From NCBI RefSeq assembly GCF_000317575.1, contig NC_019748.1:1628001-1692000 (forward strand): a DNA stretch of 64,000 bases. Reading direction: 5' to 3'. This document shows, in pieces, positions 1-64,000 of this stretch. How positions within the stretch are numbered: position 1 is the stretch's first letter; each line of letters opens with the position of its first letter. Source of the stretch: Stanieria cyanosphaera PCC 7437 (GTDB lineage Bacteria > Cyanobacteriota > Cyanobacteriia > Cyanobacteriales > Xenococcaceae). The notes below the pieces were generated by a model. The model was not told where the DNA came from and searched no databases. It saw only the letters and a program-made list of their open reading frames with translations. The translations under genes were made by a program, and so were the position numbers.

Positions 1-513
1 GCTGCCGATGTCGTTGCACAAGAATACGGTCGCTATTTTGGCATGAAGGTAGGAATCTTTCGTGGTGGTTGTTTAACCGGCCCATCCCACTCTGGAGTTG
101 AACTGCACGGTTTTCTTTCTTATTTAGTCAAAGTAGCAGTTACAGGTGGTACTTATAAAGTTTTTGGTTACAAAGGTAAACAAGTACGCGACAACATCCA
201 CAGTTATGACGTAATTCAAGCCTTTGAAGCTTTTCGTCACAATCCTCGACCAGGAGAAGTTTATAACTTAGGTGGTGGACGCAACAACAGTATTTCGATT
301 TTGGAATCCTTTGATCTGATTGAAGAGTTAACTGGCAAAAAAGTTAATTGGGTTTATGTCGATCAAAATCGCATTGGCGATCATATTTGCTATATCTCCG
401 ACTTAAGCAAACTCAAAACACATTTTCCTGAATGGGATATTACCAAGAGTATTACAGACATTTTCCAAGAAATTATTATCTCTGAACAAAAAAAACTTAA
501 AGTAACTGCTTAA
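1..513 (+). CDS. NAD-dependent epimerase/dehydratase, CDP-paratose/tyvelose 2-epimerase-like (5' truncated)
   Basis: The reading frame is open from base 1, so the gene begins before the window; 170 residues of the C-terminal part are visible. The segment resembles CDP-tyvelose (CDP-paratose) 2-epimerases of the extended SDR family: a sugar-binding stretch [11 protein letters not shown], then [13 protein letters not shown], then YNLGGG, as in RfbE-type enzymes. The Rossmann GxxGxxG and catalytic YxxxK lie outside the window. It would interconvert a CDP-hexose at C2 for surface polysaccharide. It is followed 16 bp later by glycosyltransferases on the same strand, which fits an O-antigen or exopolysaccharide operon. 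The family is clear; the exact substrate is inferred. Confidence 0.8.
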
Positions 514-529
514 TTAAAAAAAATCAACC

Positions 530-1828
530 ATGTTAGGTATAGACCAAAACCGACAGCAGACTAAGGTAGAAGAAACTGCTAATAGATTACTGCTTTTTGA
601 ATTAAATCCAGGCGGACATCATCCTGGTTATCTACAGCATTTAATTAAATATTGGTGCGCTCAACAATTTCCTGGACATTTGGATGTATTGATTTCGCGC
701 GAATTTGCTGACAAACATCCTCAGATTGTCTCCTTGGGAAATAATCACTCCAGAGTGACCTTTGTTCAGATTACCCCTGAAGAACAAAACCAACTATTTA
801 ATAGTGAGCAATTAGAGCATTCGTTTTCTGGTCGAATCAAACGAGCTTTTCAAGAGTATCAAATACTGTCGCGTTACACTAAAGTTTTAGGGACAACTCA
901 CTGTTTTTTGATGTACCTTGATACCATACTGTTACGTTTAGCCATCAGCAGTAAATTACCCTGTCGTTTCTCTTGTATTTATTTTCGACCGATCTTTCAC
1001 TATGCCAATTTTCCCAGCTACAGCAGTGAAGACAGGGAATGGTTATGGCGTTGGCGAGACCGAGTTTGTTTACCAAGACTGTTAAACTCTTCCTATCTTG
1101 ATACTCTCTTTTGTCTCGATTCGGTGGTAATAGAAGAACTGAATCGAATGAGTAAATCACCTAAAGCCATTCATTTACCAGATCCAGTCCAAATTTATAA
1201 CCATCCAGCAAGTGAAATCGAACAACTCAAAAACAGTTTAGCAATAGAACCTGGTCGAAAAGTATTTCTGTTGTTTGGTGCTTTATCAGAGCGAAAAGGA
1301 CTGTTTAAATTATTAGAAGCGATTACAACTCTCACACCTGAACTAAGTCAGCAACTTTGTTTATTGTTAGTTGGCCCGATTACGCCAAGAGATCAAGCAT
1401 CATTAGAAGCTCATCTAACTAAACTACCCAATTTTGTGCAAATCATTCGTATAGATCGATTTATTCCTGATGAAGAGATTCAACCCTATTTCCAAATTTC
1501 TGATGTAATTTTAGCTCCCTATCAGCGTCACATTGGCATGAGTGCGATTTTAGTTCGAGCAGCAACTGCACAAAAACCAGTGTTAGCTTCTCATTTTGGC
1601 TTAATGGGGGAGATAACTAGGCGTTATCAATTAGGATTAGCGGTAGACTCTACTATTCCTGCTCAAATTGCTGAAGGATTATGCCGTTTTTTACAAACAA
1701 GTCCAGAAGCTTTATGCAACCGTAGCCAAATGAATCAATTTGCTCAAATTAATCAAGCCGAACTATTTGCTGAAAAAATCTTTAATTGCTTGACAAAATC
1801 GAAGTCGACTAGAGGCGGAGTTCGCTGA
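530..1828 (+). CDS. Glycosyltransferase, GT4-like
   Basis: This 432-residue protein has the two-Rossmann-domain look of GT-B glycosyltransferases. The N-terminal half opens with a glycine/histidine loop (NPGGHHPGY). The C-terminal half has the nucleotide-sugar domain pattern: LLFGALSERKG (start of the second domain), LVGPI, then an acidic/aromatic patch DVILAPYQ and the loop IGMSAILVRAA. There are no signal peptide or membrane segments. The ATG at 530 lies 16 bp after the epimerase stop, so the genes are probably co-transcribed. The donor and acceptor cannot be read from the sequence. The role in polysaccharide assembly is inferred from the neighbours. Confidence 0.72.
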   Translation: MLGIDQNRQQTKVEETANRLLLFELNPGGHHPGYLQHLIKYWCAQQFPGHLDVLISREFADKHPQIVSLGNNHSRVTFVQITPEEQNQLFNSEQLEHSFSGRIKRAFQEYQILSRYTKVLGTTHCFLMYLDTILLRLAISSKLPCRFSCIYFRPIFHYANFPSYSSEDREWLWRWRDRVCLPRLLNSSYLDTLFCLDSVVIEELNRMSKSPKAIHLPDPVQIYNHPASEIEQLKNSLAIEPGRKVFLLFGALSERKGLFKLLEAITTLTPELSQQLCLLLVGPITPRDQASLEAHLTKLPNFVQIIRIDRFIPDEEIQPYFQISDVILAPYQRHIGMSAILVRAATAQKPVLASHFGLMGEITRRYQLGLAVDSTIPAQIAEGLCRFLQTSPEALCNRSQMNQFAQINQAELFAEKIFNCLTKSKSTRGGVR

Positions 1829-1870
1829 TTAAATGTTTTGACGAAAAAAAGCATCGATTACTAATAACTA

Positions 1871-3073
1871 ATGAATGTTCTTTTTTTAACAACTAATCTT
1901 CCTAGTCAAAAACTACATGGTAGTGAGGTTGCTTCACAAACTATTATTGATGCTCTCAATCAAACTGGCTGTCATGTCACAGTAGTAGGATACACTCGCA
2001 AAGAGGATAATATCACTCAATTTAGTCCTCAAGAAATTTTAGTGCGAGAACAATATGTAGAAACCAAAAAAGCCAAGTTCTACCCTTTCTTGTGGTTTGG
2101 TCAAAGTCTGATTCAAAAATTACCTTATTCTTCAGCTAAATATTATTCCAGTGACTATATCAAGGTAGTAAAATATCTCTTAGCTCAAAAAAACTATTCC
2201 ATTGTAATTATTGACCATTCCCAGTTAGATTGGTTGACTAAATTTCTACCACCTCAAACCAAACTGATCTTTATTGCTCACAATATCGAACAAGAGATCT
2301 ATCGTCAGCATTGCCAAAATAGTAACAATCCTCTAGCTAAATTAGTTTATCAACGAGAAGCTGATCTAATCAGAGACATAGAAGCAAGCCTCACTCATAA
2401 AGTACAAGAAATTTGGACATTGACCGAACATGATGCTCAATACTTCGCACAGTTTAATCCCTCAGCCAAAATTAGACCTTTACCCCTTCTTTCTAGCTTG
2501 GATAATTTAAACAATCAATCAATCAATAAACAATTTGATGTTGGTTTGATTGGTAGTTGGACTTGGAAAGCTAATCAAGACAGTTTAAAGTGGTTTTTAA
2601 GCGAAGTTTATCCTCTTGTCCCTAGTTCGCTCTCAATTCACATTGCTGGGAGAGATGCTGATTGGGTTAAAGAACAATATCCCCAAATTACATATCAAGG
2701 ATTTGTTGAGAATGCTCAAAAGTTTATCGCACAGGCGAAAGTCTTAGCTATTCCTACCCTTAGTGGTGGAGGTATCGAAATTAAAACCCTTGATGCGATC
2801 GCATCTGGCTCTCAAATTGTTGCCTCACCAACCGCTATTCGTGGTATTGGTGAACCGCCACCAACCGTACAAGTAGCGCAAAATCCACAACAATTTGCTG
2901 AGTTGTTGATTAAAGCAGTTGATATTCAATCTGAAGCTAATTCCTTTGAGTTAGTTCATCAATGGTATTATCTACGCCGAGAAAAATTTTTAGCAGAAAT
3001 TGCCGAAGCAATCCAACAAATTTCAACCAACCAAGAACATATTATTAAAACTCATGGATCTCACAAAAACTAA
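1871..3073 (+). CDS. Glycosyltransferase, GT4-like
   Basis: A 400-residue GT-B type protein. The N-terminus MNVLFLTTNLPSQKLHGSE is the usual first strand and glycine loop of GT4 enzymes. The C-terminal half carries GLIGSWTWKANQDSLKWF, IAGRDADW and the late donor-binding region PTLSGGGIEIKTLDAIASG, in which the conserved E..E is replaced by GIEIK. It is the second glycosyltransferase of the locus and overlaps the WecG-type gene by 20 bp, indicating translational coupling. The specific sugar transferred is unknown. Confidence 0.75.
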   Translation: MNVLFLTTNLPSQKLHGSEVASQTIIDALNQTGCHVTVVGYTRKEDNITQFSPQEILVREQYVETKKAKFYPFLWFGQSLIQKLPYSSAKYYSSDYIKVVKYLLAQKNYSIVIIDHSQLDWLTKFLPPQTKLIFIAHNIEQEIYRQHCQNSNNPLAKLVYQREADLIRDIEASLTHKVQEIWTLTEHDAQYFAQFNPSAKIRPLPLLSSLDNLNNQSINKQFDVGLIGSWTWKANQDSLKWFLSEVYPLVPSSLSIHIAGRDADWVKEQYPQITYQGFVENAQKFIAQAKVLAIPTLSGGGIEIKTLDAIASGSQIVASPTAIRGIGEPPPTVQVAQNPQQFAELLIKAVDIQSEANSFELVHQWYYLRREKFLAEIAEAIQQISTNQEHIIKTHGSHKN

Positions 3074-3851
3074 TAAAACCCATGAATTTGAAGAAATTCA
3101 TCTATTTGGTACGAAATTTCATAAATTAACTGTTTGTCAATTAATCGAATACATTGTTAAGGCTGCTAAACTGAACCAAAAAACAATTATCGGCAATGTT
3201 AATATCCGAGGGATGAATTTTGCCTGGGAAAAATCTTGGTATAAAAACTTTTACAATCAAGCAGATTTAGTTTTTTGTGATGGATTTGGTGTTCTATTAG
3301 GAGCAAAATTACATGGTAATTGTGTTGATAAAAAACACCGCATGACTTGTCCTGATTATATTGAAAACTTAGCTAAGGCTTGTGAAAGCAACCAAGTTTC
3401 TCTATTTTTGTTAGCTGGTAAACCAGGAGTCACCGATCAAGCGATCGCAAAATTAACTAAAGTTGCACCACAGTTACGAATAGCAGGACATCATGGTTAT
3501 TTTGCCAAATCTGGTTGGGAAAATGAAGCAATAATTGAGCAAATTAATCAATTTAAACCTGATGTTTTATATATCGGTTTTGGTATGCCACTCCAAGAAA
3601 GTTGGATTTTAGAAAATATTGATAAAATCAATGCTAAAGTTTTTCTTCCTTTAGGTGCTTGTCTTGATTTTTATACCGAAACTGTTTATCGTGGACCACA
3701 ATGGATGACCGATGCTGGCTTAGAATGGTTAAGTCGATTATTAACCGAACCAAGACGTTTATGGAAAAGATACATCATCGGCAATTCACTGTTTGCTTAT
3801 CGAGTGTTTTTGGAATACTTAAGTCAACGCATTAATCGTAGCTCTAATTAA
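3054..3851 (+). CDS. WecG/TagA/CpsF family glycosyltransferase (GT26)
   Basis: The family transfers a sugar (often ManNAc/ManNAcA) from UDP to a lipid-linked intermediate on the cytoplasmic membrane face. Family features visible in 265 residues are VFCDGFGVLLGAKL (the DG motif near the active site), MTCPDY, LFLLAGKPG, GYF, YIGFGMPLQESW and the C-terminal PLGACLDF..G...RGPQWM....LEWLSRLLTEPRRLWKRY. I chose the ATG at 3054, which overlaps the previous stop by 20 bp, over an upstream in-frame ATG at 3000 that would add 18 residues without family character. Last plus-strand gene of the polysaccharide block; the next gene is convergent. Confidence 0.88.
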   Translation: MDLTKTNKTHEFEEIHLFGTKFHKLTVCQLIEYIVKAAKLNQKTIIGNVNIRGMNFAWEKSWYKNFYNQADLVFCDGFGVLLGAKLHGNCVDKKHRMTCPDYIENLAKACESNQVSLFLLAGKPGVTDQAIAKLTKVAPQLRIAGHHGYFAKSGWENEAIIEQINQFKPDVLYIGFGMPLQESWILENIDKINAKVFLPLGACLDFYTETVYRGPQWMTDAGLEWLSRLLTEPRRLWKRYIIGNSLFAYRVFLEYLSQRINRSSN

Positions 3852-3922
3852 GCTATTCAATCTAATTTTCTTGTTCATAGTGAATTTTTGATTACTATTA
3901 ACCATGAAAAATTCTGAAGTAG

Positions 3923-5464
3923 CTAGCTTTCAGTAACTTGATTAGTACCATCACTATAAATCGGTTTGATTTGACGAATTTCTTGCCACATCCGATAACC
4001 TGCTTGTAAAAAACACCATAATAAGATAGCTAAAGATTGTTGATTGAGTAACAGAGAAATATCTCCGCTACCAACAGTTAAAGCAGAAAGTATAAATACA
4101 AATATCAAAAAACAAAAAAGCCTTTTAGGTAACTGTGACCAATTTTCCATTTTGCCTCCTCCGTAGCGATAAAGAGCATAAGGCATATAACGTGTTAGTA
4201 CTTGAGTTACTAACAAAATCGTACCAACCAAATTAATAGGAGTTATCAAAAGATAACCAAAATATCGATAAATTTGTAACGGCAAGTATAACCAAATTCG
4301 TGTACGTTTATTGACATAATTATAAATCCAAAAATAACCCCTTACTACCGCTAAAAAACTGATCCATTTAATTAAAGGTAATGCTAATATTTTCCCATTT
4401 TCCAAACTCAAATTGGCAGTTACAAAGTTGTTTTGACTAGCTACTAAGAAAATTATTCCAAACACAGCAAAACAAAAAGACCACAACCAAGGCTGCCACA
4501 CATTGCTTATTTGTTGATAATTGTAGTAACTTTCAGATAACACTGGTTTTTCTTCATATTTTTCCGCTACTAAATCGTTTTCCCAATAACCAACTTCGTA
4601 AATACACCAGAAAGAAATTAACAACAATAACATACTTAAAGCATGGATTAATCGTTGGGAACTAAGCCAACTATAGCTTAACCAAATAATCCACAAATCT
4701 TCACCAAGAATTGCTTTAAATAAATACTTTTGTCCAGGTCTTTTTACTTTTTCTAAATAAAAGAAAGGTAAATAAAGATCATTCATTGGCACAGTATATT
4801 TAGCTTGTGACCAAATTACATAATAAGGTTGCGCTACTTTGGCAAGTAAAGGAATATCATCAGAAGAATCTGTTACTACTAATGAACTTTCTACTGCTTC
4901 AACTCCTAAGGCATCTATTACCATTTGTAGTTTACCTTTGTGTCTATCTATTGCACCTCGCCAAAAACGACAAGTAACTATTTGACTGTAATTAATTGGA
5001 ATATGTTTTAGAATCGGTATCACAATTAAATTAAAGCCTAAAGTAGCAACTACGACATCAGCCTGATTATTTTGATTTAAAGCAGAAATTATTTCGTTAT
5101 TACTAAAATCTTTAGCTAATTGTTTAGCTTTTTTTTGCCACAATAATAATGTCCAGGGCAAAAGTAAAGTAGTTCCTATAATCAAAAACCAATCTCGCGA
5201 GTCTTTGCCTCTTATCGATGATGGTAACCAATTCCACGGTTGAAAATAGTTGAATATTCTAAGTAATAAAGCTCCAATTAATCGAGGTTGTAAACTGTTG
5301 AGATATTCTGCTGTAGAATTGCGAAGTAAAAGAGTTTCATCAAAATCAATAATGATTGGTGTATCTTTTGAAGCTGTTTTGATTGCTTCTATTGTTGTTG
5401 TAGGAGAATTTGGTTTATAGCACCCTACTTGATTGTTAACAACAATGTTAAGCGGTTCTCCCAT
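3923..5464 (-). CDS. HAD-family phosphatase domain fused to a membrane domain
   Basis: 513 residues in two parts. The N-terminal part has the haloacid dehalogenase motifs: IIIDFDETL (DxDxT, nucleophile Asp), a Lys in RHKGK, and the acidic motif VVTDSSDD. Hydrophobic segments surround and follow it: two near residues 60-110 and several between about 255 and 500 (e.g. ALSMLLLLISFW, LVGTILLVTQVL). The family is therefore a membrane-tethered phosphatase, possibly acting on a lipid- or sugar-phosphate next to the polysaccharide genes; this role is inferred. No UbiA-type DxxxD prenyltransferase motif is evident. Convergent with the WecG-type gene. No close family name is recognised. Confidence 0.65.
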   Translation of the reverse strand: MGEPLNIVVNNQVGCYKPNSPTTTIEAIKTASKDTPIIIDFDETLLLRNSTAEYLNSLQPRLIGALLLRIFNYFQPWNWLPSSIRGKDSRDWFLIIGTTLLLPWTLLLWQKKAKQLAKDFSNNEIISALNQNNQADVVVATLGFNLIVIPILKHIPINYSQIVTCRFWRGAIDRHKGKLQMVIDALGVEAVESSLVVTDSSDDIPLLAKVAQPYYVIWSQAKYTVPMNDLYLPFFYLEKVKRPGQKYLFKAILGEDLWIIWLSYSWLSSQRLIHALSMLLLLISFWCIYEVGYWENDLVAEKYEEKPVLSESYYNYQQISNVWQPWLWSFCFAVFGIIFLVASQNNFVTANLSLENGKILALPLIKWISFLAVVRGYFWIYNYVNKRTRIWLYLPLQIYRYFGYLLITPINLVGTILLVTQVLTRYMPYALYRYGGGKMENWSQLPKRLFCFLIFVFILSALTVGSGDISLLLNQQSLAILLWCFLQAGYRMWQEIRQIKPIYSDGTNQVTES

Positions 5465-5908
5465 AATTTTTTAGTTAATTAAAAATAATAATAGTATTTT
5501 TTCGTCAGATAAAGTTTTAATTTTTACATATAAACTCAAACTTAAATTTATTGATATCTATATTGAATTAATAGTGAGCGATCAAAATAAATGACAACCA
5601 TACAACCTACAAAAAAAAGTATGATTTAAAAACACAACAGACTAAAATAAATTCTGCTTTTTGATTTATATATTAAAATTTTTATTTTTTTAGTTTAGAA
5701 AAATAGAGTTAAGCAAGCTTAAAATAAAATTTAATTAAAATGGCACTATTTTTCTTTGTTAAGATATAGCTCTAACCAGTTATATTAAGTTTTGAGCATC
5801 ACTGCCAAGATGCAGTAAACGCAGACACCGCATTTACCTAAATAAATATGAATATTAAATATCCACAATCCACAATATCATCAAAAGTATAAAAAGCAGA
5901 TTAGATTA
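5465..5908. other. Intergenic region, 444 bp, no gene seen
   Basis: Very AT-rich, with no reading frame worth calling. It presumably holds the promoter of the minus-strand HAD-membrane gene and the 3' end of the HAD-IIB gene. A short inverted repeat, ACTGC/GCAGT, lies at 5801-5816 and competes with GCATC/GATGC at 5796-5813. No terminator with a T-run was found. Confidence 0.5.
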
Positions 5909-6727
5909 CTATAAGTATTGCTCATAAATAGCTGCTACTGCTTCTGCCCATCCTTGAGAACCAGGTGCAGGAGCGACTTGCCATCCTTTTGAAACTAAAC
6001 CAGGATGAACACCTTGCACAGAAGCAATAACGATAGGAATATCTACCGCTTCTAACATTTCTAAATCATTTGGACTATTACCCAAACCTACTGTAATAAC
6101 TTCTTCTTCTGCCAATAATTGGTGATTACTCATTAACCATCGAACTGCTTTTCCTTTACCTGCCTGAGCATCAATTAAATGAGAAAAGCGATCGCCAAGT
6201 AAAACTCTAAATCCATATTTAGCTGCTGTATCTTCAACAATTTTGGCATCAATCTGTTTTGGTGAAATAAAAGGTTCAGTAAATTCCCTTTGTTTAGCCA
6301 ATTTTGCTTCTTCTGGTGGTAGTCCAGTGAGCGATTGAATTGTTTGTTCCGACAGATCGCCAAATCCTTGCAAATTATACTCTAGATCAGCAGATATCTT
6401 TTTTAATCCCTCTCTAGCTTTGGTATAGCTACATCCTAAACTATGTAAATGGTATTGATTGATTTGGTCTGCCTGAGCCACTTTCCACCAATTATTACTG
6501 CTTTGAGGAATAAAAATACCGCTACCATTTTCAACTATAAACGGATCACTCAAATCTATTTCCTGACGTAATCCCTCTACTTCGGAGCGAGTTTTACTAG
6601 TAACTGGGATGACAGGAATTTGTTGTTTCTTTAGCTGGTTGAGAATCGCAATGGCTGGTTGATAGTCATAGTCTTCCTGGTTGAGTAGTGTGCCATCTAA
6701 ATCTGTAAAAATGATTAGCCTTACCAT
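5909..6727 (-). CDS. HAD-IIB phosphatase, mannosyl-3-phosphoglycerate phosphatase-like
   Basis: 272 residues from the ATG at 6727 (an ATG six codons upstream at 6745 is possible but adds only MHRHLI). Motif I is FTDLDGTLL, motif II is VIPVTSKTRSE, and the family signature PFIVENGSGIFIP follows. The Lys motif is in AGKGKAVRWL, and motif IV is VGLGNSPNDLEML. These match MPGP-type enzymes, which dephosphorylate mannosyl- or glucosyl-3-phosphoglycerate to give the compatible solutes mannosylglycerate or glucosylglycerate. No partner synthase is in the window, so the substrate is inferred. It could be a broader sugar-phosphate phosphatase. Confidence 0.83.
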   Translation of the reverse strand: MVRLIIFTDLDGTLLNQEDYDYQPAIAILNQLKKQQIPVIPVTSKTRSEVEGLRQEIDLSDPFIVENGSGIFIPQSSNNWWKVAQADQINQYHLHSLGCSYTKAREGLKKISADLEYNLQGFGDLSEQTIQSLTGLPPEEAKLAKQREFTEPFISPKQIDAKIVEDTAAKYGFRVLLGDRFSHLIDAQAGKGKAVRWLMSNHQLLAEEEVITVGLGNSPNDLEMLEAVDIPIVIASVQGVHPGLVSKGWQVAPAPGSQGWAEAVAAIYEQYL

Positions 6728-6911
6728 GATTAAGTGCCTATGCAAAATTAATTACATCGTTAAAAAAGGGAACAGGCAACAGGAAACAAAATTGATAAGT
6801 GTGTAAATAGTTATTTTTATCTACTTACAGCCAACCCATCAGGAGTAACAACTTGAAGAAAAAACTATTTTCGAGCAATTAGCCAAATTAAACTTAAGAT
6901 AATTCATTTGG

Positions 6912-7080
6912 TTGACATCCTCACCGCACTTCTAGGGCGGTGATTCCTAAGACTCACGACTTAGGTTTCTGTTTCCTTCCGCTGTGCGCGGTTTTTCGCA
7001 ACTGCCTACGCGAGTTGCTCATGGGGGAAACCCCCAAGACCGCACTCGCTCCTTTAACACTATGGTTATCGGGTCTTATG
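6912..7080 (-). ncRNA. Putative reRNA/omega-RNA region of the TnpB element
   Basis: TnpB guide RNAs overlap the 3' end of tnpB and run through the right end of the element into flanking DNA. Here the minus-strand region has the terminal hairpin (6922-6942) and two inverted repeats inside the coding tail: TGGGGG/CCCCCA at 7022-7036 and GCAACT/AGTTGC at 6998-7018. Position is inferred from the known arrangement; the 5' end is not defined by sequence. Confidence 0.4.
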
Positions 7081-8195
7081 TCCGCTCCACAGACAATCAC
7101 TGCGAGTCCCGCAGCGAGTATATTTTTTCCAGCGTTGATGTCTCTATCAATGCCTGTTGTCTTACAGCTAGGGCAATCCCAACTGCGAATATTCAAAGGC
7201 AACTTATCCATTACAAAACCGCAATGGTGACATCGTTTAGAGCTAGGAAAAAAGCGGTCAATCTTGACCAATTTTCGCCCGTACCACTCACATTTATATT
7301 CAAGTTGACGAAACATTTGACAGATGGCAGCATCGCTAAGAGAACGAGCCAGCTTGCGATTCTTAACCATGTTGCTCACCGCCAAGTCTTCAATAGCAAT
7401 CAAGCTATACAAGCGAACCAAGCGAGTAGTCAATTTGTGCAGAAAATCGGTACGAGCATCTTTAATTTTGGCGTGTATTCTGGCTACTTTAAGTCGCGCG
7501 CGCTCTCGGTTACTAGAGCCTTTGGTTTTCCGACTCAGTTCCTTTTGTGCGCACGCAAGCTTCTGATACAGCCGATTAAAATGCTTGGGATTAGCTATCT
7601 TGTCACCATCACTGGTACTAAGCAGACTAGAAACACCAACATCCAATCCAATCTTTTGCTCAGTTGGTGGAAGTACTTCTACGGTATAATCATCAACCAA
7701 CAAAGAAACGAACCATCTACCAGAAGGTTCGAGTTTAACAGTAACAGTCGATGGTTCGCATCCTTGTGGAAGATACCTCGACCAAACGATATTCAATGGT
7801 TCGCTGCACTTAGCCAGCCAAACTTTACCATCTCGGTACTTAAAAGCCGACTTGGTAAATTCTGCCGAACCACCATTACGTTTTTTCTTAAAACGAGGAT
7901 ATTTAGCTCTTTTGCCCCAAAAGTTAGAAAAGGCTTTTTGCAAATGCCTCAAGCATTGCTGCAAAGGTACGCAGCTAACCTCATTGAGAAAATCAAGTTC
8001 TTCGGTTTTCTTCCAACTGGTCAACAAACTAGAAGTTTGTTTGTAATCAATTCTTGTTTGTTTTTCATACCAAGCGATTGTTCTTGCAGCCAAAGCTTTG
8101 TTGTAGACCAAACGCACACAACCCATTGTCCGTCGCAAGAGATTTTCTTGCGATAGTGTTGGGTAAAAGCGAAACTTGTAGGCACGTTCAGTCAT
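6954..8195 (-). CDS. tnpB: TnpB RNA-guided nuclease (OrfB_IS605)
   Basis: 413 residues. TnpB proteins are RNA-guided DNA nucleases encoded by IS200/IS605-type elements and are ancestors of Cas12. The RuvC residues are all present: Asp185 in GLDVGV, Glu269 in IAIEDLAV, and DRDIN at 350-354. A zinc ribbon CHHC...CPSC (Cys322, 325, 341, 344) sits between motifs II and III. The N-terminal helix-turn-helix begins YKFRFYPT. The protein looks complete and probably active. The last about 35 residues (from GASAVLG) are encoded by a palindromic repeat plus the element end, and lack family character. The reRNA (omega RNA) would be made from this same 3' region. Confidence 0.93.
   Translation of the reverse strand: MTERAYKFRFYPTLSQENLLRRTMGCVRLVYNKALAARTIAWYEKQTRIDYKQTSSLLTSWKKTEELDFLNEVSCVPLQQCLRHLQKAFSNFWGKRAKYPRFKKKRNGGSAEFTKSAFKYRDGKVWLAKCSEPLNIVWSRYLPQGCEPSTVTVKLEPSGRWFVSLLVDDYTVEVLPPTEQKIGLDVGVSSLLSTSDGDKIANPKHFNRLYQKLACAQKELSRKTKGSSNRERARLKVARIHAKIKDARTDFLHKLTTRLVRLYSLIAIEDLAVSNMVKNRKLARSLSDAAICQMFRQLEYKCEWYGRKLVKIDRFFPSSKRCHHCGFVMDKLPLNIRSWDCPSCKTTGIDRDINAGKNILAAGLAVIVCGADIRPDNHSVKGASAVLGVSPMSNSRRQLRKTAHSGRKQKPKS
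6998..7046 (-). repeat. Palindromic dispersed repeat inside the tnpB 3' end
   Basis: On the minus strand the sequence reads GTGCGGTCTTGGGGG, then TTT, then CCCCCA, and continues to the GCAACT...AGTTGC pair. The core GCGGTCTTGGGG recurs in the intergenic repeat at 22353-22364. It seems to be a mobile palindromic repeat that has landed in the variable C-terminal tail of tnpB. Confidence 0.55.
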
Positions 8196-8302
8196 GCCTC
8201 ACATTTTAACACGTTTAATGTAAAGCCGTCCTAGAAGGACGGGGTTTCTACCCAGGAATTTTGATGAACCAATACGTAACAAGGGTTCACCCCACTCAAG
8301 CC

Positions 8303-9595
8303 TTAATCTGTTCTTAATCTGACTGAATCAGCATGAGAAGGTAATCCTTCTGCCTGAGCCAAAATTTGAATTGTACTCGACATTTTCTTCAACGCCACAG
8401 GGGAATACTGAATTAAACTCGAATGCTTCATAAAAGTCTCTACTCCCAAAGCTGAAGCATAGCGAGCAGCCCCTGACGTTGGTAAAGTATGGTTGGGACC
8501 AGCTAAATAATCTCCTACTGCTTCTGGGGTGGAATTTCCTAAGAAAATTGCTCCTGCATGACGAATATGCTCTAATAAATCCCAAGGTTCACTCACTTCT
8601 AATTCCAAATGTTCTGGGGCAAAAAGATTGGATAGTTCGGCTGCCGTTTCTAACGAATCTACTACTACGATTAACCCATAGTGAGCGATCGCTTTTTCGG
8701 TCAGAATTTTACGAGGATGATTTTCTAATTGCCGACTAACTTCTTGCTGTACCTTGTATGCCAAAGTAGCATCCGTAGTTAACAAAATCGCTGCTGCCAT
8801 TGGATCGTGTTCTGCTTGTGCCAACAAATCGGCTGCTACATAGACAGGATTAGCTTGATGATCGGCGATAATTAATACTTCAGAAGGACCAGCTAAAGAA
8901 TCAATCCCAACTTTTCCATAGACCATTTTCTTGGCAAGCGTTACATAAATATTGCCAGGGCCTGTAATGACATCTACTTTAGGAATCGTTTCTGTTCCAT
9001 AAGCCAACGCTGCGATCGCTTGTGCGCCACCAATTCGATAAATTTCTTCGATCCCAACTTCTTGTGCTGCCACTAATACCGCAGGATTAATTTTTAAGTC
9101 TTCTCCTGGAGGCGTAACCATAACAATTTTGGGTACTTTTGCCACTTTAGCCGGAATAGCATTCATTAAAACTGTGCTAGGATAAGCTGCTCTCCCACCT
9201 GGTACGTATAACCCTGCTCGATCAACGGGAGTATAGCGTTTACCCAAGACAACTTCGTCATCTTCAAACTGTACCCAAGATTTTGGTATTCGTTGACGAT
9301 GAAAAGCTTCAATTTTTTGACACGCTAATTGAATAGCATGAAGTAAATCCTGGGAAATTTGTTGATAAGCAGCATCTAATTCTGAGCCACTTACCTTTAA
9401 TTTTTCTAAAGGTAACACCTGTTGGTCAAATTTCTCTGTGTAAGCCAGCAGGGCAGTATCACCTTGAGTTTTGACATTAGTGATGATTTCTCTAACCAGC
9501 TCTTCTTTCGGTCGCATATCGTCATCAAATGTGCGACCGCCGATCCGCTTTAATTCTGTTTGTGCCTCAGTTTGTTGAGTGATTATTCGCAGCAT
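8303..9595 (-). CDS. hisD: Histidinol dehydrogenase
   Basis: Catalyses the last two oxidations of histidine synthesis, L-histidinol to L-histidine, with NAD and zinc. The 430-residue length is normal. Visible hallmarks are GLYVPGGRAAYPSTVLMNA, GPGNIYV, GPSEVLIIAD, the zinc-binding QAEHD and DYLAGPNHTLPTSG, and the C-terminal KHSSLIQYS. No other his gene is nearby, which is common in cyanobacteria where his genes are scattered. The start MLRIITQ fits the family. The TnpB element sits immediately downstream and does not touch the reading frame. Confidence 0.97.
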   Translation of the reverse strand: MLRIITQQTEAQTELKRIGGRTFDDDMRPKEELVREIITNVKTQGDTALLAYTEKFDQQVLPLEKLKVSGSELDAAYQQISQDLLHAIQLACQKIEAFHRQRIPKSWVQFEDDEVVLGKRYTPVDRAGLYVPGGRAAYPSTVLMNAIPAKVAKVPKIVMVTPPGEDLKINPAVLVAAQEVGIEEIYRIGGAQAIAALAYGTETIPKVDVITGPGNIYVTLAKKMVYGKVGIDSLAGPSEVLIIADHQANPVYVAADLLAQAEHDPMAAAILLTTDATLAYKVQQEVSRQLENHPRKILTEKAIAHYGLIVVVDSLETAAELSNLFAPEHLELEVSEPWDLLEHIRHAGAIFLGNSTPEAVGDYLAGPNHTLPTSGAARYASALGVETFMKHSSLIQYSPVALKKMSSTIQILAQAEGLPSHADSVRLRTD

Positions 9596-9817
9596 GTAGT
9601 CCCCATATCCGCTCTTTGCTACTACCCAATGAGTTTTACTTGGCGATTGCCGTCAATGTCACTAGGTAATGACTAGACTAACCGCTAATACATAATTTTT
9701 ATCTTACTTATAGCTTAACCTGGATTTAAGACTGGTCGTGCTACCCAGAACACATTAATTCCAGAGATACTCTATAATTAAGATCGAGCTAAAAAGGTAA
9801 ATTCTATTACTTGTATC

Positions 9818-9847
9818 TTGACTGTAGCAAATTTTAACTGTTATAAT
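9818..9847 (+). promoter_or_regulatory. Sigma-70-type promoter for rpsT
   Basis: TTGACT at 9818-9823 and TATAAT at 9842-9847 are separated by 18 bp, close to the consensus. They lie 56 bp upstream of the rpsT GTG start, within the 308-bp gap after hisD (9596-9903). Nothing else is seen in that gap. Confidence 0.7.
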
Positions 9848-9903
9848 CTTACTTCTGATTCTATAAATATTTACAACCAAAACAACTATTTCTAAAAGAA
9901 ACT

Positions 9904-10200
9904 GTGGCTAATTCTAGATCCGCACTCAAGCGCATTAAAATAGCTGAACGCAACCGACTCCGTAATAAAGCATACAAATCAGCAATCAAAACCCTGATGA
10001 AAAACTACTTTAATGCAGTGGAGCTTTACTCGGCAACCCCAAGTCAAGACAACTTGGATCAAATTCAACGATCAATGTCGGCAGCTTATAGCAAAATAGA
10101 TAAAGCAGTCAAAACAAAAGTATTGCATACTAATAATGGAGCTAGGAAAAAAGCCCGTTTAGCTAAAGCTCTCAAGCAGCTTACAGCACAGGCTTCCTAA
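9904..10200 (+). CDS. rpsT: 30S ribosomal protein S20
   Basis: 98 residues starting [17 protein letters not shown], a lysine/arginine-rich helical protein that binds 16S rRNA early in 30S assembly. Length and composition match bacterial S20. The start is GTG at 9904, preceded by the purine-rich stretch TAAAAGAAACT. It is followed by tatD and the rpoB-rpoC1-rpoC2 genes, an order common in cyanobacteria. Confidence 0.97.
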
Positions 10201-10306
10201 AAAAATACGGGAAGCATTTCGCTCGAAGAGCAAATCGCTCTGCAATTAAACACCAGCTCTTAAGTTTAAATTGCTCAGTAATTATGGCAGGCAGCATCAT
10301 CAGCAA

Positions 10307-11095
10307 ATGCAGTTAATTGATACCCATGTTCACATCAATTTTGATGTCTTTCAGGGGAATTTAAGCTCTTTGCGACAGCGTTGGCAACAAGCAGGGGTAG
10401 TACATTTAGTTCATTCTTGTGTAGAGCCAGAAGAATTTCAGGGAATACAATCCTTAGCGGATCAGTTCCCTGAATTGTCTTTTGCAGTCGGATTACATCC
10501 ATTAGATGCCGACAAATGGACAGACTCTACTGCCGATCAGATTAAAGCTTTAGCTAACTCAGACCAGAGAGTAGTCGCAATAGGCGAAACTGGGTTAGAT
10601 TTTTATAAGGCAGATAATTATGAGCAGCAAAAACAAGCTCTGCGATCGCAATTGGCAATAGCTAAAGAACTCAATAAACCAGTTATCCTTCACTGTCGCG
10701 ATGCAGCCCGAATTTTGCAGCAAGTCTGTCAAGATTTGGGACTCAATCAAATTCCCAAAGGAGTAATGCACTGTTGGGGAGGAAATAAACAAGAAACTCA
10801 GTGGTTTTTAGATTTAGGTTTTTATATAAGTTTTAGTGGGATTTTAACTTTTAAAAATGCACAACAAATTCAAGAGTCAGCTAAATTAGTACCTAGCGAT
10901 CGCTTGTTAATCGAAACTGATTGTCCCTTTTTGGCTCCTGTACCAAAACGAGGAAAAACCAATGAACCAGCCTATGTTAGTTATGTAGCAGAGTTTTTAG
11001 CGTCTTTGCGCAACGTTTCAGTAGAAACTATAGCTCAACAAACTACTGAAAATGCCTGTAAACTTTTTGGCATTGAGCTAACTCAATCCAACTAA
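10307..11095 (+). CDS. tatD: TatD family metal-dependent deoxyribonuclease
   Basis: 262 residues from the ATG at 10307, chosen because [12 protein letters not shown] is the usual N-terminus; a TTG at 10271 would add 12 atypical residues. TatD enzymes are TIM-barrel metal-dependent DNases. Metal-binding signatures are all visible: [26 protein letters not shown] and [10 protein letters not shown]. Between rpsT and rpoB, in the usual cyanobacterial context. Confidence 0.93.
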
Positions 11096-11283
11096 TGATT
11101 TCTGTACTAACTAAAACCAAGTTTGTTTAATCAAAAATGGTCGTTCTTCTTTCCAAATTAAACCTTTGTTAACAAGCCTTTCCCATTCATAAACTATTAA
11201 TGAGGCAAAAACCAAATTTATAATTTATATATTATTTCCTCTCGCCAAAGATCTCAAGAAATACGCCATCAATTAAAACCCTC

Positions 11284-14200
11284 ATGACTAATTTATCCTA
11301 CAATTTGCTACCAGACCTGATCGAAATTCAACGTTCTAGTTTTCGTTGGTTTTTAGAAGAAGGACTCATAGAAGAATTAAATAGTTTTTCTCCGATTACT
11401 GACTATACAGGAAAATTTGAATTACATTTTTTGGGAGAAAACTACAAACTCAAAGAACCTAAATATACGGTAGATGAAGCTAAAAGTAGAGATAGTACTT
11501 ACAACGTGCAGATGTATGTACCGACTCGCTTAATTAACAAAGAAACCGGAGTCATCAATGAAATGGAAGTGTTTATCGGCGATCTTCCTTTGATGACTGA
11601 CCGAGGTACTTTTATTATTAATGGCGCAGAACGAGTTATCGTCAATCAAATCGTTCGTTCTCCAGGAGTTTATTACAAAGCAGAAACAGATAAAAATGGT
11701 CGACGTACCTACTCTGCTTCCTTAATTCCTAACCGAGGAGCTTGGTTAAAATTTGAAACCGATAAAAATGGTTTAGTTTGGGTCAGAATTGATAAAACCC
11801 GCAAACTCTCAGCCCAAGTATTACTTAAAGCAATTGGGTTAACAGACAACGAAATTTTTGATGGATTAAGACATCCTGATTTTTATCAAAAGACTCTTGA
11901 CAAAGAAGGTAATCCCAGTGAAGAGGAAGCTTTACTAGAGTTATATCGCAAATTACGTCCTGGTGAACCACCAACAGTAAGTGGTGGACAGCAGTTATTA
12001 GAATCAAGATTTTTTGACCCTAAAAGATACGATCTGGGTAGAGTTGGTCGTTACAAATTAAACAAAAAACTGCGTCTCAATGTTGCTGATACGGTTAGGG
12101 TGCTTACTCCAACAGATATTTTGGCAGCGATCGATTATTTGGTTAACTTAGAGTTTGATGTTGGTAGCATCGATGACATTGACCACTTGGGTAATCGTCG
12201 AGTACGTTCGGTAGGAGAGTTATTACAGAACCAAGTTCGGGTGGGTTTAAACCGTTTAGAAAGAATTATTCGGGAACGAATGACCGTAAGTGAGGCAGAA
12301 ACCTTAACTCCCGCAGCTTTAGTTAACCCTAAACCCTTAGTCGCTGCTATTAAAGAGTTTTTCGGTTCATCTCAGTTATCTCAATTTATGGATCAAACCA
12401 ATCCTTTAGCTGAGTTGACTCATAAACGTCGTCTTTCTGCTTTAGGACCAGGAGGATTAACCAGAGAAAGAGCAGGATTTGCCGTCAGAGATATCCATCC
12501 CTCTCACTATGGTCGAATTTGCCCTGTAGAAACTCCTGAAGGACCAAATGCTGGTTTAATTGGTTCTTTAGCTACCTATGCCAGAGTCAACGAGTTTGGT
12601 TTTATTGCCACTCCTTACTATCGAGTCGAAAATGGCAGAGTGGATCGCGACCGCGATCCGATCTATTTAACCGCCGACGAAGAAGATGATCTTAGAGTAG
12701 CAGCAGGTGACGTTCCTACAGACGAACAAGGATATATTTTAGGAGAAAGTTCTCCAATTCGCTATCGTCAAGAGTTTTCTACTTGTAAACCTGACGAAGT
12801 GGATTATGTAGCGGTTTCACCAATGCAAATTGTCTCCGTGGCAACCAGTTTAATTCCCTTTTTAGAACACGATGACGCTAACCGCGCCTTAATGGGTTCA
12901 AATATGCAGCGTCAAGCTGTACCATTACTGCGGCCAGAAAGACCCTTAGTAGGAACTGGTTTAGAAGCCCAAGCAGCCAGAGACTCAGGGATGGTGGTTG
13001 TATCTCGGACTCACGGGATCGTAACCTATCTAGATGCTAAGGTGATTCGCGTGCGAGTAATGGAAGGAGACAATGAGCCTCACTCCCCTGCACCAGGAAG
13101 AGAAATTGAATACAAATTACAAAAGTATCAACGTTCTAATCAGGATACCTGTCTCAATCAACGTCCCTTGGTCTACATCGGAGAAGAAGTTGTTCCAGGT
13201 CAAGTCTTAGCTGATGGTTCTGCCACCGAAGGAGGAGAACTCGCTTTAGGTCAAAACATTCTAGTTTCTTATATGCCTTGGGAAGGATATAACTATGAAG
13301 ACGCGATTTTAATCAGCGAAAGATTAGTCTACGATGATGTTTACACTAGTATTCACGTAGAAAAATTTGAAATTGAAGCACGACAAACCAAACTAGGACC
13401 AGAAGAAATCACTAGGGAAATTCCTAACGTCGGGGAAGATGCTCTCAGAAACCTAGATGAACGAGGCATTATTCATATTGGTGCTTGGGTAGAAGCAGGA
13501 GATATTTTAGTAGGAAAAGTCACTCCCAAAGGAGAATCTGACCAACCTCCCGAAGAAAAGTTACTGCGTGCCATTTTTGGAGAAAAAGCTAGAGATGTCC
13601 GCGATAATTCTCTGAGAGTTCCGAATGGAGAAAAAGGCAGAGTAGTCGATGTGCGAGTCTTTACCAGAGAGCAAGGAGACGAACTTCCCCCTGGAGCAAA
13701 CATGGTAGTAAGAGTCTATGTAGCTCAAAAACGGAAAATCCAAGTCGGAGACAAAATGGCAGGTCGTCATGGTAATAAAGGAATTATTTCGCGTATTTTG
13801 CCCATCGAAGATATGCCTTATTTGCCAGATGGTACTCCAGTAGACATTGTTCTCAATCCTTTGGGTGTTCCTTCACGGATGAATGTAGGACAAGTGTTTG
13901 AGTGTTTACTCGGTTGGGCTGGTGAACATTTAGGCATGAGATTTAAAATTACTCCTTTTGATGAAATGTACGGTAAGGAAGCATCAAGGGAAACCGTTCA
14001 CGGCAAGATCAAAGAGGCGACTTATAAACCAGGTCGCAATTGGGTCTTTGATGACGAGAATCCTGGCAAAATCCAAGTGTTTGATGGACGGACTGGAGAA
14101 CCTTTTGACCGACCAGTAACCGTAGGTAAAGCCTATATGTTGAAGCTGGTTCATCTAGTCGATGATAAGATTCACGCTCGTTCGACAGGACCTTATTCTC

Positions 14201-14598
14201 TCGTAACTCAACAACCTCTGGGTGGAAAGGCTCAACAAGGTGGTCAGCGTTTTGGTGAAATGGAGGTATGGGCATTAGAAGCCTATGGAGCAGCTTATAC
14301 CTTACAAGAATTACTCACCGTCAAATCAGACGATATGCAAGGTCGAAACGAAGCCTTAAACGCAATTGTCAAAGGTAAGCCGATTCCTCGTCCTGGTACA
14401 CCAGAATCCTTTAAAGTACTAATGCGAGAATTACAATCCTTGGGATTAGACATAGCTGTACATAAAATAGATACTTCAGAAGATGGCAGTAGTCGTGATG
14501 TGGAAGTAGATTTGATGGCTGATACTTCTCGACGTACTCCTAATCGACCTACCTATGAATCTTTAAATCGGGAGGATTTGCAAGAAGAGGAAGTCTAG
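11284..14598 (+). CDS. rpoB: DNA-directed RNA polymerase subunit beta
   Basis: 1104 residues, the normal cyanobacterial length (shorter than the E. coli protein because lineage-specific insertions are missing). The rifampicin-binding region [20 protein letters not shown] is of wild-type form. The highly conserved [12 protein letters not shown], near the active centre, and the C-terminal [18 protein letters not shown] are intact. It forms the catalytic core with RpoC1 and RpoC2, which follow on the same strand after 106 bp. Confidence 0.98.
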
Positions 14599-14719
14599 CT
14601 ACAACAAATTCAGGCATTGGTTATCAGTTTGTATGTAAGACTGATAGCCAGTTACCCTGGTTCGACACAATCTTGATTGAACAATAATCACCAATCGCTA
14701 ATTCTTGACATCGCTGGAA

Positions 14720-16603
14720 ATGAGAAATCAACTAGAACAAAGATTTGATTACGTAAAAATTGGCATTGCTTCTCCAGACAGAATTCGTCAATGGGGAGAA
14801 AGAACTTTACCAAACGGTCAACTAGTTGGAGAAGTTACTAAGCCAGAAACTATTAATTACCGTACTCTCAAACCAGAGATGGACGGTTTGTTTTGTGAGC
14901 GAATTTTTGGTCCAGCTAAGGATTGGGAATGTCATTGCGGAAAATATAAGCGGGTACGCCATCGTGGCATAGTTTGTGAGCGATGTGGTGTAGAAGTAAC
15001 TGAGTCTAGAGTGCGTCGTCATCGCATGGGCTACATTAAACTCGCTGCTCCTGTAACTCATGTTTGGTATCTCAAGGGAATACCTAGTTATCTCAGCATT
15101 CTGTTAGATATGCCTCTGCGAGATGTAGAGCAAATTGTTTACTTTAATGCTTATGTAGTTTTAGATCCAGGTAATGCTCAGAATTTATCACCCAAACAGT
15201 TATTGACTGAAGATCAATGGATTGAAATTGAAGAACAACTTTACAGCGAAGACTCGGAATTAGTCGGTATAGAAGTTGGGATTGGTGCTGAAGCAGTTCA
15301 AAGACTTTTAGAAGAAGTTGAATTAGAGTCGGAAGCAGAAAAACTTCGACAAGAAATAGAAGAAGCTAAAGGACAAAAACGAGCCAAATTAATTAAACGA
15401 CTCAGAGTAATTGATAATTTTATTGCCACAGGAGCTCGTCCTGAATGGATGGTTTTATCGGTAATTCCGGTTATTCCTCCAGATTTACGTCCGATGGTGC
15501 AATTAGATGGTGGTCGTTTTGCTACTTCCGATTTAAATGATCTTTATCGACGAGTGATTAATCGCAATAATCGTTTAGCTCGTTTGCAAGAAATTTTGGC
15601 ACCAGAAATCATCGTACGTAATGAAAAGCGGATGCTGCAAGAAGCAGTCGATGCGTTGATTGATAATGGTCGTCGTGGTAGAACCGTTGTTGGAGCTAAT
15701 AATCGCCCCCTAAAATCACTTTCCGATATTATCGAAGGTAAACAAGGTCGTTTTCGTCAAAACTTATTAGGAAAACGGGTAGACTACTCTGGACGTTCGG
15801 TAATTGTTGTCGGTCCCAAATTAAAGATTTATCAGTGCGGTTTGCCGAGGGAAATGGCAATTGAATTGTTTCAGCCTTTTGTGATCCACCGTTTGATTCA
15901 TAGCGGTATGGTAAACAATATTAAAGCTGCTAAGAAACTGATTCAAAGAGGCGATCCTGGTGTTTATGAAGTACTGAAAGAAGTTATTACTGGACACCCT
16001 GTTTTATTGAACCGAGCTCCTACTTTACACCGTCTAGGGATTCAAGCTTTTGAACCTATTTTAGTAGAAGGAAGAGCAATTCAGTTACATCCCCTTGTCT
16101 GTCCTGCCTTTAATGCTGACTTTGATGGTGACCAAATGGCAGTACACGTACCTCTTTCTTTAGAAGCTCAGTCAGAAGCAAGATTGCTGATGTTAGCTTG
16201 TCATAATATTTTGTCTCCTGCAACAGGTAGACCAATCGTTGCTCCTTCTCAAGATATGGTACTGGGTTGTTATTACTTAACTGCAGAAAATCCTAGAGCT
16301 ACTCAAGGAAAAGACCGTCGATTTGCTAGCTTAGATGATGCGATTAAAGCCTATGAACAAGGACAAGTGGATCTTCATGCTTATGTTTGGGTTCGTTATG
16401 AAGGAGATGTGGAGACCAGTCAACCCGATGATACTGTGATCGAAATGGAAACTTTGGCTGATGGTAGTACGATCAAATATTATCAACAACGGCTAGTCAG
16501 AGAAACTGCCGAGGGAGAATATTTAGCTCAGTATGTCCATACAACTATTGGCAGGATTATTTATAACAAAGTTATTCAAGAGACTCTCCAAACAGTGTCT
16601 TAA
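14720..16603 (+). CDS. rpoC1: DNA-directed RNA polymerase subunit gamma (N-terminal part of beta-prime)
   Basis: In cyanobacteria and plastids beta-prime is split, and this is the N-terminal piece. The ATG at 14720 gives 627 residues beginning [15 protein letters not shown], the expected start; the TTG at 14705 would add five residues. The N-terminal zinc-binding cysteines lie in [20 protein letters not shown]. The catalytic NADFDGDQM loop that holds the active-site magnesium is intact. It is followed after about 40-90 bp by rpoC2. Confidence 0.98.
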
Positions 16604-16645
16604 TCAATAATTATCAGTTCCCAATCTAATCTCGTTGGCGATGTA

Positions 16646-19600
16646 TTGGGGACTGAGCCAAAAAAAAATTTAATTGATAATCAGGTAGTTAAGATGAAGT
16701 TCTACAATCGCATCGTTGATAAAGGTCGTCTGAAAAAGTTAATTGCTTGGGCTTATACTAATTATGGTTCAGCACGCTGCGCTAATATGGCAGACCAGTT
16801 AAAAGAAATGGGATTTCGTTATGCCACTAAAGCAGGTGTATCAATTAGTGTCGATGACCTTAAAGTTCCTCCCGTAAAACAGGAATTGCTAGAGGCTGCT
16901 GAAACGGAAATTCGACAAACCGAACAAAGATATGCCCGAGGTGAGATTACCGAAGTAGAAAGATTTCAAAAAGTAATTGATACTTGGAATAGCACTTCTG
17001 AAAATCTTAAAGATGAAGTAGTACGTAATTTTAAAGCTAGCGATCCTCTTAATTCTGTCTATATGATGGCTTTTAGCGGTGCGCGAGGTAATTTATCTCA
17101 GGTACGTCAGCTAGTAGGGATGCGAGGTTTGATGGCTGATCCTCAAGGGGAAATTATTGATTTACCAATCAAAACTAACTTCCGTGAGGGTTTAACGGTT
17201 ACTGAATATATTATTTCTTCTTATGGTGCGAGAAAAGGTTTAGTAGATACAGCTTTAAGAACAGCAGATTCTGGTTATTTAACTCGTCGATTAGTGGACG
17301 TAGCTCAAGATGTAATTGTCAGAGAGATAGATTGTGGTACTCAACGAGCAGTTACGCTGCGAGCCATGACTGATGGCGATCGCGTTTTAATTCCCCTGAG
17401 CGATCGCTTGATGGGTCGAGTCTTAGCTAGAGATGCCATGGACTCTAAAACTGGAGAAGTGATTGCACAGCGAAATCAGAACATTGATGAGGATTTATCT
17501 CTAGAAATTGGTCGTCGGGCTGAAGAGGTAATGGTGCGTTCTCCTTTAACTTGTGAGGCAGCACGTTCTGTGTGTCAACATTGCTATGGTTGGAGTTTGG
17601 CTCACGGCAAAATGGTTGACATGGGTGAAGCAGTAGGTATTATTGCTGCTCAATCAATTGGAGAACCAGGAACCCAGTTAACCATGCGAACCTTCCACAC
17701 AGGAGGTGTCTTTACAGGAGAAGTTGCCCGACAAATAAGAGCAGAAGTGGTTGGTAAAGTCAAGTATAGTAAAGGTTTAATTACCCGTAGAGTTAGAACT
17801 CGTCATGGTGACGAAAGAGAGCAAGTAGAGGTAGCAGGAGATATATTACTAGTACCAAGCAAAGGACAATCTTTCAATTATCCTGTAACACCAGGTTCTT
17901 ATGTTCATGTATTCGATGGAGACCAGGTAGAAAAAGGGCAACTTTTAGCAGAAATCAACTCAGCAAAAGTCCAAAAATCGACTGAAAAAGCAGCTAAAGA
18001 CGTATCGTCTCATTTAGCAGGAGAAGTTCTGTTTGCCGATTTAATTCCGGAAGAAAAAACTGACCGTCAAGGCAATACTACCCGTATTGCTCAAAGAGCG
18101 GGATTATTGTGGATTTTGTCGGGAGAAGTTTACAATCTACTTCCTGGCGCAGAACCAGTTGTTAAAAATGGAGATCAAGTCCAACCAGGGGACATTCTAG
18201 CTCAAACAAGATTAATGTCTGCCAGTGGGGGGGTAATTCGGATGACTCCTGGCAGTCGTGAAATAGAAGTAATTACGGCTTCTGTTTTATTAGACCAAGC
18301 CAAAGTTAAAGTAGAGAGCGACGGCGGTCGAGAACAATATATTATTTATACGGCTGACGATCAAAGATTTTTGTTGAAAACTACTCCAGGAACAAAAGTT
18401 CAAAATCATCAAGTAGTAGCCGAATTAATTGATGACCGCTATAAAACTTCAACTGGTGGCATTATTAAATATGCAGGAGTAGAAATTTCTAAAGGTAGCC
18501 GTAAACAAGGTTATGAAATTAGCCAAGGTGGAACTATTTTATGGATTTCGGAAGAAAGTCACGAAGTCAATAAAGATATTTCTTTGTTACTAGTAGAAGA
18601 TGGTCAGTATGTTGAAGCAGGAACCGAAGTAGTTAAAGATGTTTTTTGTCAATCCTCTGGGGTAGCAGAAGTAATTCAAAAAAATGATATTCTGCGTGAA
18701 ATTATCATCAAACCAGGAGAATTACACTTATTAGATGATATTGACCCTAGTCTGGACGGACAACTAATTCAACCAGGTACTGAAGTAATTCCTGGAGTTA
18801 CAGTTGAAGAACTGAAATACGGAGAAATTGTTGAAACTACTGAAGGTGTTGCGCTACTACTAAGACCAGTAGTTGAATACCAAGTATCTGATGAACCTGC
18901 TGCACCTTCTCAAGCTTCGATTAACCATGAAGATGGTCGTCAAATTGAGTTACGCTCTGTACAACGACTTTTCTTTAAAGATGGAGAAAGAGTTCAATCG
19001 GTAGAAGGAGTTTCTTTACTAAGTACTCAGTTAGTTCTGGAAATTGATAATGCTGACGAAATTGAAACTGCTACAAATTTAAGCGCGGATATTGAATTAA
19101 AACCTGACCAAGACGATCCTGACTCGCAACGCTTGCAGTTGGTTATTTTAGAGTCTTTGGTCATCCGCCGAGATACTGACGCAGACCCTTATAGCGGGAA
19201 TATTCAAACCAGAGTTTTAGTAGAAGACGGTCAAGAAATTCCTAAAGGAGCAACGATCGCTCGAACAGAAATTCGTTGCAAAGAAGCTGGAGAAGTCCGA
19301 GGTATTCGTAAGGGAGGAGAAGCACTTCGTAGAATTTTAGTGGTACGGAATAGCGATCGCGTTTCTTATGAATTAGCTGCCAAGAAAAGTGAATGCCAAT
19401 GTCGAGAAGGTGATTTACTAGTAGCTGGTACCGAGTTAGTTTCTGGAACTAAACTAGTTGAATCGGGACAAGTAGTAGAAATAACTGAAACAGAAGGCAA
19501 CAAAACTACAGTTGTTCTACGTTTGGCTCGTCCTTATCGGGTATCTGCTGGTGCGATTTTACATATCGACAACGGGGATTTAGTACAAAGAGGTGATAAC

Positions 19601-20644
19601 TTAGTACTATTAATCTTTGAACGAGCTAAAACTGGAGATATTATTCAGGGTTTACCCAGAATTGAAGAGCTATTAGAAGCTCGCAAACCCAAAGAAGCCT
19701 GTGTTTTGAGTCGTCGACCAGGAGTTTGTCAAGTAGTTTACGAACAAGATGAAACCGTTGACGTAAAAATTATCGAAGAAGATGGTGTTGTTAGCGATTA
19801 TCCGGTCGGCCCTGGTCAAAATGCGATGGTATCCGACGGACAAAAAGTTGGACCTGGCGAACCTTTGACTGATGGACCAGCCAATCCTCACGAAATCCTA
19901 GAGGTTTTCTTTAATTATTATTTGGAAGAAAAAGGTTGCTACGAAGCATCTTTAATTGGCTTACAACAAGCTCAAAAATTCTTAGTTACCCAAGTACAGT
20001 CTGTTTATCAAAGTCAAGGAATTGATATTTCTGACAAACATATTGAAGTAATTGTCCGCCAGATGACTTCTAAAGTTCGAGTCGATGACGGTGGTGATAC
20101 TACAATGCTTCCTGGAGAGTTAGTAGAATTACGACAAATCGAACAAGTCAACGAAGCTATGTCTATTACTGGTGGCGCACCTGCTCAGTATACTCCTGTA
20201 CTTTTAGGTATTACCAAGGCTTCTTTGAATACTGACAGCTTTATCTCCGCAGCTTCTTTCCAAGAAACTACTCGTGTATTAACCGAAGCAGCCATTGAAG
20301 GTAAATCTGATTGGCTCAGAGGTTTAAAAGAAAACGTCATTATTGGTCGTTTGATTCCTGCTGGAACAGGTTTTAACACCCACGAAGAGGGAGTAGGTAG
20401 CCGTGGCGATTTAGATTCACGCAGTGGTTCAATGTATAGTTACGGTAGCGAAGGCTATGACAGTTATCGGATTGGCGAAGATAACTTTATTCAAGAGCCT
20501 TTACCTCGTCGCTATCAAGATTTTGATGATGACGAAAATGTTATTCTTGATGATCAAACTGCCAGAGCAATTATCTCAGAAGAAGATGATGAACCACTGG
20601 GAGGCAGTTATTATGATGAGTTTGAGGGTTTTGAAGAAGAGTAA
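16646..20644 (+). CDS. rpoC2: DNA-directed RNA polymerase subunit beta-prime (C-terminal part)
   Basis: 1332 residues, with the large lineage-specific insertion typical of cyanobacterial RpoC2 (many short beta-rich repeats with GxxVxxG between about residues 350 and 1000). The trigger-loop/bridge region [29 protein letters not shown] and [16 protein letters not shown] are intact. The end is very acidic. The listed start is TTG at 16646; the first ATG, at 16694 ([13 protein letters not shown]), has a better upstream AGGT and may be the true start. A terminator follows at 20685. Confidence 0.97.
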
Positions 20645-20684
20645 TTAAGAAAAAACCTACTTAAAGCTAAATAGTTTAAGGTTA

Positions 20685-20727
20685 AGTGATAGGATAATTG
20701 CTTTTGCGCTTTTTCCTATCACTTTTT
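20685..20727 (+). terminator. Rho-independent terminator after the rpoB-rpoC1-rpoC2 genes
   Basis: AGTGATAGGA at 20685-20694 pairs perfectly with TCCTATCACT at 20714-20723, followed by TTTT. It lies 40 bp after the rpoC2 stop. Confidence 0.85.
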
Positions 20728-20883
20728 ATTGACAAACCAAGTTTTACTGATGGCTTTTGTTTAAATTTACAAGTATATATAAATAACTAGATAAAAACAC
20801 ACTCATGGGTTCAAGAGAGTAAAAATTAGTAAAAATAGATTTGAGCGAAACTAAAACTTAAAAATTAGCGTCACAAAATTAAA

Positions 20884-21210
20884 GTGGGTCATCAACATCA
20901 ACATAAAAACAAATCTTCAGAGACTGAGGCCACTCCTCATGTCCACAGTGAAGAGTCTCTTAGACTGATCATTAATCGTCTATCCCGTATTGAAGGGCAT
21001 ATTAGGGGGATTAAAACTATGGTCAAAGAAAGTCGTCCTTGTCCAGAAGTTTTAATCCAGATTGCTGCTGTTAGAGGGGCGATTGACCGCGTAGCCAGAA
21101 TTATCTTGGACGAACATTTGGGAGAATGTATTACTCGTGCAGCTAAAGAAGGCAATATTGAAAGCGAAATTGAAGAATTAAAAGCTGCTTTAGATCGTTT
21201 CTTACCATAG
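20884..21210 (+). CDS. CsoR/RcnR/InrS-family metal-responsive repressor
   Basis: 108 residues, a DUF156 all-helical DNA-binding repressor. The core SEESLRLIINRLSRIEGHIRGI is diagnostic. The metal-site residues Cys (RPCPEV), His (DEHLGEC) and Cys (GEC) are present, as in CsoR copper and InrS nickel sensors. The N-terminus is histidine-rich (GHQHQHK, HVHS), as in InrS of Synechocystis, so nickel is the more likely ligand; this is inference. The start is GTG at 20884. No metal exporter gene is adjacent; a secreted CAP protein follows after only 32 bp. Confidence 0.88.
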   Translation: MGHQHQHKNKSSETEATPHVHSEESLRLIINRLSRIEGHIRGIKTMVKESRPCPEVLIQIAAVRGAIDRVARIILDEHLGECITRAAKEGNIESEIEELKAALDRFLP

Positions 21211-21242
21211 ATTAAACCAAAGCCTTGCGAGGTAAGTATGAG

Positions 21243-22292
21243 ATGAAATATTTTAAGGATAATGCTTTAAAAATTTTACTGTTGACTATCTTAATTCAGG
21301 GCTTGTCGATAGAAGTTTTTAACTCCACTGTTCAAGCCCAAAGTTTGCCAAAAAAATATTTATCATTAGTTGAATTGATAGCTCAAAATTCATTAGCTCG
21401 TTCGGGTTTAGAACAAGCGATCGCTGAAGAGATTAACCGCGCTAGAACCGATCCTCAAGAATATGCTGATTGGTTGGAAGATTTGAAGCAGTATTATGAT
21501 GGTGTTTGGTTAAAATTACCAGGAGAAAAACCAATTAGAACCAATAACGGTTTACAAGCTTTAGAAGATGCGGTTGAGTTTCTTAACGAACTTGATCCTC
21601 TACCTCCTTTAACTTTATCAACAGAATTAACTGCCGTTGCTGAAAAAAAACTGCAAGAAGTCGAAGCAAGTAATCAATTTGCAGTAGGAAATGTTAGTTA
21701 TGGTAGAACTACTGCGGAAGGAATTGTGATGCAGATCGTAATTGGGGACGGATTTATCAATGGTAGTGATTCTCACTATCTTTTTAACCCTGATTGGCAA
21801 AACACTGGTATTGCTTGTCAAGCTGATAGTAGATACGATAATGTCTGTTTAATTAGCTACGGAGAAAATGCTTCGGAAACTGATTTAGCAAATAATAGTG
21901 CAACAGCAAATTCTGAGCAACTAGAATCGGAAACTTCAACAATCTCTACCAATTCTGATGATAATTCTTTGTTATTAGAAAAAATTGAACAAGGTAGTTT
22001 AGAAAAAGGAGATACGGTTATTCCTAATGATGGCAGTTTATATGATTCTTATCCTTTAGAAGGACAAGCAGGAGATTCTTTTATTATTAGTGTAGAAAGT
22101 GAAGAATTTGATACTTTCTTGGCAATTATGGATGCTGAAGGCAATATTTTAGAGCAAAATGATGATGTTAGCGATCGCAATAGTAATTCTCGTCTTAAAG
22201 TTACTTTGCCTGAAGCAGGAGTTTATAACATCATTGTCAATGCTTATGATAAGGGTGGACAAGGTAAATATGTTTTAACCGTCCGTCGTTAA
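21243..22292 (+). CDS. Secreted CAP-domain (SCP-like) protein with C-terminal PPC domain
   Basis: 349 residues from the ATG at 21243, which has GAGGTAAG about 6 bp upstream; a TTG at 21225 is less likely. The N-terminus is a signal peptide (MKYFKDNALKILLLTILIQ). Next is a CAP domain with LEQAIAEEINRARTDPQEYA and a late HYLFNPDWQNTGIAC. A serine/asparagine-rich linker near residues 215-250 leads to a PPC (bacterial pre-peptidase C-terminal) beta-sandwich with DSYPLEGQAGDSF, SEEFDTFLAI and GVYNIIVNAY. Likely periplasmic or extracellular; the function is unknown. It may be translated with the repressor upstream. Confidence 0.8.
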   Translation: MKYFKDNALKILLLTILIQGLSIEVFNSTVQAQSLPKKYLSLVELIAQNSLARSGLEQAIAEEINRARTDPQEYADWLEDLKQYYDGVWLKLPGEKPIRTNNGLQALEDAVEFLNELDPLPPLTLSTELTAVAEKKLQEVEASNQFAVGNVSYGRTTAEGIVMQIVIGDGFINGSDSHYLFNPDWQNTGIACQADSRYDNVCLISYGENASETDLANNSATANSEQLESETSTISTNSDDNSLLLEKIEQGSLEKGDTVIPNDGSLYDSYPLEGQAGDSFIISVESEEFDTFLAIMDAEGNILEQNDDVSDRNSNSRLKVTLPEAGVYNIIVNAYDKGGQGKYVLTVRR

Positions 22293-22350
22293 ACAGTTAT
22301 CAGTAGAGACGTGTCTTGATGAGCGTTCCTTTGCGCCTGCAAGTGAGCCA

Positions 22351-22390
22351 GCGCGGTCTTGGGGTATCCCCAAGTGGAGCGACTGGCGTG
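22351..22390 (+). repeat. Palindromic dispersed repeat (GCGGTCTTGGGG family)
   Basis: CTTGGGG at 22358-22364 pairs with CCCCAAG at 22368-22374 across TAT. The flanking GCGGTCTTGGGG and a following GAGCRACT are shared with the repeat inside tnpB at 6998-7046. Confidence 0.6.
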
Positions 22391-22636
22391 GCGCAGGCTC
22401 TCACCGCAACCTGTTATATCAAGTTCGGTTGAATAATTATATTAAAGTTGAGGTCAGATATAGCAGTTCTCATACTGGTGAGGTAAATGTATCTATAAAC
22501 TAAATCTTAAGAAGAACTTTATTGATTGGGATTGATAGGTTACGGCCGATTTTGATTGACAAAATAAGTTCGCTCAAGAAATTACCGCTTAACCCATTTT
22601 ACAAGAGCGTTTAATATTTTATTAATAGATACTCTC

Positions 22637-22671
22637 TTAGTAATTAGTAATTAGTAATTAGTAATTACTAA
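22637..22671. repeat. Tandem heptamer array TTAGTAA x5
   Basis: Four exact TTAGTAA units at 22637-22664 are followed by a TTACTAA variant at 22665-22671, which makes the array end palindromic. It lies between convergent genes, so copy-number change would alter no reading frame. Confidence 0.85.
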
Positions 22672-22808
22672 ATGCAACCAGGCTTTTTTATTTCAACCAA
22701 TTATTCGTACTTGATATTACGTCTGTACAGTTACCTTCTGCCTTTTACCTCTTGTCTATCTCCACCATGTAATTTATTTTGCACGAGTACTTATTTCAAA
22801 TTAAAGAA

Positions 22809-23765
22809 TTAATATCTAACTCTTGGATCGAGAATCCCATATAAAATATCTGCAATTAAATTAAATAAAACTATTAAAATACCATAAATAAAAGTAATTG
22901 CCATCACTACAGGAGTATCGCTTCGATAAATTGATTCAATTAATAATGCGCCAATGCCAGGAATACGAAAAACTTGTTCTGTAACCAAAGCTCCTGTAAA
23001 AATAGCAGGAATATCTAAAGCAATTAAAGTTATTACAGGAATCATTGCATTAGGTAAAATATGATTTTTTAATACAGCAAAAGAAGATAAACCTTTCGCA
23101 ATCGCAGTGCGGACATATTCTTGATTTAATTGTTCTAAAATTGAGGAACGAATAAACCTCATTAAAATGGCTGATTGATATAAAACTAACACAGTTATAG
23201 GCATAATTGATTGTTGAATTACTGCAATAAAACTTGACCAATCAGTTATTTTCAAAGTGCTATTATAAATAAAAGGAAACCACTTTAATTGAACACTAAA
23301 AATAATAATAAATAATATACCTGTAAAAAAAGGTGGTAAAGAAAAACCTAAAAAAGCAAAAGTCGTAATAATTTGATCGGTAAAAGAATAACGTTTTAAA
23401 GCAGAAATAATTCCTAAAGGAAACGCAATTATTAACCCAACCACATAAGCTGAACCAACTATCCAAAGAGTTGTTGGTAATCTTTGTAAAATTAAATTTA
23501 ATACTGGACTGCGACTAGTAAAAGAATAACCTAAATCTCCTCTAATAAACGCCCACAACCATTTAAAATAACGAACCTGAATTGGTTGATCTAAACCAAG
23601 AGATTTACGAATATTTTCCCGAACTTCTGCTGTAATCGCTGGATTAGAAGCAAATTCCCCTAATGGATCTCCCGGTGCTAAGGCTAAAACCGTAAAAATT
23701 ACTAAACTAATCGCCAGTAAAGTAGGAATGGAAATTAGCAAGCGTTTAATTAAATATTGCTGCAT
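22809..23765 (-). CDS. ABC transporter permease, oligopeptide/dipeptide type (DppB/OppB family)
   Basis: 318 residues with six predicted membrane segments. The family N-terminus is complete: MQQYLIKRLLISIPTLLAISLVIF, then LAPGDPLGEF and LGLDQPIQVRYFKWL. The EAA-type cytoplasmic loop is EYVRTAIAKGLSSFAVLKNHILPN, and the C-terminus has GIGALLIESIYRSDTP and ILDPRVRY. It imports or exports peptides, nickel or similar solutes with a second permease and ATPases that are not in this window. It is downstream of lhgO on the same strand. Confidence 0.92.
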   Translation of the reverse strand: MQQYLIKRLLISIPTLLAISLVIFTVLALAPGDPLGEFASNPAITAEVRENIRKSLGLDQPIQVRYFKWLWAFIRGDLGYSFTSRSPVLNLILQRLPTTLWIVGSAYVVGLIIAFPLGIISALKRYSFTDQIITTFAFLGFSLPPFFTGILFIIIFSVQLKWFPFIYNSTLKITDWSSFIAVIQQSIMPITVLVLYQSAILMRFIRSSILEQLNQEYVRTAIAKGLSSFAVLKNHILPNAMIPVITLIALDIPAIFTGALVTEQVFRIPGIGALLIESIYRSDTPVVMAITFIYGILIVLFNLIADILYGILDPRVRY

Positions 23766-23843
23766 TAATGGGGTCAGAGATCAGGAGTTTAACAATCAAC
23801 AAAAACTAATATCTTAGACTGTATCTCATTAATCAGATAAATA

Positions 23844-25028
23844 CTATCTTACAATCTGAAGAGCGATCGCTTTACCAATTTCTAACGATGAAGTTGCAGC
23901 AGGAGAAGGTGCGTTACAAACGTGCATAGCATTAGGACGATTGATAATGAGAAAGTCATCTACTAGCTTACCGTTATTCTGTAGTGCTTGCGCTCTTACT
24001 CCTGCATGAGTAGGAATTACATCTTCTGCTTGAACTTCGGGAATCAACTGCTGTAAACTACGTACAAATAAAGCTTTACTCCATGAACGCATCATTTCTT
24101 CTAACCCAGGAGTAGCGTGTTGAACAGCTAGTTTCCAAAAACCAGGATAGGTCATAGTATCAAAGAAATCCCTGAAGTCAAAATCAGTTTTATGATAACC
24201 TTCCCGTTTAAAACTTAACACCGCATTAGGCCCAGCATGAACGCTACCATCGATCATGCGGGTAAAGTGAACTCCTAAAAAGGGAAAATTGGGATTAGGA
24301 ACAGGATAAATGAGATTTTTAACTAAATAACGCTTTTCTGGGGTTAATTCGTAATATTCTCCACGAAAGGGAACGATTTTAGCCGATGGTTTAGCCTGGG
24401 CAAGTTCAGCCATGCGATCGCTAAATAAGCCAGCACAATTAATTAAAAAACGGGTGCTATATTCGCCTTGATTAGTTATTAAGCAATATCCTTCTGAAAT
24501 TTCCTTAATCTCGACTACTTTCTGCTTAAAATACAACGCTGCTTCTTGTTGTTGGGCTATTTCAGCATATTTCTGACAAACTTGACGATAATTAACGATT
24601 CCTGTCGATCTAACTAAAATTCCAGCCAAACAACTGATATGAGGCTCAATTTCTTGAACTTGTTCCTTAGTTAATTTCGCTACCTCAATACCGTTTTCAA
24701 CACCCCGTTGATAAAGATTGTTTAATAAAGGCAATTCTGCCTCAGTTGTAGCAACAATAACCTTACCGCAAACTTCGTAATCTATACCATGTTCTTGGCA
24801 AAATGCGACCATCGAGAGGTTGCCTTCTCGGCAAAACTTGGCTTTAAAACTGCCTGGTTTATAATAAATTCCAGAATGAATAACTCCGCTATTATTACCA
24901 GTTTGGTGGGCAGCCCAAGAATTTTCCTTTTCTAATAAAGCTATTTTGGCATCAGGAAATTGTTTTCCTAAAGCCATTGCCGTAGATAAACCAACAATAC
25001 CACCGCCGATAATCGCAAAATCGTACAT
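23844..25028 (-). CDS. lhgO: L-2-hydroxyglutarate oxidase
   Basis: FAD-dependent DAO-family oxidase converting L-2-hydroxyglutarate to 2-oxoglutarate. The start MYDFAIIGGGIVGLSTAMAL (ATG at 25028, 394 residues) puts the FAD-binding GxGxxG at the N-terminus; an ATG at 25061 adds 11 residues. Family features include HQTGNNSGVIHSGIYY, GLFSDRMAELA, PFRGEYYEL, NLIYPVPNPNFPFLGVHFTR and the C-terminal HVCNAPSPAATSSLEIG. It sits 90 bp after the sugar methyltransferase, but a biosynthetic link is not evident. Confidence 0.93.
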   Translation of the reverse strand: MYDFAIIGGGIVGLSTAMALGKQFPDAKIALLEKENSWAAHQTGNNSGVIHSGIYYKPGSFKAKFCREGNLSMVAFCQEHGIDYEVCGKVIVATTEAELPLLNNLYQRGVENGIEVAKLTKEQVQEIEPHISCLAGILVRSTGIVNYRQVCQKYAEIAQQQEAALYFKQKVVEIKEISEGYCLITNQGEYSTRFLINCAGLFSDRMAELAQAKPSAKIVPFRGEYYELTPEKRYLVKNLIYPVPNPNFPFLGVHFTRMIDGSVHAGPNAVLSFKREGYHKTDFDFRDFFDTMTYPGFWKLAVQHATPGLEEMMRSWSKALFVRSLQQLIPEVQAEDVIPTHAGVRAQALQNNGKLVDDFLIINRPNAMHVCNAPSPAATSSLEIGKAIALQIVR

Positions 25029-25118
25029 ACAATTTAAAACGCAGAATTCAATTGATACCAAACAATTTAGAGGGGCAATTGGTGAATTGCCCCTACCGTA
25101 CCCATTTATGTAAAAAAA

Positions 25119-26336
25119 TTAAAGAGCAACGATTTCAGGATTAACACCCATTTTCTGAAGCATTTGCCCAATTTCATCGCAATAAATTGCATTCATTACA
25201 ATCACCGTATCAGGCTGATACTCCTTCAAAAACTCAGGCGACATAATTTCCTTCCCAACTCCAGGAATAAATTTTCCGTGACGATGAGGATTGATATCAA
25301 CCACATATTCAATCTTATCAATCGTATCGAGGGTAGTTAAAAAAGCCACACATTTAGAACCAGAACCCCAAACAACTACTTTTTTCTGTTCGGCTTGCAT
25401 CTTTTCTAAATATTGCTTCCAATGCTCTAACTTCTGCTGAATATTCTCTGTAAAATATTTAACATCCGCTACGACATCTGCAACCGTTTCTTCTAAAGGA
25501 TGAATTTTACTCGAAGGAGTATCTACGGGAATAGCTTCAATCAATAAATATTGTTCGCCATATTCAAGATACAAATCAGTTACTTCAAACCCACAACTGC
25601 GGAATAAACGAGCTAAAGTTCCAGGAGAGAAATAAGAACAATGCTCGTAATAAATATCTTCAAAAGCTAATTGTTGTAAAACTCTGGTATTATCAGGAAT
25701 TTCCAAGAAAAACGCCACATTTTTTCGTTCTCCAATCGAATTTCTTACCGTCTGAATAAATTCTGCCGTCGGTTGAATGTGTTCCAAAGTATGACGGCAG
25801 CAAATAAAATCGCCCACGTATTTGGCATGACTTTCAGAATAATACTCTTGTATAAAAGTTACTCTTTCTGCTGCTTCACTTTGAACCCTACCAGGAACTA
25901 CACTAGGATCGATGCCAATTCCCCGATTATTACCCAACTCACAAAGTAGTAGTAAAAAATCACCTTTACTACAACCAATTTCAACCAAATCTTTGTTGTG
26001 TAAATCGTATTTATCTATTAATTTTTTAGCTAGATCAACTGCAAACTTGTTAAAAGTAGGCGAAAAACTCTGTTGATCTTCATAATTAGGCGCATAAGCC
26101 GACCATTTGGGGTCAAACTCTACATTAGTAATAAAACCACACTTGTCACAAAAGCCTAGAACAACATCACCACAAGGAAAATCTAAAGCTTCTTCTTTAC
26201 TTGACATCATCAAGCAACTATGAACTGGCACATTACGTACCTCATAAAAAATCTCTAATCCTTTATTTCCACAGTTAGGACAGATATGATCTGAAGCAGA
26301 TGTCGATATTTTTGATTGAACTTGGTTAGAAAGCAT
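25119..26336 (-). CDS. SAM-dependent methyltransferase with zinc-binding N-terminus and C-methyltransferase C-terminal domain
   Basis: 405 residues in three blocks. The N-terminal putative zinc-binding domain has CPNCG, a Cys after PVHS, then FCDKCGF. The central Rossmann methyltransferase has LVEIGCSKGDFLLLL (SAM loop) and CCRHTLEHI. The C-terminal domain has VVWGSGSKCVAFLTTLD and VDINPHRHGKFIPG, as in NDP-hexose C-methyltransferases. It is the second of two such genes in tandem with rfbF, so a branched sugar is the probable product. The substrate is not known. Confidence 0.82.
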   Translation of the reverse strand: MLSNQVQSKISTSASDHICPNCGNKGLEIFYEVRNVPVHSCLMMSSKEEALDFPCGDVVLGFCDKCGFITNVEFDPKWSAYAPNYEDQQSFSPTFNKFAVDLAKKLIDKYDLHNKDLVEIGCSKGDFLLLLCELGNNRGIGIDPSVVPGRVQSEAAERVTFIQEYYSESHAKYVGDFICCRHTLEHIQPTAEFIQTVRNSIGERKNVAFFLEIPDNTRVLQQLAFEDIYYEHCSYFSPGTLARLFRSCGFEVTDLYLEYGEQYLLIEAIPVDTPSSKIHPLEETVADVVADVKYFTENIQQKLEHWKQYLEKMQAEQKKVVVWGSGSKCVAFLTTLDTIDKIEYVVDINPHRHGKFIPGVGKEIMSPEFLKEYQPDTVIVMNAIYCDEIGQMLQKMGVNPEIVAL

Positions 26337-26376
26337 CTTAATTTTTTCTTGTAAATTATTAATGAGTCAGCAGTAA

Positions 26377-27606
26377 TTAAACAATTTTTGGTTCGGGAAT
26401 CGGTACAATAAACTTACCTCCTGCAGCGCGATAAGCTTCTTGTTGCTGCATAATTTCTTGAGCAAAATTCCAAGCTAAAATCAATACATAATCGGGCTGG
26501 TCTTCTAATAATTTAGTTGGAGGAAAAATGGGAAAGTGATTAATTCCCATGTAACGACCATGCTTAAATTTATTTAAGTCAACTACATAATCTAAGATAG
26601 TTTTATTAATTCCTAAATAACTCAGCATTGTAGTTGCCTTAGCAGCAGCACCATAACCAACAATTCTTTTACCTTGTTGTTTTAAATCCCAGAGTAAATC
26701 TAATAATGATGATTTAAAATTAACAACTCGACTAGCAAACTGTTGATAATAATCCAACTGGTCTACTTTTTGATTTTTTTCTAGTTCTAATAAAGACTTT
26801 ACTGAATCTTTAACTGCTTCAACTGGTTCAACAAATAATCTTAAAGAACCACCATGAATTGAAGTTCTTTGAATATCATTGAGATAAAGATTGTGTCTTC
26901 TAAATAATTTGTCTAATGCTGTCACTGAAAAATAGCAAAGATGCTGATGATAAATAGTATCAAACTCGCAATGCTCGACTAAATCAACCACATAAGGAGC
27001 TTCAATAACTGCTACTCCAGTATCTTTCAGTAAAATTTTGATTCCAGCCACAAAACCATTTAAATCTGGTACGTGTGCTAAAACATTATTAGCTAAAAAT
27101 AAATCAGCTTGTTTGCCTTCTGTTTTTAATTGTTGTGCCAAATCTTTAGTAAAAAAAGTACAAAGAGTTGGTATGCCTGCTTGTTGAGCAGTAGTAGCAG
27201 GACCTGATGCAGGATCGATACCCAAAACAGGAACTCCTTCTGCAACAAAATTCTTTAGCATATAGCCATCATTACTAGCTGCTTCTATTACTAAGCTATT
27301 GCTGTTCAATTTTCTAGCGGTAATTAAATTTTTGGCACTATCTCCAAAATGCTTTAAAAGAGAAGGAGAAACTGAAGAAAAATAAGGATAATCTCGGCAA
27401 AATAAAATTTCTGGTGGAACTATTTCAGTAATTTGTACTAAGCCACAATCAGGACAAAAAGCTAAATCTAAAGGTGAAGTATATTCTGGTAAATTTAGCT
27501 GTTCTGTAGTTAACAAATTATCAGCTAGAGGAGTATAACCAAAAGAGATAATTGTTTTTAATTCAGAGTTGCCACAAGAAAGGCAAGTTGCTTTTTTTTC
27601 TAACAT
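26377..27606 (-). CDS. NDP-hexose C-methyltransferase-like protein
   Basis: 409 residues with the same three-domain plan as its downstream neighbour. It has CLSCGN and FCPDCGLVQ zinc ligands, the SAM-binding [15 protein letters not shown] and GIDPASGPA, and the sugar-site segment [17 protein letters not shown]. The C-terminal fold begins [14 protein letters not shown]. The match to TylC3-type 3-C-methyltransferases is better than for the next gene, because EAASNDGY and GAAAKATT are characteristic. It is probably cotranscribed with rfbF and the epimerase. The sugar substrate is inferred to be a CDP-hexose. Confidence 0.87.
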
Positions 27607-27713
27607 TATTTCAGCAGAATTTTGATAATTATTAATGCAGTTACAATAATGACATGGGCAACCTTAGAGATTGCCCTGAAAGATAATAATTACGGCTCGA
27701 TTATTGAAATAAA

Positions 27714-28760
27714 CTATATTTGCATAGCCAGAGTTGATTTTTTCCAACGCAAATTTTCATCCAATAAATCGTGACCCATTAAATATTTAATGTGAGCAAT
27801 ACGCTGGTATTTAGGACCTTCAAATTCTTCTAAGGTCAATCCTACTTTTTGATAAGTTTCATACAGTTCGATTGCTCCTTTACGAGCATTCCATTGTGGT
27901 TGAAAATCAGGCAGAGTTTGAGCAATTTTACTGCAATCGACTCGATAACAACGCTTGTCAGGTCCACCATCTGGTGCATATTCAATCTGACAATTAGGAA
28001 CAATCTCTTTAACAATATTAGCTAAATCGCGAATTTGATAGTTGTCTTCGTTGCGTCCTACATTGAAAGCTTGATTATGAATTAAGTCTCTGGGAGCTTC
28101 TAGTACAGCTATAAATGCTCGCGAAATATCCTCAATATGTACGATTGGTCGCCAAGGAGTACCATCGCTTTTAATATAAACTTGTCCTGTGGTTAATGCC
28201 CAAGCAACTAAGTTGTTGAGAACTAAGTCAAAACGCAACCGAGGAGAAACTCCATAGGCAGTAGCATTGCGTAGGAAAGTAGGACTGAAATTATCATCCG
28301 CCAATTGACTAACATCTTGCTCTACTTTAACTTTAGAAACTCCATAGGGAGTTACAGGATTAAAAGCAGATTCTTCGGTTAGCCAATCTGTACCACCTGC
28401 ACCATAGTTACTACAGGAGGAAGAAAAAATAAAGCGTGAAACACCAGCTTGTTTAGCTAATTGAGCTAATTTTACGGAGGCTAGATAATTGATTTCATGG
28501 GTAAGGTTAGGATTGAGATTTCCCAACGGATCATTAGAAAGTCCTGCTAAATGAAGTACTGTTTCAATCCCTGTCAAATCTTCTAACTCAACGTCACGAA
28601 TATCTTTTTTAATCTCTGGAATTTCAACGATTCCTGTCCCAAAAGTACTACGTTCGTACAAATTGCTATCTAAACCAATAACCTCATATCCTTGGTTTAA
28701 CAACATCGGGATTAGAATCGTTCCGATGTATCCTTTGTGACCCGTTACCATTACTTTCAT
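27714..28760 (-). CDS. NAD-dependent epimerase/dehydratase (extended SDR)
   Basis: 348 residues from the ATG at 28760, which starts MKVMVTGHKGYIGTILIPML, the TGxxGxxG NAD site. Active-site residues are Ser in FSSSCSNYG and Tyr-Lys in YGVSK. Substrate-side segments are LRNATAYGVSPRLRFD and WRPIVHIEDI. Family members act on nucleotide-activated hexoses; paired with rfbF, a CDP-sugar is likely. The start overlaps the rfbF coding sequence by about 77 bp in another frame. An ATG at 28796 would add 12 basic residues; 28751 is another possibility. Confidence 0.87.
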   Translation of the reverse strand: MKVMVTGHKGYIGTILIPMLLNQGYEVIGLDSNLYERSTFGTGIVEIPEIKKDIRDVELEDLTGIETVLHLAGLSNDPLGNLNPNLTHEINYLASVKLAQLAKQAGVSRFIFSSSCSNYGAGGTDWLTEESAFNPVTPYGVSKVKVEQDVSQLADDNFSPTFLRNATAYGVSPRLRFDLVLNNLVAWALTTGQVYIKSDGTPWRPIVHIEDISRAFIAVLEAPRDLIHNQAFNVGRNEDNYQIRDLANIVKEIVPNCQIEYAPDGGPDKRCYRVDCSKIAQTLPDFQPQWNARKGAIELYETYQKVGLTLEEFEGPKYQRIAHIKYLMGHDLLDENLRWKKSTLAMQI

Positions 28761-29535
28761 TACTTTCCTCCCACGTTTTCCAAGGTGCTTGACCACTTGA
28801 CCACAAACTTTCTAAGCGACGCTTATCTCTTAAGGTATCCATACATTGCCAGAAAGAATCATGCTTGTAAGCCATTAACTGACCTTCTCTAGCTAATCTT
28901 TCTAGAGGCTCTTTTTCCCATTGAGTGTCATCACCGTCGATATAATCAAATACTTCTGGTTCTAACACAAAAAAGGCACCATTGATCCAACCTTCGGCGG
29001 TTTGTGGTTTTTCTGAAAATTCAACAATTTGGTCTCCGTCCAATTCCAAGTGACCAAAGCGGGCAGGAGGACGAACTGCTGTTAGAGTTGCGAGTTTACC
29101 GTGAGCGCGATGGAAGGCTAATAATTCTTGTAAATTGATGTCAGATACTCCGTCTCCCCAAGTCAGCATGAATGTTTCGTTGCCTACATAGGGAGCTAAT
29201 CTTTTAATTCTCCCTCCAGTATTGGTCATCAGTCCGGTATCGATTAGTTCGACTGTCCAATCGAGGGAATAGTTACTATGAGTTGTGACCTGACCGTTGC
29301 CTAATTTAACCGTCAGATTACTATTAAGGGCGCAGTAATCTACCATGTATTTTTTGATGACTGCGCCTTTGTATCCTAAAGCAATAATAAAATCTTTAAA
29401 TCCATGATGATAGTAGTGCATCATGATATGCCATAAAATTGGTTGTCCACCAATTTCTACCATTGGTTTTGGTTTGTTTTCGGTTTCTTCGGAAAGTCTT
29501 GTTCCTAATCCACCTGCCAGAAGGGCTACTTTCAT
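28684..29535 (-). CDS. rfbF: Glucose-1-phosphate cytidylyltransferase
   Basis: Makes CDP-glucose from CTP and glucose-1-phosphate, the first step to CDP-linked deoxy sugars. The 283-residue protein begins MKVALLAGGLGTRLSEETE and has KPKPMVEIGGQPILWHIM, LTWGDGVSDI and FWQCMDTLRDKRRLE, all diagnostic. The usual end of the family is near PWKTW (about residue 255). The last about 26 residues are a low-complexity tail (SNESNGNGS) read from the start of the downstream epimerase gene in another frame. No CDP-glucose 4,6-dehydratase gene is in the window. Confidence 0.95.
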   Translation of the reverse strand: MKVALLAGGLGTRLSEETENKPKPMVEIGGQPILWHIMMHYYHHGFKDFIIALGYKGAVIKKYMVDYCALNSNLTVKLGNGQVTTHSNYSLDWTVELIDTGLMTNTGGRIKRLAPYVGNETFMLTWGDGVSDINLQELLAFHRAHGKLATLTAVRPPARFGHLELDGDQIVEFSEKPQTAEGWINGAFFVLEPEVFDYIDGDDTQWEKEPLERLAREGQLMAYKHDSFWQCMDTLRDKRRLESLWSSGQAPWKTWEESNESNGNGSQRIHRNDSNPDVVKPRI

Positions 29536-30115
29536 AAGTTTTCCTTGCGAAGATTTCCTTGTAGGAATTTACTGAGATAAGATATAAAGTGTTCTTAGTT
29601 GACTAGCAACTCGGTGTAGGAAAAAGCGCAAAACTTTGGAATACAACTCCAAAGACTGTCTTTATTGCCATAACGTTTTATATAGCGCAAGCCATAAAAT
29701 AAATTTAGCTTACACCTAATTTGCAGATTTATGAGTCAACACAATCTTAAAGGTTTTATCCATTAATGATTGCACTCAAAAAGTGAATTAATAAATTAAT
29801 TGTTGTTGTTTTTCTTTCATCGTTACTCAGTTTAACTCACTCGTTATAGAAACGCTATAGGTTAATTTTAAAAAATTTTGAATAATCTTAATTTAAATTT
29901 TTGATAAAGTAAATTAAATGACAAGAAAATTTCATAAATCTGTTAGATTATTAACATATTTTTTATAAATAAATTATGGGGTTAATATCAAGAGATTTTA
30001 ATTTTAACAACGTTCACATTTGAATTATTTATTGTAGCTCTAGTTAAATTAATTTTTTTGAAAAAATAAAAATTTTACTTGAGTTTTTTAATGATTAAAA
30101 AGCTGATTAATTGCA
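29536..30115. other. Divergent intergenic region, 580 bp
   Basis: It lies between rfbF (leftward) and the carotenoid oxygenase (rightward), so it must carry promoters for both. It is very AT-rich with long A/T runs after 29840. I see no convincing -35/-10 pair, hairpin terminator or reading frame. Confidence 0.5.
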
Positions 30116-31552
30116 ATGGCTCTCGACATGACATCTAACTATAAATCTTGGTCTAAAGCCTTTTCTCAACCTGCTCAAGAATTTGCTCTGACTAATTTAC
30201 CAATTCTTAGTGGTAATATTCCTGTGGGATTAAGAGGAACGCTTTATCGTAACGGTCCTGGACGTTTACAACGTAATCAACAGAGAGTAGGACATTGGTT
30301 TGATGGTGATGGAGCGATTTTAGCTGTTAATTTTACAGCAACAGGCGCAACAGGGGTTTATCGCTACGTTCAAACACAAGGATATCAAGAAGAAGAGGCA
30401 GCGAATACTTTTGTTTTTCCTAATTATGGGATGACTGCTAGGGGTGGATTTTGGAATAATTGGTTAAAACCTGTGAAAAATGCAGCTAATACTTCGGTTT
30501 TGGCTTTACCAGACCGACTTTTGGCTTTGTGGGAGGGCGGTTTACCTTACAATGTAGATTTGCAAACTTTAGCTACCAGAGGAATAGATAATTTAGCAAG
30601 CTTATCAAAAAACCAGGCTTTTTCGGCACATCCTAAAGTTGATAGGCAAACAGGAGAAATTTTTAATTTTGGAGTTTCTGTTGGTTCAAAAACAACTTTG
30701 AATCTTTATAGTTGTAGTGCTGAGGGGAAAGTAAAACAACAAAATTGTGTGGAATTAAAAGGTTTACCATTAATTCATGATTTTGTTTTGGCTGGAGAAT
30801 ATTTAGTCTTTTTTATTCCTCCCGTAAGAGTGAAGATTTTACCTGTTTTACTTGGTTTAAAATCTTTCAGTGAGGCGATGGTATGGCAACCAAAGTTAGG
30901 CACAGAAATTTTAATTTTTGATCGTCATAACCTTGATTTAGTTGCTAGGTTGGAAGGGGAAGCTTGGTATCAATGGCATTTTACCAATGGATTTGTTGAT
31001 GACAATGGTTTAATAATAATTGAGTTGGTTCGTTATTCAGATTTTCAAACTAATCAATATTTAAAGGAAGTAGCTACTGGTAAAACTAATACAGCAGCGA
31101 AAGGAACGTTATGGGAAATAAAGATTGATCTTAAAACTAAACAAATTGTCGCTTCAACTCAATTATTAGATCGAGGTTGTGAATTTCCTGTTGTACCTCA
31201 ACATTTAGTTGGAAAATCGTGGGATAAAACGTATTTATCTATTTATCAAGAGGGGACAGACTTAAGTCAAGAATTGTTAAATGCGATCGCGTGTTATGAT
31301 CGAAAAACGGGTAGGTTATCGATAGCTGATTTAGGAACTAATTGCTATCCTTCTGAACCAATTTACGTTCCTCAACCAGATAATTTAAACCAAGGGTGGT
31401 TAATTACAGTAGTTTATGACGACAATGATCATCGTAGTGAAGTAAGAATTTACGAGAGCGATCGCTTGGAAAGTGAACCTGTTTGTCGTCTTGGTTTACC
31501 TAGTGTAGTTCCTCCTAGTTTTCACGGTACTTGGAAATCTGGGACTTTTTAA
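30116..31552 (+). CDS. Apocarotenoid-cleaving carotenoid oxygenase
   Basis: 478 residues of the RPE65/carotenoid cleavage dioxygenase family, close to the cyanobacterial apocarotenoid-15,15'-oxygenase that makes retinal. The four iron-ligand histidines are seen in FSAHPKVD, LIHDF, WHFTNG and SFHGTW. LRGTLYRNGPG and WFDGDGAILAV near the N-terminus are conserved in the family. A hydrophobic patch around FWNNWLKPVKN could dip into the membrane to collect substrate. The last 38 bp overlap the convergent kinase-GGDEF gene. Confidence 0.92.
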   Translation: MALDMTSNYKSWSKAFSQPAQEFALTNLPILSGNIPVGLRGTLYRNGPGRLQRNQQRVGHWFDGDGAILAVNFTATGATGVYRYVQTQGYQEEEAANTFVFPNYGMTARGGFWNNWLKPVKNAANTSVLALPDRLLALWEGGLPYNVDLQTLATRGIDNLASLSKNQAFSAHPKVDRQTGEIFNFGVSVGSKTTLNLYSCSAEGKVKQQNCVELKGLPLIHDFVLAGEYLVFFIPPVRVKILPVLLGLKSFSEAMVWQPKLGTEILIFDRHNLDLVARLEGEAWYQWHFTNGFVDDNGLIIIELVRYSDFQTNQYLKEVATGKTNTAAKGTLWEIKIDLKTKQIVASTQLLDRGCEFPVVPQHLVGKSWDKTYLSIYQEGTDLSQELLNAIACYDRKTGRLSIADLGTNCYPSEPIYVPQPDNLNQGWLITVVYDDNDHRSEVRIYESDRLESEPVCRLGLPSVVPPSFHGTWKSGTF

Positions 31553-34500
31553 GATCATGAGGGTAATTAGCATAAATTTGTGAGGAAGATAATTGATCTT
31601 CTTTAGCTAGTTGAAAAACAACATAAGTTCCTTTCCCTTTAGCTTTAGCTTGATACATTGCTGTATCTGCATCTTGAAGAATATGTTCTGGTTGCCGATA
31701 ATCAGGAGTACCAAAAGTTATCCCAATACTTATGCCAATTGTAATTTGATGAGAGTTTAATTGAATTGGTTCTATAAAGTGGGCTTGAATTCTTTGAGCT
31801 ATTGCGATCGCTTCTTGAGGGTTTTCTAGTTCTTCTAAAAGAATAGCAAATTCATCACCACCAAAACGAGCTACAGTATCGCTAGCACGCACACAATGTT
31901 TTAAAATTTTACCTACTATTTTGAGTAATTGATCGCCGACTAGATGTCCTAAACTATCATTAACTGTTTTAAACCCATCTAAGTCAAGAAATAAAACAGC
32001 ATACAAATAATTTGGATATCTGGCTGATAAATTAATTGCTCGTTGTAGTAATTCAAGTAGCCATTGTCGATTGGGTAAACCTGTTAATGGATCGTGAAAA
32101 GCATCATGTTTGAGTTGATTTTGAATTTTGAGTAATTTGGTTTGAGTTTGTTTGAGTTCTTGTAAATACAATTCTAGTTGATAGGTTTTTTCTTGTTCTT
32201 GAGCAACTAAAACTTCTAAACTTTGATACAGATTGGCATTTTCTATAGAGATAGCAGCCTGAGAACAAAGAATATTTAAAACTGTTTGATTTTCTTGAGT
32301 AAAAGCATGAGTAGTTAAATTATTTTCTAAATAAAGAATAGCAATAAGTCGATGATGATTTAAAATTGGCAAGCATAAAATTGATTTTGGTAGATAATTA
32401 TTAAAATAAGGATCGTTGATTAATAAGTTTTCTGATTGACTATCATTAATTACTAAAGGTGTTAACGTATTTTGAACATAGTTAGTTATTCGGTGGGGAA
32501 ATTGTTGAGTTGCTGAATTTGAATTAGCAGATAAGGTCTGAATCTCGATCTGATCATCAATAGCTTTGGCAGCGACAATTAATTGTGGAGCAGATGATTG
32601 TAATTTTAAGAAAAGATAACCTATTTGTGTTCCTGTATTTTCAAGAATTACTTTGAGCAAAGTTGATAATAAACGGTCTAATTTAATTTCTTTAGAGATA
32701 GCTTGATAAGCCTTAATAATGGTACTTAAATCAAGCTGTTTTAAACTTTGATGATATTGTTCTGGCACGGGTAAACTTGGTGTGTAATTAATAATAGGAG
32801 TAAGTAATTGAGGATAATTGTGAGTTAAATCTTCTAGCTTCGCTTTGGCACCCCAACGTGCATAACTGTAATAAGCATCAGTAAAATAAAGTTGAGCAAT
32901 ATTTTCTTTTCCCCAAGCTAAATAAAATTTAGCAGCTAATTCTTGAGCTAATGCTTGTTCGTTTAAATATTTTTGTTCTTGAGCTAGTTTTATTGCTCGA
33001 TCATAATGTTCTATTGCTTGAGAATTATTACCAAAAATACGATTTTTTTCAGCTAAAACTAAATGTAATTTATGTAAAATATTTTCTGAAGAATAAGTAG
33101 ACCATTTTCGCAATTTTTTGATGTTATGGTTGACTCGATTAATAATTTTTCTTTTTTCTAATTGAGCAACTTGATGATATTGAGCTAGTCGAGCTAAAGA
33201 ATCATAAAAATAAAAAATAGGAACAGAAGGAGTCGCGATCGCGCTATCTAAATATTTTTCTGTCATCTTTGCATAATCAAAAGCTTCAACATAATTACCA
33301 AACAAATAAAACATCATTAATTTATGAAAATACAAATCAAATAATGCTGAACGATGTTGTTGTTCTAGTAATAAAGGTAAACTTTTTTGTTCGTTATATG
33401 CTTTGCCGATTAATAAACAAGGATGATTATTATATCCTAGCAAGTTTAAAATTACTTGATGATAAACTTGATGCAAACGCAAGACAGTTTCTTGTCCTAA
33501 ATTTTTAATTGTATCTCCATAAATTGTCATTTTTTGTTCAAGTTCTGTTAATTCTTTTCCTAAAAAATAAGAATGATAACAGTGCATATAAACTGAATAA
33601 GCAGCAAATTCTAGATCTCCAGTTTCTAAACCTACTTGATATCCTGTCAGTAGCGGTTCTAATCCAGATTGAAGATGCTCTTTCCAGTGGCGAATAAAGT
33701 TATTAAAAAGCATCATTGTTCGTGCTTTTTGTTCTTTAGCATTTAATTTTTCGACTAAATCTAATGCTAGTTTGCCAAAGCGATAACCAGAATCAATATC
33801 ATTTAAAACTCCACATAAAATAATACCGAAACCTGCATAACCAAAAGTAGAAATAGTTGCATTACCGTATTTAATAGATAAATTGACACCACTCAAAGTT
33901 ATTAACGGAATGAGTTCAACTGCTGCACTATAAGCAGAAGAACCTACAATCATCATAATTCGTCCGGATGCCACAATTTTAGCGTTACTGAGGATGGGCA
34001 AATTAATTAAATCTTCAATTTTCTTACCAGCTAAATTAAATTTAGTTTTAATTAACGATGATAAAATTTGCAATTTATTAGGTTTGACAGGAAAATTTAA
34101 ACCCAACCAATTTAAAACTTTTAACGCAGTTTGAACTGCTTCTGCTGGTTTACCTTGAGCAATTAAAGCTTGAATTTTTACTTCATAAACTTTAACTCGA
34201 TCTAATAAGTTGTCTGTTTGTTTAAGGATAATATTAAACAAATCTTCCATTCGGTTAAATTTGCCACAAAGATAAGCAGATTCTGAAGTAGCAATAAATA
34301 AATTTAAAGTAAAATCATAAGATGTCTGCCAACAATCCGGACTTAAAAGTTTTATTCCTGTTGCAAAATAATTAAAAGCTGCTGGATAGGCGGGAGCTTG
34401 TTTAGCTATTTTACCAGCTCGATAATTTAGTTGTGCTAATTGTTCTTTTTCTAGTGGTTGATGAATTAATTCTTTACCTAAATTTAAATGATTAACAATA

Positions 34501-36740
34501 GTAAAAAGTTGTTCTTCTTGTGCTGCTAGTGGAGTACTCTTTAGTAATAAATTACCAATTTTTAAATGAGTCAAAGCTCGTTCGTTTTCAGGAATTAATA
34601 AATAAGCTGCTTGTTGAACTCGGTCGTGTAAAAATTGATAGGGAACTGCTAAATCAAACTGTATATCTTTATTAAAATTAAATGTATTATTTTGTGACTC
34701 TGGTTCAAGATAAAATTGATAAATTTCACTAACAGGTATAATTAATTCTGCTTGTAACGCTTCCCATAAATCTTGAGTAAGCTCTAAGCAAGAATGCTCA
34801 CAAATAGTAGCGAGAGTAGCTAAATCAAATTTGCTTCCTAAACAAGCTGCTAGTTTCAAAGTTTTTTGAGTAGCAATTGATAGCTTTTTTAATCTATCAA
34901 CCATAAATTCTACAACGTCATTACTAACAGCCAGGATTTTTATTTTAGCTAAATCACATTGCCAATAATACTCATTCAAATTAAAAGTTATTAAACCTGT
35001 CTGATAAAAAGATTGAAGTAATTGAATTGAAAAAAAGGGATTACCTTGAGTCTTTTGATAAATTAGTTCAGTTAAAGATAAAGCTGATTTTTTTTGACAA
35101 GATAAAGTATCAGCGACTAAAGAATTTAAAGCAGCTAAACTTAAAGGGGATAATTTAATTTCATTAACTTGAGTTAGATGGCATTTTTTAATTGCTTCTA
35201 TCGATAACATTAAAGGATGAGCTAAATCAACTTCGTTATCCCGATAAGCACCAATAATTAATAACCCAGAATTAGTTGGCTTATTTACTAAGAATTCAAT
35301 TAATTTTAAAGATGATAAATCCGCCCATTGCAAATCATCAATAAAAAGAACTAAAGGATAATTAGAAGTAGTAAAAACTTGAATAAATTTATAAAAAATA
35401 AGATTAAAACGTTTTTCTGCTGCATTCGGTTCTAATTCTACAACAGGTGGCTGTTTACCAATTATTTGTTCTAACTCAGGGATAATATTTAAGATAAGCT
35501 GTCCATTTTTACCCAAAGCTTCAGTAAGCTTGATTCGCCATTGCTGTAAATGAGTAAAATTTTCTGTTAATAATTGATTAACTAAATTACTAAAAGCTTG
35601 AACTATACCAAGAAAAGGAATACTGCGCTGAAATTGCTCAAATTTACCTTGAAGAAAATAACCGTTTCGATTTACAATTTGTTGACGAATTTCATGAATT
35701 AAAACAGTTTTACCTACTCCTGAATAACCCGACACTAAAATTATTTCCGCTTCGCCTTGAGTTATCCTTTCAAAAGCAGATAATAAAGTTTCTATTTCTG
35801 CTTCTCTACCGTAAACTTTTTCAGGGATAATAAAGCGATCGCATATATCTCTTGTTCCTAAAATAAAATTAGTAATCTTTTGGTTTGCTTGCCATTGTTG
35901 TTGACATAATTCCAAGTCGTAACGTAAACCAAATCCAGTTTGATATCGTTCTTCGGGATTTTTTGCTAATAATTTTAAAACTAAATCATTGAGCAATAAT
36001 GGAACATTAGAATTAATTTGCTGTAGTGGCGGTGGAATTCTCGCCAGATGAAAGTGAATTAACTCAATTAAATCTTTACTGTGAAAAGGTAATTGTCCAG
36101 TCAATAACTGATAAAAAATAATTCCTACTGAATAAAAATCTGTGCGATAATCAAGACCTCGGTTCATTTTTCCTGTTTGTTCAGGAGAAATATAGGCTAA
36201 ATTATCAGTATTTGTTGGAAAATATTGTTTAAATTGATGTTCTTTTGGTAATAAAGAAGCATTGCCAAAATCAATCAGTTTAACTTGTTGATTATGGGGA
36301 TTAATTAGGATATGTTTAGGAATGATATTTTGATGAATAATGCGATCGCAATATAGTTGTTCAAGGATTTTTGCGATGCCAATAGCGATAACGAAAAAAT
36401 CATCTAGGTTTTGGTTAGCTAAATTAGAACAATTCTTACTTTTTAAATAATCTAACAGAGGGATTCCCCCAAAATCCTCCATCACCAATGCAAAACTACG
36501 ACCGTGATGTTCTAGGTTGTAAGTTTTGATCAAGCTATCTGAGTCTAAATTTTTCGTAATAATATATTGATTTCGTAACCTAATTAAATCGTTAATTTGA
36601 GGGTATTGATTTTTTAAAAGTTTGATTACTACTGGTTTTTGTTTGTCTAGATCTTGTCCTCGATAAACAATTGTTGTTAATCCTTCATAAATTTTGTCAA
36701 AAATTTGATAGCCTTTTAGGAAAGGGTTTAAACTGGTCAT
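31515..36740 (-). CDS. Kinase-like / AAA ATPase / GAF / GGDEF signalling protein
   Basis: 1741 residues. Residues about 10-280 form a Ser/Thr kinase-like domain: the Lys40 strand VVIK, DFG at 157-159, and ISPEQTGKMNRGLDYRTDFYSVG. A STAND/AAA ATPase follows, with Walker A GYSGVGKT (338-345) and FIDDLQWAD around 466-474, then a long helical TPR-like region. A GAF domain (about 1335-1490) leads to a coiled linker and a GGDEF domain with GGDEF at 1627-1631 and an RASD inhibitory site at 1618-1621. The diguanylate cyclase half looks active and feedback-regulated. The kinase catalytic loop reads HQN (136-138) instead of HRD, so catalysis is doubtful. Confidence 0.9.
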   Translation of the reverse strand: MTSLNPFLKGYQIFDKIYEGLTTIVYRGQDLDKQKPVVIKLLKNQYPQINDLIRLRNQYIITKNLDSDSLIKTYNLEHHGRSFALVMEDFGGIPLLDYLKSKNCSNLANQNLDDFFVIAIGIAKILEQLYCDRIIHQNIIPKHILINPHNQQVKLIDFGNASLLPKEHQFKQYFPTNTDNLAYISPEQTGKMNRGLDYRTDFYSVGIIFYQLLTGQLPFHSKDLIELIHFHLARIPPPLQQINSNVPLLLNDLVLKLLAKNPEERYQTGFGLRYDLELCQQQWQANQKITNFILGTRDICDRFIIPEKVYGREAEIETLLSAFERITQGEAEIILVSGYSGVGKTVLIHEIRQQIVNRNGYFLQGKFEQFQRSIPFLGIVQAFSNLVNQLLTENFTHLQQWRIKLTEALGKNGQLILNIIPELEQIIGKQPPVVELEPNAAEKRFNLIFYKFIQVFTTSNYPLVLFIDDLQWADLSSLKLIEFLVNKPTNSGLLIIGAYRDNEVDLAHPLMLSIEAIKKCHLTQVNEIKLSPLSLAALNSLVADTLSCQKKSALSLTELIYQKTQGNPFFSIQLLQSFYQTGLITFNLNEYYWQCDLAKIKILAVSNDVVEFMVDRLKKLSIATQKTLKLAACLGSKFDLATLATICEHSCLELTQDLWEALQAELIIPVSEIYQFYLEPESQNNTFNFNKDIQFDLAVPYQFLHDRVQQAAYLLIPENERALTHLKIGNLLLKSTPLAAQEEQLFTIVNHLNLGKELIHQPLEKEQLAQLNYRAGKIAKQAPAYPAAFNYFATGIKLLSPDCWQTSYDFTLNLFIATSESAYLCGKFNRMEDLFNIILKQTDNLLDRVKVYEVKIQALIAQGKPAEAVQTALKVLNWLGLNFPVKPNKLQILSSLIKTKFNLAGKKIEDLINLPILSNAKIVASGRIMMIVGSSAYSAAVELIPLITLSGVNLSIKYGNATISTFGYAGFGIILCGVLNDIDSGYRFGKLALDLVEKLNAKEQKARTMMLFNNFIRHWKEHLQSGLEPLLTGYQVGLETGDLEFAAYSVYMHCYHSYFLGKELTELEQKMTIYGDTIKNLGQETVLRLHQVYHQVILNLLGYNNHPCLLIGKAYNEQKSLPLLLEQQHRSALFDLYFHKLMMFYLFGNYVEAFDYAKMTEKYLDSAIATPSVPIFYFYDSLARLAQYHQVAQLEKRKIINRVNHNIKKLRKWSTYSSENILHKLHLVLAEKNRIFGNNSQAIEHYDRAIKLAQEQKYLNEQALAQELAAKFYLAWGKENIAQLYFTDAYYSYARWGAKAKLEDLTHNYPQLLTPIINYTPSLPVPEQYHQSLKQLDLSTIIKAYQAISKEIKLDRLLSTLLKVILENTGTQIGYLFLKLQSSAPQLIVAAKAIDDQIEIQTLSANSNSATQQFPHRITNYVQNTLTPLVINDSQSENLLINDPYFNNYLPKSILCLPILNHHRLIAILYLENNLTTHAFTQENQTVLNILCSQAAISIENANLYQSLEVLVAQEQEKTYQLELYLQELKQTQTKLLKIQNQLKHDAFHDPLTGLPNRQWLLELLQRAINLSARYPNYLYAVLFLDLDGFKTVNDSLGHLVGDQLLKIVGKILKHCVRASDTVARFGGDEFAILLEELENPQEAIAIAQRIQAHFIEPIQLNSHQITIGISIGITFGTPDYRQPEHILQDADTAMYQAKAKGKGTYVVFQLAKEDQLSSSQIYANYPHDLKKSQISKYREN

Positions 36741-36826
36741 AATCGTCTGTCAAGACTACAACTTTAAGCTTATCTAAAACTCTTCCCAACTCAATCAAAA
36801 TTAATACCAAGCTGATTTAAATTACA

Positions 36827-37888
36827 TTAAGATTTCAAAATCTTTGTAAACCAATGTCTAAAGCGATCGCCTAAAGCAGTTAAAGAATATTCTGACTCTG
36901 CTTGTTGACGACAATTAAAACGATTAATTTGCGCTAAAGAATTAATTGCCTTAACCAAACCTGAAACGCTATCTGGTTCAACCAAAAAACCAGTCATACC
37001 ATCTTGAATAATTTCTGTAGGACCTCCTCTAGCATAAGCAATTACAGGTACACCACAAGCTAAAGCTTCAATTGCCACATTACCAAAAGCTTCTACCCAA
37101 CGGGGAGTCATTAGTAAAGCGCGACTTTTGCTCATTGCTTGCTGCAAATGTTGAGTAGATAAAAAACCACCATATTCAATCGGTGCATCCTGAAAATCTT
37201 GACAAATTCTATTCCAGTAATCTTGATCTTGTATTTTGCCGAAAATTTTCAGAGGAATTCCTGTAATTTTAGCTGCTGCTACAGCATCTTCTAAAGCTTT
37301 TTCTGGAGCAATTCTACCCAACCATACCAGACTATTTTCTGGTTGAGGACAAAATTGATATAAAGATAAATCAATACCGCTACCTAAAATTTCACATTGA
37401 TCGGCAAAAGAAAAAGTATTCGCTTGCGACTTAGTATAAACACCAATCGTACCAGGATATTGTTGAGCTATTTGTGCCATAATGCGATCCAAAGCATCAG
37501 TCAAAGAACCCATACTGATAAAATGAGCGATAGGGCAATCAAACCAAGGCGTAAGATAAAAAGGTAACCAATCAAAAGCAAAATTAACAATCAAATCGTA
37601 ATTACTTTGCACCTGACGCGCATAACCCCATATATTTGCCAAGACAGAATTATCTGGTAAGATAATCGGGACATCTCGACTTTGAGTTTGAACCGCAACT
37701 TGTAGATTACCTGGTATCTCAGTAACAGAAATTCCTTGCAACTTTGAACCAACAGGAGCAACTACTTCAATTCGATTGCCTCGTTGTTGTAATTCCTGGG
37801 CAACATTTTGGACAGTTAATTCTACACCTCCCCCTTGTCCAGTACCCAATGCCCCGACAGGGGTTGATAAAAATAATAACCTCAACAT
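36827..37888 (-). CDS. Glycosyltransferase family 4
   Basis: 353 residues with a typical GT4 C-terminal donor site: VWLGRIAPEKALEDAV, LLMTPRWVEAFGNVAIEALACGVPVIAYARGGPTEII and DGMTGFLVEP (the EX7E motif is EAFGNVAIE). The N-terminal glycine-rich loop is TGQGGGVELTVQN. It uses a nucleotide sugar to modify an unknown acceptor. The gene ends the minus-strand pair with the TPR/HEAT gene, starting 6 bp after it. Confidence 0.9.
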   Translation of the reverse strand: MLRLLFLSTPVGALGTGQGGGVELTVQNVAQELQQRGNRIEVVAPVGSKLQGISVTEIPGNLQVAVQTQSRDVPIILPDNSVLANIWGYARQVQSNYDLIVNFAFDWLPFYLTPWFDCPIAHFISMGSLTDALDRIMAQIAQQYPGTIGVYTKSQANTFSFADQCEILGSGIDLSLYQFCPQPENSLVWLGRIAPEKALEDAVAAAKITGIPLKIFGKIQDQDYWNRICQDFQDAPIEYGGFLSTQHLQQAMSKSRALLMTPRWVEAFGNVAIEALACGVPVIAYARGGPTEIIQDGMTGFLVEPDSVSGLVKAINSLAQINRFNCRQQAESEYSLTALGDRFRHWFTKILKS

Positions 37889-37894
37889 AAATCA

Positions 37895-39145
37895 CTACAT
37901 TCGATTGGTCGAATCTTTATTATCCTGCATTGCCGTCATTTCCCAAGGAACTTGAGGCATTTGATTCAACTGTTGCAATGCCCACTTAGCTGTTTCTTGA
38001 ACTTGAGCATCAGAATCTTCCACCGCTTGAGATAAACGTTTAGTAACTTGAGACATCAGATCGTAGACTCTAGTTAAATCTCGAATCGCATTTTGTCTAA
38101 CTTGAGAATTTTCATCTTCCAGAGATAACATCAAAGCTTGATTCATTGGTTTGAGAGTACGACTAGCAATTTGAGTCATCGCCTCCAAAATAAGACTTCT
38201 CTCTTGAGAATCAACATTAATCATTAACTCTACTAAAGGTTTCATAGCTCGAGAATCAGCCCTTTGAGCTAGTTCCCAGATTGTTTTACGGCGGATAGAG
38301 CGATCGCTTGTGTTTAAATCTTCAATTAATTCAGGAACAATATCTAATTTAGAAATACTACTACTGGGAGAAACCAACATCGCCGATGATGATTCAACTT
38401 GATTTAAATTGCCATTAGTAGAAGCTATGATCGGACTGGATTCAACCTTAGGATTAACTTGAGATTGAGCAGCAGGAATTTCAACAACTGTATTTTGAGG
38501 AGGTGTATTAGAAGTTAAATTCTCTTCAGTTGACTCTTGTGGAGGTGTAGTACCCTTTTTTAATAATAAAAATAATACTCCCGCACCAACCAGCGCCGTA
38601 ATAATTAATCCTGCAATCATTAATAATAAATTACGACCATTAGTTGATGGTTTTTGAGTTGATTGAGCATTAGCAGCTAAATACTGCTTCATATTACCAA
38701 TTGCTGTCAGCGCATAAACCGAATCTGGTTTAATTTGTTGTGCCTTTTCAAAATTAACCAAAGCAACTTGATAGTTTTGATTTCGGTCTGCTGTATAACC
38801 AGCTTGCATATAACGATCAAAAGCATAACTAGTAATATTAATAATAGCTCTCTCAGCGAAAGAATCTTGAGGACGGATAACTAAAGCTTTCTGAAAATGA
38901 ACCAAAGCAGCTAAATAATCTCGATTTTTATCCGCTTCGTAACCTGCTGCCATGTATTCTTCGTACTGTAAATTTTGTGCTGTTACAGAAGCTTTTTTGT
39001 TATGAAGATCCGATTCTACTTGAGCTAACTTCAAAGAATAAGAATTTTCTTCAAAGACAGCAGCTAGACAGTAACCATTACCAGAAACTAAACCAAAGCA
39101 AGTAACACTAAGCGCAAACCAAAAAGAAAAGCGATTGTTTAGCAT
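37895..39145 (-). CDS. TPR- and HEAT-repeat membrane protein
   Basis: 416 residues. A signal-like N-terminus (RFSFWFALSVTCFGLVSG) is followed by two similar TPR units (YEADKNRDYLAALVHFQKA and YTADRNQNYQVALVNFEKA). A membrane span comes next (LLLMIAGLIITALVGAGVLF, about residues 174-193). After a serine/proline-rich linker there are HEAT repeats (PELIEDLNTSDRSIRRKTI, QVRQNAIRDLTRVYD). It looks like a protein-protein scaffold with one side of the membrane for TPR and the other for HEAT. The function is unknown. It probably shares a transcript with the GT4 gene. Confidence 0.75.
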   Translation of the reverse strand: MLNNRFSFWFALSVTCFGLVSGNGYCLAAVFEENSYSLKLAQVESDLHNKKASVTAQNLQYEEYMAAGYEADKNRDYLAALVHFQKALVIRPQDSFAERAIINITSYAFDRYMQAGYTADRNQNYQVALVNFEKAQQIKPDSVYALTAIGNMKQYLAANAQSTQKPSTNGRNLLLMIAGLIITALVGAGVLFLLLKKGTTPPQESTEENLTSNTPPQNTVVEIPAAQSQVNPKVESSPIIASTNGNLNQVESSSAMLVSPSSSISKLDIVPELIEDLNTSDRSIRRKTIWELAQRADSRAMKPLVELMINVDSQERSLILEAMTQIASRTLKPMNQALMLSLEDENSQVRQNAIRDLTRVYDLMSQVTKRLSQAVEDSDAQVQETAKWALQQLNQMPQVPWEMTAMQDNKDSTNRM

Positions 39146-39296
39146 ATCAGGTTTTTATCTCATCCTCATTTCTTGCTTACCTGTCTGTTTTAGCCAATTT
39201 GATCGCAATAGGCTAGTTTATTTTTCTGAATTAATTAGATCTTTAATGATACGCTTTGCTGAGGATGAAAAGTTTTGGTTTAAAGTATAGTTTTAA

Positions 39297-40370
39297 TTAT
39301 TCTTCTAAAATGATTTCTGGTTTAGATTGATTAAGATTGAGAGCTAATGGTGGTTGAACCAATTGAGAATCTATTTCAGTAGCTGAATCATTTTCAGTAT
39401 TAATACAGTGATCAGATTTAAACAACCATTGCGCTAATTTTTCTCGTTGATTAATTAAATAAATACTAATTAAAGTTAAACAAACTCCTACAGTTTGTAG
39501 CGGACTAAGAACTTCTGAAAGTAAAAGATTACCAAACAATAAGGCAAACACTGGAGTCAAAAAAGTTAAAGCACTAAGACTAGTTAAATTTCCTAAAGAT
39601 GCTAAATAAAAAAACAAACCATAAGCGATCGCACTACCAAAAATTGTTGCATAACCCAAACAAAGCCAGTTTTGCCAATCCAGATGAATCCATTGTTCTG
39701 ATTCGTACCACCAAGAAAAACCAAATAAAGGAATTCCTGCTAAAATCATGTGCCAACCTGTAGCGACTACTGGATCGACATGACGACTGACAAAGGGGAT
39801 TAGCACCGTTCCGACTGCCATTGATAAAGAAGCTAATAGCATCAGCCATTCGCCATTATCAAATAAAGTTTGCCAACTCCAATCAACAGCAACTAATTCG
39901 CCGTGAAATAAACTGTAAATCCAGTCATCAGGGATACCAATTGCACTAATGCCCAAGATGCCAATAGATAATCCTAACCAACCCCAAACATTAATAACCT
40001 CCCCAAACAGAAATTTGGATAACAAAGCTACTGCTAAAGGTTGAGAATCAATCATCACCGAACCCAAACCCGCCGATGTCCTGACTAACCCTTCCGCTAA
40101 AAAGCCCTGAAACATTACTCCATCTACTAAAGCAAATAGCGCAATCCACCACCATCCTCGGGCAGAAACTGTTAAACGACGATGAGTAATTGCTGCTGTT
40201 GCCAGAACTAATAACCCAGCAGGAAACAATCTCACTCCTGCCATAAATAACGGAGTTGTCTGCGGAATTACTCCTTTCATCGCTACCATTGCTGTCCCCC
40301 AGAGGAAAAAAGGAGCAATTAGGATTACAGTAGTCCAAGGAAAGGTAGTTTTTTTAAAGCTGAGTTCCAT
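39297..40370 (-). CDS. DMT-superfamily EamA-type transporter
   Basis: 357 residues with about ten membrane segments in two EamA halves. The family N-terminus is WTTVILIAPFFLWGTAMVAMKG, and later elements are GSVMIDSQPLAVALLS and FGSAIAYGLFFYLASLGNLTSLSALTFLTPVFALLFG. Such proteins export amino acids, metabolites or drugs. The substrate is not predictable. A soluble tail of about 40 residues follows the last span. Divergent from sppA across 236 bp, in which I saw no clear promoter. Confidence 0.9.
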   Translation of the reverse strand: MELSFKKTTFPWTTVILIAPFFLWGTAMVAMKGVIPQTTPLFMAGVRLFPAGLLVLATAAITHRRLTVSARGWWWIALFALVDGVMFQGFLAEGLVRTSAGLGSVMIDSQPLAVALLSKFLFGEVINVWGWLGLSIGILGISAIGIPDDWIYSLFHGELVAVDWSWQTLFDNGEWLMLLASLSMAVGTVLIPFVSRHVDPVVATGWHMILAGIPLFGFSWWYESEQWIHLDWQNWLCLGYATIFGSAIAYGLFFYLASLGNLTSLSALTFLTPVFALLFGNLLLSEVLSPLQTVGVCLTLISIYLINQREKLAQWLFKSDHCINTENDSATEIDSQLVQPPLALNLNQSKPEIILEE

Positions 40371-40606
40371 TGAGTTAATTAGGAGGGCTGATTAATTTAC
40401 TTAATTTTAATCAAATTTATACTTTTGTTAAGCTAAATTAAACAGCAAAAATTAAATTTTGTTGCTTAATCCTAAATCAAGCTTGAAGAAAAGCCAATGG
40501 TTGCTGAACTGCATAACCCAATTGGTAGACTTTTCAGCAATGCCATTAGGCAAACTAAAATTAAAACTGTACCCTAGGTAACAATCCCCTTAAAAGTTGA
40601 CAGTTC

Positions 40607-41434
40607 ATGGTCTGGCCATTCAAAAAGAAAACAAAAAAACAAGTAGCTAAAATCGAAATTACAGGAGCGATCGCTGGAGACACTCGCAAACGAGTCCTCA
40701 AAGCTTTCAAAACTGTTGAAGAAAAAAAATTTCCTGCCCTACTGTTACGAATTGATTCCCCTGGCGGAACGGTAGGCGATTCTCAAGAAATTTATTCTGC
40801 ACTACAACGCTTGCAAGAAGATAAAAATGTCAAGGTAGTTGCTAGTTTTGGTAATATCTCTGCCTCTGGTGGTGTTTATATTGGGGTTGGTGCAAAACAC
40901 ATTGTTGCTAACCCAGGCACAATTACTGGTAGTATTGGCGTAATTTTACGAGGTAACAATTTAGAACGACTTCTCGATAAGATTGGTGTTTCCTTTAAAG
41001 TAGTCAAATCAGGTCCTTATAAAGATATCCTCGCCTTTGACCGCCAATTAACCCCTGCCGAAGAACAAATCTTACAAGAATTAATTGATATCAGTTATCA
41101 ACAATTTGTTAAGACAGTAGCAGAAGGACGAAATTTAGAAGTAGAAAAAGTAAAGACTTTTGCCGATGGAAGAGTATTCACAGGAGAACAGGCGTTAGCA
41201 TTGGGTATGGTTGACCGCTTGGGGACAGAAGAAGATGCCCTGCGTTGGGCTGCCGAACTAGCAGGACTCGATCCGGATAAAACCGAATGCTACACCATCG
41301 AAGAACCAAAACCTTTAATCAATCGTTTTTTACCAGGTAGAGGTCAAACTAAATCTAGTATAGGAACTGCCATAGATTGGGTAGAATTTGAACTGGTTAC
41401 TTCTGGTCAACCATTATGGTTATATCGACCATAA
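40607..41434 (+). CDS. sppA: Signal peptide peptidase SppA (S49), short form
   Basis: 275 residues, the single-domain form of the S49 protease that degrades leftover signal peptides at the membrane. Key residues are Ser87 in NISASGGVY and Lys139 in SGPYKD, the Ser-Lys dyad. RIDSPGGTVGDS and ITGSIGVI are conserved. The N-terminal helix is positively charged (WPFKKKTKKQ) and there is no clear membrane span, so membrane contact may be peripheral. The next gene, aroH, begins 37 bp after its stop. Confidence 0.93.
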   Translation: MVWPFKKKTKKQVAKIEITGAIAGDTRKRVLKAFKTVEEKKFPALLLRIDSPGGTVGDSQEIYSALQRLQEDKNVKVVASFGNISASGGVYIGVGAKHIVANPGTITGSIGVILRGNNLERLLDKIGVSFKVVKSGPYKDILAFDRQLTPAEEQILQELIDISYQQFVKTVAEGRNLEVEKVKTFADGRVFTGEQALALGMVDRLGTEEDALRWAAELAGLDPDKTECYTIEEPKPLINRFLPGRGQTKSSIGTAIDWVEFELVTSGQPLWLYRP

Positions 41435-41471
41435 AACCAAGAACTCAATCAGATTAGCGGAGGAAAAAACT

Positions 41472-41888
41472 GTGGAATGGAAAGTGCAAGGCATTCGTGG
41501 GGCAACCACTGTTACAGAAAATAGTCTTGATGCGATCGCAGAAGCTGTAACAGAACTTTTAAATGAAATTGAAGCACATAATCAATTTAATCCTCAAGAT
41601 GTCGTCTGCGTCTTTTTTACTGCCACTCGCGATTTAGATGCGATTTTCCCCGCAGCAGTAGCCAGAAATCGACCGGGATGGGACAATATCCCCCTTTTAG
41701 ATTTGCAACAAATGCACGTCGCTGGCAGTTTGCCTTTCTGTATTCGAGTTTTAATTCAAGTAAATACTCCTCATCCGCAATCAGCAATGGTTCACTGCTA
41801 TTTGAGAAATGCTCGAAATCTCCGCCCCGACTTAAGTATTTCTCAAATTAATAAATCCATTTCTTCTTCTATAGAATCTTATCGGTAA
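41472..41888 (+). CDS. aroH: Chorismate mutase, AroH type
   Basis: 138 residues from a GTG at 41472 with GGAGG 8 bp upstream; an ATG at 41388 would read through the sppA tail and is rejected. The N-terminus (V)EWKVQGIRGATTVTENS matches AroH, which converts chorismate to prephenate for phenylalanine and tyrosine. VFFTATRDLDAIFPAAVAR, HVAGSLPFCIRVLIQVN and MVHCYLRNARNLRPDL contain the active-site Arg and Cys region. It follows sppA closely and is probably in the same operon. Confidence 0.95.
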   Translation: MEWKVQGIRGATTVTENSLDAIAEAVTELLNEIEAHNQFNPQDVVCVFFTATRDLDAIFPAAVARNRPGWDNIPLLDLQQMHVAGSLPFCIRVLIQVNTPHPQSAMVHCYLRNARNLRPDLSISQINKSISSSIESYR

Positions 41889-41954
41889 CTAATCTTAAGA
41901 TCAGAGTATTAATAATTCATGAATTATTTTGTATAACAGGTTAACAGACTTGAT

Positions 41955-42923
41955 GTGAGGAAAATATTTAAGCTCAAGCAAACAATTAGGATTGGGATTT
42001 TTTTAAGCACAGTTTTATCTTTAACAATTGTGTTTCCAGTTAGAACATCGACGGAAACAGAAAAAATGAACCAAAGTTTAGTTCAAATCATTCCTAACCA
42101 TAGTCAAGTAGAACAGATAGCTACAGGATTTCAATTCACAGAAGGTCCTTTATGGCATCCTGAGGGCTATCTTTTATTTAGTGATATTCCTGCTAACACA
42201 ATCTATCAATGGCAACCCAATAGCAAAGCTAAAATCTTTCGTCGTCCTTCTGGTAAAGCTAATGGTAATACTTTTGATCTTAAAGGAAGATTAATTTCTG
42301 CTGAACATGAAAACCGCCGTGTCTCCAGAACAGAAACAGACGGAAAAATAGTTACTTTAGTAGATAACTATCAAGGCAAAAAGTTAAATAGTCCTAACGA
42401 TCTAATAGTTAAATCCGACGGCAGTATTTACTTTACCGACCCACCCTATGGAATTCAACCAATACAAGAAGAATTAGGATTTTATGGAGTTTATCGCCTC
42501 TCTCCAGAGGGACAATTAACTTTACTGGTAGATGATTTTACTCGTCCTAATGGAATTGCTTTATCCCCCGATCAAACTAAATTGTATGTTAACGATTCAG
42601 AAGTAGGACATATTCGTGTTTTTGATTTACAATCAGACGGAAGTTTAACTAACGGCCGAGTTTTTGCTCAATTAAAAGACCCAAATCAAGAAGGCGTACC
42701 TGATGGTATGAAGGTTGATACCCAAGGTAATGTTTATAGTACAGGACCAGGCGGAGTGTGGATATTTTCTTCTGAAGGAGAATTATTAGAGGTGATTTCA
42801 GTACCAGAAGTAACCACCAATTTAGCCTGGGGCGGTCAAAATAATCAAACTCTTTATATTACTGCTAATACCAGTGTTTACCGAATTCGTTTACAAATAC
42901 CAGGATTATTAAAGACAAAATAA
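41955..42923 (+). CDS. Secreted SMP-30/gluconolactonase-like protein
   Basis: 322 residues, starting GTG at 41955. The N-terminus is a signal peptide (IRIGIFLSTVLSLTIVFP). A six-bladed propeller follows with FTEGPLWHPEGYLLFSDI, a metal-site Glu, SAEHENRRVSR, LNSPNDLIVKSDGSIYFTDPPYG (NDL, metal site), DFTRPNGIALSPDQ and YVNDSE (Asp). These are the features of the SGL family of lactonases. The substrate is unknown. Confidence 0.88.
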   Translation: MRKIFKLKQTIRIGIFLSTVLSLTIVFPVRTSTETEKMNQSLVQIIPNHSQVEQIATGFQFTEGPLWHPEGYLLFSDIPANTIYQWQPNSKAKIFRRPSGKANGNTFDLKGRLISAEHENRRVSRTETDGKIVTLVDNYQGKKLNSPNDLIVKSDGSIYFTDPPYGIQPIQEELGFYGVYRLSPEGQLTLLVDDFTRPNGIALSPDQTKLYVNDSEVGHIRVFDLQSDGSLTNGRVFAQLKDPNQEGVPDGMKVDTQGNVYSTGPGGVWIFSSEGELLEVISVPEVTTNLAWGGQNNQTLYITANTSVYRIRLQIPGLLKTK

Positions 42924-43034
42924 AGCTGAATTTTATTCACTGTGATTACGAAAAATATACTTTTCTGCCTTTTTACTTTTGTAGAGAATATGTTACTTTG
43001 ATCCTTCGCACTCACTCAGGACAATTCGCGCTTT

Positions 43035-44415
43035 TTACAAGATAAACGGGATGTTTGAAAGCCAACGAGCTTTAGCCGTTGGATGAAAAACGACTCGGCT
43101 CTTTTAAGAGCCTTGAAATTATGCTCTTATTGTTTACGTAGTTGGTCGATTACGTAAGATGTTTGTTCTAGAATACAAGCTTAGAGGTAAAGAATCTCAA
43201 TATCGAGCTATAGACGAAGCCATTCGTACAGTTCAATTCGTGCGGAATAAGTGTCTTCGTTATTGGGAAGACAACAAGGGCATAGGGCAAAAGGATATTT
43301 ATCGGTACACAACAGTACTCAGGAATGAATTTGATTTTGTCAAAGACCTTAACTCTACTGCTTGTCAACAAGCTTGCGAACGTACTTGGACTTCTATTCT
43401 TAAGTTTTATACTAACTGCAAGAACAATATTTCTGGCAAGAAAGGCTATCCCAAATATTCAAAACGTACTCGTTCAGTTGAATTTAAAAAGTCAGGGTGG
43501 AAACTAAATCGAGATGCCAAAAGAATTGCTTTCACTGATGGTAAAAACATTGGTGAATTTAAGCTTGTTGGTAGTCGAGATTTGCTTTATTTCCAAGATT
43601 GGCAAATTCAAAGAGTACGAATAGTTAGAAGAGCAGATGGCTATTTCGTTCAGTTAATGCTTAGGCTCGACCCTAGGGATATTACGCCACAGCTAGAACC
43701 CACTAAAAAATGTGTAGCAATAGATGTTGGCTTGAAATATTTCTATTGTGATAGTAACAATGAGACAGTTCAATGTCCTAAATACTATAGAAAAGCCGAA
43801 AAACGATTAAACAAACTGAACAAAAGAAAGAGCAGAAAGTTTAAAAAGAACCAAAAACAGTCCAATAACTATATTAAAGCTAGGAAAAAATACGCCAAGG
43901 CTCATTTAAAAATAAGTAGACAGCGAGAAGAGTTTGCGCGCATGAAAGCACTCCGTTTAATACAGTCAAACGACTTAATTGCCTATGAAGATTTAAAGGT
44001 TAAAAATCTTGTGCGGAATAAAAAACTAGCGTCTAGTATCAATGATGCTGCATGGTCACAACTAAGAAAGTGGATTGAGTACTTTGGATTGAAGTATGGC
44101 AGGTTAACTATTGCCGTACCTCCGCAGTACACCACATCTGACTGTCCTGGGTGCGGTAAAAGAGTTAAAAAATCTCTTTCAACTCGTACTCATGTATGTG
44201 ATTGCGGTATACCCGTACTAGACCGTGATTATGCAGCTTCGTTGAACATATTAAAGAAAGCTACGATAGGGCATATCGGAAGTTGGTCTAATGAGATATT
44301 AGACCTAAACGCTTGGGGAGATTCGACCTCTATGTTGGTTGGTAGTAATACCTGCCAAGGTAAGTTGAGTCAGTGAACCAAGAATCCCACGAATTTTATT
44401 CGTGCGGAGTGTCAA
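43035..44415 (+). mobile_element. Second TnpB-only IS200/IS605-type element
   Basis: Left end: CCAACG/CGTTGG hairpin at 43062-43082 in a GAAAGCC...GGATGAAA context. Right end: CACGAA/TTCGTG hairpin at 44388-44404, followed by CGGAGTGTCAA ending at 44415. The left border is approximate. It encodes only TnpB and lacks tnpA. The right end falls inside the neighbouring minus-strand gene. Confidence 0.82.
43159..44376 (+). CDS. tnpB: TnpB RNA-guided nuclease (OrfB_IS605)
   Basis: 405 residues, clearly different from the other TnpB in the window. RuvC residues are Asp189 (AIDVGL), Glu277 (AYEDLKV) and the DRD at 355-357. The zinc ribbon is CPGC (329-332) and CDC (347-349). In the third motif the usual DRDxNAA reads DRDYAAS, so the conserved Asn is Ala here; this variant may still be active. 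The N-terminal region is FVLEYKLRGKESQYRAIDE. It seems full length. Its 3' end should also be the template of the guide RNA. Confidence 0.93.
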   Translation: MFVLEYKLRGKESQYRAIDEAIRTVQFVRNKCLRYWEDNKGIGQKDIYRYTTVLRNEFDFVKDLNSTACQQACERTWTSILKFYTNCKNNISGKKGYPKYSKRTRSVEFKKSGWKLNRDAKRIAFTDGKNIGEFKLVGSRDLLYFQDWQIQRVRIVRRADGYFVQLMLRLDPRDITPQLEPTKKCVAIDVGLKYFYCDSNNETVQCPKYYRKAEKRLNKLNKRKSRKFKKNQKQSNNYIKARKKYAKAHLKISRQREEFARMKALRLIQSNDLIAYEDLKVKNLVRNKKLASSINDAAWSQLRKWIEYFGLKYGRLTIAVPPQYTTSDCPGCGKRVKKSLSTRTHVCDCGIPVLDRDYAASLNILKKATIGHIGSWSNEILDLNAWGDSTSMLVGSNTCQGKLSQ

Positions 44416-44884
44416 TTTCCTCACTTTCACCTCTACGGAAAAACTGCTTCAGAATTTCCCCTGGTTTACGATCCCAAGTGTCAATATGTTCGTAGATCAA
44501 TCCTTCCTCGGTTAGCTTATAAGTGGAATAACCATTGAAGAAGATACTAGCTTGCCAAGGTACACGCAAAGTACCACGCACAGTCCAATTGGCTAAAATT
44601 GTATCTACAGCAGTTTGTTTAATATCGTGTAAATCAAAGTAGAGTGAAGTGAAAAAGAGCTTGCCGTGAAATCTTAATGTCCAAAAGATAATTCGATAGT
44701 TGAGCTTGCCTTTAAAAGTATTAACTGGGTCTTGAAAATAGATATCTTGAGTATAAATATCGTAGGATAAATCAGTCTCAAATAGAGTTGGTAGTTCGGT
44801 TTGAAGAGTCTTAATTACATTCTCTATTTGTTTAGTATAGGCTAGCTCGTTCAACTTCCCCTCCTGGTTCAATATTTTTATCAC
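44396..44884 (-). CDS. DUF2358 family protein with a TnpB-element-derived C-terminus
   Basis: 162 residues. The SnoaL-like fold of DUF2358 (cyanobacteria and plastids) is recognised from FETDLSYDIYTQDIYFQDP, LNYRIIFWTLRFHGKLFF and WRPG-like TWDRKPGEIL. The function is unknown. The last six codons (IDTPHE) and the stop are read from the end of the TnpB element, so the native terminus has been replaced. The fold itself appears complete. The upstream peroxiredoxin-like gene is 7 bp away, so they are probably cotranscribed. Confidence 0.8.
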   Translation of the reverse strand: MIKILNQEGKLNELAYTKQIENVIKTLQTELPTLFETDLSYDIYTQDIYFQDPVNTFKGKLNYRIIFWTLRFHGKLFFTSLYFDLHDIKQTAVDTILANWTVRGTLRVPWQASIFFNGYSTYKLTEEGLIYEHIDTWDRKPGEILKQFFRRGESEEIDTPHE

Positions 44885-44891
44885 TATTCTC

Positions 44892-45437
44892 TTATTTTGC
44901 TAGCTTATCTAGTTCTGCTAGGATAGTGTCTAACTCGGCGTTGCTATCTACAAAAGAAAACAGATGTCGAAAAGTGATACGACCTTCGCTATTAATCACA
45001 AATTGAGCAGGTAAAGGTGCGCCAAGAGCTTGTCCTACTCCATAACGACGAAATGTATGGCAATCTGGATCGAACAAGAAAGGATAAGGTAAGCTGAGTT
45101 GTTCAACAACCTGCTGACTTTGTACTAAGTCTGTACTAGAAATCATTAGTAATTCTGCTCCTTTGTCCCTAATCTTTTGATAGCCTGTTTTTAAATCTTG
45201 GATGTGGGGATAGCAAAAAGGGCAAAATAGTTTTTCTGTGAAAATACGAGTAAATGCTAATACTACAGGTTGTTTACTTTGATAATCTGAAAGCTTAACA
45301 TTATCCTCACTTCCGATCCTTGGCAAACTAAAATCTGGCGCAGTTGAACCAACTGCTGGTACTTGCAAAGGAGGTAAAGGAATAAAATTAGCAGCGAAAC
45401 GGCGGTTGAATAGTCCTGTATTTTCAGTCACTATCAA
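44892..45437 (-). CDS. Peroxiredoxin-like (AhpC/TSA) protein
   Basis: 181 residues of the thioredoxin fold. VGSTAPDFSLPRI is the family N-terminus. FTRIFTEKLFCPFCYPHI carries a CxxC close to where peroxiredoxins have the peroxidatic Cys, and PLPAQFVINSEGRI is the cis-Pro region. LLMISSTD and YPFLFDPD follow the usual order. It probably reduces peroxides or acts as a thiol oxidoreductase; which of the two is not clear. It leads a two-gene unit with the DUF2358 gene. Confidence 0.82.
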   Translation of the reverse strand: MIVTENTGLFNRRFAANFIPLPPLQVPAVGSTAPDFSLPRIGSEDNVKLSDYQSKQPVVLAFTRIFTEKLFCPFCYPHIQDLKTGYQKIRDKGAELLMISSTDLVQSQQVVEQLSLPYPFLFDPDCHTFRRYGVGQALGAPLPAQFVINSEGRITFRHLFSFVDSNAELDTILAELDKLAK

Positions 45438-45634
45438 AAAAGTTAATTACTTCCTACTGTTCATCTTACTTATAGCAGTTCTTACTTCTATAAGATACAT
45501 CCGTTCAATCCAGGTTTTTGTTGAGACCTACGGTAGTGCGCTTCGCTTATGTTGATGATTCATCCCTCATAATTAGTAATTGGTCACTGATAATGATGTA
45601 CCTTACCAATATTAGAAACGCCTTATTTTTAGAA

Positions 45635-45720
45635 CTATTAAGGCGGTCGTCTTCGGCGCCAGCAAAGCTGTCCGCATTTTGTCTTGCTGAAGGCGAAACC
45701 GCACTTAAAAAAATCTTAGT
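45635..45720. repeat. Dispersed repeat with AGCAAAGCTGTCCGC core
   Basis: This GC-richer stretch between convergent-facing genes contains AGCAAAGCTGTCCGC at 45661-45675. It matches 14 of 15 bases of the reverse complement at 62835-62849. A 76-residue reading frame over it (45518-45748) looks repeat-derived. Confidence 0.5.
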
Positions 45721-45731
45721 TACCCAATCTG

Positions 45732-46841
45732 TTAATAAGCAAAGCTAGCGAATAAGGTTTTTCCGCTACTGACATCAAAAATAAATAAACGTTTCAAATC
45801 CAATTGTACAGTAACGCGATCGCCTTGTTTTCCTTGCCAATCAGCAGCAACTAAAAAATCAAGGTTGATATTCGTGTCAAGTAATTTACTTTTAACTAAA
45901 ATTTCTCTGCCCAAAGGTTCAACTATGTTAATTTCTACCGTTATAGTATAGTAACCCTTCTGATTTAATTCTGATGTTGCTAGTTGAATATCTTCTGGGC
46001 GAATACCTAGATCGAAATTTTGCCCTTGAATTGGATGTAATCGCTGTTCAATCTCTGAGTTGATTGGTAAAAACTGATTATTAATGACAAAACTGCCGTT
46101 GAGATAAGTTACAGGTAAAATATTCATCGGTGGATTACCTAAAAATGTTGCTACCATACGATTAGCTGGTTGAGCATAAATGGTTTGAGGATTACCAATT
46201 TGCTGTATGTTGCCGTCTTTTAACACTACAATACGGTCTGCTAAAGTCATTGCTTCAGTTTGGTCGTGGGTAACATAAATAGTTGTGATTCCTACTTGAT
46301 GATGAAGTTGTTTTAATTCCGTTCTAGTATCATCTCGCAATTGAGCATCTAAATTAGATAAAGGTTCATCAAGTAAAAATACTTGTGGAACTCTAGCGAT
46401 CGCTCTGCCCAAAGCTACTCGTTGTTGTTGTCCACCGGAAAGTTGTTTGGGTTTACGTTTTAGAAGATGTTCGATATTAAGCGATCGCGCTACGGTTTGG
46501 ACTTTCTGATTAATTTCTGCTTTTGCTTCGCGACGCATCCGCAAACCAAAAGCTAAATTTTCTGCTACCGTCAGATGGGGATATAAAGCATAGTTTTGAA
46601 AAACCATTGCCACATCTCGTTGACGAGCAGGAATGTGGTTAACTAAAGTATTGCCAATATAAATCTCACCTTCTGTTATTGATTCTAACCCAGCAATTGC
46701 TCTTAAAATTGTTGATTTTCCACATCCTGAAGGTCCAACTAAGACCCAAAATTCTCCATTAGGAATTTCTAAAGTAATATTTTCTATCGCTGTGACATTG
46801 CCAAATTTACGAGCGATATTTTGTAGTTTAACTTTTGCCAT
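45732..46841 (-). CDS. ABC transporter ATP-binding protein, sugar/glycerol-3-phosphate type (MalK/UgpC-like)
   Basis: 369 residues with Walker A GPSGCGKST, Q-loop FQNYALYPHLTV, signature LSGGQQQR, Walker B QVFLLDEPLSNLDA and the H-loop THDQTEAMTL. The C-terminal half is a regulatory TOBE/OB domain (LGIRPEDIQL, LVAADWQGKQGDRVTVQL). It energises import of sugars, glucosylglycerol or similar through permeases not in this window. It is a lone ATPase gene, as often in cyanobacteria where one such ATPase can serve several importers. Confidence 0.92.
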   Translation of the reverse strand: MAKVKLQNIARKFGNVTAIENITLEIPNGEFWVLVGPSGCGKSTILRAIAGLESITEGEIYIGNTLVNHIPARQRDVAMVFQNYALYPHLTVAENLAFGLRMRREAKAEINQKVQTVARSLNIEHLLKRKPKQLSGGQQQRVALGRAIARVPQVFLLDEPLSNLDAQLRDDTRTELKQLHHQVGITTIYVTHDQTEAMTLADRIVVLKDGNIQQIGNPQTIYAQPANRMVATFLGNPPMNILPVTYLNGSFVINNQFLPINSEIEQRLHPIQGQNFDLGIRPEDIQLATSELNQKGYYTITVEINIVEPLGREILVKSKLLDTNINLDFLVAADWQGKQGDRVTVQLDLKRLFIFDVSSGKTLFASFAY

Positions 46842-47353
46842 AGATAGCTATCTTGCAGATGATCTCAAGTTTTAAAACTATTCCACATAATTTCATCTTT
46901 GAGAAAAATATCTCAAATTAGAACCACAATTTTGTTTTGGAATATCAATTTTATTTTAATTATGCGATCGCCAAAGAAATAGATTTTATTTGATTCACTC
47001 TATGGCGGATTGAGTTGGGTTGCTAAAACAGAATCGAGCCACTGTTGCCAATTATATCTCTATTTACAGAATTTATCCTGGTTGTTGTTACTACTGAGGC
47101 GTCAATTTTCGAGTCATTACTTCTGTAAATCGAATGATTCTCTTCTTTTAGTTAAATTTACTTTTGCCTATCTTTTGAGAGATGAACAAAAATAAGATTT
47201 GCGTTCCAATAAATTAAAGATTAGTTAAATTGATCAAGTTGAAAATTCAATAATTAATTTCGCTAACTCAGCCCAATTTAAAATAAATAATTGCTCTTTA
47301 AATCAAAAAATAATTAAAACGTATTTAATGCTCAAAATCAGGAGTAAAAAGCA
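46842..47353. other. Intergenic region, 512 bp, no gene seen
   Basis: AT-rich. It probably has promoters of the leftward ABC gene and the rightward membrane protein. The ribosome site AGGAG at 47340-47344 belongs to the next gene. No structure worth naming was found. Confidence 0.5.
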
Positions 47354-47893
47354 ATGACTAAATCTCAATCTTCACAATCAGTGAAATATACATGGGGAAA
47401 ATTTGATAATCAAACCGCAGCAAGAACGACAAAAACTAAAATTGAACAAGCGGGAATTGCCCCAGAACAAGTTACTTTAGAAACTGAAAATTTTCAGCTT
47501 CCTTTGCAATTGCAAAATACTCAGATAGCTAAAAGTGTCAAAGGTGGTGCGATCGCAGGAACAGTTTTAGGTGCTGTAATTGGTTTATATATTAGTTTAG
47601 TTGTGACTGATTTTCCTAGACTTGGTTTTGCTGTTTTTAATGATTTTAATTCGGTCTACTTTTTTGCTCCTTTGCTTGGTAGTGGAGTTGGAGCATTAAC
47701 AATTGGTTTAATTGCTGCTTTAAGTGGTGGCAATGTACCCAAACCCGATGTAGATCTTACAACAAGTAATCAATCAGTTGTATATTTGGTAGCAGTAAAA
47801 GGAACAGCAGCCGAAATAAACCAAGCTCAAGAAATTATTCGCCAACAAGGAGGGACAGTTGAAGAAGAAGACAGAAATTCTACTGCAAAATAA
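47354..47893 (+). CDS. Small membrane protein, general-stress-like, function unknown
   Basis: 179 residues, ATG preceded by AGGAG at 9 bp. A soluble N-terminal part (YTWGKFDNQTAARTTKTKIE) is followed by two hydrophobic segments. The first is glycine/alanine-rich (SVKGGAIAGTVLGAVIGLYI) and the second has FAPLLGSGVGALTIGLIAAL. The C-terminal part (VYLVAVKGTAAEINQAQEII) looks like a ferredoxin-like half. This general plan (alpha/beta, glycine zipper, alpha/beta) is shared with stress-related proteins, but no specific family name can be given. Single gene. Confidence 0.65.
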   Translation: MTKSQSSQSVKYTWGKFDNQTAARTTKTKIEQAGIAPEQVTLETENFQLPLQLQNTQIAKSVKGGAIAGTVLGAVIGLYISLVVTDFPRLGFAVFNDFNSVYFFAPLLGSGVGALTIGLIAALSGGNVPKPDVDLTTSNQSVVYLVAVKGTAAEINQAQEIIRQQGGTVEEEDRNSTAK

Positions 47894-48111
47894 TAAAAGT
47901 ATCAGAAAATTGATTAATTGTTAACGGTATTGATTTAAAATTTTCTTGGCTATTAACCCTTAGGCTAATGTGCATTGTCCCAACTGGATATTTTACTTTT
48001 CCTTCCACCTCCTGCCTTTTCTCAACCAGTAAATTCAATCCGTGACAGCTTAACTATCAACAATTAACAAAAATTATCGAACAGTGAATTTTCCCCATCA
48101 ATCAACTTAAA

Positions 48112-48702
48112 TTAATATTTTTCTTTAGCGAGGACAAATACATTTCCTTCATTTCCTCTGCCAATTCGCATATCTTCATCCAAATAAGTAATATCAAGCC
48201 AACCGTTTTGCTCGCGATTTTCAATCCCAAAATCTAGGGCAGGAAACTTTTTACCTGATTCTAATTGCTGAATAAATTGACTAGGAGAATTGTAGGCAAA
48301 GAAACGCTGTAAACCGATAACTGAACGTTCAAAAATAACATTCACACGGCGTTCGGAAACAGGTTCAAACCTAGCTGCGACACTAACAATACCTTCTAAA
48401 AATGGCAAGCCAATAATTTCAGCAATATTGTAAACTTTGGCTTCAGCAGTGCGGATACATTGATAAATTTGTCCTAATTTGAATAAAGGGAAACGGTCTA
48501 AACCCAGTATTCCTTTACTGGTTGTATATAATAAACGCCAGTTCCCTTCCAATAAATCTTTAGCTTCCACAGGTTTAGGGGTTGGGTTACAGTCTTCTAA
48601 CTGCTGAATGGCTGAGAGAACTCTGACATTATCAATTTCAGTTGCTAACAAACCACGATTTTTTCCTGCGATCGCTTCTAGTAATTGTGCTTTTTTGCTC
48701 AT
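48112..48702 (-). CDS. PAP/fibrillin (plastid lipid-associated) family protein
   Basis: 196 residues from the ATG at 48702 (MSKKAQLLEAIAGKNRG); 48726 would add 8 residues. Conserved features are LLEGNWRLLYTTSKGILGLDRFPLFKLGQIYQCI, ARFEPVSERRVNVIFERSVIG and the C-terminal GWLDITYLDEDMRIGRGNEGNVFVL. The lipocalin-like family binds lipids and is linked to thylakoid membranes and photoprotection in cyanobacteria and plastids. There is no signal peptide. Alone on the minus strand. Confidence 0.93.
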   Translation of the reverse strand: MSKKAQLLEAIAGKNRGLLATEIDNVRVLSAIQQLEDCNPTPKPVEAKDLLEGNWRLLYTTSKGILGLDRFPLFKLGQIYQCIRTAEAKVYNIAEIIGLPFLEGIVSVAARFEPVSERRVNVIFERSVIGLQRFFAYNSPSQFIQQLESGKKFPALDFGIENREQNGWLDITYLDEDMRIGRGNEGNVFVLAKEKY

Positions 48703-48832
48703 GACTCCTAATTTTAGCTTTAGCAATCTCTCATTTCTTGATTACTTTAAACATTGTATAAATTCTTCAGAGTCTCTTCGCCAAAACCTGGGAGAAAATT
48801 TTAATTAATTTTCAATTAGAGGTAAAAATTAC

Positions 48833-49612
48833 TTAGTTTTTTTTAGATAAATAATTAGATACCCAACTAACCGAACCCGAACCTCCAAAGGCATTTTTTG
48901 AGACAGGATTCATTGCTTGTATTTTTTGCTCATCAGAAGATTCACTAGGAGATTTTTCTCCAATTGCCTTCGTTATTTCGATGCCATTTTCTTCTAAAAC
49001 TACTCTAGGAGTAGAAAGATTATCTAATAAGATGCGTTTGACTAAAATTTTCCCATTAGATAAATATTGACCAACATTAACATAACGACTGTTGGCTTCT
49101 TCGGGTGCTTGGACGATTAGTTTGGTAGTACCACCTAGTTCAACTAAACCGCTCACAATTACATTTTGGGCTAAACTTTCTACTGGTTGATTTTCTAAAG
49201 AATCAATTGTGGGAGTTGATTCAATATTGCTAGGATTAGGTTTAAGAGTTTTTGAGTCTGGTAATAAAGTTTTACTGCCTTCAGTTTCTTTAAGCTTTAT
49301 TTCTGGTTTGATTGCAATTAGGGCAAAAGGATCTTGTCTACCTCTAATACTGCCACTAACACGTACATCAGGATTGGTAGCAGGAATTAAACCATTAATG
49401 CCAACTTTATCAGAATCGTCTGAATTAGCTGATTCGGTTGCGGTTGATTCATTATTATTAGCTGTTTCTGATTGGGAATTATTAGCTGAAGAATTAGATG
49501 GGTTATTTGATGCGTTATCTTCTCCACTTTTTGAACCAAACAAAGAACAACTTTCTAGAGAAACAGCTAAAATTCCTAATAATACAAATAGGGAAATTTT
49601 ATTCATTTTCAC
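48833..49612 (-). CDS. Putative lipoprotein, function unknown
   Basis: 259 residues. An N-terminal signal ends in a lipobox-like SLESC (Cys22), then a long asparagine/serine-rich linker (SNNPSNSSANNSQS). Next comes GSIRGRQDPFALIAI, a PilP-like Pro-Phe motif. The C-terminal part (VIVSGLVELGGTTKLIVQAPEE, SRYVNVGQYLSNGKILVKRI, PRVVLEENGIEITKAIGEK) forms a beta-strand repeat like that of pilus-assembly lipoproteins. The likeness is suggestive only. The start ATG codons at 49612 and 49606 are both possible. Confidence 0.6.
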   Translation of the reverse strand: MKMNKISLFVLLGILAVSLESCSLFGSKSGEDNASNNPSNSSANNSQSETANNNESTATESANSDDSDKVGINGLIPATNPDVRVSGSIRGRQDPFALIAIKPEIKLKETEGSKTLLPDSKTLKPNPSNIESTPTIDSLENQPVESLAQNVIVSGLVELGGTTKLIVQAPEEANSRYVNVGQYLSNGKILVKRILLDNLSTPRVVLEENGIEITKAIGEKSPSESSDEQKIQAMNPVSKNAFGGSGSVSWVSNYLSKKN

Positions 49613-49731
49613 TCCTCAAAAACTTGAGTAACTTTTGGTGATTAGTCGTGGGTTGTTTTTTTCAATGACTAATAATCAATTTTTTATTTTGGTCGACTCT
49701 AAGATAACAGTTGAATTGAACAATCATCCAG

Positions 49732-50199
49732 ATGTGTTTTTTTCCTTCAATGCCAACTCCTGATTTTAATAATTCTCTGATGAATAATTCTTCAAGCTTT
49801 CAACTTACTGTTACCCAAAAAACACAATTAATTGCTTTAGCTAAAGATACAATGCTTAAAGCTTATGCACCTTATTCTCAATTTCGCGTTGGAGCAGCTA
49901 TATTAACCGAGCAAGGTAATATTTTTACTGGTTGTAATGTTGAAAATGTTTCCTACGGATTAACTATTTGCGCGGAAAGAAATGCGATCGCAGGTGCGGT
50001 TGCTAGTGAAGGAGGCAATGAATTTAAACTTAAGGCGATCGCAATTGTTAATGATCGAGGGATTCCTTGTTCTCCTTGTGGTGCTTGTCGTCAGGTTATT
50101 TTAGAGTTTGGTAAAGATGCGGTAGTAATTTTTCAGGGAGAAAATTCTTACCAAAGTACAACAGCTACTCAACTTTTACCGACAGGATTTTCTTTTTGA
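49732..50199 (+). CDS. cdd: Cytidine deaminase
   Basis: 155 residues if the GTG at 49732 is used. The ATGs at 49750 and 49780 are alternatives, and 49780 (139 residues) is nearest the family length. The enzyme deaminates cytidine and deoxycytidine to uridines for pyrimidine salvage. The catalytic motif is YGLTICAERNAI (Cys zinc ligand, Glu proton donor), and PCSPCGACRQ gives two more zinc Cys residues, the tetrameric type. AYAPYSQFRVGAA is the substrate loop. The following gene is 87 bp downstream. Confidence 0.95.
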   Translation: MCFFPSMPTPDFNNSLMNNSSSFQLTVTQKTQLIALAKDTMLKAYAPYSQFRVGAAILTEQGNIFTGCNVENVSYGLTICAERNAIAGAVASEGGNEFKLKAIAIVNDRGIPCSPCGACRQVILEFGKDAVVIFQGENSYQSTTATQLLPTGFSF

Positions 50200-50286
50200 A
50201 ACGATCATTACGGTTTCTAAATCTATCTGAAAGCTATATCCTATATAGATTGAGTTAAATTAACAGCAAGTCAATTTTAGTCTCCA

Positions 50287-51105
50287 ATGAAACCATATCT
50301 CGCTGCTGCTATTCAAATGACTAGTAAACCCGATCTAGAAAAAAATCTAATCGAGGCTGAAGAACTAATTGAACTAGCTGTGCGTAAAGGCGCAGAATTA
50401 GTAGGATTACCAGAAAATTTTGCTTTTTTAGGTCAAGAAGCTGATAAACTAGCTCAAGCAACTGTCATAGCTCAAAGAACTGAGAAATTCCTCAAAACTA
50501 TGGCACAAAGGTTTCAAATTACCATTTTAGGTGGTGGGTTTCCTGTTCCAGTAGTAGAAGATGCTTCTAAAGCTTATAATACTGCTCTGTTAGTTAACCC
50601 TAGTGGACAAGAACAAGTCCGCTATCAAAAAATCCATCTGTTTGATGTTGATGTACCTGATGGTAATACCTATCGTGAGTCTAGTACGGTAATGGCAGGT
50701 GTTAATTTGCCTTCTATTTATCATTCTGAAGATTTGGGAAACATTGGTATATCTATTTGTTATGATGTCCGTTTTCCTGAACTATATCGCCATTTATCGA
50801 ATAAAGGGGCAGATATTTTATTTATTCCCGCAGCTTTTACTGCTTTTACTGGCAAAGATCACTGGCAGGTATTGTTACAAGCTAGAGCGATCGAAAATAC
50901 TTGTTATGTGATTGCACCTGCTCAAACTGGTAACCATTATGAGCGACGTTATACTCATGGTCATGCTATGATTATCGATCCATGGGGTGTTATTTTAGCT
51001 GATGCAGGTCATCAACCAGGAGTAGCGATCGCAGAAATAAATCCTGAAAGATTACAACAGGTACGCCAGCAAATGCCTTCTTTACAACATCGAGTATTTG
51101 TTTAA
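50287..51105 (+). CDS. Carbon-nitrogen hydrolase (Nit/deaminated glutathione amidase-like)
   Basis: 272 residues. The nitrilase-superfamily triad is complete: Glu43 in LPENF, Lys in YQKIHLFD, Cys in SICYDVRFPELYR. The C-terminal region has YTHGHAMIIDPWGVILADAG. The closest match by eye is the Nit1/Nit2 group, which includes deaminated glutathione and omega-amidases. Follows cytidine deaminase on the same strand, perhaps as part of one transcript. Confidence 0.9.
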   Translation: MKPYLAAAIQMTSKPDLEKNLIEAEELIELAVRKGAELVGLPENFAFLGQEADKLAQATVIAQRTEKFLKTMAQRFQITILGGGFPVPVVEDASKAYNTALLVNPSGQEQVRYQKIHLFDVDVPDGNTYRESSTVMAGVNLPSIYHSEDLGNIGISICYDVRFPELYRHLSNKGADILFIPAAFTAFTGKDHWQVLLQARAIENTCYVIAPAQTGNHYERRYTHGHAMIIDPWGVILADAGHQPGVAIAEINPERLQQVRQQMPSLQHRVFV

Positions 51106-51332
51106 TCAAAAGTTGAGGATGTAGGTAGTAGAAAATGATAATGAGTTGTCAATAGTTTCAATTTTGGGAGCTAAATACTTAACTATAAATGTTATTTTTA
51201 TTACCTACTAACTCAATTATTATTTATATTTTTTTTGTTTTTTATTACTTTTGATGTCTTACTTTCGTGAGATGTTGTGATGGCATGAAACAATCAATAA
51301 TAAATAGAAGTTAAGAATTAGAGTATAAGCCC

Positions 51333-51536
51333 ATGCTAACTCAACCAATAGTTTCTTTAAGACAAAAAATAGAACAACTTGCCGATAAAGCATTCCATCA
51401 GCATCTGATCTCAGGCTATGGGGATGGAGAAAATATTAATGAGTATCAACTTGTTATTCATGGCAAACCTAGACACTATTCTTTAGAATATACCTATTCA
51501 TTTCTAAAATATCTTTTAGAAGAGCAAAATAATTAA
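51333..51536 (+). CDS. Small protein of unknown function, 67 residues
   Basis: Begins MLTQPIVSLRQKIEQLADK. A helical first half is followed by a strand-rich half with SGYGDGENINEYQLVIHGKPRHYSLE. The even composition and amphipathic helix suggest a real gene. I do not recognise the family. It stands alone, before the DUF3598 gene by 120 bp. Confidence 0.55.
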   Translation: MLTQPIVSLRQKIEQLADKAFHQHLISGYGDGENINEYQLVIHGKPRHYSLEYTYSFLKYLLEEQNN

Positions 51537-51656
51537 TTGGTTTTGTGTTTGGTTAATCTTGATTAGTAAGCAATTGTTATGAGCAAAATTATCAACCACA
51601 ATTGTTCGCAAAACATCGATAATAAACTAATGGTAATTTTACGCTGATTTCAATAT

Positions 51657-52475
51657 ATGCTTTCTCAATGGGATTGTTTGTTAAAAAATCTAGGGGAATG
51701 GCAAGGTTCATTTACTCGTCTGTCACCGCAGGGAGAAGAAACAGAAGACACGCCGACAATAGTTACTTTGGAAGGAAAAAATAATAATAAAACGGTTCAT
51801 CAAGTTGTCCGTTATCTTCCTGCTAACGAACCGCCCCGCGATCTAGTTTTAGAATATAGTAGTCTTAATACTACTATTTTGTTTTTTGAAAATGGGGCTT
51901 TTTCCCAAGGGTCAATGCAGTGGGCCCCCTATAGTAATTTTGGTGGTGAATTTGGTCTAATTGAAAGCGATCGCCGTTTGCGAATGGTTCAGCTTTATAA
52001 TACATCTAGTCAATTGGACCGCGTGGTTTTAATTAGAGAAAAACTACCTAACAGCAATACTCCCGAAAGACCACCCTTAACAATCGAACAGTTGTTAGGA
52101 CAATGGCAAGGAGAAGCGGTGACAATGTATCGCGATCTCAGAAATCCTGATACTTTTACTACTCATTTAAAAATAGAACAACAGGATAGTAGTCACATTA
52201 GCCAACAATTATCTTTTAATAATCAAACAGTTACTTCTCAAGCAAGAATTGAAAATTCTCGACTTCTATTTGAATCAGGTAGTTTACCTATTCAAATTTT
52301 GATGTTATCTGATGGTGCATCTTGTAACTGTCCGTTGGAAATTAAATCAGGTCATAATTTTGTTTTAGAGATGGGATGGTTATTAGAACCGAATCTACGC
52401 CAAAGAATTATTCGCAGCTATAACGACAAAGGCAATTGGGTTAATTGTACTTTAGTTACAGAAAAAAAAATTTGA
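51657..52475 (+). CDS. DUF3598 family protein
   Basis: 272 residues with the tandem beta-barrel (lipocalin-like) pattern: WDCLLKNLGEWQGSFTRLSPQG begins the first half, and LTIEQLLGQWQGEAVTMYRDL begins the second. FSQGSMQWAPYSNFGGEFGLI is a recognisable DUF3598 segment. It is common in cyanobacteria; the function is not known to me. There is no signal peptide. It is followed by an insertion sequence, which lies outside the gene. Confidence 0.8.
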   Translation: MLSQWDCLLKNLGEWQGSFTRLSPQGEETEDTPTIVTLEGKNNNKTVHQVVRYLPANEPPRDLVLEYSSLNTTILFFENGAFSQGSMQWAPYSNFGGEFGLIESDRRLRMVQLYNTSSQLDRVVLIREKLPNSNTPERPPLTIEQLLGQWQGEAVTMYRDLRNPDTFTTHLKIEQQDSSHISQQLSFNNQTVTSQARIENSRLLFESGSLPIQILMLSDGASCNCPLEIKSGHNFVLEMGWLLEPNLRQRIIRSYNDKGNWVNCTLVTEKKI

Positions 52476-52650
52476 TAGTTCAAAAGAATTAAAAGCAACA
52501 ATTAACAGGTTGTTTGAAAAGTATAGAATGTCATTCTGAGGTGAAGTAGCATTTTAGGATTTTGATAGTAAATTAAGATTTTTAAATCTACTTTGTTTCT
52601 TTAAAAATGATATTTTATGCCTTTGTTCAACTTTTCAGATGTCTTCTAAG

Positions 52651-52664
52651 CTCGACTTTATCCA
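52651..52664 (+). repeat. IS left inverted repeat, with target duplication CTAAG before it
   Basis: 14 bp, perfect partner of 54087-54100. The target duplication CTAAG is at 52646-52650. Confidence 0.9.
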
Positions 52665-52729
52665 TTGTGAGAGAAAAGTGAGGTCGAACAACGATACAGT
52701 ATTTTTGAGTGTATCGTTAGGCTCGAAGC

Positions 52730-54085
52730 ATGAGTTTTAATTTACCCGTTGAAATTATTAGTATTCTTTTACCTTTTGCTGGTCTGTTTTCTAAAAAGGT
52801 TTGGAACTACGTTCAAATCATGTTAATTGGTGCGATTTTAGCCACAGGAAAAAGAACTGTAACTTCAATATTAGAAGTGATGGGATTGTCTGCTGAGTCT
52901 AACTTCCAGAATTATCATCGGGTATTAAATCGTGCAGTTTGGTCAAACCTTCAAGCAAGCAAAATACTACTAACAACCTTAGTCATGACATTTATTCCTT
53001 GTGGCATAGTTGTCTGTGGAATAGACGATACGATAGAACGTCGAAAAGGCAAGAAAATAAAAGCTAAAGGTATTTATCGCGACCCAGTCAGGTCAAGTCA
53101 TAGTCACTTTGTTAAGGTTAGTGGTTTACGTTGGTTGTCAATGATGTTGCTTGTGGAAATCCCTTGGGCAAAAAAGGTTTGGGGATTACCGTTTTTTACA
53201 ACACTAGCTCCGTCTGAGCGTTATCATCAGCAATTACAACATCGACACAAAAAACTAACTGATTGGGCAAGACAGATGATTTTTCAAGTTAGACGATGGC
53301 TTTGGAATCGAGAACTGGTAGTAGTGGCAGATAGTAGTTTTACCTGTCTAGAATTACTTTCCTCAGTGAGCCAAACTACTTCTACTTCAATGATTACCCG
53401 TTTACGCTTGGATGCTGCTCTTTATGAACCTGCTCCATCAAGACCTACAGGTACTATGGGTCGTCCTCGTCTTAAAGGAACAAGATTGCCTAACTTGGAA
53501 CAAATTCTCATTGATGCTGATACACAATGGTCAAAAATTACACTATCTAATTGGTATGGAGAAGCAAATCGCCCAGTTGAAATGTCAACTGGGGTAGCTG
53601 TCTGGTATCATACTGGACTACCTGTTGTGCCAATTCGCTGGGTTTTAGTCCGCGACCCTTTAGATAAATTTAGACCACAAGCTCTGTTGTGTACCAATCA
53701 AAGATATCAATCTCAACAGATTCTTGAATGGTTTTCGCGTCGTTGGCAAATAGAAGTAACTTTTGAAGAAGCTAGAAGACACTTGGGTATGGAAACTCAA
53801 CGTCAGTGGTCAGATTTAGCAATTGCACGCACCACCCCTCTTATTTTAGGACTTTTTTCTCTAGTTACTCTTTTGGCTCATCGTTTACAAGCCAATTTTA
53901 CTTGGACTACTAGACAAAAAAGTTGGTATGTTAAATCTCTACCTACTTTTTCTGATGCCTTAGCTTTAGTACGCCGATTTCTGTGGGCTAGCACTTTTTC
54001 GATATCATCTAAACCTACTGACATCATAAAAGTCCCTCGTTCTTTATTCAATCGTTTGAGAGATCTGGCTATTTATGCTGCTTGA
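52730..54085 (+). CDS. DDE transposase (IS4/IS701-like)
   Basis: 451 residues, intact. Probable catalytic residues are Asp in VVCGIDDT, Asp in VVVADSSF and Glu in QIEVTFEEARRHLGM. NYHRVLNRAVWSN and RGKKIKAKGIYRDPVR-type segments are typical of a transposase group seen across bacteria that I place near DDE_5. The reading frame covers nearly the whole space between the inverted repeats. It has no partner gene. Confidence 0.93.
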   Translation: MSFNLPVEIISILLPFAGLFSKKVWNYVQIMLIGAILATGKRTVTSILEVMGLSAESNFQNYHRVLNRAVWSNLQASKILLTTLVMTFIPCGIVVCGIDDTIERRKGKKIKAKGIYRDPVRSSHSHFVKVSGLRWLSMMLLVEIPWAKKVWGLPFFTTLAPSERYHQQLQHRHKKLTDWARQMIFQVRRWLWNRELVVVADSSFTCLELLSSVSQTTSTSMITRLRLDAALYEPAPSRPTGTMGRPRLKGTRLPNLEQILIDADTQWSKITLSNWYGEANRPVEMSTGVAVWYHTGLPVVPIRWVLVRDPLDKFRPQALLCTNQRYQSQQILEWFSRRWQIEVTFEEARRHLGMETQRQWSDLAIARTTPLILGLFSLVTLLAHRLQANFTWTTRQKSWYVKSLPTFSDALALVRRFLWASTFSISSKPTDIIKVPRSLFNRLRDLAIYAA

Positions 54086-54086
54086 T

Positions 54087-54100
54087 TGGATAAAGTCGAG
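54087..54100 (-). repeat. IS right inverted repeat, with target duplication CTAAG after it
   Basis: 14 bp, perfect complement of the left repeat. CTAAG follows at 54101-54105. Confidence 0.9.
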
Positions 54101-54299
54101 CTAAGTATTTGAGCAAATCAATTAGTATAGAGCGCGTTATAATAAGGCTATTGCGCATTTTATTTTATTTACGCATTTTAATCGCTCAAATGCTTGCAGT
54201 AAAGCTTTTATACAAAAAGATTGAAGCATCAACAGCTTAATCAATAGGCTGCATTGAGTTTAATTGTACATTGAAATCATTAAAATAAACTAATCAATC

Positions 54300-55094
54300 A
54301 TGAAATCATTTGTACAGGGACTATTCAATCGATTAGGATTGAAAGTAATCAAGTATACTCCCTCACCTTATGAACATTTAGAAAAACAGCCTAGATACCA
54401 GAAAAACAAAGTAAAATTACTTGGGCATGATTTTAAGATTGCCGATTCATTTTCTTTTTTTCATAGTTATCGAGAAATATTCATCGATCAAATATACAAA
54501 TTTGACTCTCAATCAGAAGCACCAGTAATAGTTGATTGTGGCGCAAATTGTGGAACAAGCGTTTTATATTTCAAAGCAATCTATCCCAAAGCCAATATTA
54601 TTGCAATAGAAGCTGACCCTAATATCTTTAATATTTTAGAGTCGAATGTTAGCTCCGCTAACTGTGAAGATGTTACTTTATTGAATAAAGCTGTTTCCAA
54701 GGAAACTGGAACAATTGATTTTTTTAGTGAAGGTGCTGATGGAGGTAGAATACATCCTCTAGAAGACTCTCAAGCAAAGTTTGAAGTGGAATGTATCAAA
54801 CTTGATAAGTTGCTCGAAAAGCCTGTGGATTTTCTTAAAATTGATATAGAAGGTGCTGAAACAGAAGTTATTTGTGATGCCAATAAACTGGATAATGTTG
54901 CACAACTTTTTATTGAATATCATTCTTTTAAAGATACAGAACAAACACTAGGAAAGATTTTAGAGAAGTTATCTGATTCTGGTTTTAGATATTACATCCA
55001 TACACAATTTTGCCCTCAAAACCCTTTATTAGAAGAAAGTTTACAGCTTGGTATGGATTTGCAGTTAAATATTTACGCTAATAAAATAGCTTAA
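54300..55094 (+). CDS. FkbM family methyltransferase
   Basis: 264 residues with the FkbM SAM-binding pattern: VIVDCGANCGTSVLYFKAIYP, IIAIEADPNIFNILESNV, and the characteristic VDFLKIDIEGAETEVI. FkbM proteins methylate hydroxyls of sugars or secondary metabolites. The IS lies upstream and may separate it from an earlier partner. No neighbour reveals the substrate. A terminator-like hairpin follows. Confidence 0.9.
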   Translation: MKSFVQGLFNRLGLKVIKYTPSPYEHLEKQPRYQKNKVKLLGHDFKIADSFSFFHSYREIFIDQIYKFDSQSEAPVIVDCGANCGTSVLYFKAIYPKANIIAIEADPNIFNILESNVSSANCEDVTLLNKAVSKETGTIDFFSEGADGGRIHPLEDSQAKFEVECIKLDKLLEKPVDFLKIDIEGAETEVICDANKLDNVAQLFIEYHSFKDTEQTLGKILEKLSDSGFRYYIHTQFCPQNPLLEESLQLGMDLQLNIYANKIA

Positions 55095-55127
55095 ATTCAT
55101 TAGTTATCGAAAATTTAGCTTGAAATT

Positions 55128-55153
55128 CCGTCCTAAAAGGACGGATTTATTTT
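55128..55153 (+). terminator. Hairpin with following T-rich stretch
   Basis: CCGTCC (55128-55133), loop TAAAA, GGACGG (55139-55144), then ATTTATTTTT. It fits a terminator for the FkbM gene, reading either way. The stem equals the left-end stem of the first TnpB element (8226-8242), so it might also be a relic of such an end. Confidence 0.6.
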
Positions 55154-55163
55154 TCTTATTCGA

Positions 55164-55454
55164 TTAATCTTCTGAACGCATAAATTGAATAGTTGGTATT
55201 AAGGGATCTTCAACTAAAGCTATTCCTTGATAACCCCATCTTTGAAGTAGTCCTTTTAATTGATTGGCAGATGCAGATTCTACCATCAAGCGATCGCGTA
55301 AATTTTGACCATGAGTATTAAGATAACTCAGAGCATCATAATCTTCTTTGAATAACAATATATAAGTAGCTTCTGGTCGATCTTCATCTTCCTGTAAGCG
55401 AGCTACTAAATATTTACCCTTTTTTTTCGATATAACAACAAAGCCAGATTGCAT
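55164..55454 (-). CDS. Small conserved protein of unknown function, 96 residues
   Basis: Begins MQSGFVVISKKKGKYLVAR, a strand-rich start, then a helical part with DALSYLNTHGQNLRDRLM and LKGLLQRWGYQGIALVED. It has the charge pattern of a real protein. I do not recognise the family. Last gene before the integrative element on this side. Confidence 0.6.
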   Translation of the reverse strand: MQSGFVVISKKKGKYLVARLQEDEDRPEATYILLFKEDYDALSYLNTHGQNLRDRLMVESASANQLKGLLQRWGYQGIALVEDPLIPTIQFMRSED

Positions 55455-55889
55455 AAGCTTTTACCTATTTAATATTCTAATTGTTTCTCGCTAGTTTCTC
55501 ATTTTTCCTTTTAAACAACGATTTTATAGGCGTTTTAAGCAGTCATTCTGGTACTACAGGCAACAAAGGGAATAAAGTCACTTGTATTATACCGCTAAAG
55601 AGGCTAAACACTATATCTAACAAGGTTCTCATTCATTTCTCACATAAAGTTTGGTTGTTTGAATAGAGCAGTAAGTAAAACTTATAGTGGTAAATTTTAC
55701 CATAACTAGCTCATACAGCATAAAACTGTTCCTTCATAAGGGATAGATACATGAACATCATTTTTCTTTAAACTTATCAATCTGGTTTTTCAGACATCCT
55801 ACTTACCTTATTTGACATAATGACCAGTCTATGTTCTAGATTATGGTCATTTTTACTATATAAAGTTAGCTATAAGAAGTTGTATCGAT
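55455..55889. other. Non-coding stretch with hairpins
   Basis: No believable gene. Inverted repeats: TGGTAAA/TTTACCA around a single T at 55688-55702, and AATGACCA/TGGTCATT at 55819-55851, followed by TTTT and possibly a terminator. The small reading frame 55481-55666 looks random. Confidence 0.5.
55819..55854 (+). terminator. Possible terminator hairpin
   Basis: AATGACCA (55819-55826) pairs with TGGTCATT (55844-55851); inner TCTA/TAGA also pair; T-run follows. Confidence 0.4.
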
Positions 55890-56021
55890 TCTGTAAAGCT
55901 TGCTGTATTGAACCTAGAATGCGATTCTAGGTGGGTTAAATCCTTCAGGTATATGATACCGATACCTCCATCGGATTTGACAAAATTGCCTGATGGTTGT
56001 ATAATCACCCAGCTTTACAGA
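55890..56021 (+). ncRNA. Candidate structured RNA (132 nt), multi-branched
   Basis: It is closed by an 11-bp perfect stem, TCTGTAAAGCT (55890-55900) with AGCTTTACAGA (56011-56021). Inside are a 9-bp hairpin ACCTAGAAT-GCG-ATTCTAGGT (55912-55932), and a 9-bp stem GTTAAATCC/GGATTTGAC (55935-55943, 55973-55981) with one T-G wobble that holds a further AGGTAT/ATACCT hairpin (55947-55967). TGAT/ATCA (55991-56007) may form another arm. The wobble favours the plus strand as RNA. It matches no class I recognise. An alternative is a single-strand replication origin. Confidence 0.5.
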
Positions 56022-56081
56022 TTAGACATGAATTTAAAGAGTTAGTGAAGAGATAAATTTACTAGCTTTTTTGGCTTACTC

Positions 56082-56131
56082 GTGAGGACATACCCTAAAA
56101 TATTGCAATATTTTTATATACGCTTACTCTT
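56082..56131 (+). repeat. Element direct repeat, copy 1
   Basis: GTGAGGACATA, then the palindromic core AAATATTGCAATATTT (56098-56113), and CTTACTCTT at 56123-56131. It matches copy 2 at 58994-59051 in sequence and order. It overlaps the original stop of the adjacent minus-strand gene (56124). Confidence 0.65.
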
Positions 56132-56716
56132 GCCCTCTTAAGAACTTTCGTTTAGCAACAGAAATAGCTAAATCATGAGCTTCTGTTAGGTCGTCTACAA
56201 ATAACTCAATCACTTGCTTCTCACAAAATGCGATCGCGACGCGAGGAGCGAACCCCTCGCTTTTAGTCCACTAGCTTCGGGGATACGATTACGAGCGATA
56301 CTTTTGTCCCCATCAATCAAGTCCCATTGTTCGTTCATTTGTTTAGCCGTCATACCGAACAAACCCTTATAGACATAGTTAGTCCAGTTAGCGTACTCGT
56401 GCCATTTGTAACAACCCTGTTGGGTCAAGAAGTTGGTGTATTGATTCCTGACAGGAATACCTCCTAATCTTGAGTTGAGCCAAGTGGAAAGGTTAATGCT
56501 ATCCGCTTGAGTGTATTGCCCTTTTAATGCTGCGTAAGCTTCAGCATATAGTCCCTTGGCTGCGAACCACTTCAGGAAGTCTATTACTTTTCTTCTGGCT
56601 GGTTTTCTGAGTTGTCCTGGATCGAGACTTACATCACCAGCTAAATCTACCCAATCTGATGCTTCGATAACTATGTACTGATTATTGTCATTTCCTAAAA
56701 TTCCGACCGCTCTCAA
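56124..56716 (-). pseudogene. Element protein of unknown function, frame-broken by a 23-bp insertion at a HIP1 site
   Basis: From the TTG at 56716 the frame runs to 56210 (168 residues) with segments EASDWVDLAGDVSLDPGQLR, ARRKVIDFLKWFAAKGLYAE and YKWHEYANWTNYVYKGLFGM. The tail after SIARNRIPEASGLK is out of register. Removing the 23 bp at 56235-56257 joins it to a second frame that continues AFCEKQVIELFVDDLTEAHD and ISVAKRKFLRGQE and ends at 56124. The result is 189 residues, with a total length divisible by three. The insert is palindromic and lies within GCGATCGC. The family is unknown to me and probably plasmid/phage-related. Confidence 0.75.
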
Positions 56717-57158
56717 ACACTGATTCTTTCATTAACCAACTAGACAACACTTGTTGAGGTAGTTCTTCTCAGACCTCTAGTTGCTAGAGCATACTTGTTC
56801 GGCTTGCTTCTGAAAAATAAAACCATCCCTCTTGCCCACAAGAAAGAACAGATTACGTGACTGAAGTGAGTGTCAAGAGCTTGATACGCAGTATTTATGA
56901 AGTAACTCTGGACGGGAACAAGGGAACTAATATAATCTCGTTCCCTAGGGCAAGAGGGATGGTTAATACTACTTGTCCTAAGAATGCCTTAGTTCTTACC
57001 ATTAGTAGCTTTTATGTCGCTTCATGTAAAACCTTGAATTACCACAAGTAAGGATTGTTAGTCAAATACGAATTTGTTATAAAAAAGTAGGTTTTAGATA
57101 AGTAGAACCCAGACAAAAAAATAAGCCCTCACAAGAAGGCTATTGCTCTAACAAACCT
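56717..57158. other. Non-coding stretch between two element genes
   Basis: It holds CTCTAG-TTG-CTAGAG at 56775-56789 and the 144-bp inverted-repeat structure described separately. A 64-residue frame (56857-57051) falls across that structure and is not believed. Confidence 0.5.
56821..56964 (+). ncRNA. Candidate structured RNA or inverted-repeat unit closed by a 17-bp perfect stem
   Basis: AACCATCCCTCTTGCCC (56821-56837) is perfectly complementary to GGGCAAGAGGGATGGTT (56948-56964), spaced by 110 bp. Inside are GTGTCAAG/CTTGATAC (56870-56887, with one G-T pair) and GGGAAC/GTTCCC (56922-56945). The G-T pair again favours the plus strand. It could be an RNA, a double-strand origin, or a MITE. 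I see no clear target duplication. Confidence 0.5.
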
Positions 57159-58372
57159 ATGATAAAAGATAATTCTCAAGAAAACAATCTTGTTACAAAT
57201 TCCCTCTCGGAAGGATTAGCTTGTAACACCCAGTAACACCCAGTAACACCCAGTTAAACCTCCCAAAACATCCTACCCTTACTACTACTAAACTTACTCA
57301 AGCTACTACCAGTAATAGGTTACAGCTATCACCTACAGTTAATAGTCCCATAGGGGTACTTTACTCTCACTCTGACTACCTAGCTATTAGTGCTACCAAC
57401 CTACCTGAAGAACCTTTTCAAGACCTACTTAAGCGACTAGATAGTAAATATATCACTACAGAAAAACCTGAACATTGGTCACGTGGTACTAGAGCTAGGA
57501 ACTATGAGTATAAAATGTCATCTCCTAAAGGAATAGCAGGAGGATTCAATAAAATAGCCTCTAAAGACTTCGAGAATAGCTCTAATACTTATGATGTTGC
57601 CATCGACATTAAAGGGTCTTATTTGGCAAATTTAACGCCAATAGAGCAATATAATTTAGTTTCTTATCTAGCGAGAGTAGAAGGATGTAAAATTGGTCGT
57701 TTTGACTTAGCGATTGATGATTATAGTTATCAAAAAATACCTCTTGAAGAAATGAAAAAAGCTTACAAGGAAGGTAATAATTTTGGATTCAAACATCATT
57801 GGGATACAGGTCTTAATGAGAATGGAGAAATAAAAGGTTCTAGAACTGAATATTTTGGAGGAAGAACAAGTGACAAAAAGGTTAGGGTATATTCTCACGA
57901 AAATAAATGTATGAGATTTGAAGCTCAGCTAAGAGGAAAACAGGCAGAATCAGCAATTCAAAACCTAACTAGTTTGACAAGAACTACAGAAAGTGATGAG
58001 GAGTGGAATCTAATAATCCAAAAAACTCTTGGTGGTATAGCAGTAGGAATAATAGATTTTAGGGACAAAAATAAGCTAAAAAATTTAGGTAAGGCTAGTA
58101 GAGATAAGACTAAAAGATTACCTTTTTGGCAACAATTTATTGATGAAGTAGGAAGTGTGATTAAGTTAAAACCAACAACAAATAAAGTCAAAAATGAAGC
58201 TCTAGAATCAAAAACAAAATGGTTTAACAAGTATGCTATAAAAACCCTTGCTCAGTTAGCTTTAGTTTACGGGGATGAATATGTTTTAGAGTCAATAAAA
58301 CAGGGTAAAGCCTCACTTACTCCTAAAGACCACAAAGAGATTGAATACTGGAAAAGCGAGATAAACAGTTAG
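57159..58372 (+). pseudogene. rep: Rolling-circle replication initiator (Rep_trans-like), frame-broken by a 10-bp triplication
   Basis: Reading from the ATG at 57159 gives 25 residues (MIKDNSQENNLVTNS...) and stops at TAA 57234, within three tandem TAACACCCAG units. After the units the main frame is open from 57227 to 58372 but has no ATG, GTG or TTG before 57515. With a single unit the two frames join into one 397-residue protein. The body has YSHSDYLAISATNLPEEP, RFDLAIDDYSYQ and TEYFGGRTSDKKVRVY, which match replication initiation factors (Rep_trans) of rolling-circle plasmids. A start at 57515 would cut off the first part of the domain. Confidence 0.8.
57224..57253 (+). repeat. Three tandem copies of TAACACCCAG at the rep 5' end
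   Basis: Exact units at 57224-57233, 57234-57243 and 57244-57253. They sit inside the rep coding sequence, and two extra units shift its frame by 20 bp. They may also serve as iterons. Confidence 0.9.
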
Positions 58373-58386
58373 TTATTGCTCTGAAG

Positions 58387-58414
58387 CTATGCCTACGGTA
58401 ATTCTTAGGCATAG
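58387..58414. other. Hairpin after rep
   Basis: CTATGCCTA (58387-58395) and TAGGCATAG (58406-58414) pair perfectly around a 10-nt loop, starting 14 bp after the rep stop. There is no T-run, so it is not a classical terminator. Confidence 0.6.
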
Positions 58415-58571
58415 TCAAAACTTATTACCATAACTGCACAACAAGCATTATTTAACTGACGGATACTTTAAGTTTCCTATATCATTTAGCATCAACTGAA
58501 AACATTCATACTCTTTTCTCTAACCTCTAGAGGTCGTGGTTAAACTCGCAGCTTTTCTTTCTAGGAAAGGC

Positions 58572-58710
58572 TAGACCTTGTGGAAAAGATTATGTCTCTA
58601 TGTAATCGTTGTAATCAAGCTACCAAGCTAAAATCAACAATACTTTTTGCCCCAAGGTCTATAAACCTTCCTTTAGAACGGAGATGTATGCTCATCCTAC
58701 GGAAGGTCTA
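58572..58710 (+). ncRNA. Candidate RNA with mutually exclusive pairings
   Basis: TAGACCTTG (58572-58580) can pair with CAAGGTCTA (58653-58661), or as TAGACCTT with AAGGTCTA (58703-58710). The latter strand also overlaps GGAAGG (58701-58706), which can pair with CCTTCC (58666-58671). It is seen as sequence complementarity only; no fold was computed. Confidence 0.35.
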
Positions 58711-58993
58711 GAGTTTCCGATTAAGCTATTAAGGGAAATAACTATAGTGTTCCTAAGAGAACCCCTAAAGATTGAATCAACGCTTTATGACGCGATTATT
58801 TTCCGAAGGTCAATGACTTTGTACGCAGACGTTAAGAAAAAAAATGCCTGTTAGGGTAGTATACAAATATCAAGCTCAGATTGAAGAAGCTTTTGGACAC
58901 CTTTCGTTTCACCAAGAAAGTGTCGTAAACTCAGTTGGAGCAAGAAATAAAGCTAAATATGCCTTACTCTCATGAGTTTTATCTAGAGTCTGG

Positions 58994-59051
58994 GTGAGGG
59001 CATAGGGTAAGATATTGCAATATTTAGAGTTATACTTTTACCCTTACTCTT
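58994..59051 (+). repeat. Element direct repeat, copy 2
   Basis: GTGAGGGCATA, palindromic core ATATTGCAATAT (59012-59023), then CTTACTCTT (59043-59051). Same order and orientation as copy 1 at 56082-56131. Confidence 0.65.
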
Positions 59052-59148
59052 ATTTTTTTTTACTTATTACTTTTTAGTACTTTTTGCTTAGTATTTACTC
59101 TTAAAAAAAATAGCCCTTTGAGAGCTATCTTTGTTACTTGTTTATTTG

Positions 59149-60627
59149 TTATCTACTTGATAGTTTTTCTAGTAATAACCTGATTTGTTTTTTCAATTCT
59201 TGATTTTCTAATGTAAGCTCTTCTACTCTTAACCTAAGCTTTTCTACTTCTGATAATTCAGGTTTTTGCTGTATTTGTTGTTGGTATCTTTGAGCGGATT
59301 CAATTAAGCTACTAGTTTTAATCCCTTTGTTGTAGGTCTTCTCTTGCATCTCCAAACTATGTCCCATGTAGTCTTTCATGTCTAATGGGTTCATGTTATC
59401 TCTACGACCTCTCATAGCGTAACTGTGCCTCAAGTCGTAGGGAACGAAATCTATTTTTCGGGGAATTCTTTTGCGTTTTTCTCCTCTACAGTATGCCGTA
59501 AAGTAAGCAAGAAAAAAGTCTTTTTGCTTGCCGTTTTCAAAGGTAGGTAATTCAGGGACTTTTTCTAGCTCAAATAATTCTATCCATTCATAAGGATGAG
59601 GCATAGGCTGTGTTCTTTCTCCTGTTTTTCCATAAGTATAGATAGCCTTACCTTTGTTACTTGGGTCATTAAAAGCTGGCAAAATGATATTTTCGTTAGG
59701 AACTTTAAAAGGTTGAGTGAGATTTTTAATATTTAATACTTCATGGTTGCGTAGTCCATAAACAGCCATCATTCCATACATCCAAGCGTATAAATCTTGA
59801 CGTTTGGCTTTTTTACCGTTTCGTGCCTGATAATATTTAATACTTTTCCAGCCTTGAACTATTTCTTCATCAGATAACTCTCTACCAACTCTTGATTCAA
59901 CCTTTGCTTTACTCTTAAATTTATTAACATCAATATTAAGTGAATGATAAGTAGTAAAAGCTTTTATGTCTGATAGGCGAGTCTCATAACTCCTACTACC
60001 TGGTTTATAGCCTCCCAATATATTTTTAATCATCTCTTCAGTTAGAGGCTTATCTTGAGGCAATCGATTAAAGATAGGATTAAACCGACTTTTATATCCT
60101 CTCTCGCTTTTATGCGCTGCCTCCTCGGAACTGTAATCATGAGTAGCCCGAAAATGAGCTTCAAACTCTTCAATTAGTTCTTTACAGGTTTTAGTTTTAG
60201 CTAGCTGCTGCTTGAGATGCTCTGGCAATTCTCCTTTAATCCAACAGGCGTAATTATCCCAAGTAAAAGTACCAGATTCTAGCTCTTTAGCTACCTGTAA
60301 GGCTACCTCTAAAGCACTGTTAACCGCTTCTGGACTATCTGCACATTTAGACACGCCCAGGTATTGAGCTACTGAATATTTGCTTCTCATCGCCTCTCCC
60401 ATAGAACCGTCATATTGCTTTTTAGTCGTGAATTGTAAGTATAGATTCCCTTTAGTTTCAGTAATGCTGACTGGTCTTGATTTAAGCGTCTCTTTAGCTG
60501 CTTTGAGTTTTTGCTCAAACTTAGTCCTTAACTCTTTCTCTCTCTTTTCTTGGTCTTTTTTAGCCCATAAGTAAGAGCCATCACGCCCTTGAGGTTCGTA
60601 TTTAGGTACGTCTAAAGTGTTTCTCAC
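59149..60627 (-). CDS. Tyrosine recombinase/integrase
   Basis: 492 residues. The N-terminal about 270 residues comprise a charged start (QEKREKELRTKFEQKLKAAK) and a core-binding domain (CKELIEEFEAHFR...). The catalytic domain follows with Arg293 (YGLRNHE), Arg400-His401 (YDLRHSYA), His423 (YMGHS) and the nucleophile Tyr432 (KTY). The C-terminus is a coiled coil (LRLRVEELTLENQELKKQI). All four classes of catalytic residue are present, so it is likely functional. It would integrate or excise the element. No excisionase gene is seen nearby. Confidence 0.9.
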   Translation of the reverse strand: MRNTLDVPKYEPQGRDGSYLWAKKDQEKREKELRTKFEQKLKAAKETLKSRPVSITETKGNLYLQFTTKKQYDGSMGEAMRSKYSVAQYLGVSKCADSPEAVNSALEVALQVAKELESGTFTWDNYACWIKGELPEHLKQQLAKTKTCKELIEEFEAHFRATHDYSSEEAAHKSERGYKSRFNPIFNRLPQDKPLTEEMIKNILGGYKPGSRSYETRLSDIKAFTTYHSLNIDVNKFKSKAKVESRVGRELSDEEIVQGWKSIKYYQARNGKKAKRQDLYAWMYGMMAVYGLRNHEVLNIKNLTQPFKVPNENIILPAFNDPSNKGKAIYTYGKTGERTQPMPHPYEWIELFELEKVPELPTFENGKQKDFFLAYFTAYCRGEKRKRIPRKIDFVPYDLRHSYAMRGRRDNMNPLDMKDYMGHSLEMQEKTYNKGIKTSSLIESAQRYQQQIQQKPELSEVEKLRLRVEELTLENQELKKQIRLLLEKLSSR

Positions 60628-60813
60628 TTGTTTCTCAAAATCTTTAATCGTAGTATGTTTGTAAAATTAAAATCAATGAATTAAAAGGCTTTTCAGCATT
60701 ATACTACTAGTAACTAAATATTTACCCTCGACTTTTGAACGAATTACATAATTGATGTTATTGGTCATTGGTTAATGAAAGCAATACTTAGGCGACTGGG
60801 AATGGACAAATTT

Positions 60814-61866
60814 TTATTTCAAATCTTCTAACTTAATCCTTGGATCGACTGCTTTTAATAATAAATCAGCCAGTAAATTACCAATAATCAACATTGCTGC
60901 ACCCATCATTAAGCTTGCCATAACTAAATATAGATCTTGAGCTTGGACTGCTTGTAAAATTAAACGACCTAAACCAGGCCAATTAAAGAAAAATTCGGCA
61001 ATAAATGCACCACTAAGCAAACTAGCAAATTCAAATCCTAACAAAGTAATTAAAGGATTGATCGCATTACGTAAGGCGTGAACATAAAGTACTTTATTTT
61101 CTGGTAATCCTTTGGCGCGAGCAGTTTGAATATAATCTTGTCTAAGCACATCGAGTAATTGTCCTCTAGTTAGACGTTGTAATCCTGCAAAACTGGTGAT
61201 ACTCAGTGCCAATGTCGGTAAAATCATGTGCCAACCAATATCAAGTATTTTACCAATAGGAGATAAATCAGCATGATTAATGCTAGTCATTCCTCCGACG
61301 GGAAACAACGGAGAAGTATTTTGTGCTATGCTTAACAAAGCCAAAGCAGTTATGAAGCTAGGAAAGCCTTGACCTAAATAACTTAGAACTCGTAAGATTT
61401 TATCAATCAAAGTATTTTGTTTAACTGCACTGACAACTCCCAAGGGAATCGCGATCGCCCAAGTGATCAGAATAGATGCGATCGCTAGCAACAAAGTTGC
61501 AGGTATTCTTTCAATTAATAATGAAGAAACTGGTCGAAAATAAACAAAACTTGTACCAAAATCAAAACGAGTAACCACTCTAACTAACCAACGCCAATAT
61601 TGAACAATTGGAGGTTGATCTAAGCCAAATTGTTGCTTCAACTCTGCTAGTCTTTCAGGTGAGATTTGAGGATTTCCTTTTAGAGTATCAAGATAATCTC
61701 CAGGAGCTAGTTGAATAATTACAAAACTGAGTGCAGAGGCTAAAAAAAGCGTCAGTAATGCTTGTAGTAATCTTTTAAGAATATAAAGCGTAGTTTCATT
61801 GGTTAAGAAATTTCTGAAACTAATCGCTCTCAAATTATCAACAGCAGAATCCCTACTAGAAGTCAT
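60814..61866 (-). CDS. ABC transporter permease, oligopeptide/dipeptide type (DppB/OppB family)
   Basis: 350 residues, six or so membrane spans after a 28-residue soluble start. LKRLLQALLTLFLASALSFVIIQLAPGDYLDTLKGNPQ and FGLDQPPIVQYWRWLVRV fit DppB. The EAA loop is DYIQTARAKGLPENKVLYVHALRNAINP, and the C-terminus has GLGRLILQAVQAQDLYLVMA and VDPRIKLEDL. It is a second, divergent copy beside the one at 22809. The partner permease and ATPases are not in the window. It starts 12 bp after the DUF3120 gene. Confidence 0.92.
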   Translation of the reverse strand: MTSSRDSAVDNLRAISFRNFLTNETTLYILKRLLQALLTLFLASALSFVIIQLAPGDYLDTLKGNPQISPERLAELKQQFGLDQPPIVQYWRWLVRVVTRFDFGTSFVYFRPVSSLLIERIPATLLLAIASILITWAIAIPLGVVSAVKQNTLIDKILRVLSYLGQGFPSFITALALLSIAQNTSPLFPVGGMTSINHADLSPIGKILDIGWHMILPTLALSITSFAGLQRLTRGQLLDVLRQDYIQTARAKGLPENKVLYVHALRNAINPLITLLGFEFASLLSGAFIAEFFFNWPGLGRLILQAVQAQDLYLVMASLMMGAAMLIIGNLLADLLLKAVDPRIKLEDLK

Positions 61867-61878
61867 ATAAAAACCTGA

Positions 61879-62583
61879 TTAGGCGAAATAAGCAGCAATC
61901 CAAAAGAGACTGTCAACTAAGATTGTACTCAATACTGCTCCAGCAAATGCCCACCAATGAAGCTGGCTTTTTTGTAAAGACCACAAGCTAAAACCTAATA
62001 AAATATTGACGAGTACTATTGCCCAACTAATTCCCCAAGGAGTTTGCATCTGAGCTAAGGCTTGATGTAAGATTGGCGAGGCTAAACTGGGTTCTACTGT
62101 CATTATTTTCCGCCAATAGGGAATTAAATCTGTTAAATAAAAATATGAATCTGTAATCGCAGTGCCTAATAATGAACCAAGATAAAATAAATTGCCAATT
62201 AATCCCCATCTGCGCCACAAACACCAAATAGCAAAAGGTACGCCAATCGATTCAATCGGGAGATGTATTAATGGTTCGTATCTTAACCAACCCCAATAAA
62301 TTGAACCTGCTAACCAACTCCAACTAAATCCTAACAATAAGTCTCCCCAATACCGAGTTTTTTGACGCTGATAAAGAAATCCTCCCAAAAGAATCCAAAC
62401 TACAGTTAGCCAAAGACTAAACCAAGGAAAAAGTCTAACTAAAGGTGCTTGAAAAAATACTGGCACAGATACTAAAAAAGAAGCAGCAAAAAAAACTAAC
62501 CAAGCTTGACGTTCTTGGTTTTGCGATAACGATAAGCTCAATTCAGCTTTTTTTAGGGAATAATTAGAAGTAGAAGAAGTCAC
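61879..62583 (-). CDS. DUF3120 family membrane protein
   Basis: 234 residues with about six hydrophobic spans. RQAWLVFFAASFLVSVPVFFQAPLVRLFPWFSL and the tail IPYWRKIM are typical of DUF3120, which is found in cyanobacteria. WLRYEPLIHLPIESIGVPFAIWCLW marks the core. The function is unknown. It shares the strand with the permease gene immediately downstream. Confidence 0.85.
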   Translation of the reverse strand: MTSSTSNYSLKKAELSLSLSQNQERQAWLVFFAASFLVSVPVFFQAPLVRLFPWFSLWLTVVWILLGGFLYQRQKTRYWGDLLLGFSWSWLAGSIYWGWLRYEPLIHLPIESIGVPFAIWCLWRRWGLIGNLFYLGSLLGTAITDSYFYLTDLIPYWRKIMTVEPSLASPILHQALAQMQTPWGISWAIVLVNILLGFSLWSLQKSQLHWWAFAGAVLSTILVDSLFWIAAYFA

Positions 62584-62814
62584 AGGCGAAATTAAGTATA
62601 GTAAATATAATTTGGCAGACAGATTTTAATTTTCTTAATTTATCTTTACCTTGCTTTAAAGTATCACAATTTTTGAGTTGACATCTTGAGAGTTTAGGAT
62701 TTTTAGTTTTATTTAATGTCTTTAGTTAAATTGAATGAGATATAATTAATAGCTCAAATAAGGTTATTATCCAATCAGATGCTCAAGGAGAGATCAATTA
62801 CTCAAAAAAACAAA

Positions 62815-62855
62815 GGGTTCGCTTGCTAAAGCGAGCGGTCAGCTTTGCTAGCATA
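62815..62855 (-). repeat. Dispersed repeat with AGCAAAGCTGACCGC core (second copy)
   Basis: GCGGTCAGCTTTGCT at 62835-62849 is the reverse complement of the core found at 45661-45675, with one mismatch. An imperfect inverted repeat CGCTTGCTAAAGCGAGCG is adjacent. Confidence 0.5.
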
Positions 62856-63055
62856 TACGTGGTCGAAGTTGCTAAGAGCAAAATTAACTCAAAAAATTCT
62901 CGATTTTGGCAAAAAAATAGTAAATAAATTCAAAAATCATTAATTATACTCCTAAAATTTTTTTTACTCAGGAGATATTTTGCTAAATAGAAGAGAAATT
63001 ATCTCAGATTGCAAACCTATGTTAGTCTAAATATTAAGTAAAATAATGAAAATAA

Positions 63056-63084
63056 TTGTCCAAATTTTTTTTGAGCAATTATAG
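63056..63084 (+). promoter_or_regulatory. Possible sigma-70-type promoter
   Basis: TTGTCC at 63056-63061 and TTATAG at 63079-63084 with a 17-bp spacer, about 108 bp upstream of the 47-residue gene. Weak match to the consensus. Confidence 0.3.
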
Positions 63085-63191
63085 TCAAAATAAACCAAAA
63101 CCACGAATAAACCCTCGGGTAGAGGTAAAAAAAGCAAAATAGCTTAAAGATGTAGATATAAAAAAAGTATTTTGTAGGAGTCGTCAGTTTG

Positions 63192-63335
63192 ATGGACTAT
63201 TTAGAAAACTTGCTTGAGAAATTAAAAGAATGGGCGCAAAAGCTAATCGAAATCCTCTTAGGACCAGAGGCTGAACCAGAAGCGGAACCTATTCCAGTAC
63301 CAGTAAACGAGCCTCATCGCGGTCGTTATCGTTAA
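63192..63335 (+). CDS. Small protein, 47 residues, amphipathic helix plus Glu/Pro-rich tail
   Basis: It starts ATG at 63192 with TAGGAG about 11 bp upstream. The first half (MDYLENLLEKLKEWAQKLIE) is an amphipathic helix. The second half is GPEAEPEAEPIPVPVNEP followed by HRGRYR. The biased pattern and ribosome site favour a real gene. It is followed 28 bp later by aroQ. I do not recognise a family. Confidence 0.6.
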   Translation: MDYLENLLEKLKEWAQKLIEILLGPEAEPEAEPIPVPVNEPHRGRYR

Positions 63336-63363
63336 TTAATTATTAAATTGGTTAGCAAAAATA

Positions 63364-63813
63364 TTGTCTCAGAAAAAAATCTTGGTCTTAAATGGCCCTA
63401 ATTTAAATTTATTGGGACTGCGAGAACCTCAAATTTATGGTTCTGTTACTCTTGAGCAAATAGATCGTGATCTAGTAGAAGAAGGAAATAGGCTGCAAGT
63501 ACAAGTTAGTTGCTTGCAGTCCAACCACGAAGGCGTTTTAGTAGATGCCATTCATCAAGCTAGAGAACAGTCTCAAGGTATTTTGATTAATGCAGGAGCA
63601 TATACTCACACCAGTGTAGCTATTCGAGATGCATTAGCAGGAGTGAAACTGCCTACTGTAGAAGTTCATCTGAGTAACATCTATCAAAGAGAAGCTTTTC
63701 GTCATCATTCTTACATAGCACCGATCGCGATTGGACAAATTAGTGGTTTTGGTGTAGAAAGTTATCGTCTGGGATTGCAAGCCTTAGTTCATCATCTGCG
63801 AAATCAAAAATAA
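63364..63813 (+). CDS. aroQ: 3-dehydroquinate dehydratase, type II
   Basis: 149 residues; the start is TTG at 63364, because [22 protein letters not shown] is the standard N-terminus and no ATG precedes it. The enzyme dehydrates 3-dehydroquinate in the shikimate pathway. Catalytic features are the Tyr in [40 protein letters not shown] and [19 protein letters not shown]. It shares the pathway with aroH at 41472, though they are not linked. Confidence 0.97.
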
Positions 63814-63827
63814 AAATTTTATCTGTT

Positions 63828-64000
63828 TCAATTCCACAGGTTACGCCACCAATGAACAGGATTAGGATCAGTGTTCACAAATTTAATCTGAGCTAAAATT
63901 TCTTGAAGATTCCAACCTGTTAACCTGGCTAAGTTTTCTGCTTCTGTTTGCTGTCTATTTCTGACACTTCTTTGATATTCCTTACCTGCCTCACAAGTGA
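63828..64000 (-). CDS. Partial gene, C-terminus only, function unknown
   Basis: The minus-strand frame is open from the window edge to a TGA at 63828-63830. It gives 56 residues containing RQQTEAENLARLTGWNLQEI and ending DPNPVHWWRNLWN. The window cuts it off upstream. It is convergent with aroQ across 14 bp. I do not recognise the family. Confidence 0.55.
   Translation of the reverse strand, partial: TCEAGKEYQRSVRNRQQTEAENLARLTGWNLQEILAQIKFVNTDPNPVHWWRNLWN

Follow-up and report, generated by a model that had tools for sequence, protein, structure and literature searches.

A gene for a replication initiator (rep), part of an element integrated in the chromosome of Stanieria cyanosphaera PCC 7437, contains three tandem copies of a ten-nucleotide unit near its 5' end, where each family locus that retains this end has one. 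The unit is probably the loop in which the initiator, Rep, nicks DNA at a double-strand origin situated inside its own gene. On the balance of the evidence below, the extra units were rather likely born in rolling-circle replication driven by Rep at this origin, and they broke rep in this copy. Nicking at the site, the source of the units, and the loss of function are, of course, the parts of this account that we infer. Decay, marked by a scar that replication left behind, is the safest reading of the array. What is new here is that the repeat unit is probably the nick loop of an origin, and that such a change recurs in a second replicon, the cyanobacterial plasmid pCYLM01.

The window is the whole stretch of DNA that was analyzed, 64,000 nucleotides (G000:C1:1628001-1692000) from a genome of 5.54 Mb in 6 contigs. 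All coordinates are positions within it unless another record is named. The array and the pieces of the gene around it are these:

57159..57236, plus strand: presumed true N-terminus of Rep, now a 25-codon frame; it aligns with the Met and first codons of 7/7 distinct homologues.
57212..57261, plus strand: presumed double-strand origin hairpin, with arms at 57212-57221 and 57252-57261 and the array as its 30-nt loop.
57223-57254, plus strand: the array, G + TAACACCCAG x3 + T; in the phase of the presumed nick, three AACACCCAGT units with GT before each.
57227..58372, plus strand: the remainder of rep, a Rep_trans (PF02486) initiator, out of frame with its own start.

The three units of TAACACCCAG are perfect and occupy 57224-57253. 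The maximal array is GTAACACCCA repeated 3.2 times, with a TRF score of 64 (top of 37 rows, the runner-up having 63). From ATG 57159, the frame reads MIKDNSQENNLVTNSLSEGLACNTQ, 25 residues, and ends at a TAA (57234-57236) inside the second unit. The Rep frame runs open for 381 codons, from 57227 until a stop whose last base is 58372, and ATG 57515 is the earliest ATG, GTG, or TTG in it; ahead of this stand only ATA 57350, ATT 57386, and ATC 57452, with CTG absent. Repeat, stop, open frame, and start had all been described in the original prediction, as had the rule that only one copy gives a full protein. Frame arithmetic bears this out: One unit keeps the rep frame and three do not. More than three also fail, since each unit brings a TAA into the ATG frame. 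Thus, the three-unit allele should, as its sequence reads, yield no full-length Rep, because the gene is open with one unit only, because a start at Met 57515 loses a conserved segment, and because the frameshifts that would repair this array and that of pCYLM01 run in opposed directions.

Such arrays are rare in this chromosome. This is the sole perfect array with at least three copies and a period of 8-12 in 464 kb, made up of the window and 400 kb sampled from its chromosome (twenty 20-kb stretches); the other arrays found in the 464 kb were heptamers and one 14-mer. The sampled 400 kb hold no period-10 array of 2.2 copies or more. Nowhere else in the genome do two TAACACCCAG units stand side by side, even with up to 2 mismatches allowed.

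That the open frame encodes an initiator is indicated by its match to PF02486 (53 bits against a curated cut-off of 29.6, E 4e-14, residues 155-353 of 381); PHROG_453 is also matched. The nearest solved structure by sequence is PDB 4cij, a Geobacillus Rep (E 4e-7 with profile A1), with 4cwc and 4cwe borderline at only E 0.02-0.04. In alignments, the window's RVY stands opposite RFY in 4cij, and opposite RVY or RIY in those three A1 homologue rows that extend this far. The tyrosine of this R-x-Y region is what we take to be the catalytic residue of Rep_trans. A structure prediction from the single sequence was unusable (mean pLDDT 36.6).

The gene does not stand alone. It lies between two short repeats, together with these features:

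55405..55420, no strand: attL core ACTAAATATTTACCCT, the left end of the element; a 16-bp direct repeat at the collinearity break with the sister genome G011.
60713..60728, no strand: attR core, the right end, a 16-bp direct repeat; core to core, 5,308 bp.
59149..60627, minus strand: tyrosine-type integrase, 492 aa (PHROG_1 integrase, E 2e-9).
56210..56716, minus strand: an ORF of 168 aa with weak PHROG matches only (E 2.7e-5 and 4.5e-4).

G011 offers the empty site: one copy of the 16-bp core (14/16 bases identical) and no element. It is collinear with window positions 51000-64000 save for 55405-60728 and a transposase-bearing insert to the left. Because the 16-bp repeats mark both ends and G011 has the site in single copy, the comparison tells us that the 5' end of a small conserved gene has taken up an integrative element of 5.3 kb, which encodes a tyrosine integrase and a pT181-like Rep_trans initiator. 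Here, then, are an integrase, ends made of direct repeats, and an empty site, the features by which integrative elements are recognized. In G011, the att site falls within the 5' end of the small gene (MTDHINYVIRSKVDGKYLVARL...); the gene in the window gets new first codons from the element. The integrase has no match in Pfam or NCBIfam. Its RNHE, LRH, and GHSLEMQEKTY (residues 293, 399, and 422) are presumably the tyrosine integrase motif. A tblastn search with it gave matches of 24-28% identity in 6 of the 11 homologue regions searched. In the family genome G015, there are three copies of rep, two within a 5-kb block, 95% identical, that also has an integrase.

No conjugation genes were recognized in the 5.3-kb element, no tRNA that might furnish an att site lies within the 64-kb window, and Rfam at gathering thresholds gave 0 matches over the window. 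The insert to the left (52505-54127), with its transposase at 52730-54085 (DDE_5), is missing at this place in G011. A 32-nt direct repeat (56082-56113 and 58994-59025, 84%, palindromic core ATATTGCAATAT) flanks rep inside the element. This pair, D2, was considered for the ends of the element and rejected, the G011 break being at the 16-bp repeat instead; it may provide arm sites for the integrase or a secondary att.

Is three the ancestral number of units, or is one? Relatives of this Rep are few. Genome-wide, the protein has one match at E<=0.001. In samples that overlap, homologues occur in 9/27 genomes of the taxonomic family (E<=1e-10, with the window's own counted) and 10/291 of the order (1e-12), and profile matches in 2/386 of the phylum (1e-20). 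The window protein found no relatives in genome_contigs and viral_contigs, and A2 as query gave no conserved stretch; three other Rep proteins used as queries found 1, 2, and 0 loci. The family thus supplies 11 loci besides the window (L002-L012), nine with a 5' end, seven of these distinct. Counts exclude L007 and L011 (without 5' end), L068 (5' end missing), and copies: L077 and L079 (of L078, on one contig), repeats of the G015 sequence, and L143 (of L140). Also excluded are L146 and L147, 94-97% identical to L063.

All nine loci with a 5' end have one unit-equivalent and a single frame from a Met aligned to 57159. Homologues that start at the position of Met 57515, or relatives that always have three units with an unrelated N-terminus, would have spoken against the original prediction; the nine loci include neither. 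Homologues begin with M[ILV]xxNxxxSN, which aligns with MIKDNSQENN of the window. The peptide at the site is SNT in four of them (G017, G015, G013, and G024), SKT in G019, WNT in G008 (its start, Met 53 of a longer open frame, being chosen by motif), SST in G007, and CNT in the window. As one unit and the aligned N-terminus are found in all nine, the three-unit state is, on this comparison, derived.

The repeat is read as an origin for three reasons: Synonymous constraint in the gene is greatest there, the site resembles the hairpin origins of Rep_trans replicons, and it is placed in the loop of a hairpin. The constraint was measured on a codon alignment of the seven distinct homologues, with the window left out. 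Codons 21-27 are its top window, with 68 same-codon pairs versus 25 expected (z 10.9), a figure whose strength lies in ranking within the gene, as the test treats sequence pairs as independent, yet four of the seven homologues are 54-69% identical. Over the whole gene, 1204 same-codon pairs compare with 896 expected. At the origin site, ACC is kept in 7/7 homologues, and AGT and CTA each in 6/7. The array lies at this place, and constraint and motif together would put the origin at codons 21-25.

The hairpin itself is weak. In the window, it has 8 Watson-Crick pairs, 1 G-T pair, and 1 mismatch, a score reached by 3/300 shuffles. In G019, its stem is 9 bp and, there alone, GC-rich, and 0/300 shuffles are as good; the hairpins of the remaining six distinct homologues do not stand out from shuffles (43-263/300 reach their score). 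In ten other Rep_trans replicons, a rep-strand hairpin lies at the 5' end of rep or shortly ahead of it, and the TAA in its loop belongs to a (C/G)TAA(C/T)A motif. These replicons are pCB, pCYLM01, two from Paenibacillus, two from Lactobacillus, one from Ligilactobacillus, inovirus Dulem 64, G491, and G705. The hairpin of pCB is AACCCC[ATTTGGTAACAC]GGGGTT and that of pCYLM01 is ACCCCG[CTCAGTAACA]CGGGGT. Where the site is translated with rep, the peptide is GNTG or SNTG in pCB, pCYLM01, pFIS3754-01, Paenibacillus NAIST15-1, and G705, whereas G491 and the second Paenibacillus plasmid have TNRG; Fischerella pFIS3754-01 also has a hairpin, one that the script did not call. Three further Rep_trans loci (L066, L067, and L072) have no such hairpin near rep, and L069 has one downstream of rep. 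In pCB, an in-frame ATG 39 codons upstream of the annotated rep start puts the origin hairpin within rep (L038 970-1086), and the annotation may be too short.

An origin inside the initiator gene is a known oddity of the pT181 family. PMC5703833 places the double-strand origin of that family within rep, and PMC9371924 places its CT'AA nick in a hairpin loop. The window motif is GT'AA, unlike the CT'AA of the ICEs and pT181, and its arms are not GC-rich. The window site is thus no CT'AA in a GC-rich hairpin, the pattern expected of pT181-like origins. Both pCB and pCYLM01 have GTAACA too, but in GC-rich hairpins. Origins of cyanobacterial Rep_trans elements could be sought by a sequence tag, GTAAYAC encoding an NT-type peptide close to the N-terminus of Rep.

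How might one unit become three? With the origin inside rep, the DNA nicked by Rep would also be translated. Leading-strand synthesis would overrun the nick by about 10 nt. If the end were joined with the overshoot kept, or if Rep cut ten bases farther on, at the second GT, the gain would be exactly one unit. The 10 nt from the presumed nick, GT'AACACCCAGT, would in this manner go from one to three tandem copies. By arithmetic, tripling would widen the loop of the hairpin from 10 to 30 nt and both shift and stop the rep frame.

In the pT181 family, 10-12 nt are synthesized past the nick (PMC5703833); PMC4797284 gives an overshoot of 9-11 nt, in one legend, or 10-12 nt. An overshoot of 9-12 nt, as in pT181-type replication, fits both the 10-nt length of the unit and its phase, GT'AA. 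Rolling-circle replication is a likely source because the unit is the presumed nick loop and because a duplication in the same phase recurs in pCYLM01.

This recurrence deserves inspection. pCYLM01 (L060, EF221636) is a free plasmid of 2175 bp, from a Nostocales strain according to its record. At 785-806, it has a 10-nt duplication in nick phase, GT'AACACGGGGT'AACACGGGGT, 2.2 copies in all. Translation from ATG 618 of the plasmid runs into a TAA in copy 2, the last residues being LLTPLSNTG*. Its Rep is in a different frame, open from 775, with an annotated start at 946. The plasmid is not found at E<=1e-5 by the window Rep as query, and its Rep is 27.6% identical to that of pCB. Such a duplication is present in 2/19 distinct origin sites (the window, the seven family members, and eleven other replicons).

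Short tandem repeats arise everywhere, of course, and the second case must be held against a background. Perfect arrays with a period of 9-12 and at least 1.8 copies number 70 per 400 kb of the window's genome; with at least 2.2 copies, there are 3 in 400 kb. Scaled to the roughly 4.4 kb scanned at the other 18 sites, these rates predict about 0.8 loose and 0.03 strict arrays anywhere, and about 0.01 loose and 0.0004 strict ones starting within one base of the nick, numbers that are a guide only, as the sites differ in composition and were not randomly drawn. A two-copy tandem near a rep start is therefore unremarkable; with this guide, it is phase, length, and 2.2 copies that make pCYLM01 special. 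Two other small tandems lie away from the origin site: AGCAACC x1.9 near the rep 5' end in G013 and, in G705, AATTTTAGC x2.0 some 100 nt upstream of the gene. A pattern scan of viral sequences returned GTAACAC-type tandems in 59 contigs; none of those with identical spacers resembled a rep 5' end by eye in the rows printed. A targeted literature search found no precedent for nick-site duplications or phase-variable rep genes; absence from print is not claimed.

Ordinary decay is the rival to be taken most seriously, if not the one to bet on. Here, rep sat idle in the integrated element, and polymerase slipped twice on a GT...GT microrepeat; the position at an origin is coincidental. GT does recur 10 nt downstream of the nick even in origins with one unit, so that simple slippage on a 2-bp repeat gives the identical product. 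Broken copies are also common in this family: Besides the window, G024 is frameshifted, G006 is truncated at its 5' end, and G013:C34 is a fragment. (G007 diverges close to a contig end.) Further, loss of a nicking enzyme can be selected. PMC3715440 reports that replication of excision-defective ICEBs1 lowers viability, and that nicK-null suppressors, in preliminary unpublished work, rescued such cells. However, plain decay does not predict that the array should begin exactly at the presumed nick and have the length of the overshoot. Nor does it predict that length, phase, and effect on the frame recur in pCYLM01, when arrays of at least 2.2 copies are so rare. A point against our own reading is that pCYLM01 is a free plasmid with a seemingly broken rep, a state that plain loss of function leaves unexplained.

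This plasmid invites the view that the array is a reversible switch, where the number of units within a population turns rep on (one unit) or off. The original prediction had offered a decayed gene, a switch by slippage, and the making of a short N-terminal peptide. The nine relatives with one unit and one frame uphold a broken rep; copy-number change over time, reversible slippage, and a function for the 25-residue peptide found no support. We regard the switch as unlikely, although it has attractions. The frame is open with one unit only, and the remainder of rep is intact (381 codons, PF02486 over its cut-off). The free plasmid pCYLM01, recorded with an off-type allele, must obtain Rep from somewhere, and tandem nick sites would allow Rep itself to delete units. 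Against this, the one-unit state is found in 9/9 family loci with a 5' end. Three 10-bp units are, moreover, few for fast slippage.

A bolder version of our own reading, entertained speculatively and with comparably low expectation, joins the switch to the origin. In Rep_trans replicons with an origin inside rep, rolling-circle rounds that terminate wrongly would add or remove exactly the stretch of about 10 nt made beyond the nick. As 3 does not divide 10 and a TAA comes with the unit, each such round would turn rep off. Given tandem nick sites, Rep from a sister copy could nick at one unit and finish at another, recutting the array to one unit and making the switch self-limiting. If true, a switch born at the origin would explain why a free plasmid, pCYLM01, is recorded with an off allele.

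The origin might also lie elsewhere, the array being unconnected with it. There is one candidate:

56921..56946, plus strand: rival origin candidate AGGGAAC[TAATATAATCTC]GTTCCCT, the sole CTAA-loop hairpin on the element's rep strand.

By sequence, this hairpin matches the textbook origin better. It has a 7-bp stem and CTAA at the edge of its loop, and only 0.1 such hairpins are expected per shuffled element strand. It is nevertheless a rather improbable origin. The same script found no counterpart at this place in the homologues, and codons 21-27 are kept beyond the needs of the protein. Around this hairpin, upstream of rep, is a perfect 17-bp inverted repeat (56821-56837 and 56948-56964, 110 bp apart).

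Still more doubtful is the notion that full-length or active Rep is made after all, from Met 57515 or by ribosomal frameshifting. The PF02486 match does fall after Met 57515, and, according to a figure legend of PMC5703833, pT181 Rep can do without the residues that its origin encodes. But a start at Met 57515 was rejected: It loses the HxD[YW]L segment kept in 5/5 A1 rows, and homologues start at the Met aligned with 57159, with 0/7 distinct homologues needing the later one. Programmed frameshifting was rejected too, the needed shift being -1 in the window, +1 in pCYLM01, and none in the homologues; as the directions differ between window and plasmid, no shared signal can be at work. By eye, 57225-57236 contains no slippery heptamer. 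Finally, sequencing or assembly error, to which short tandem repeats are prone, is very hard to credit, as pCYLM01, an unrelated record, shows the same kind of change, and a 32-bp array (here in a 5.04-Mb contig) is short compared with usual reads.

Birth of the units in rolling-circle replication thus remains the preferred reading, and known systems help to place it. The pT181-family plasmids (RepC, RepD; PF02486) likewise have a Rep_trans initiator; they have an origin in rep and a nick in a hairpin loop, both of which are presumed for the window. The element of the window differs in being integrated with an integrase, in having GT'AA for CT'AA and a weak hairpin, and in having its site tripled and rep out of frame. 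Closer in taxonomy are Synechocystis pCB (pCB2.4) and Cylindrospermum pCYLM01, with a cyanobacterial Rep_trans, a GTAACA hairpin loop, and an N-terminal (G/S)NTG. These are free plasmids, however, and the unit stands once in pCB, twice in pCYLM01, and three times in the window; the Rep of pCB is 26% identical to the window Rep over 65% of the latter. The ICEs with MOBT relaxases (ICEBs1, Tn916, and ICESt3) are also integrated elements with a Rep_trans-type enzyme and, at oriT, a TAA nick, theirs in a GC-rich hairpin. Their NicK also drives rolling-circle replication (PMC9371924 and PMC3715440). No tripled oriT appears for these three in the portions of the literature consulted. Phase-variable contingency loci share a repeat in the 5' coding region, a unit not divisible by three, and a stop in each unit. 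In contrast to them, the array has three units only, its unit is probably a functional DNA site, and 9 homologous loci have one.

Should termination errors write 10-bp units into rep, replication would leave a readable scar that disables its own initiator. Rolling-circle elements could in this simple way become fixed in chromosomes; the scar would perhaps also act as a brake on copy number.

A further likeness to the pT181 family would be a predicted antisense RNA against the rep leader, suggested by two features:

57159..57187, minus strand: predicted antisense promoter TTGTTT-17-TATCAT, overlapping the rep start codon.
57115..57141, minus strand: predicted antisense terminator, a 7-bp stem followed by TATTTTTTTG, at -18 to -44.

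The general promoter scan did not list the first of these. Yet TTGCT[AGT]-N17-TA[TAC]CAT is present on the minus strand in 7/7 distinct homologues, and codons 3-9 form a second block of constraint (z 7.3), which fits a minus-strand promoter across the start codon. At the place of the terminator, 6/7 have a hairpin and a T-run; it is missing in G008. The promoter-like and terminator-like pair suggests a short RNA of about 40 nt. The antisense RNA of pT181 is 87 nt (PMC5703833).

Two repeats of other kinds were noticed along the way. In G491:C3 (L077-L079), a Rep_trans gene recurs every 2,461 bp; the contig is probably a small rolling-circle plasmid whose copies were joined head to tail, either by the assembly or as a real multimer. 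Within the window, positions 22637-22667 hold a TTAGTAA heptamer array of 4.4 perfect copies, and similar period-7 arrays recur in the sampled chromosome.
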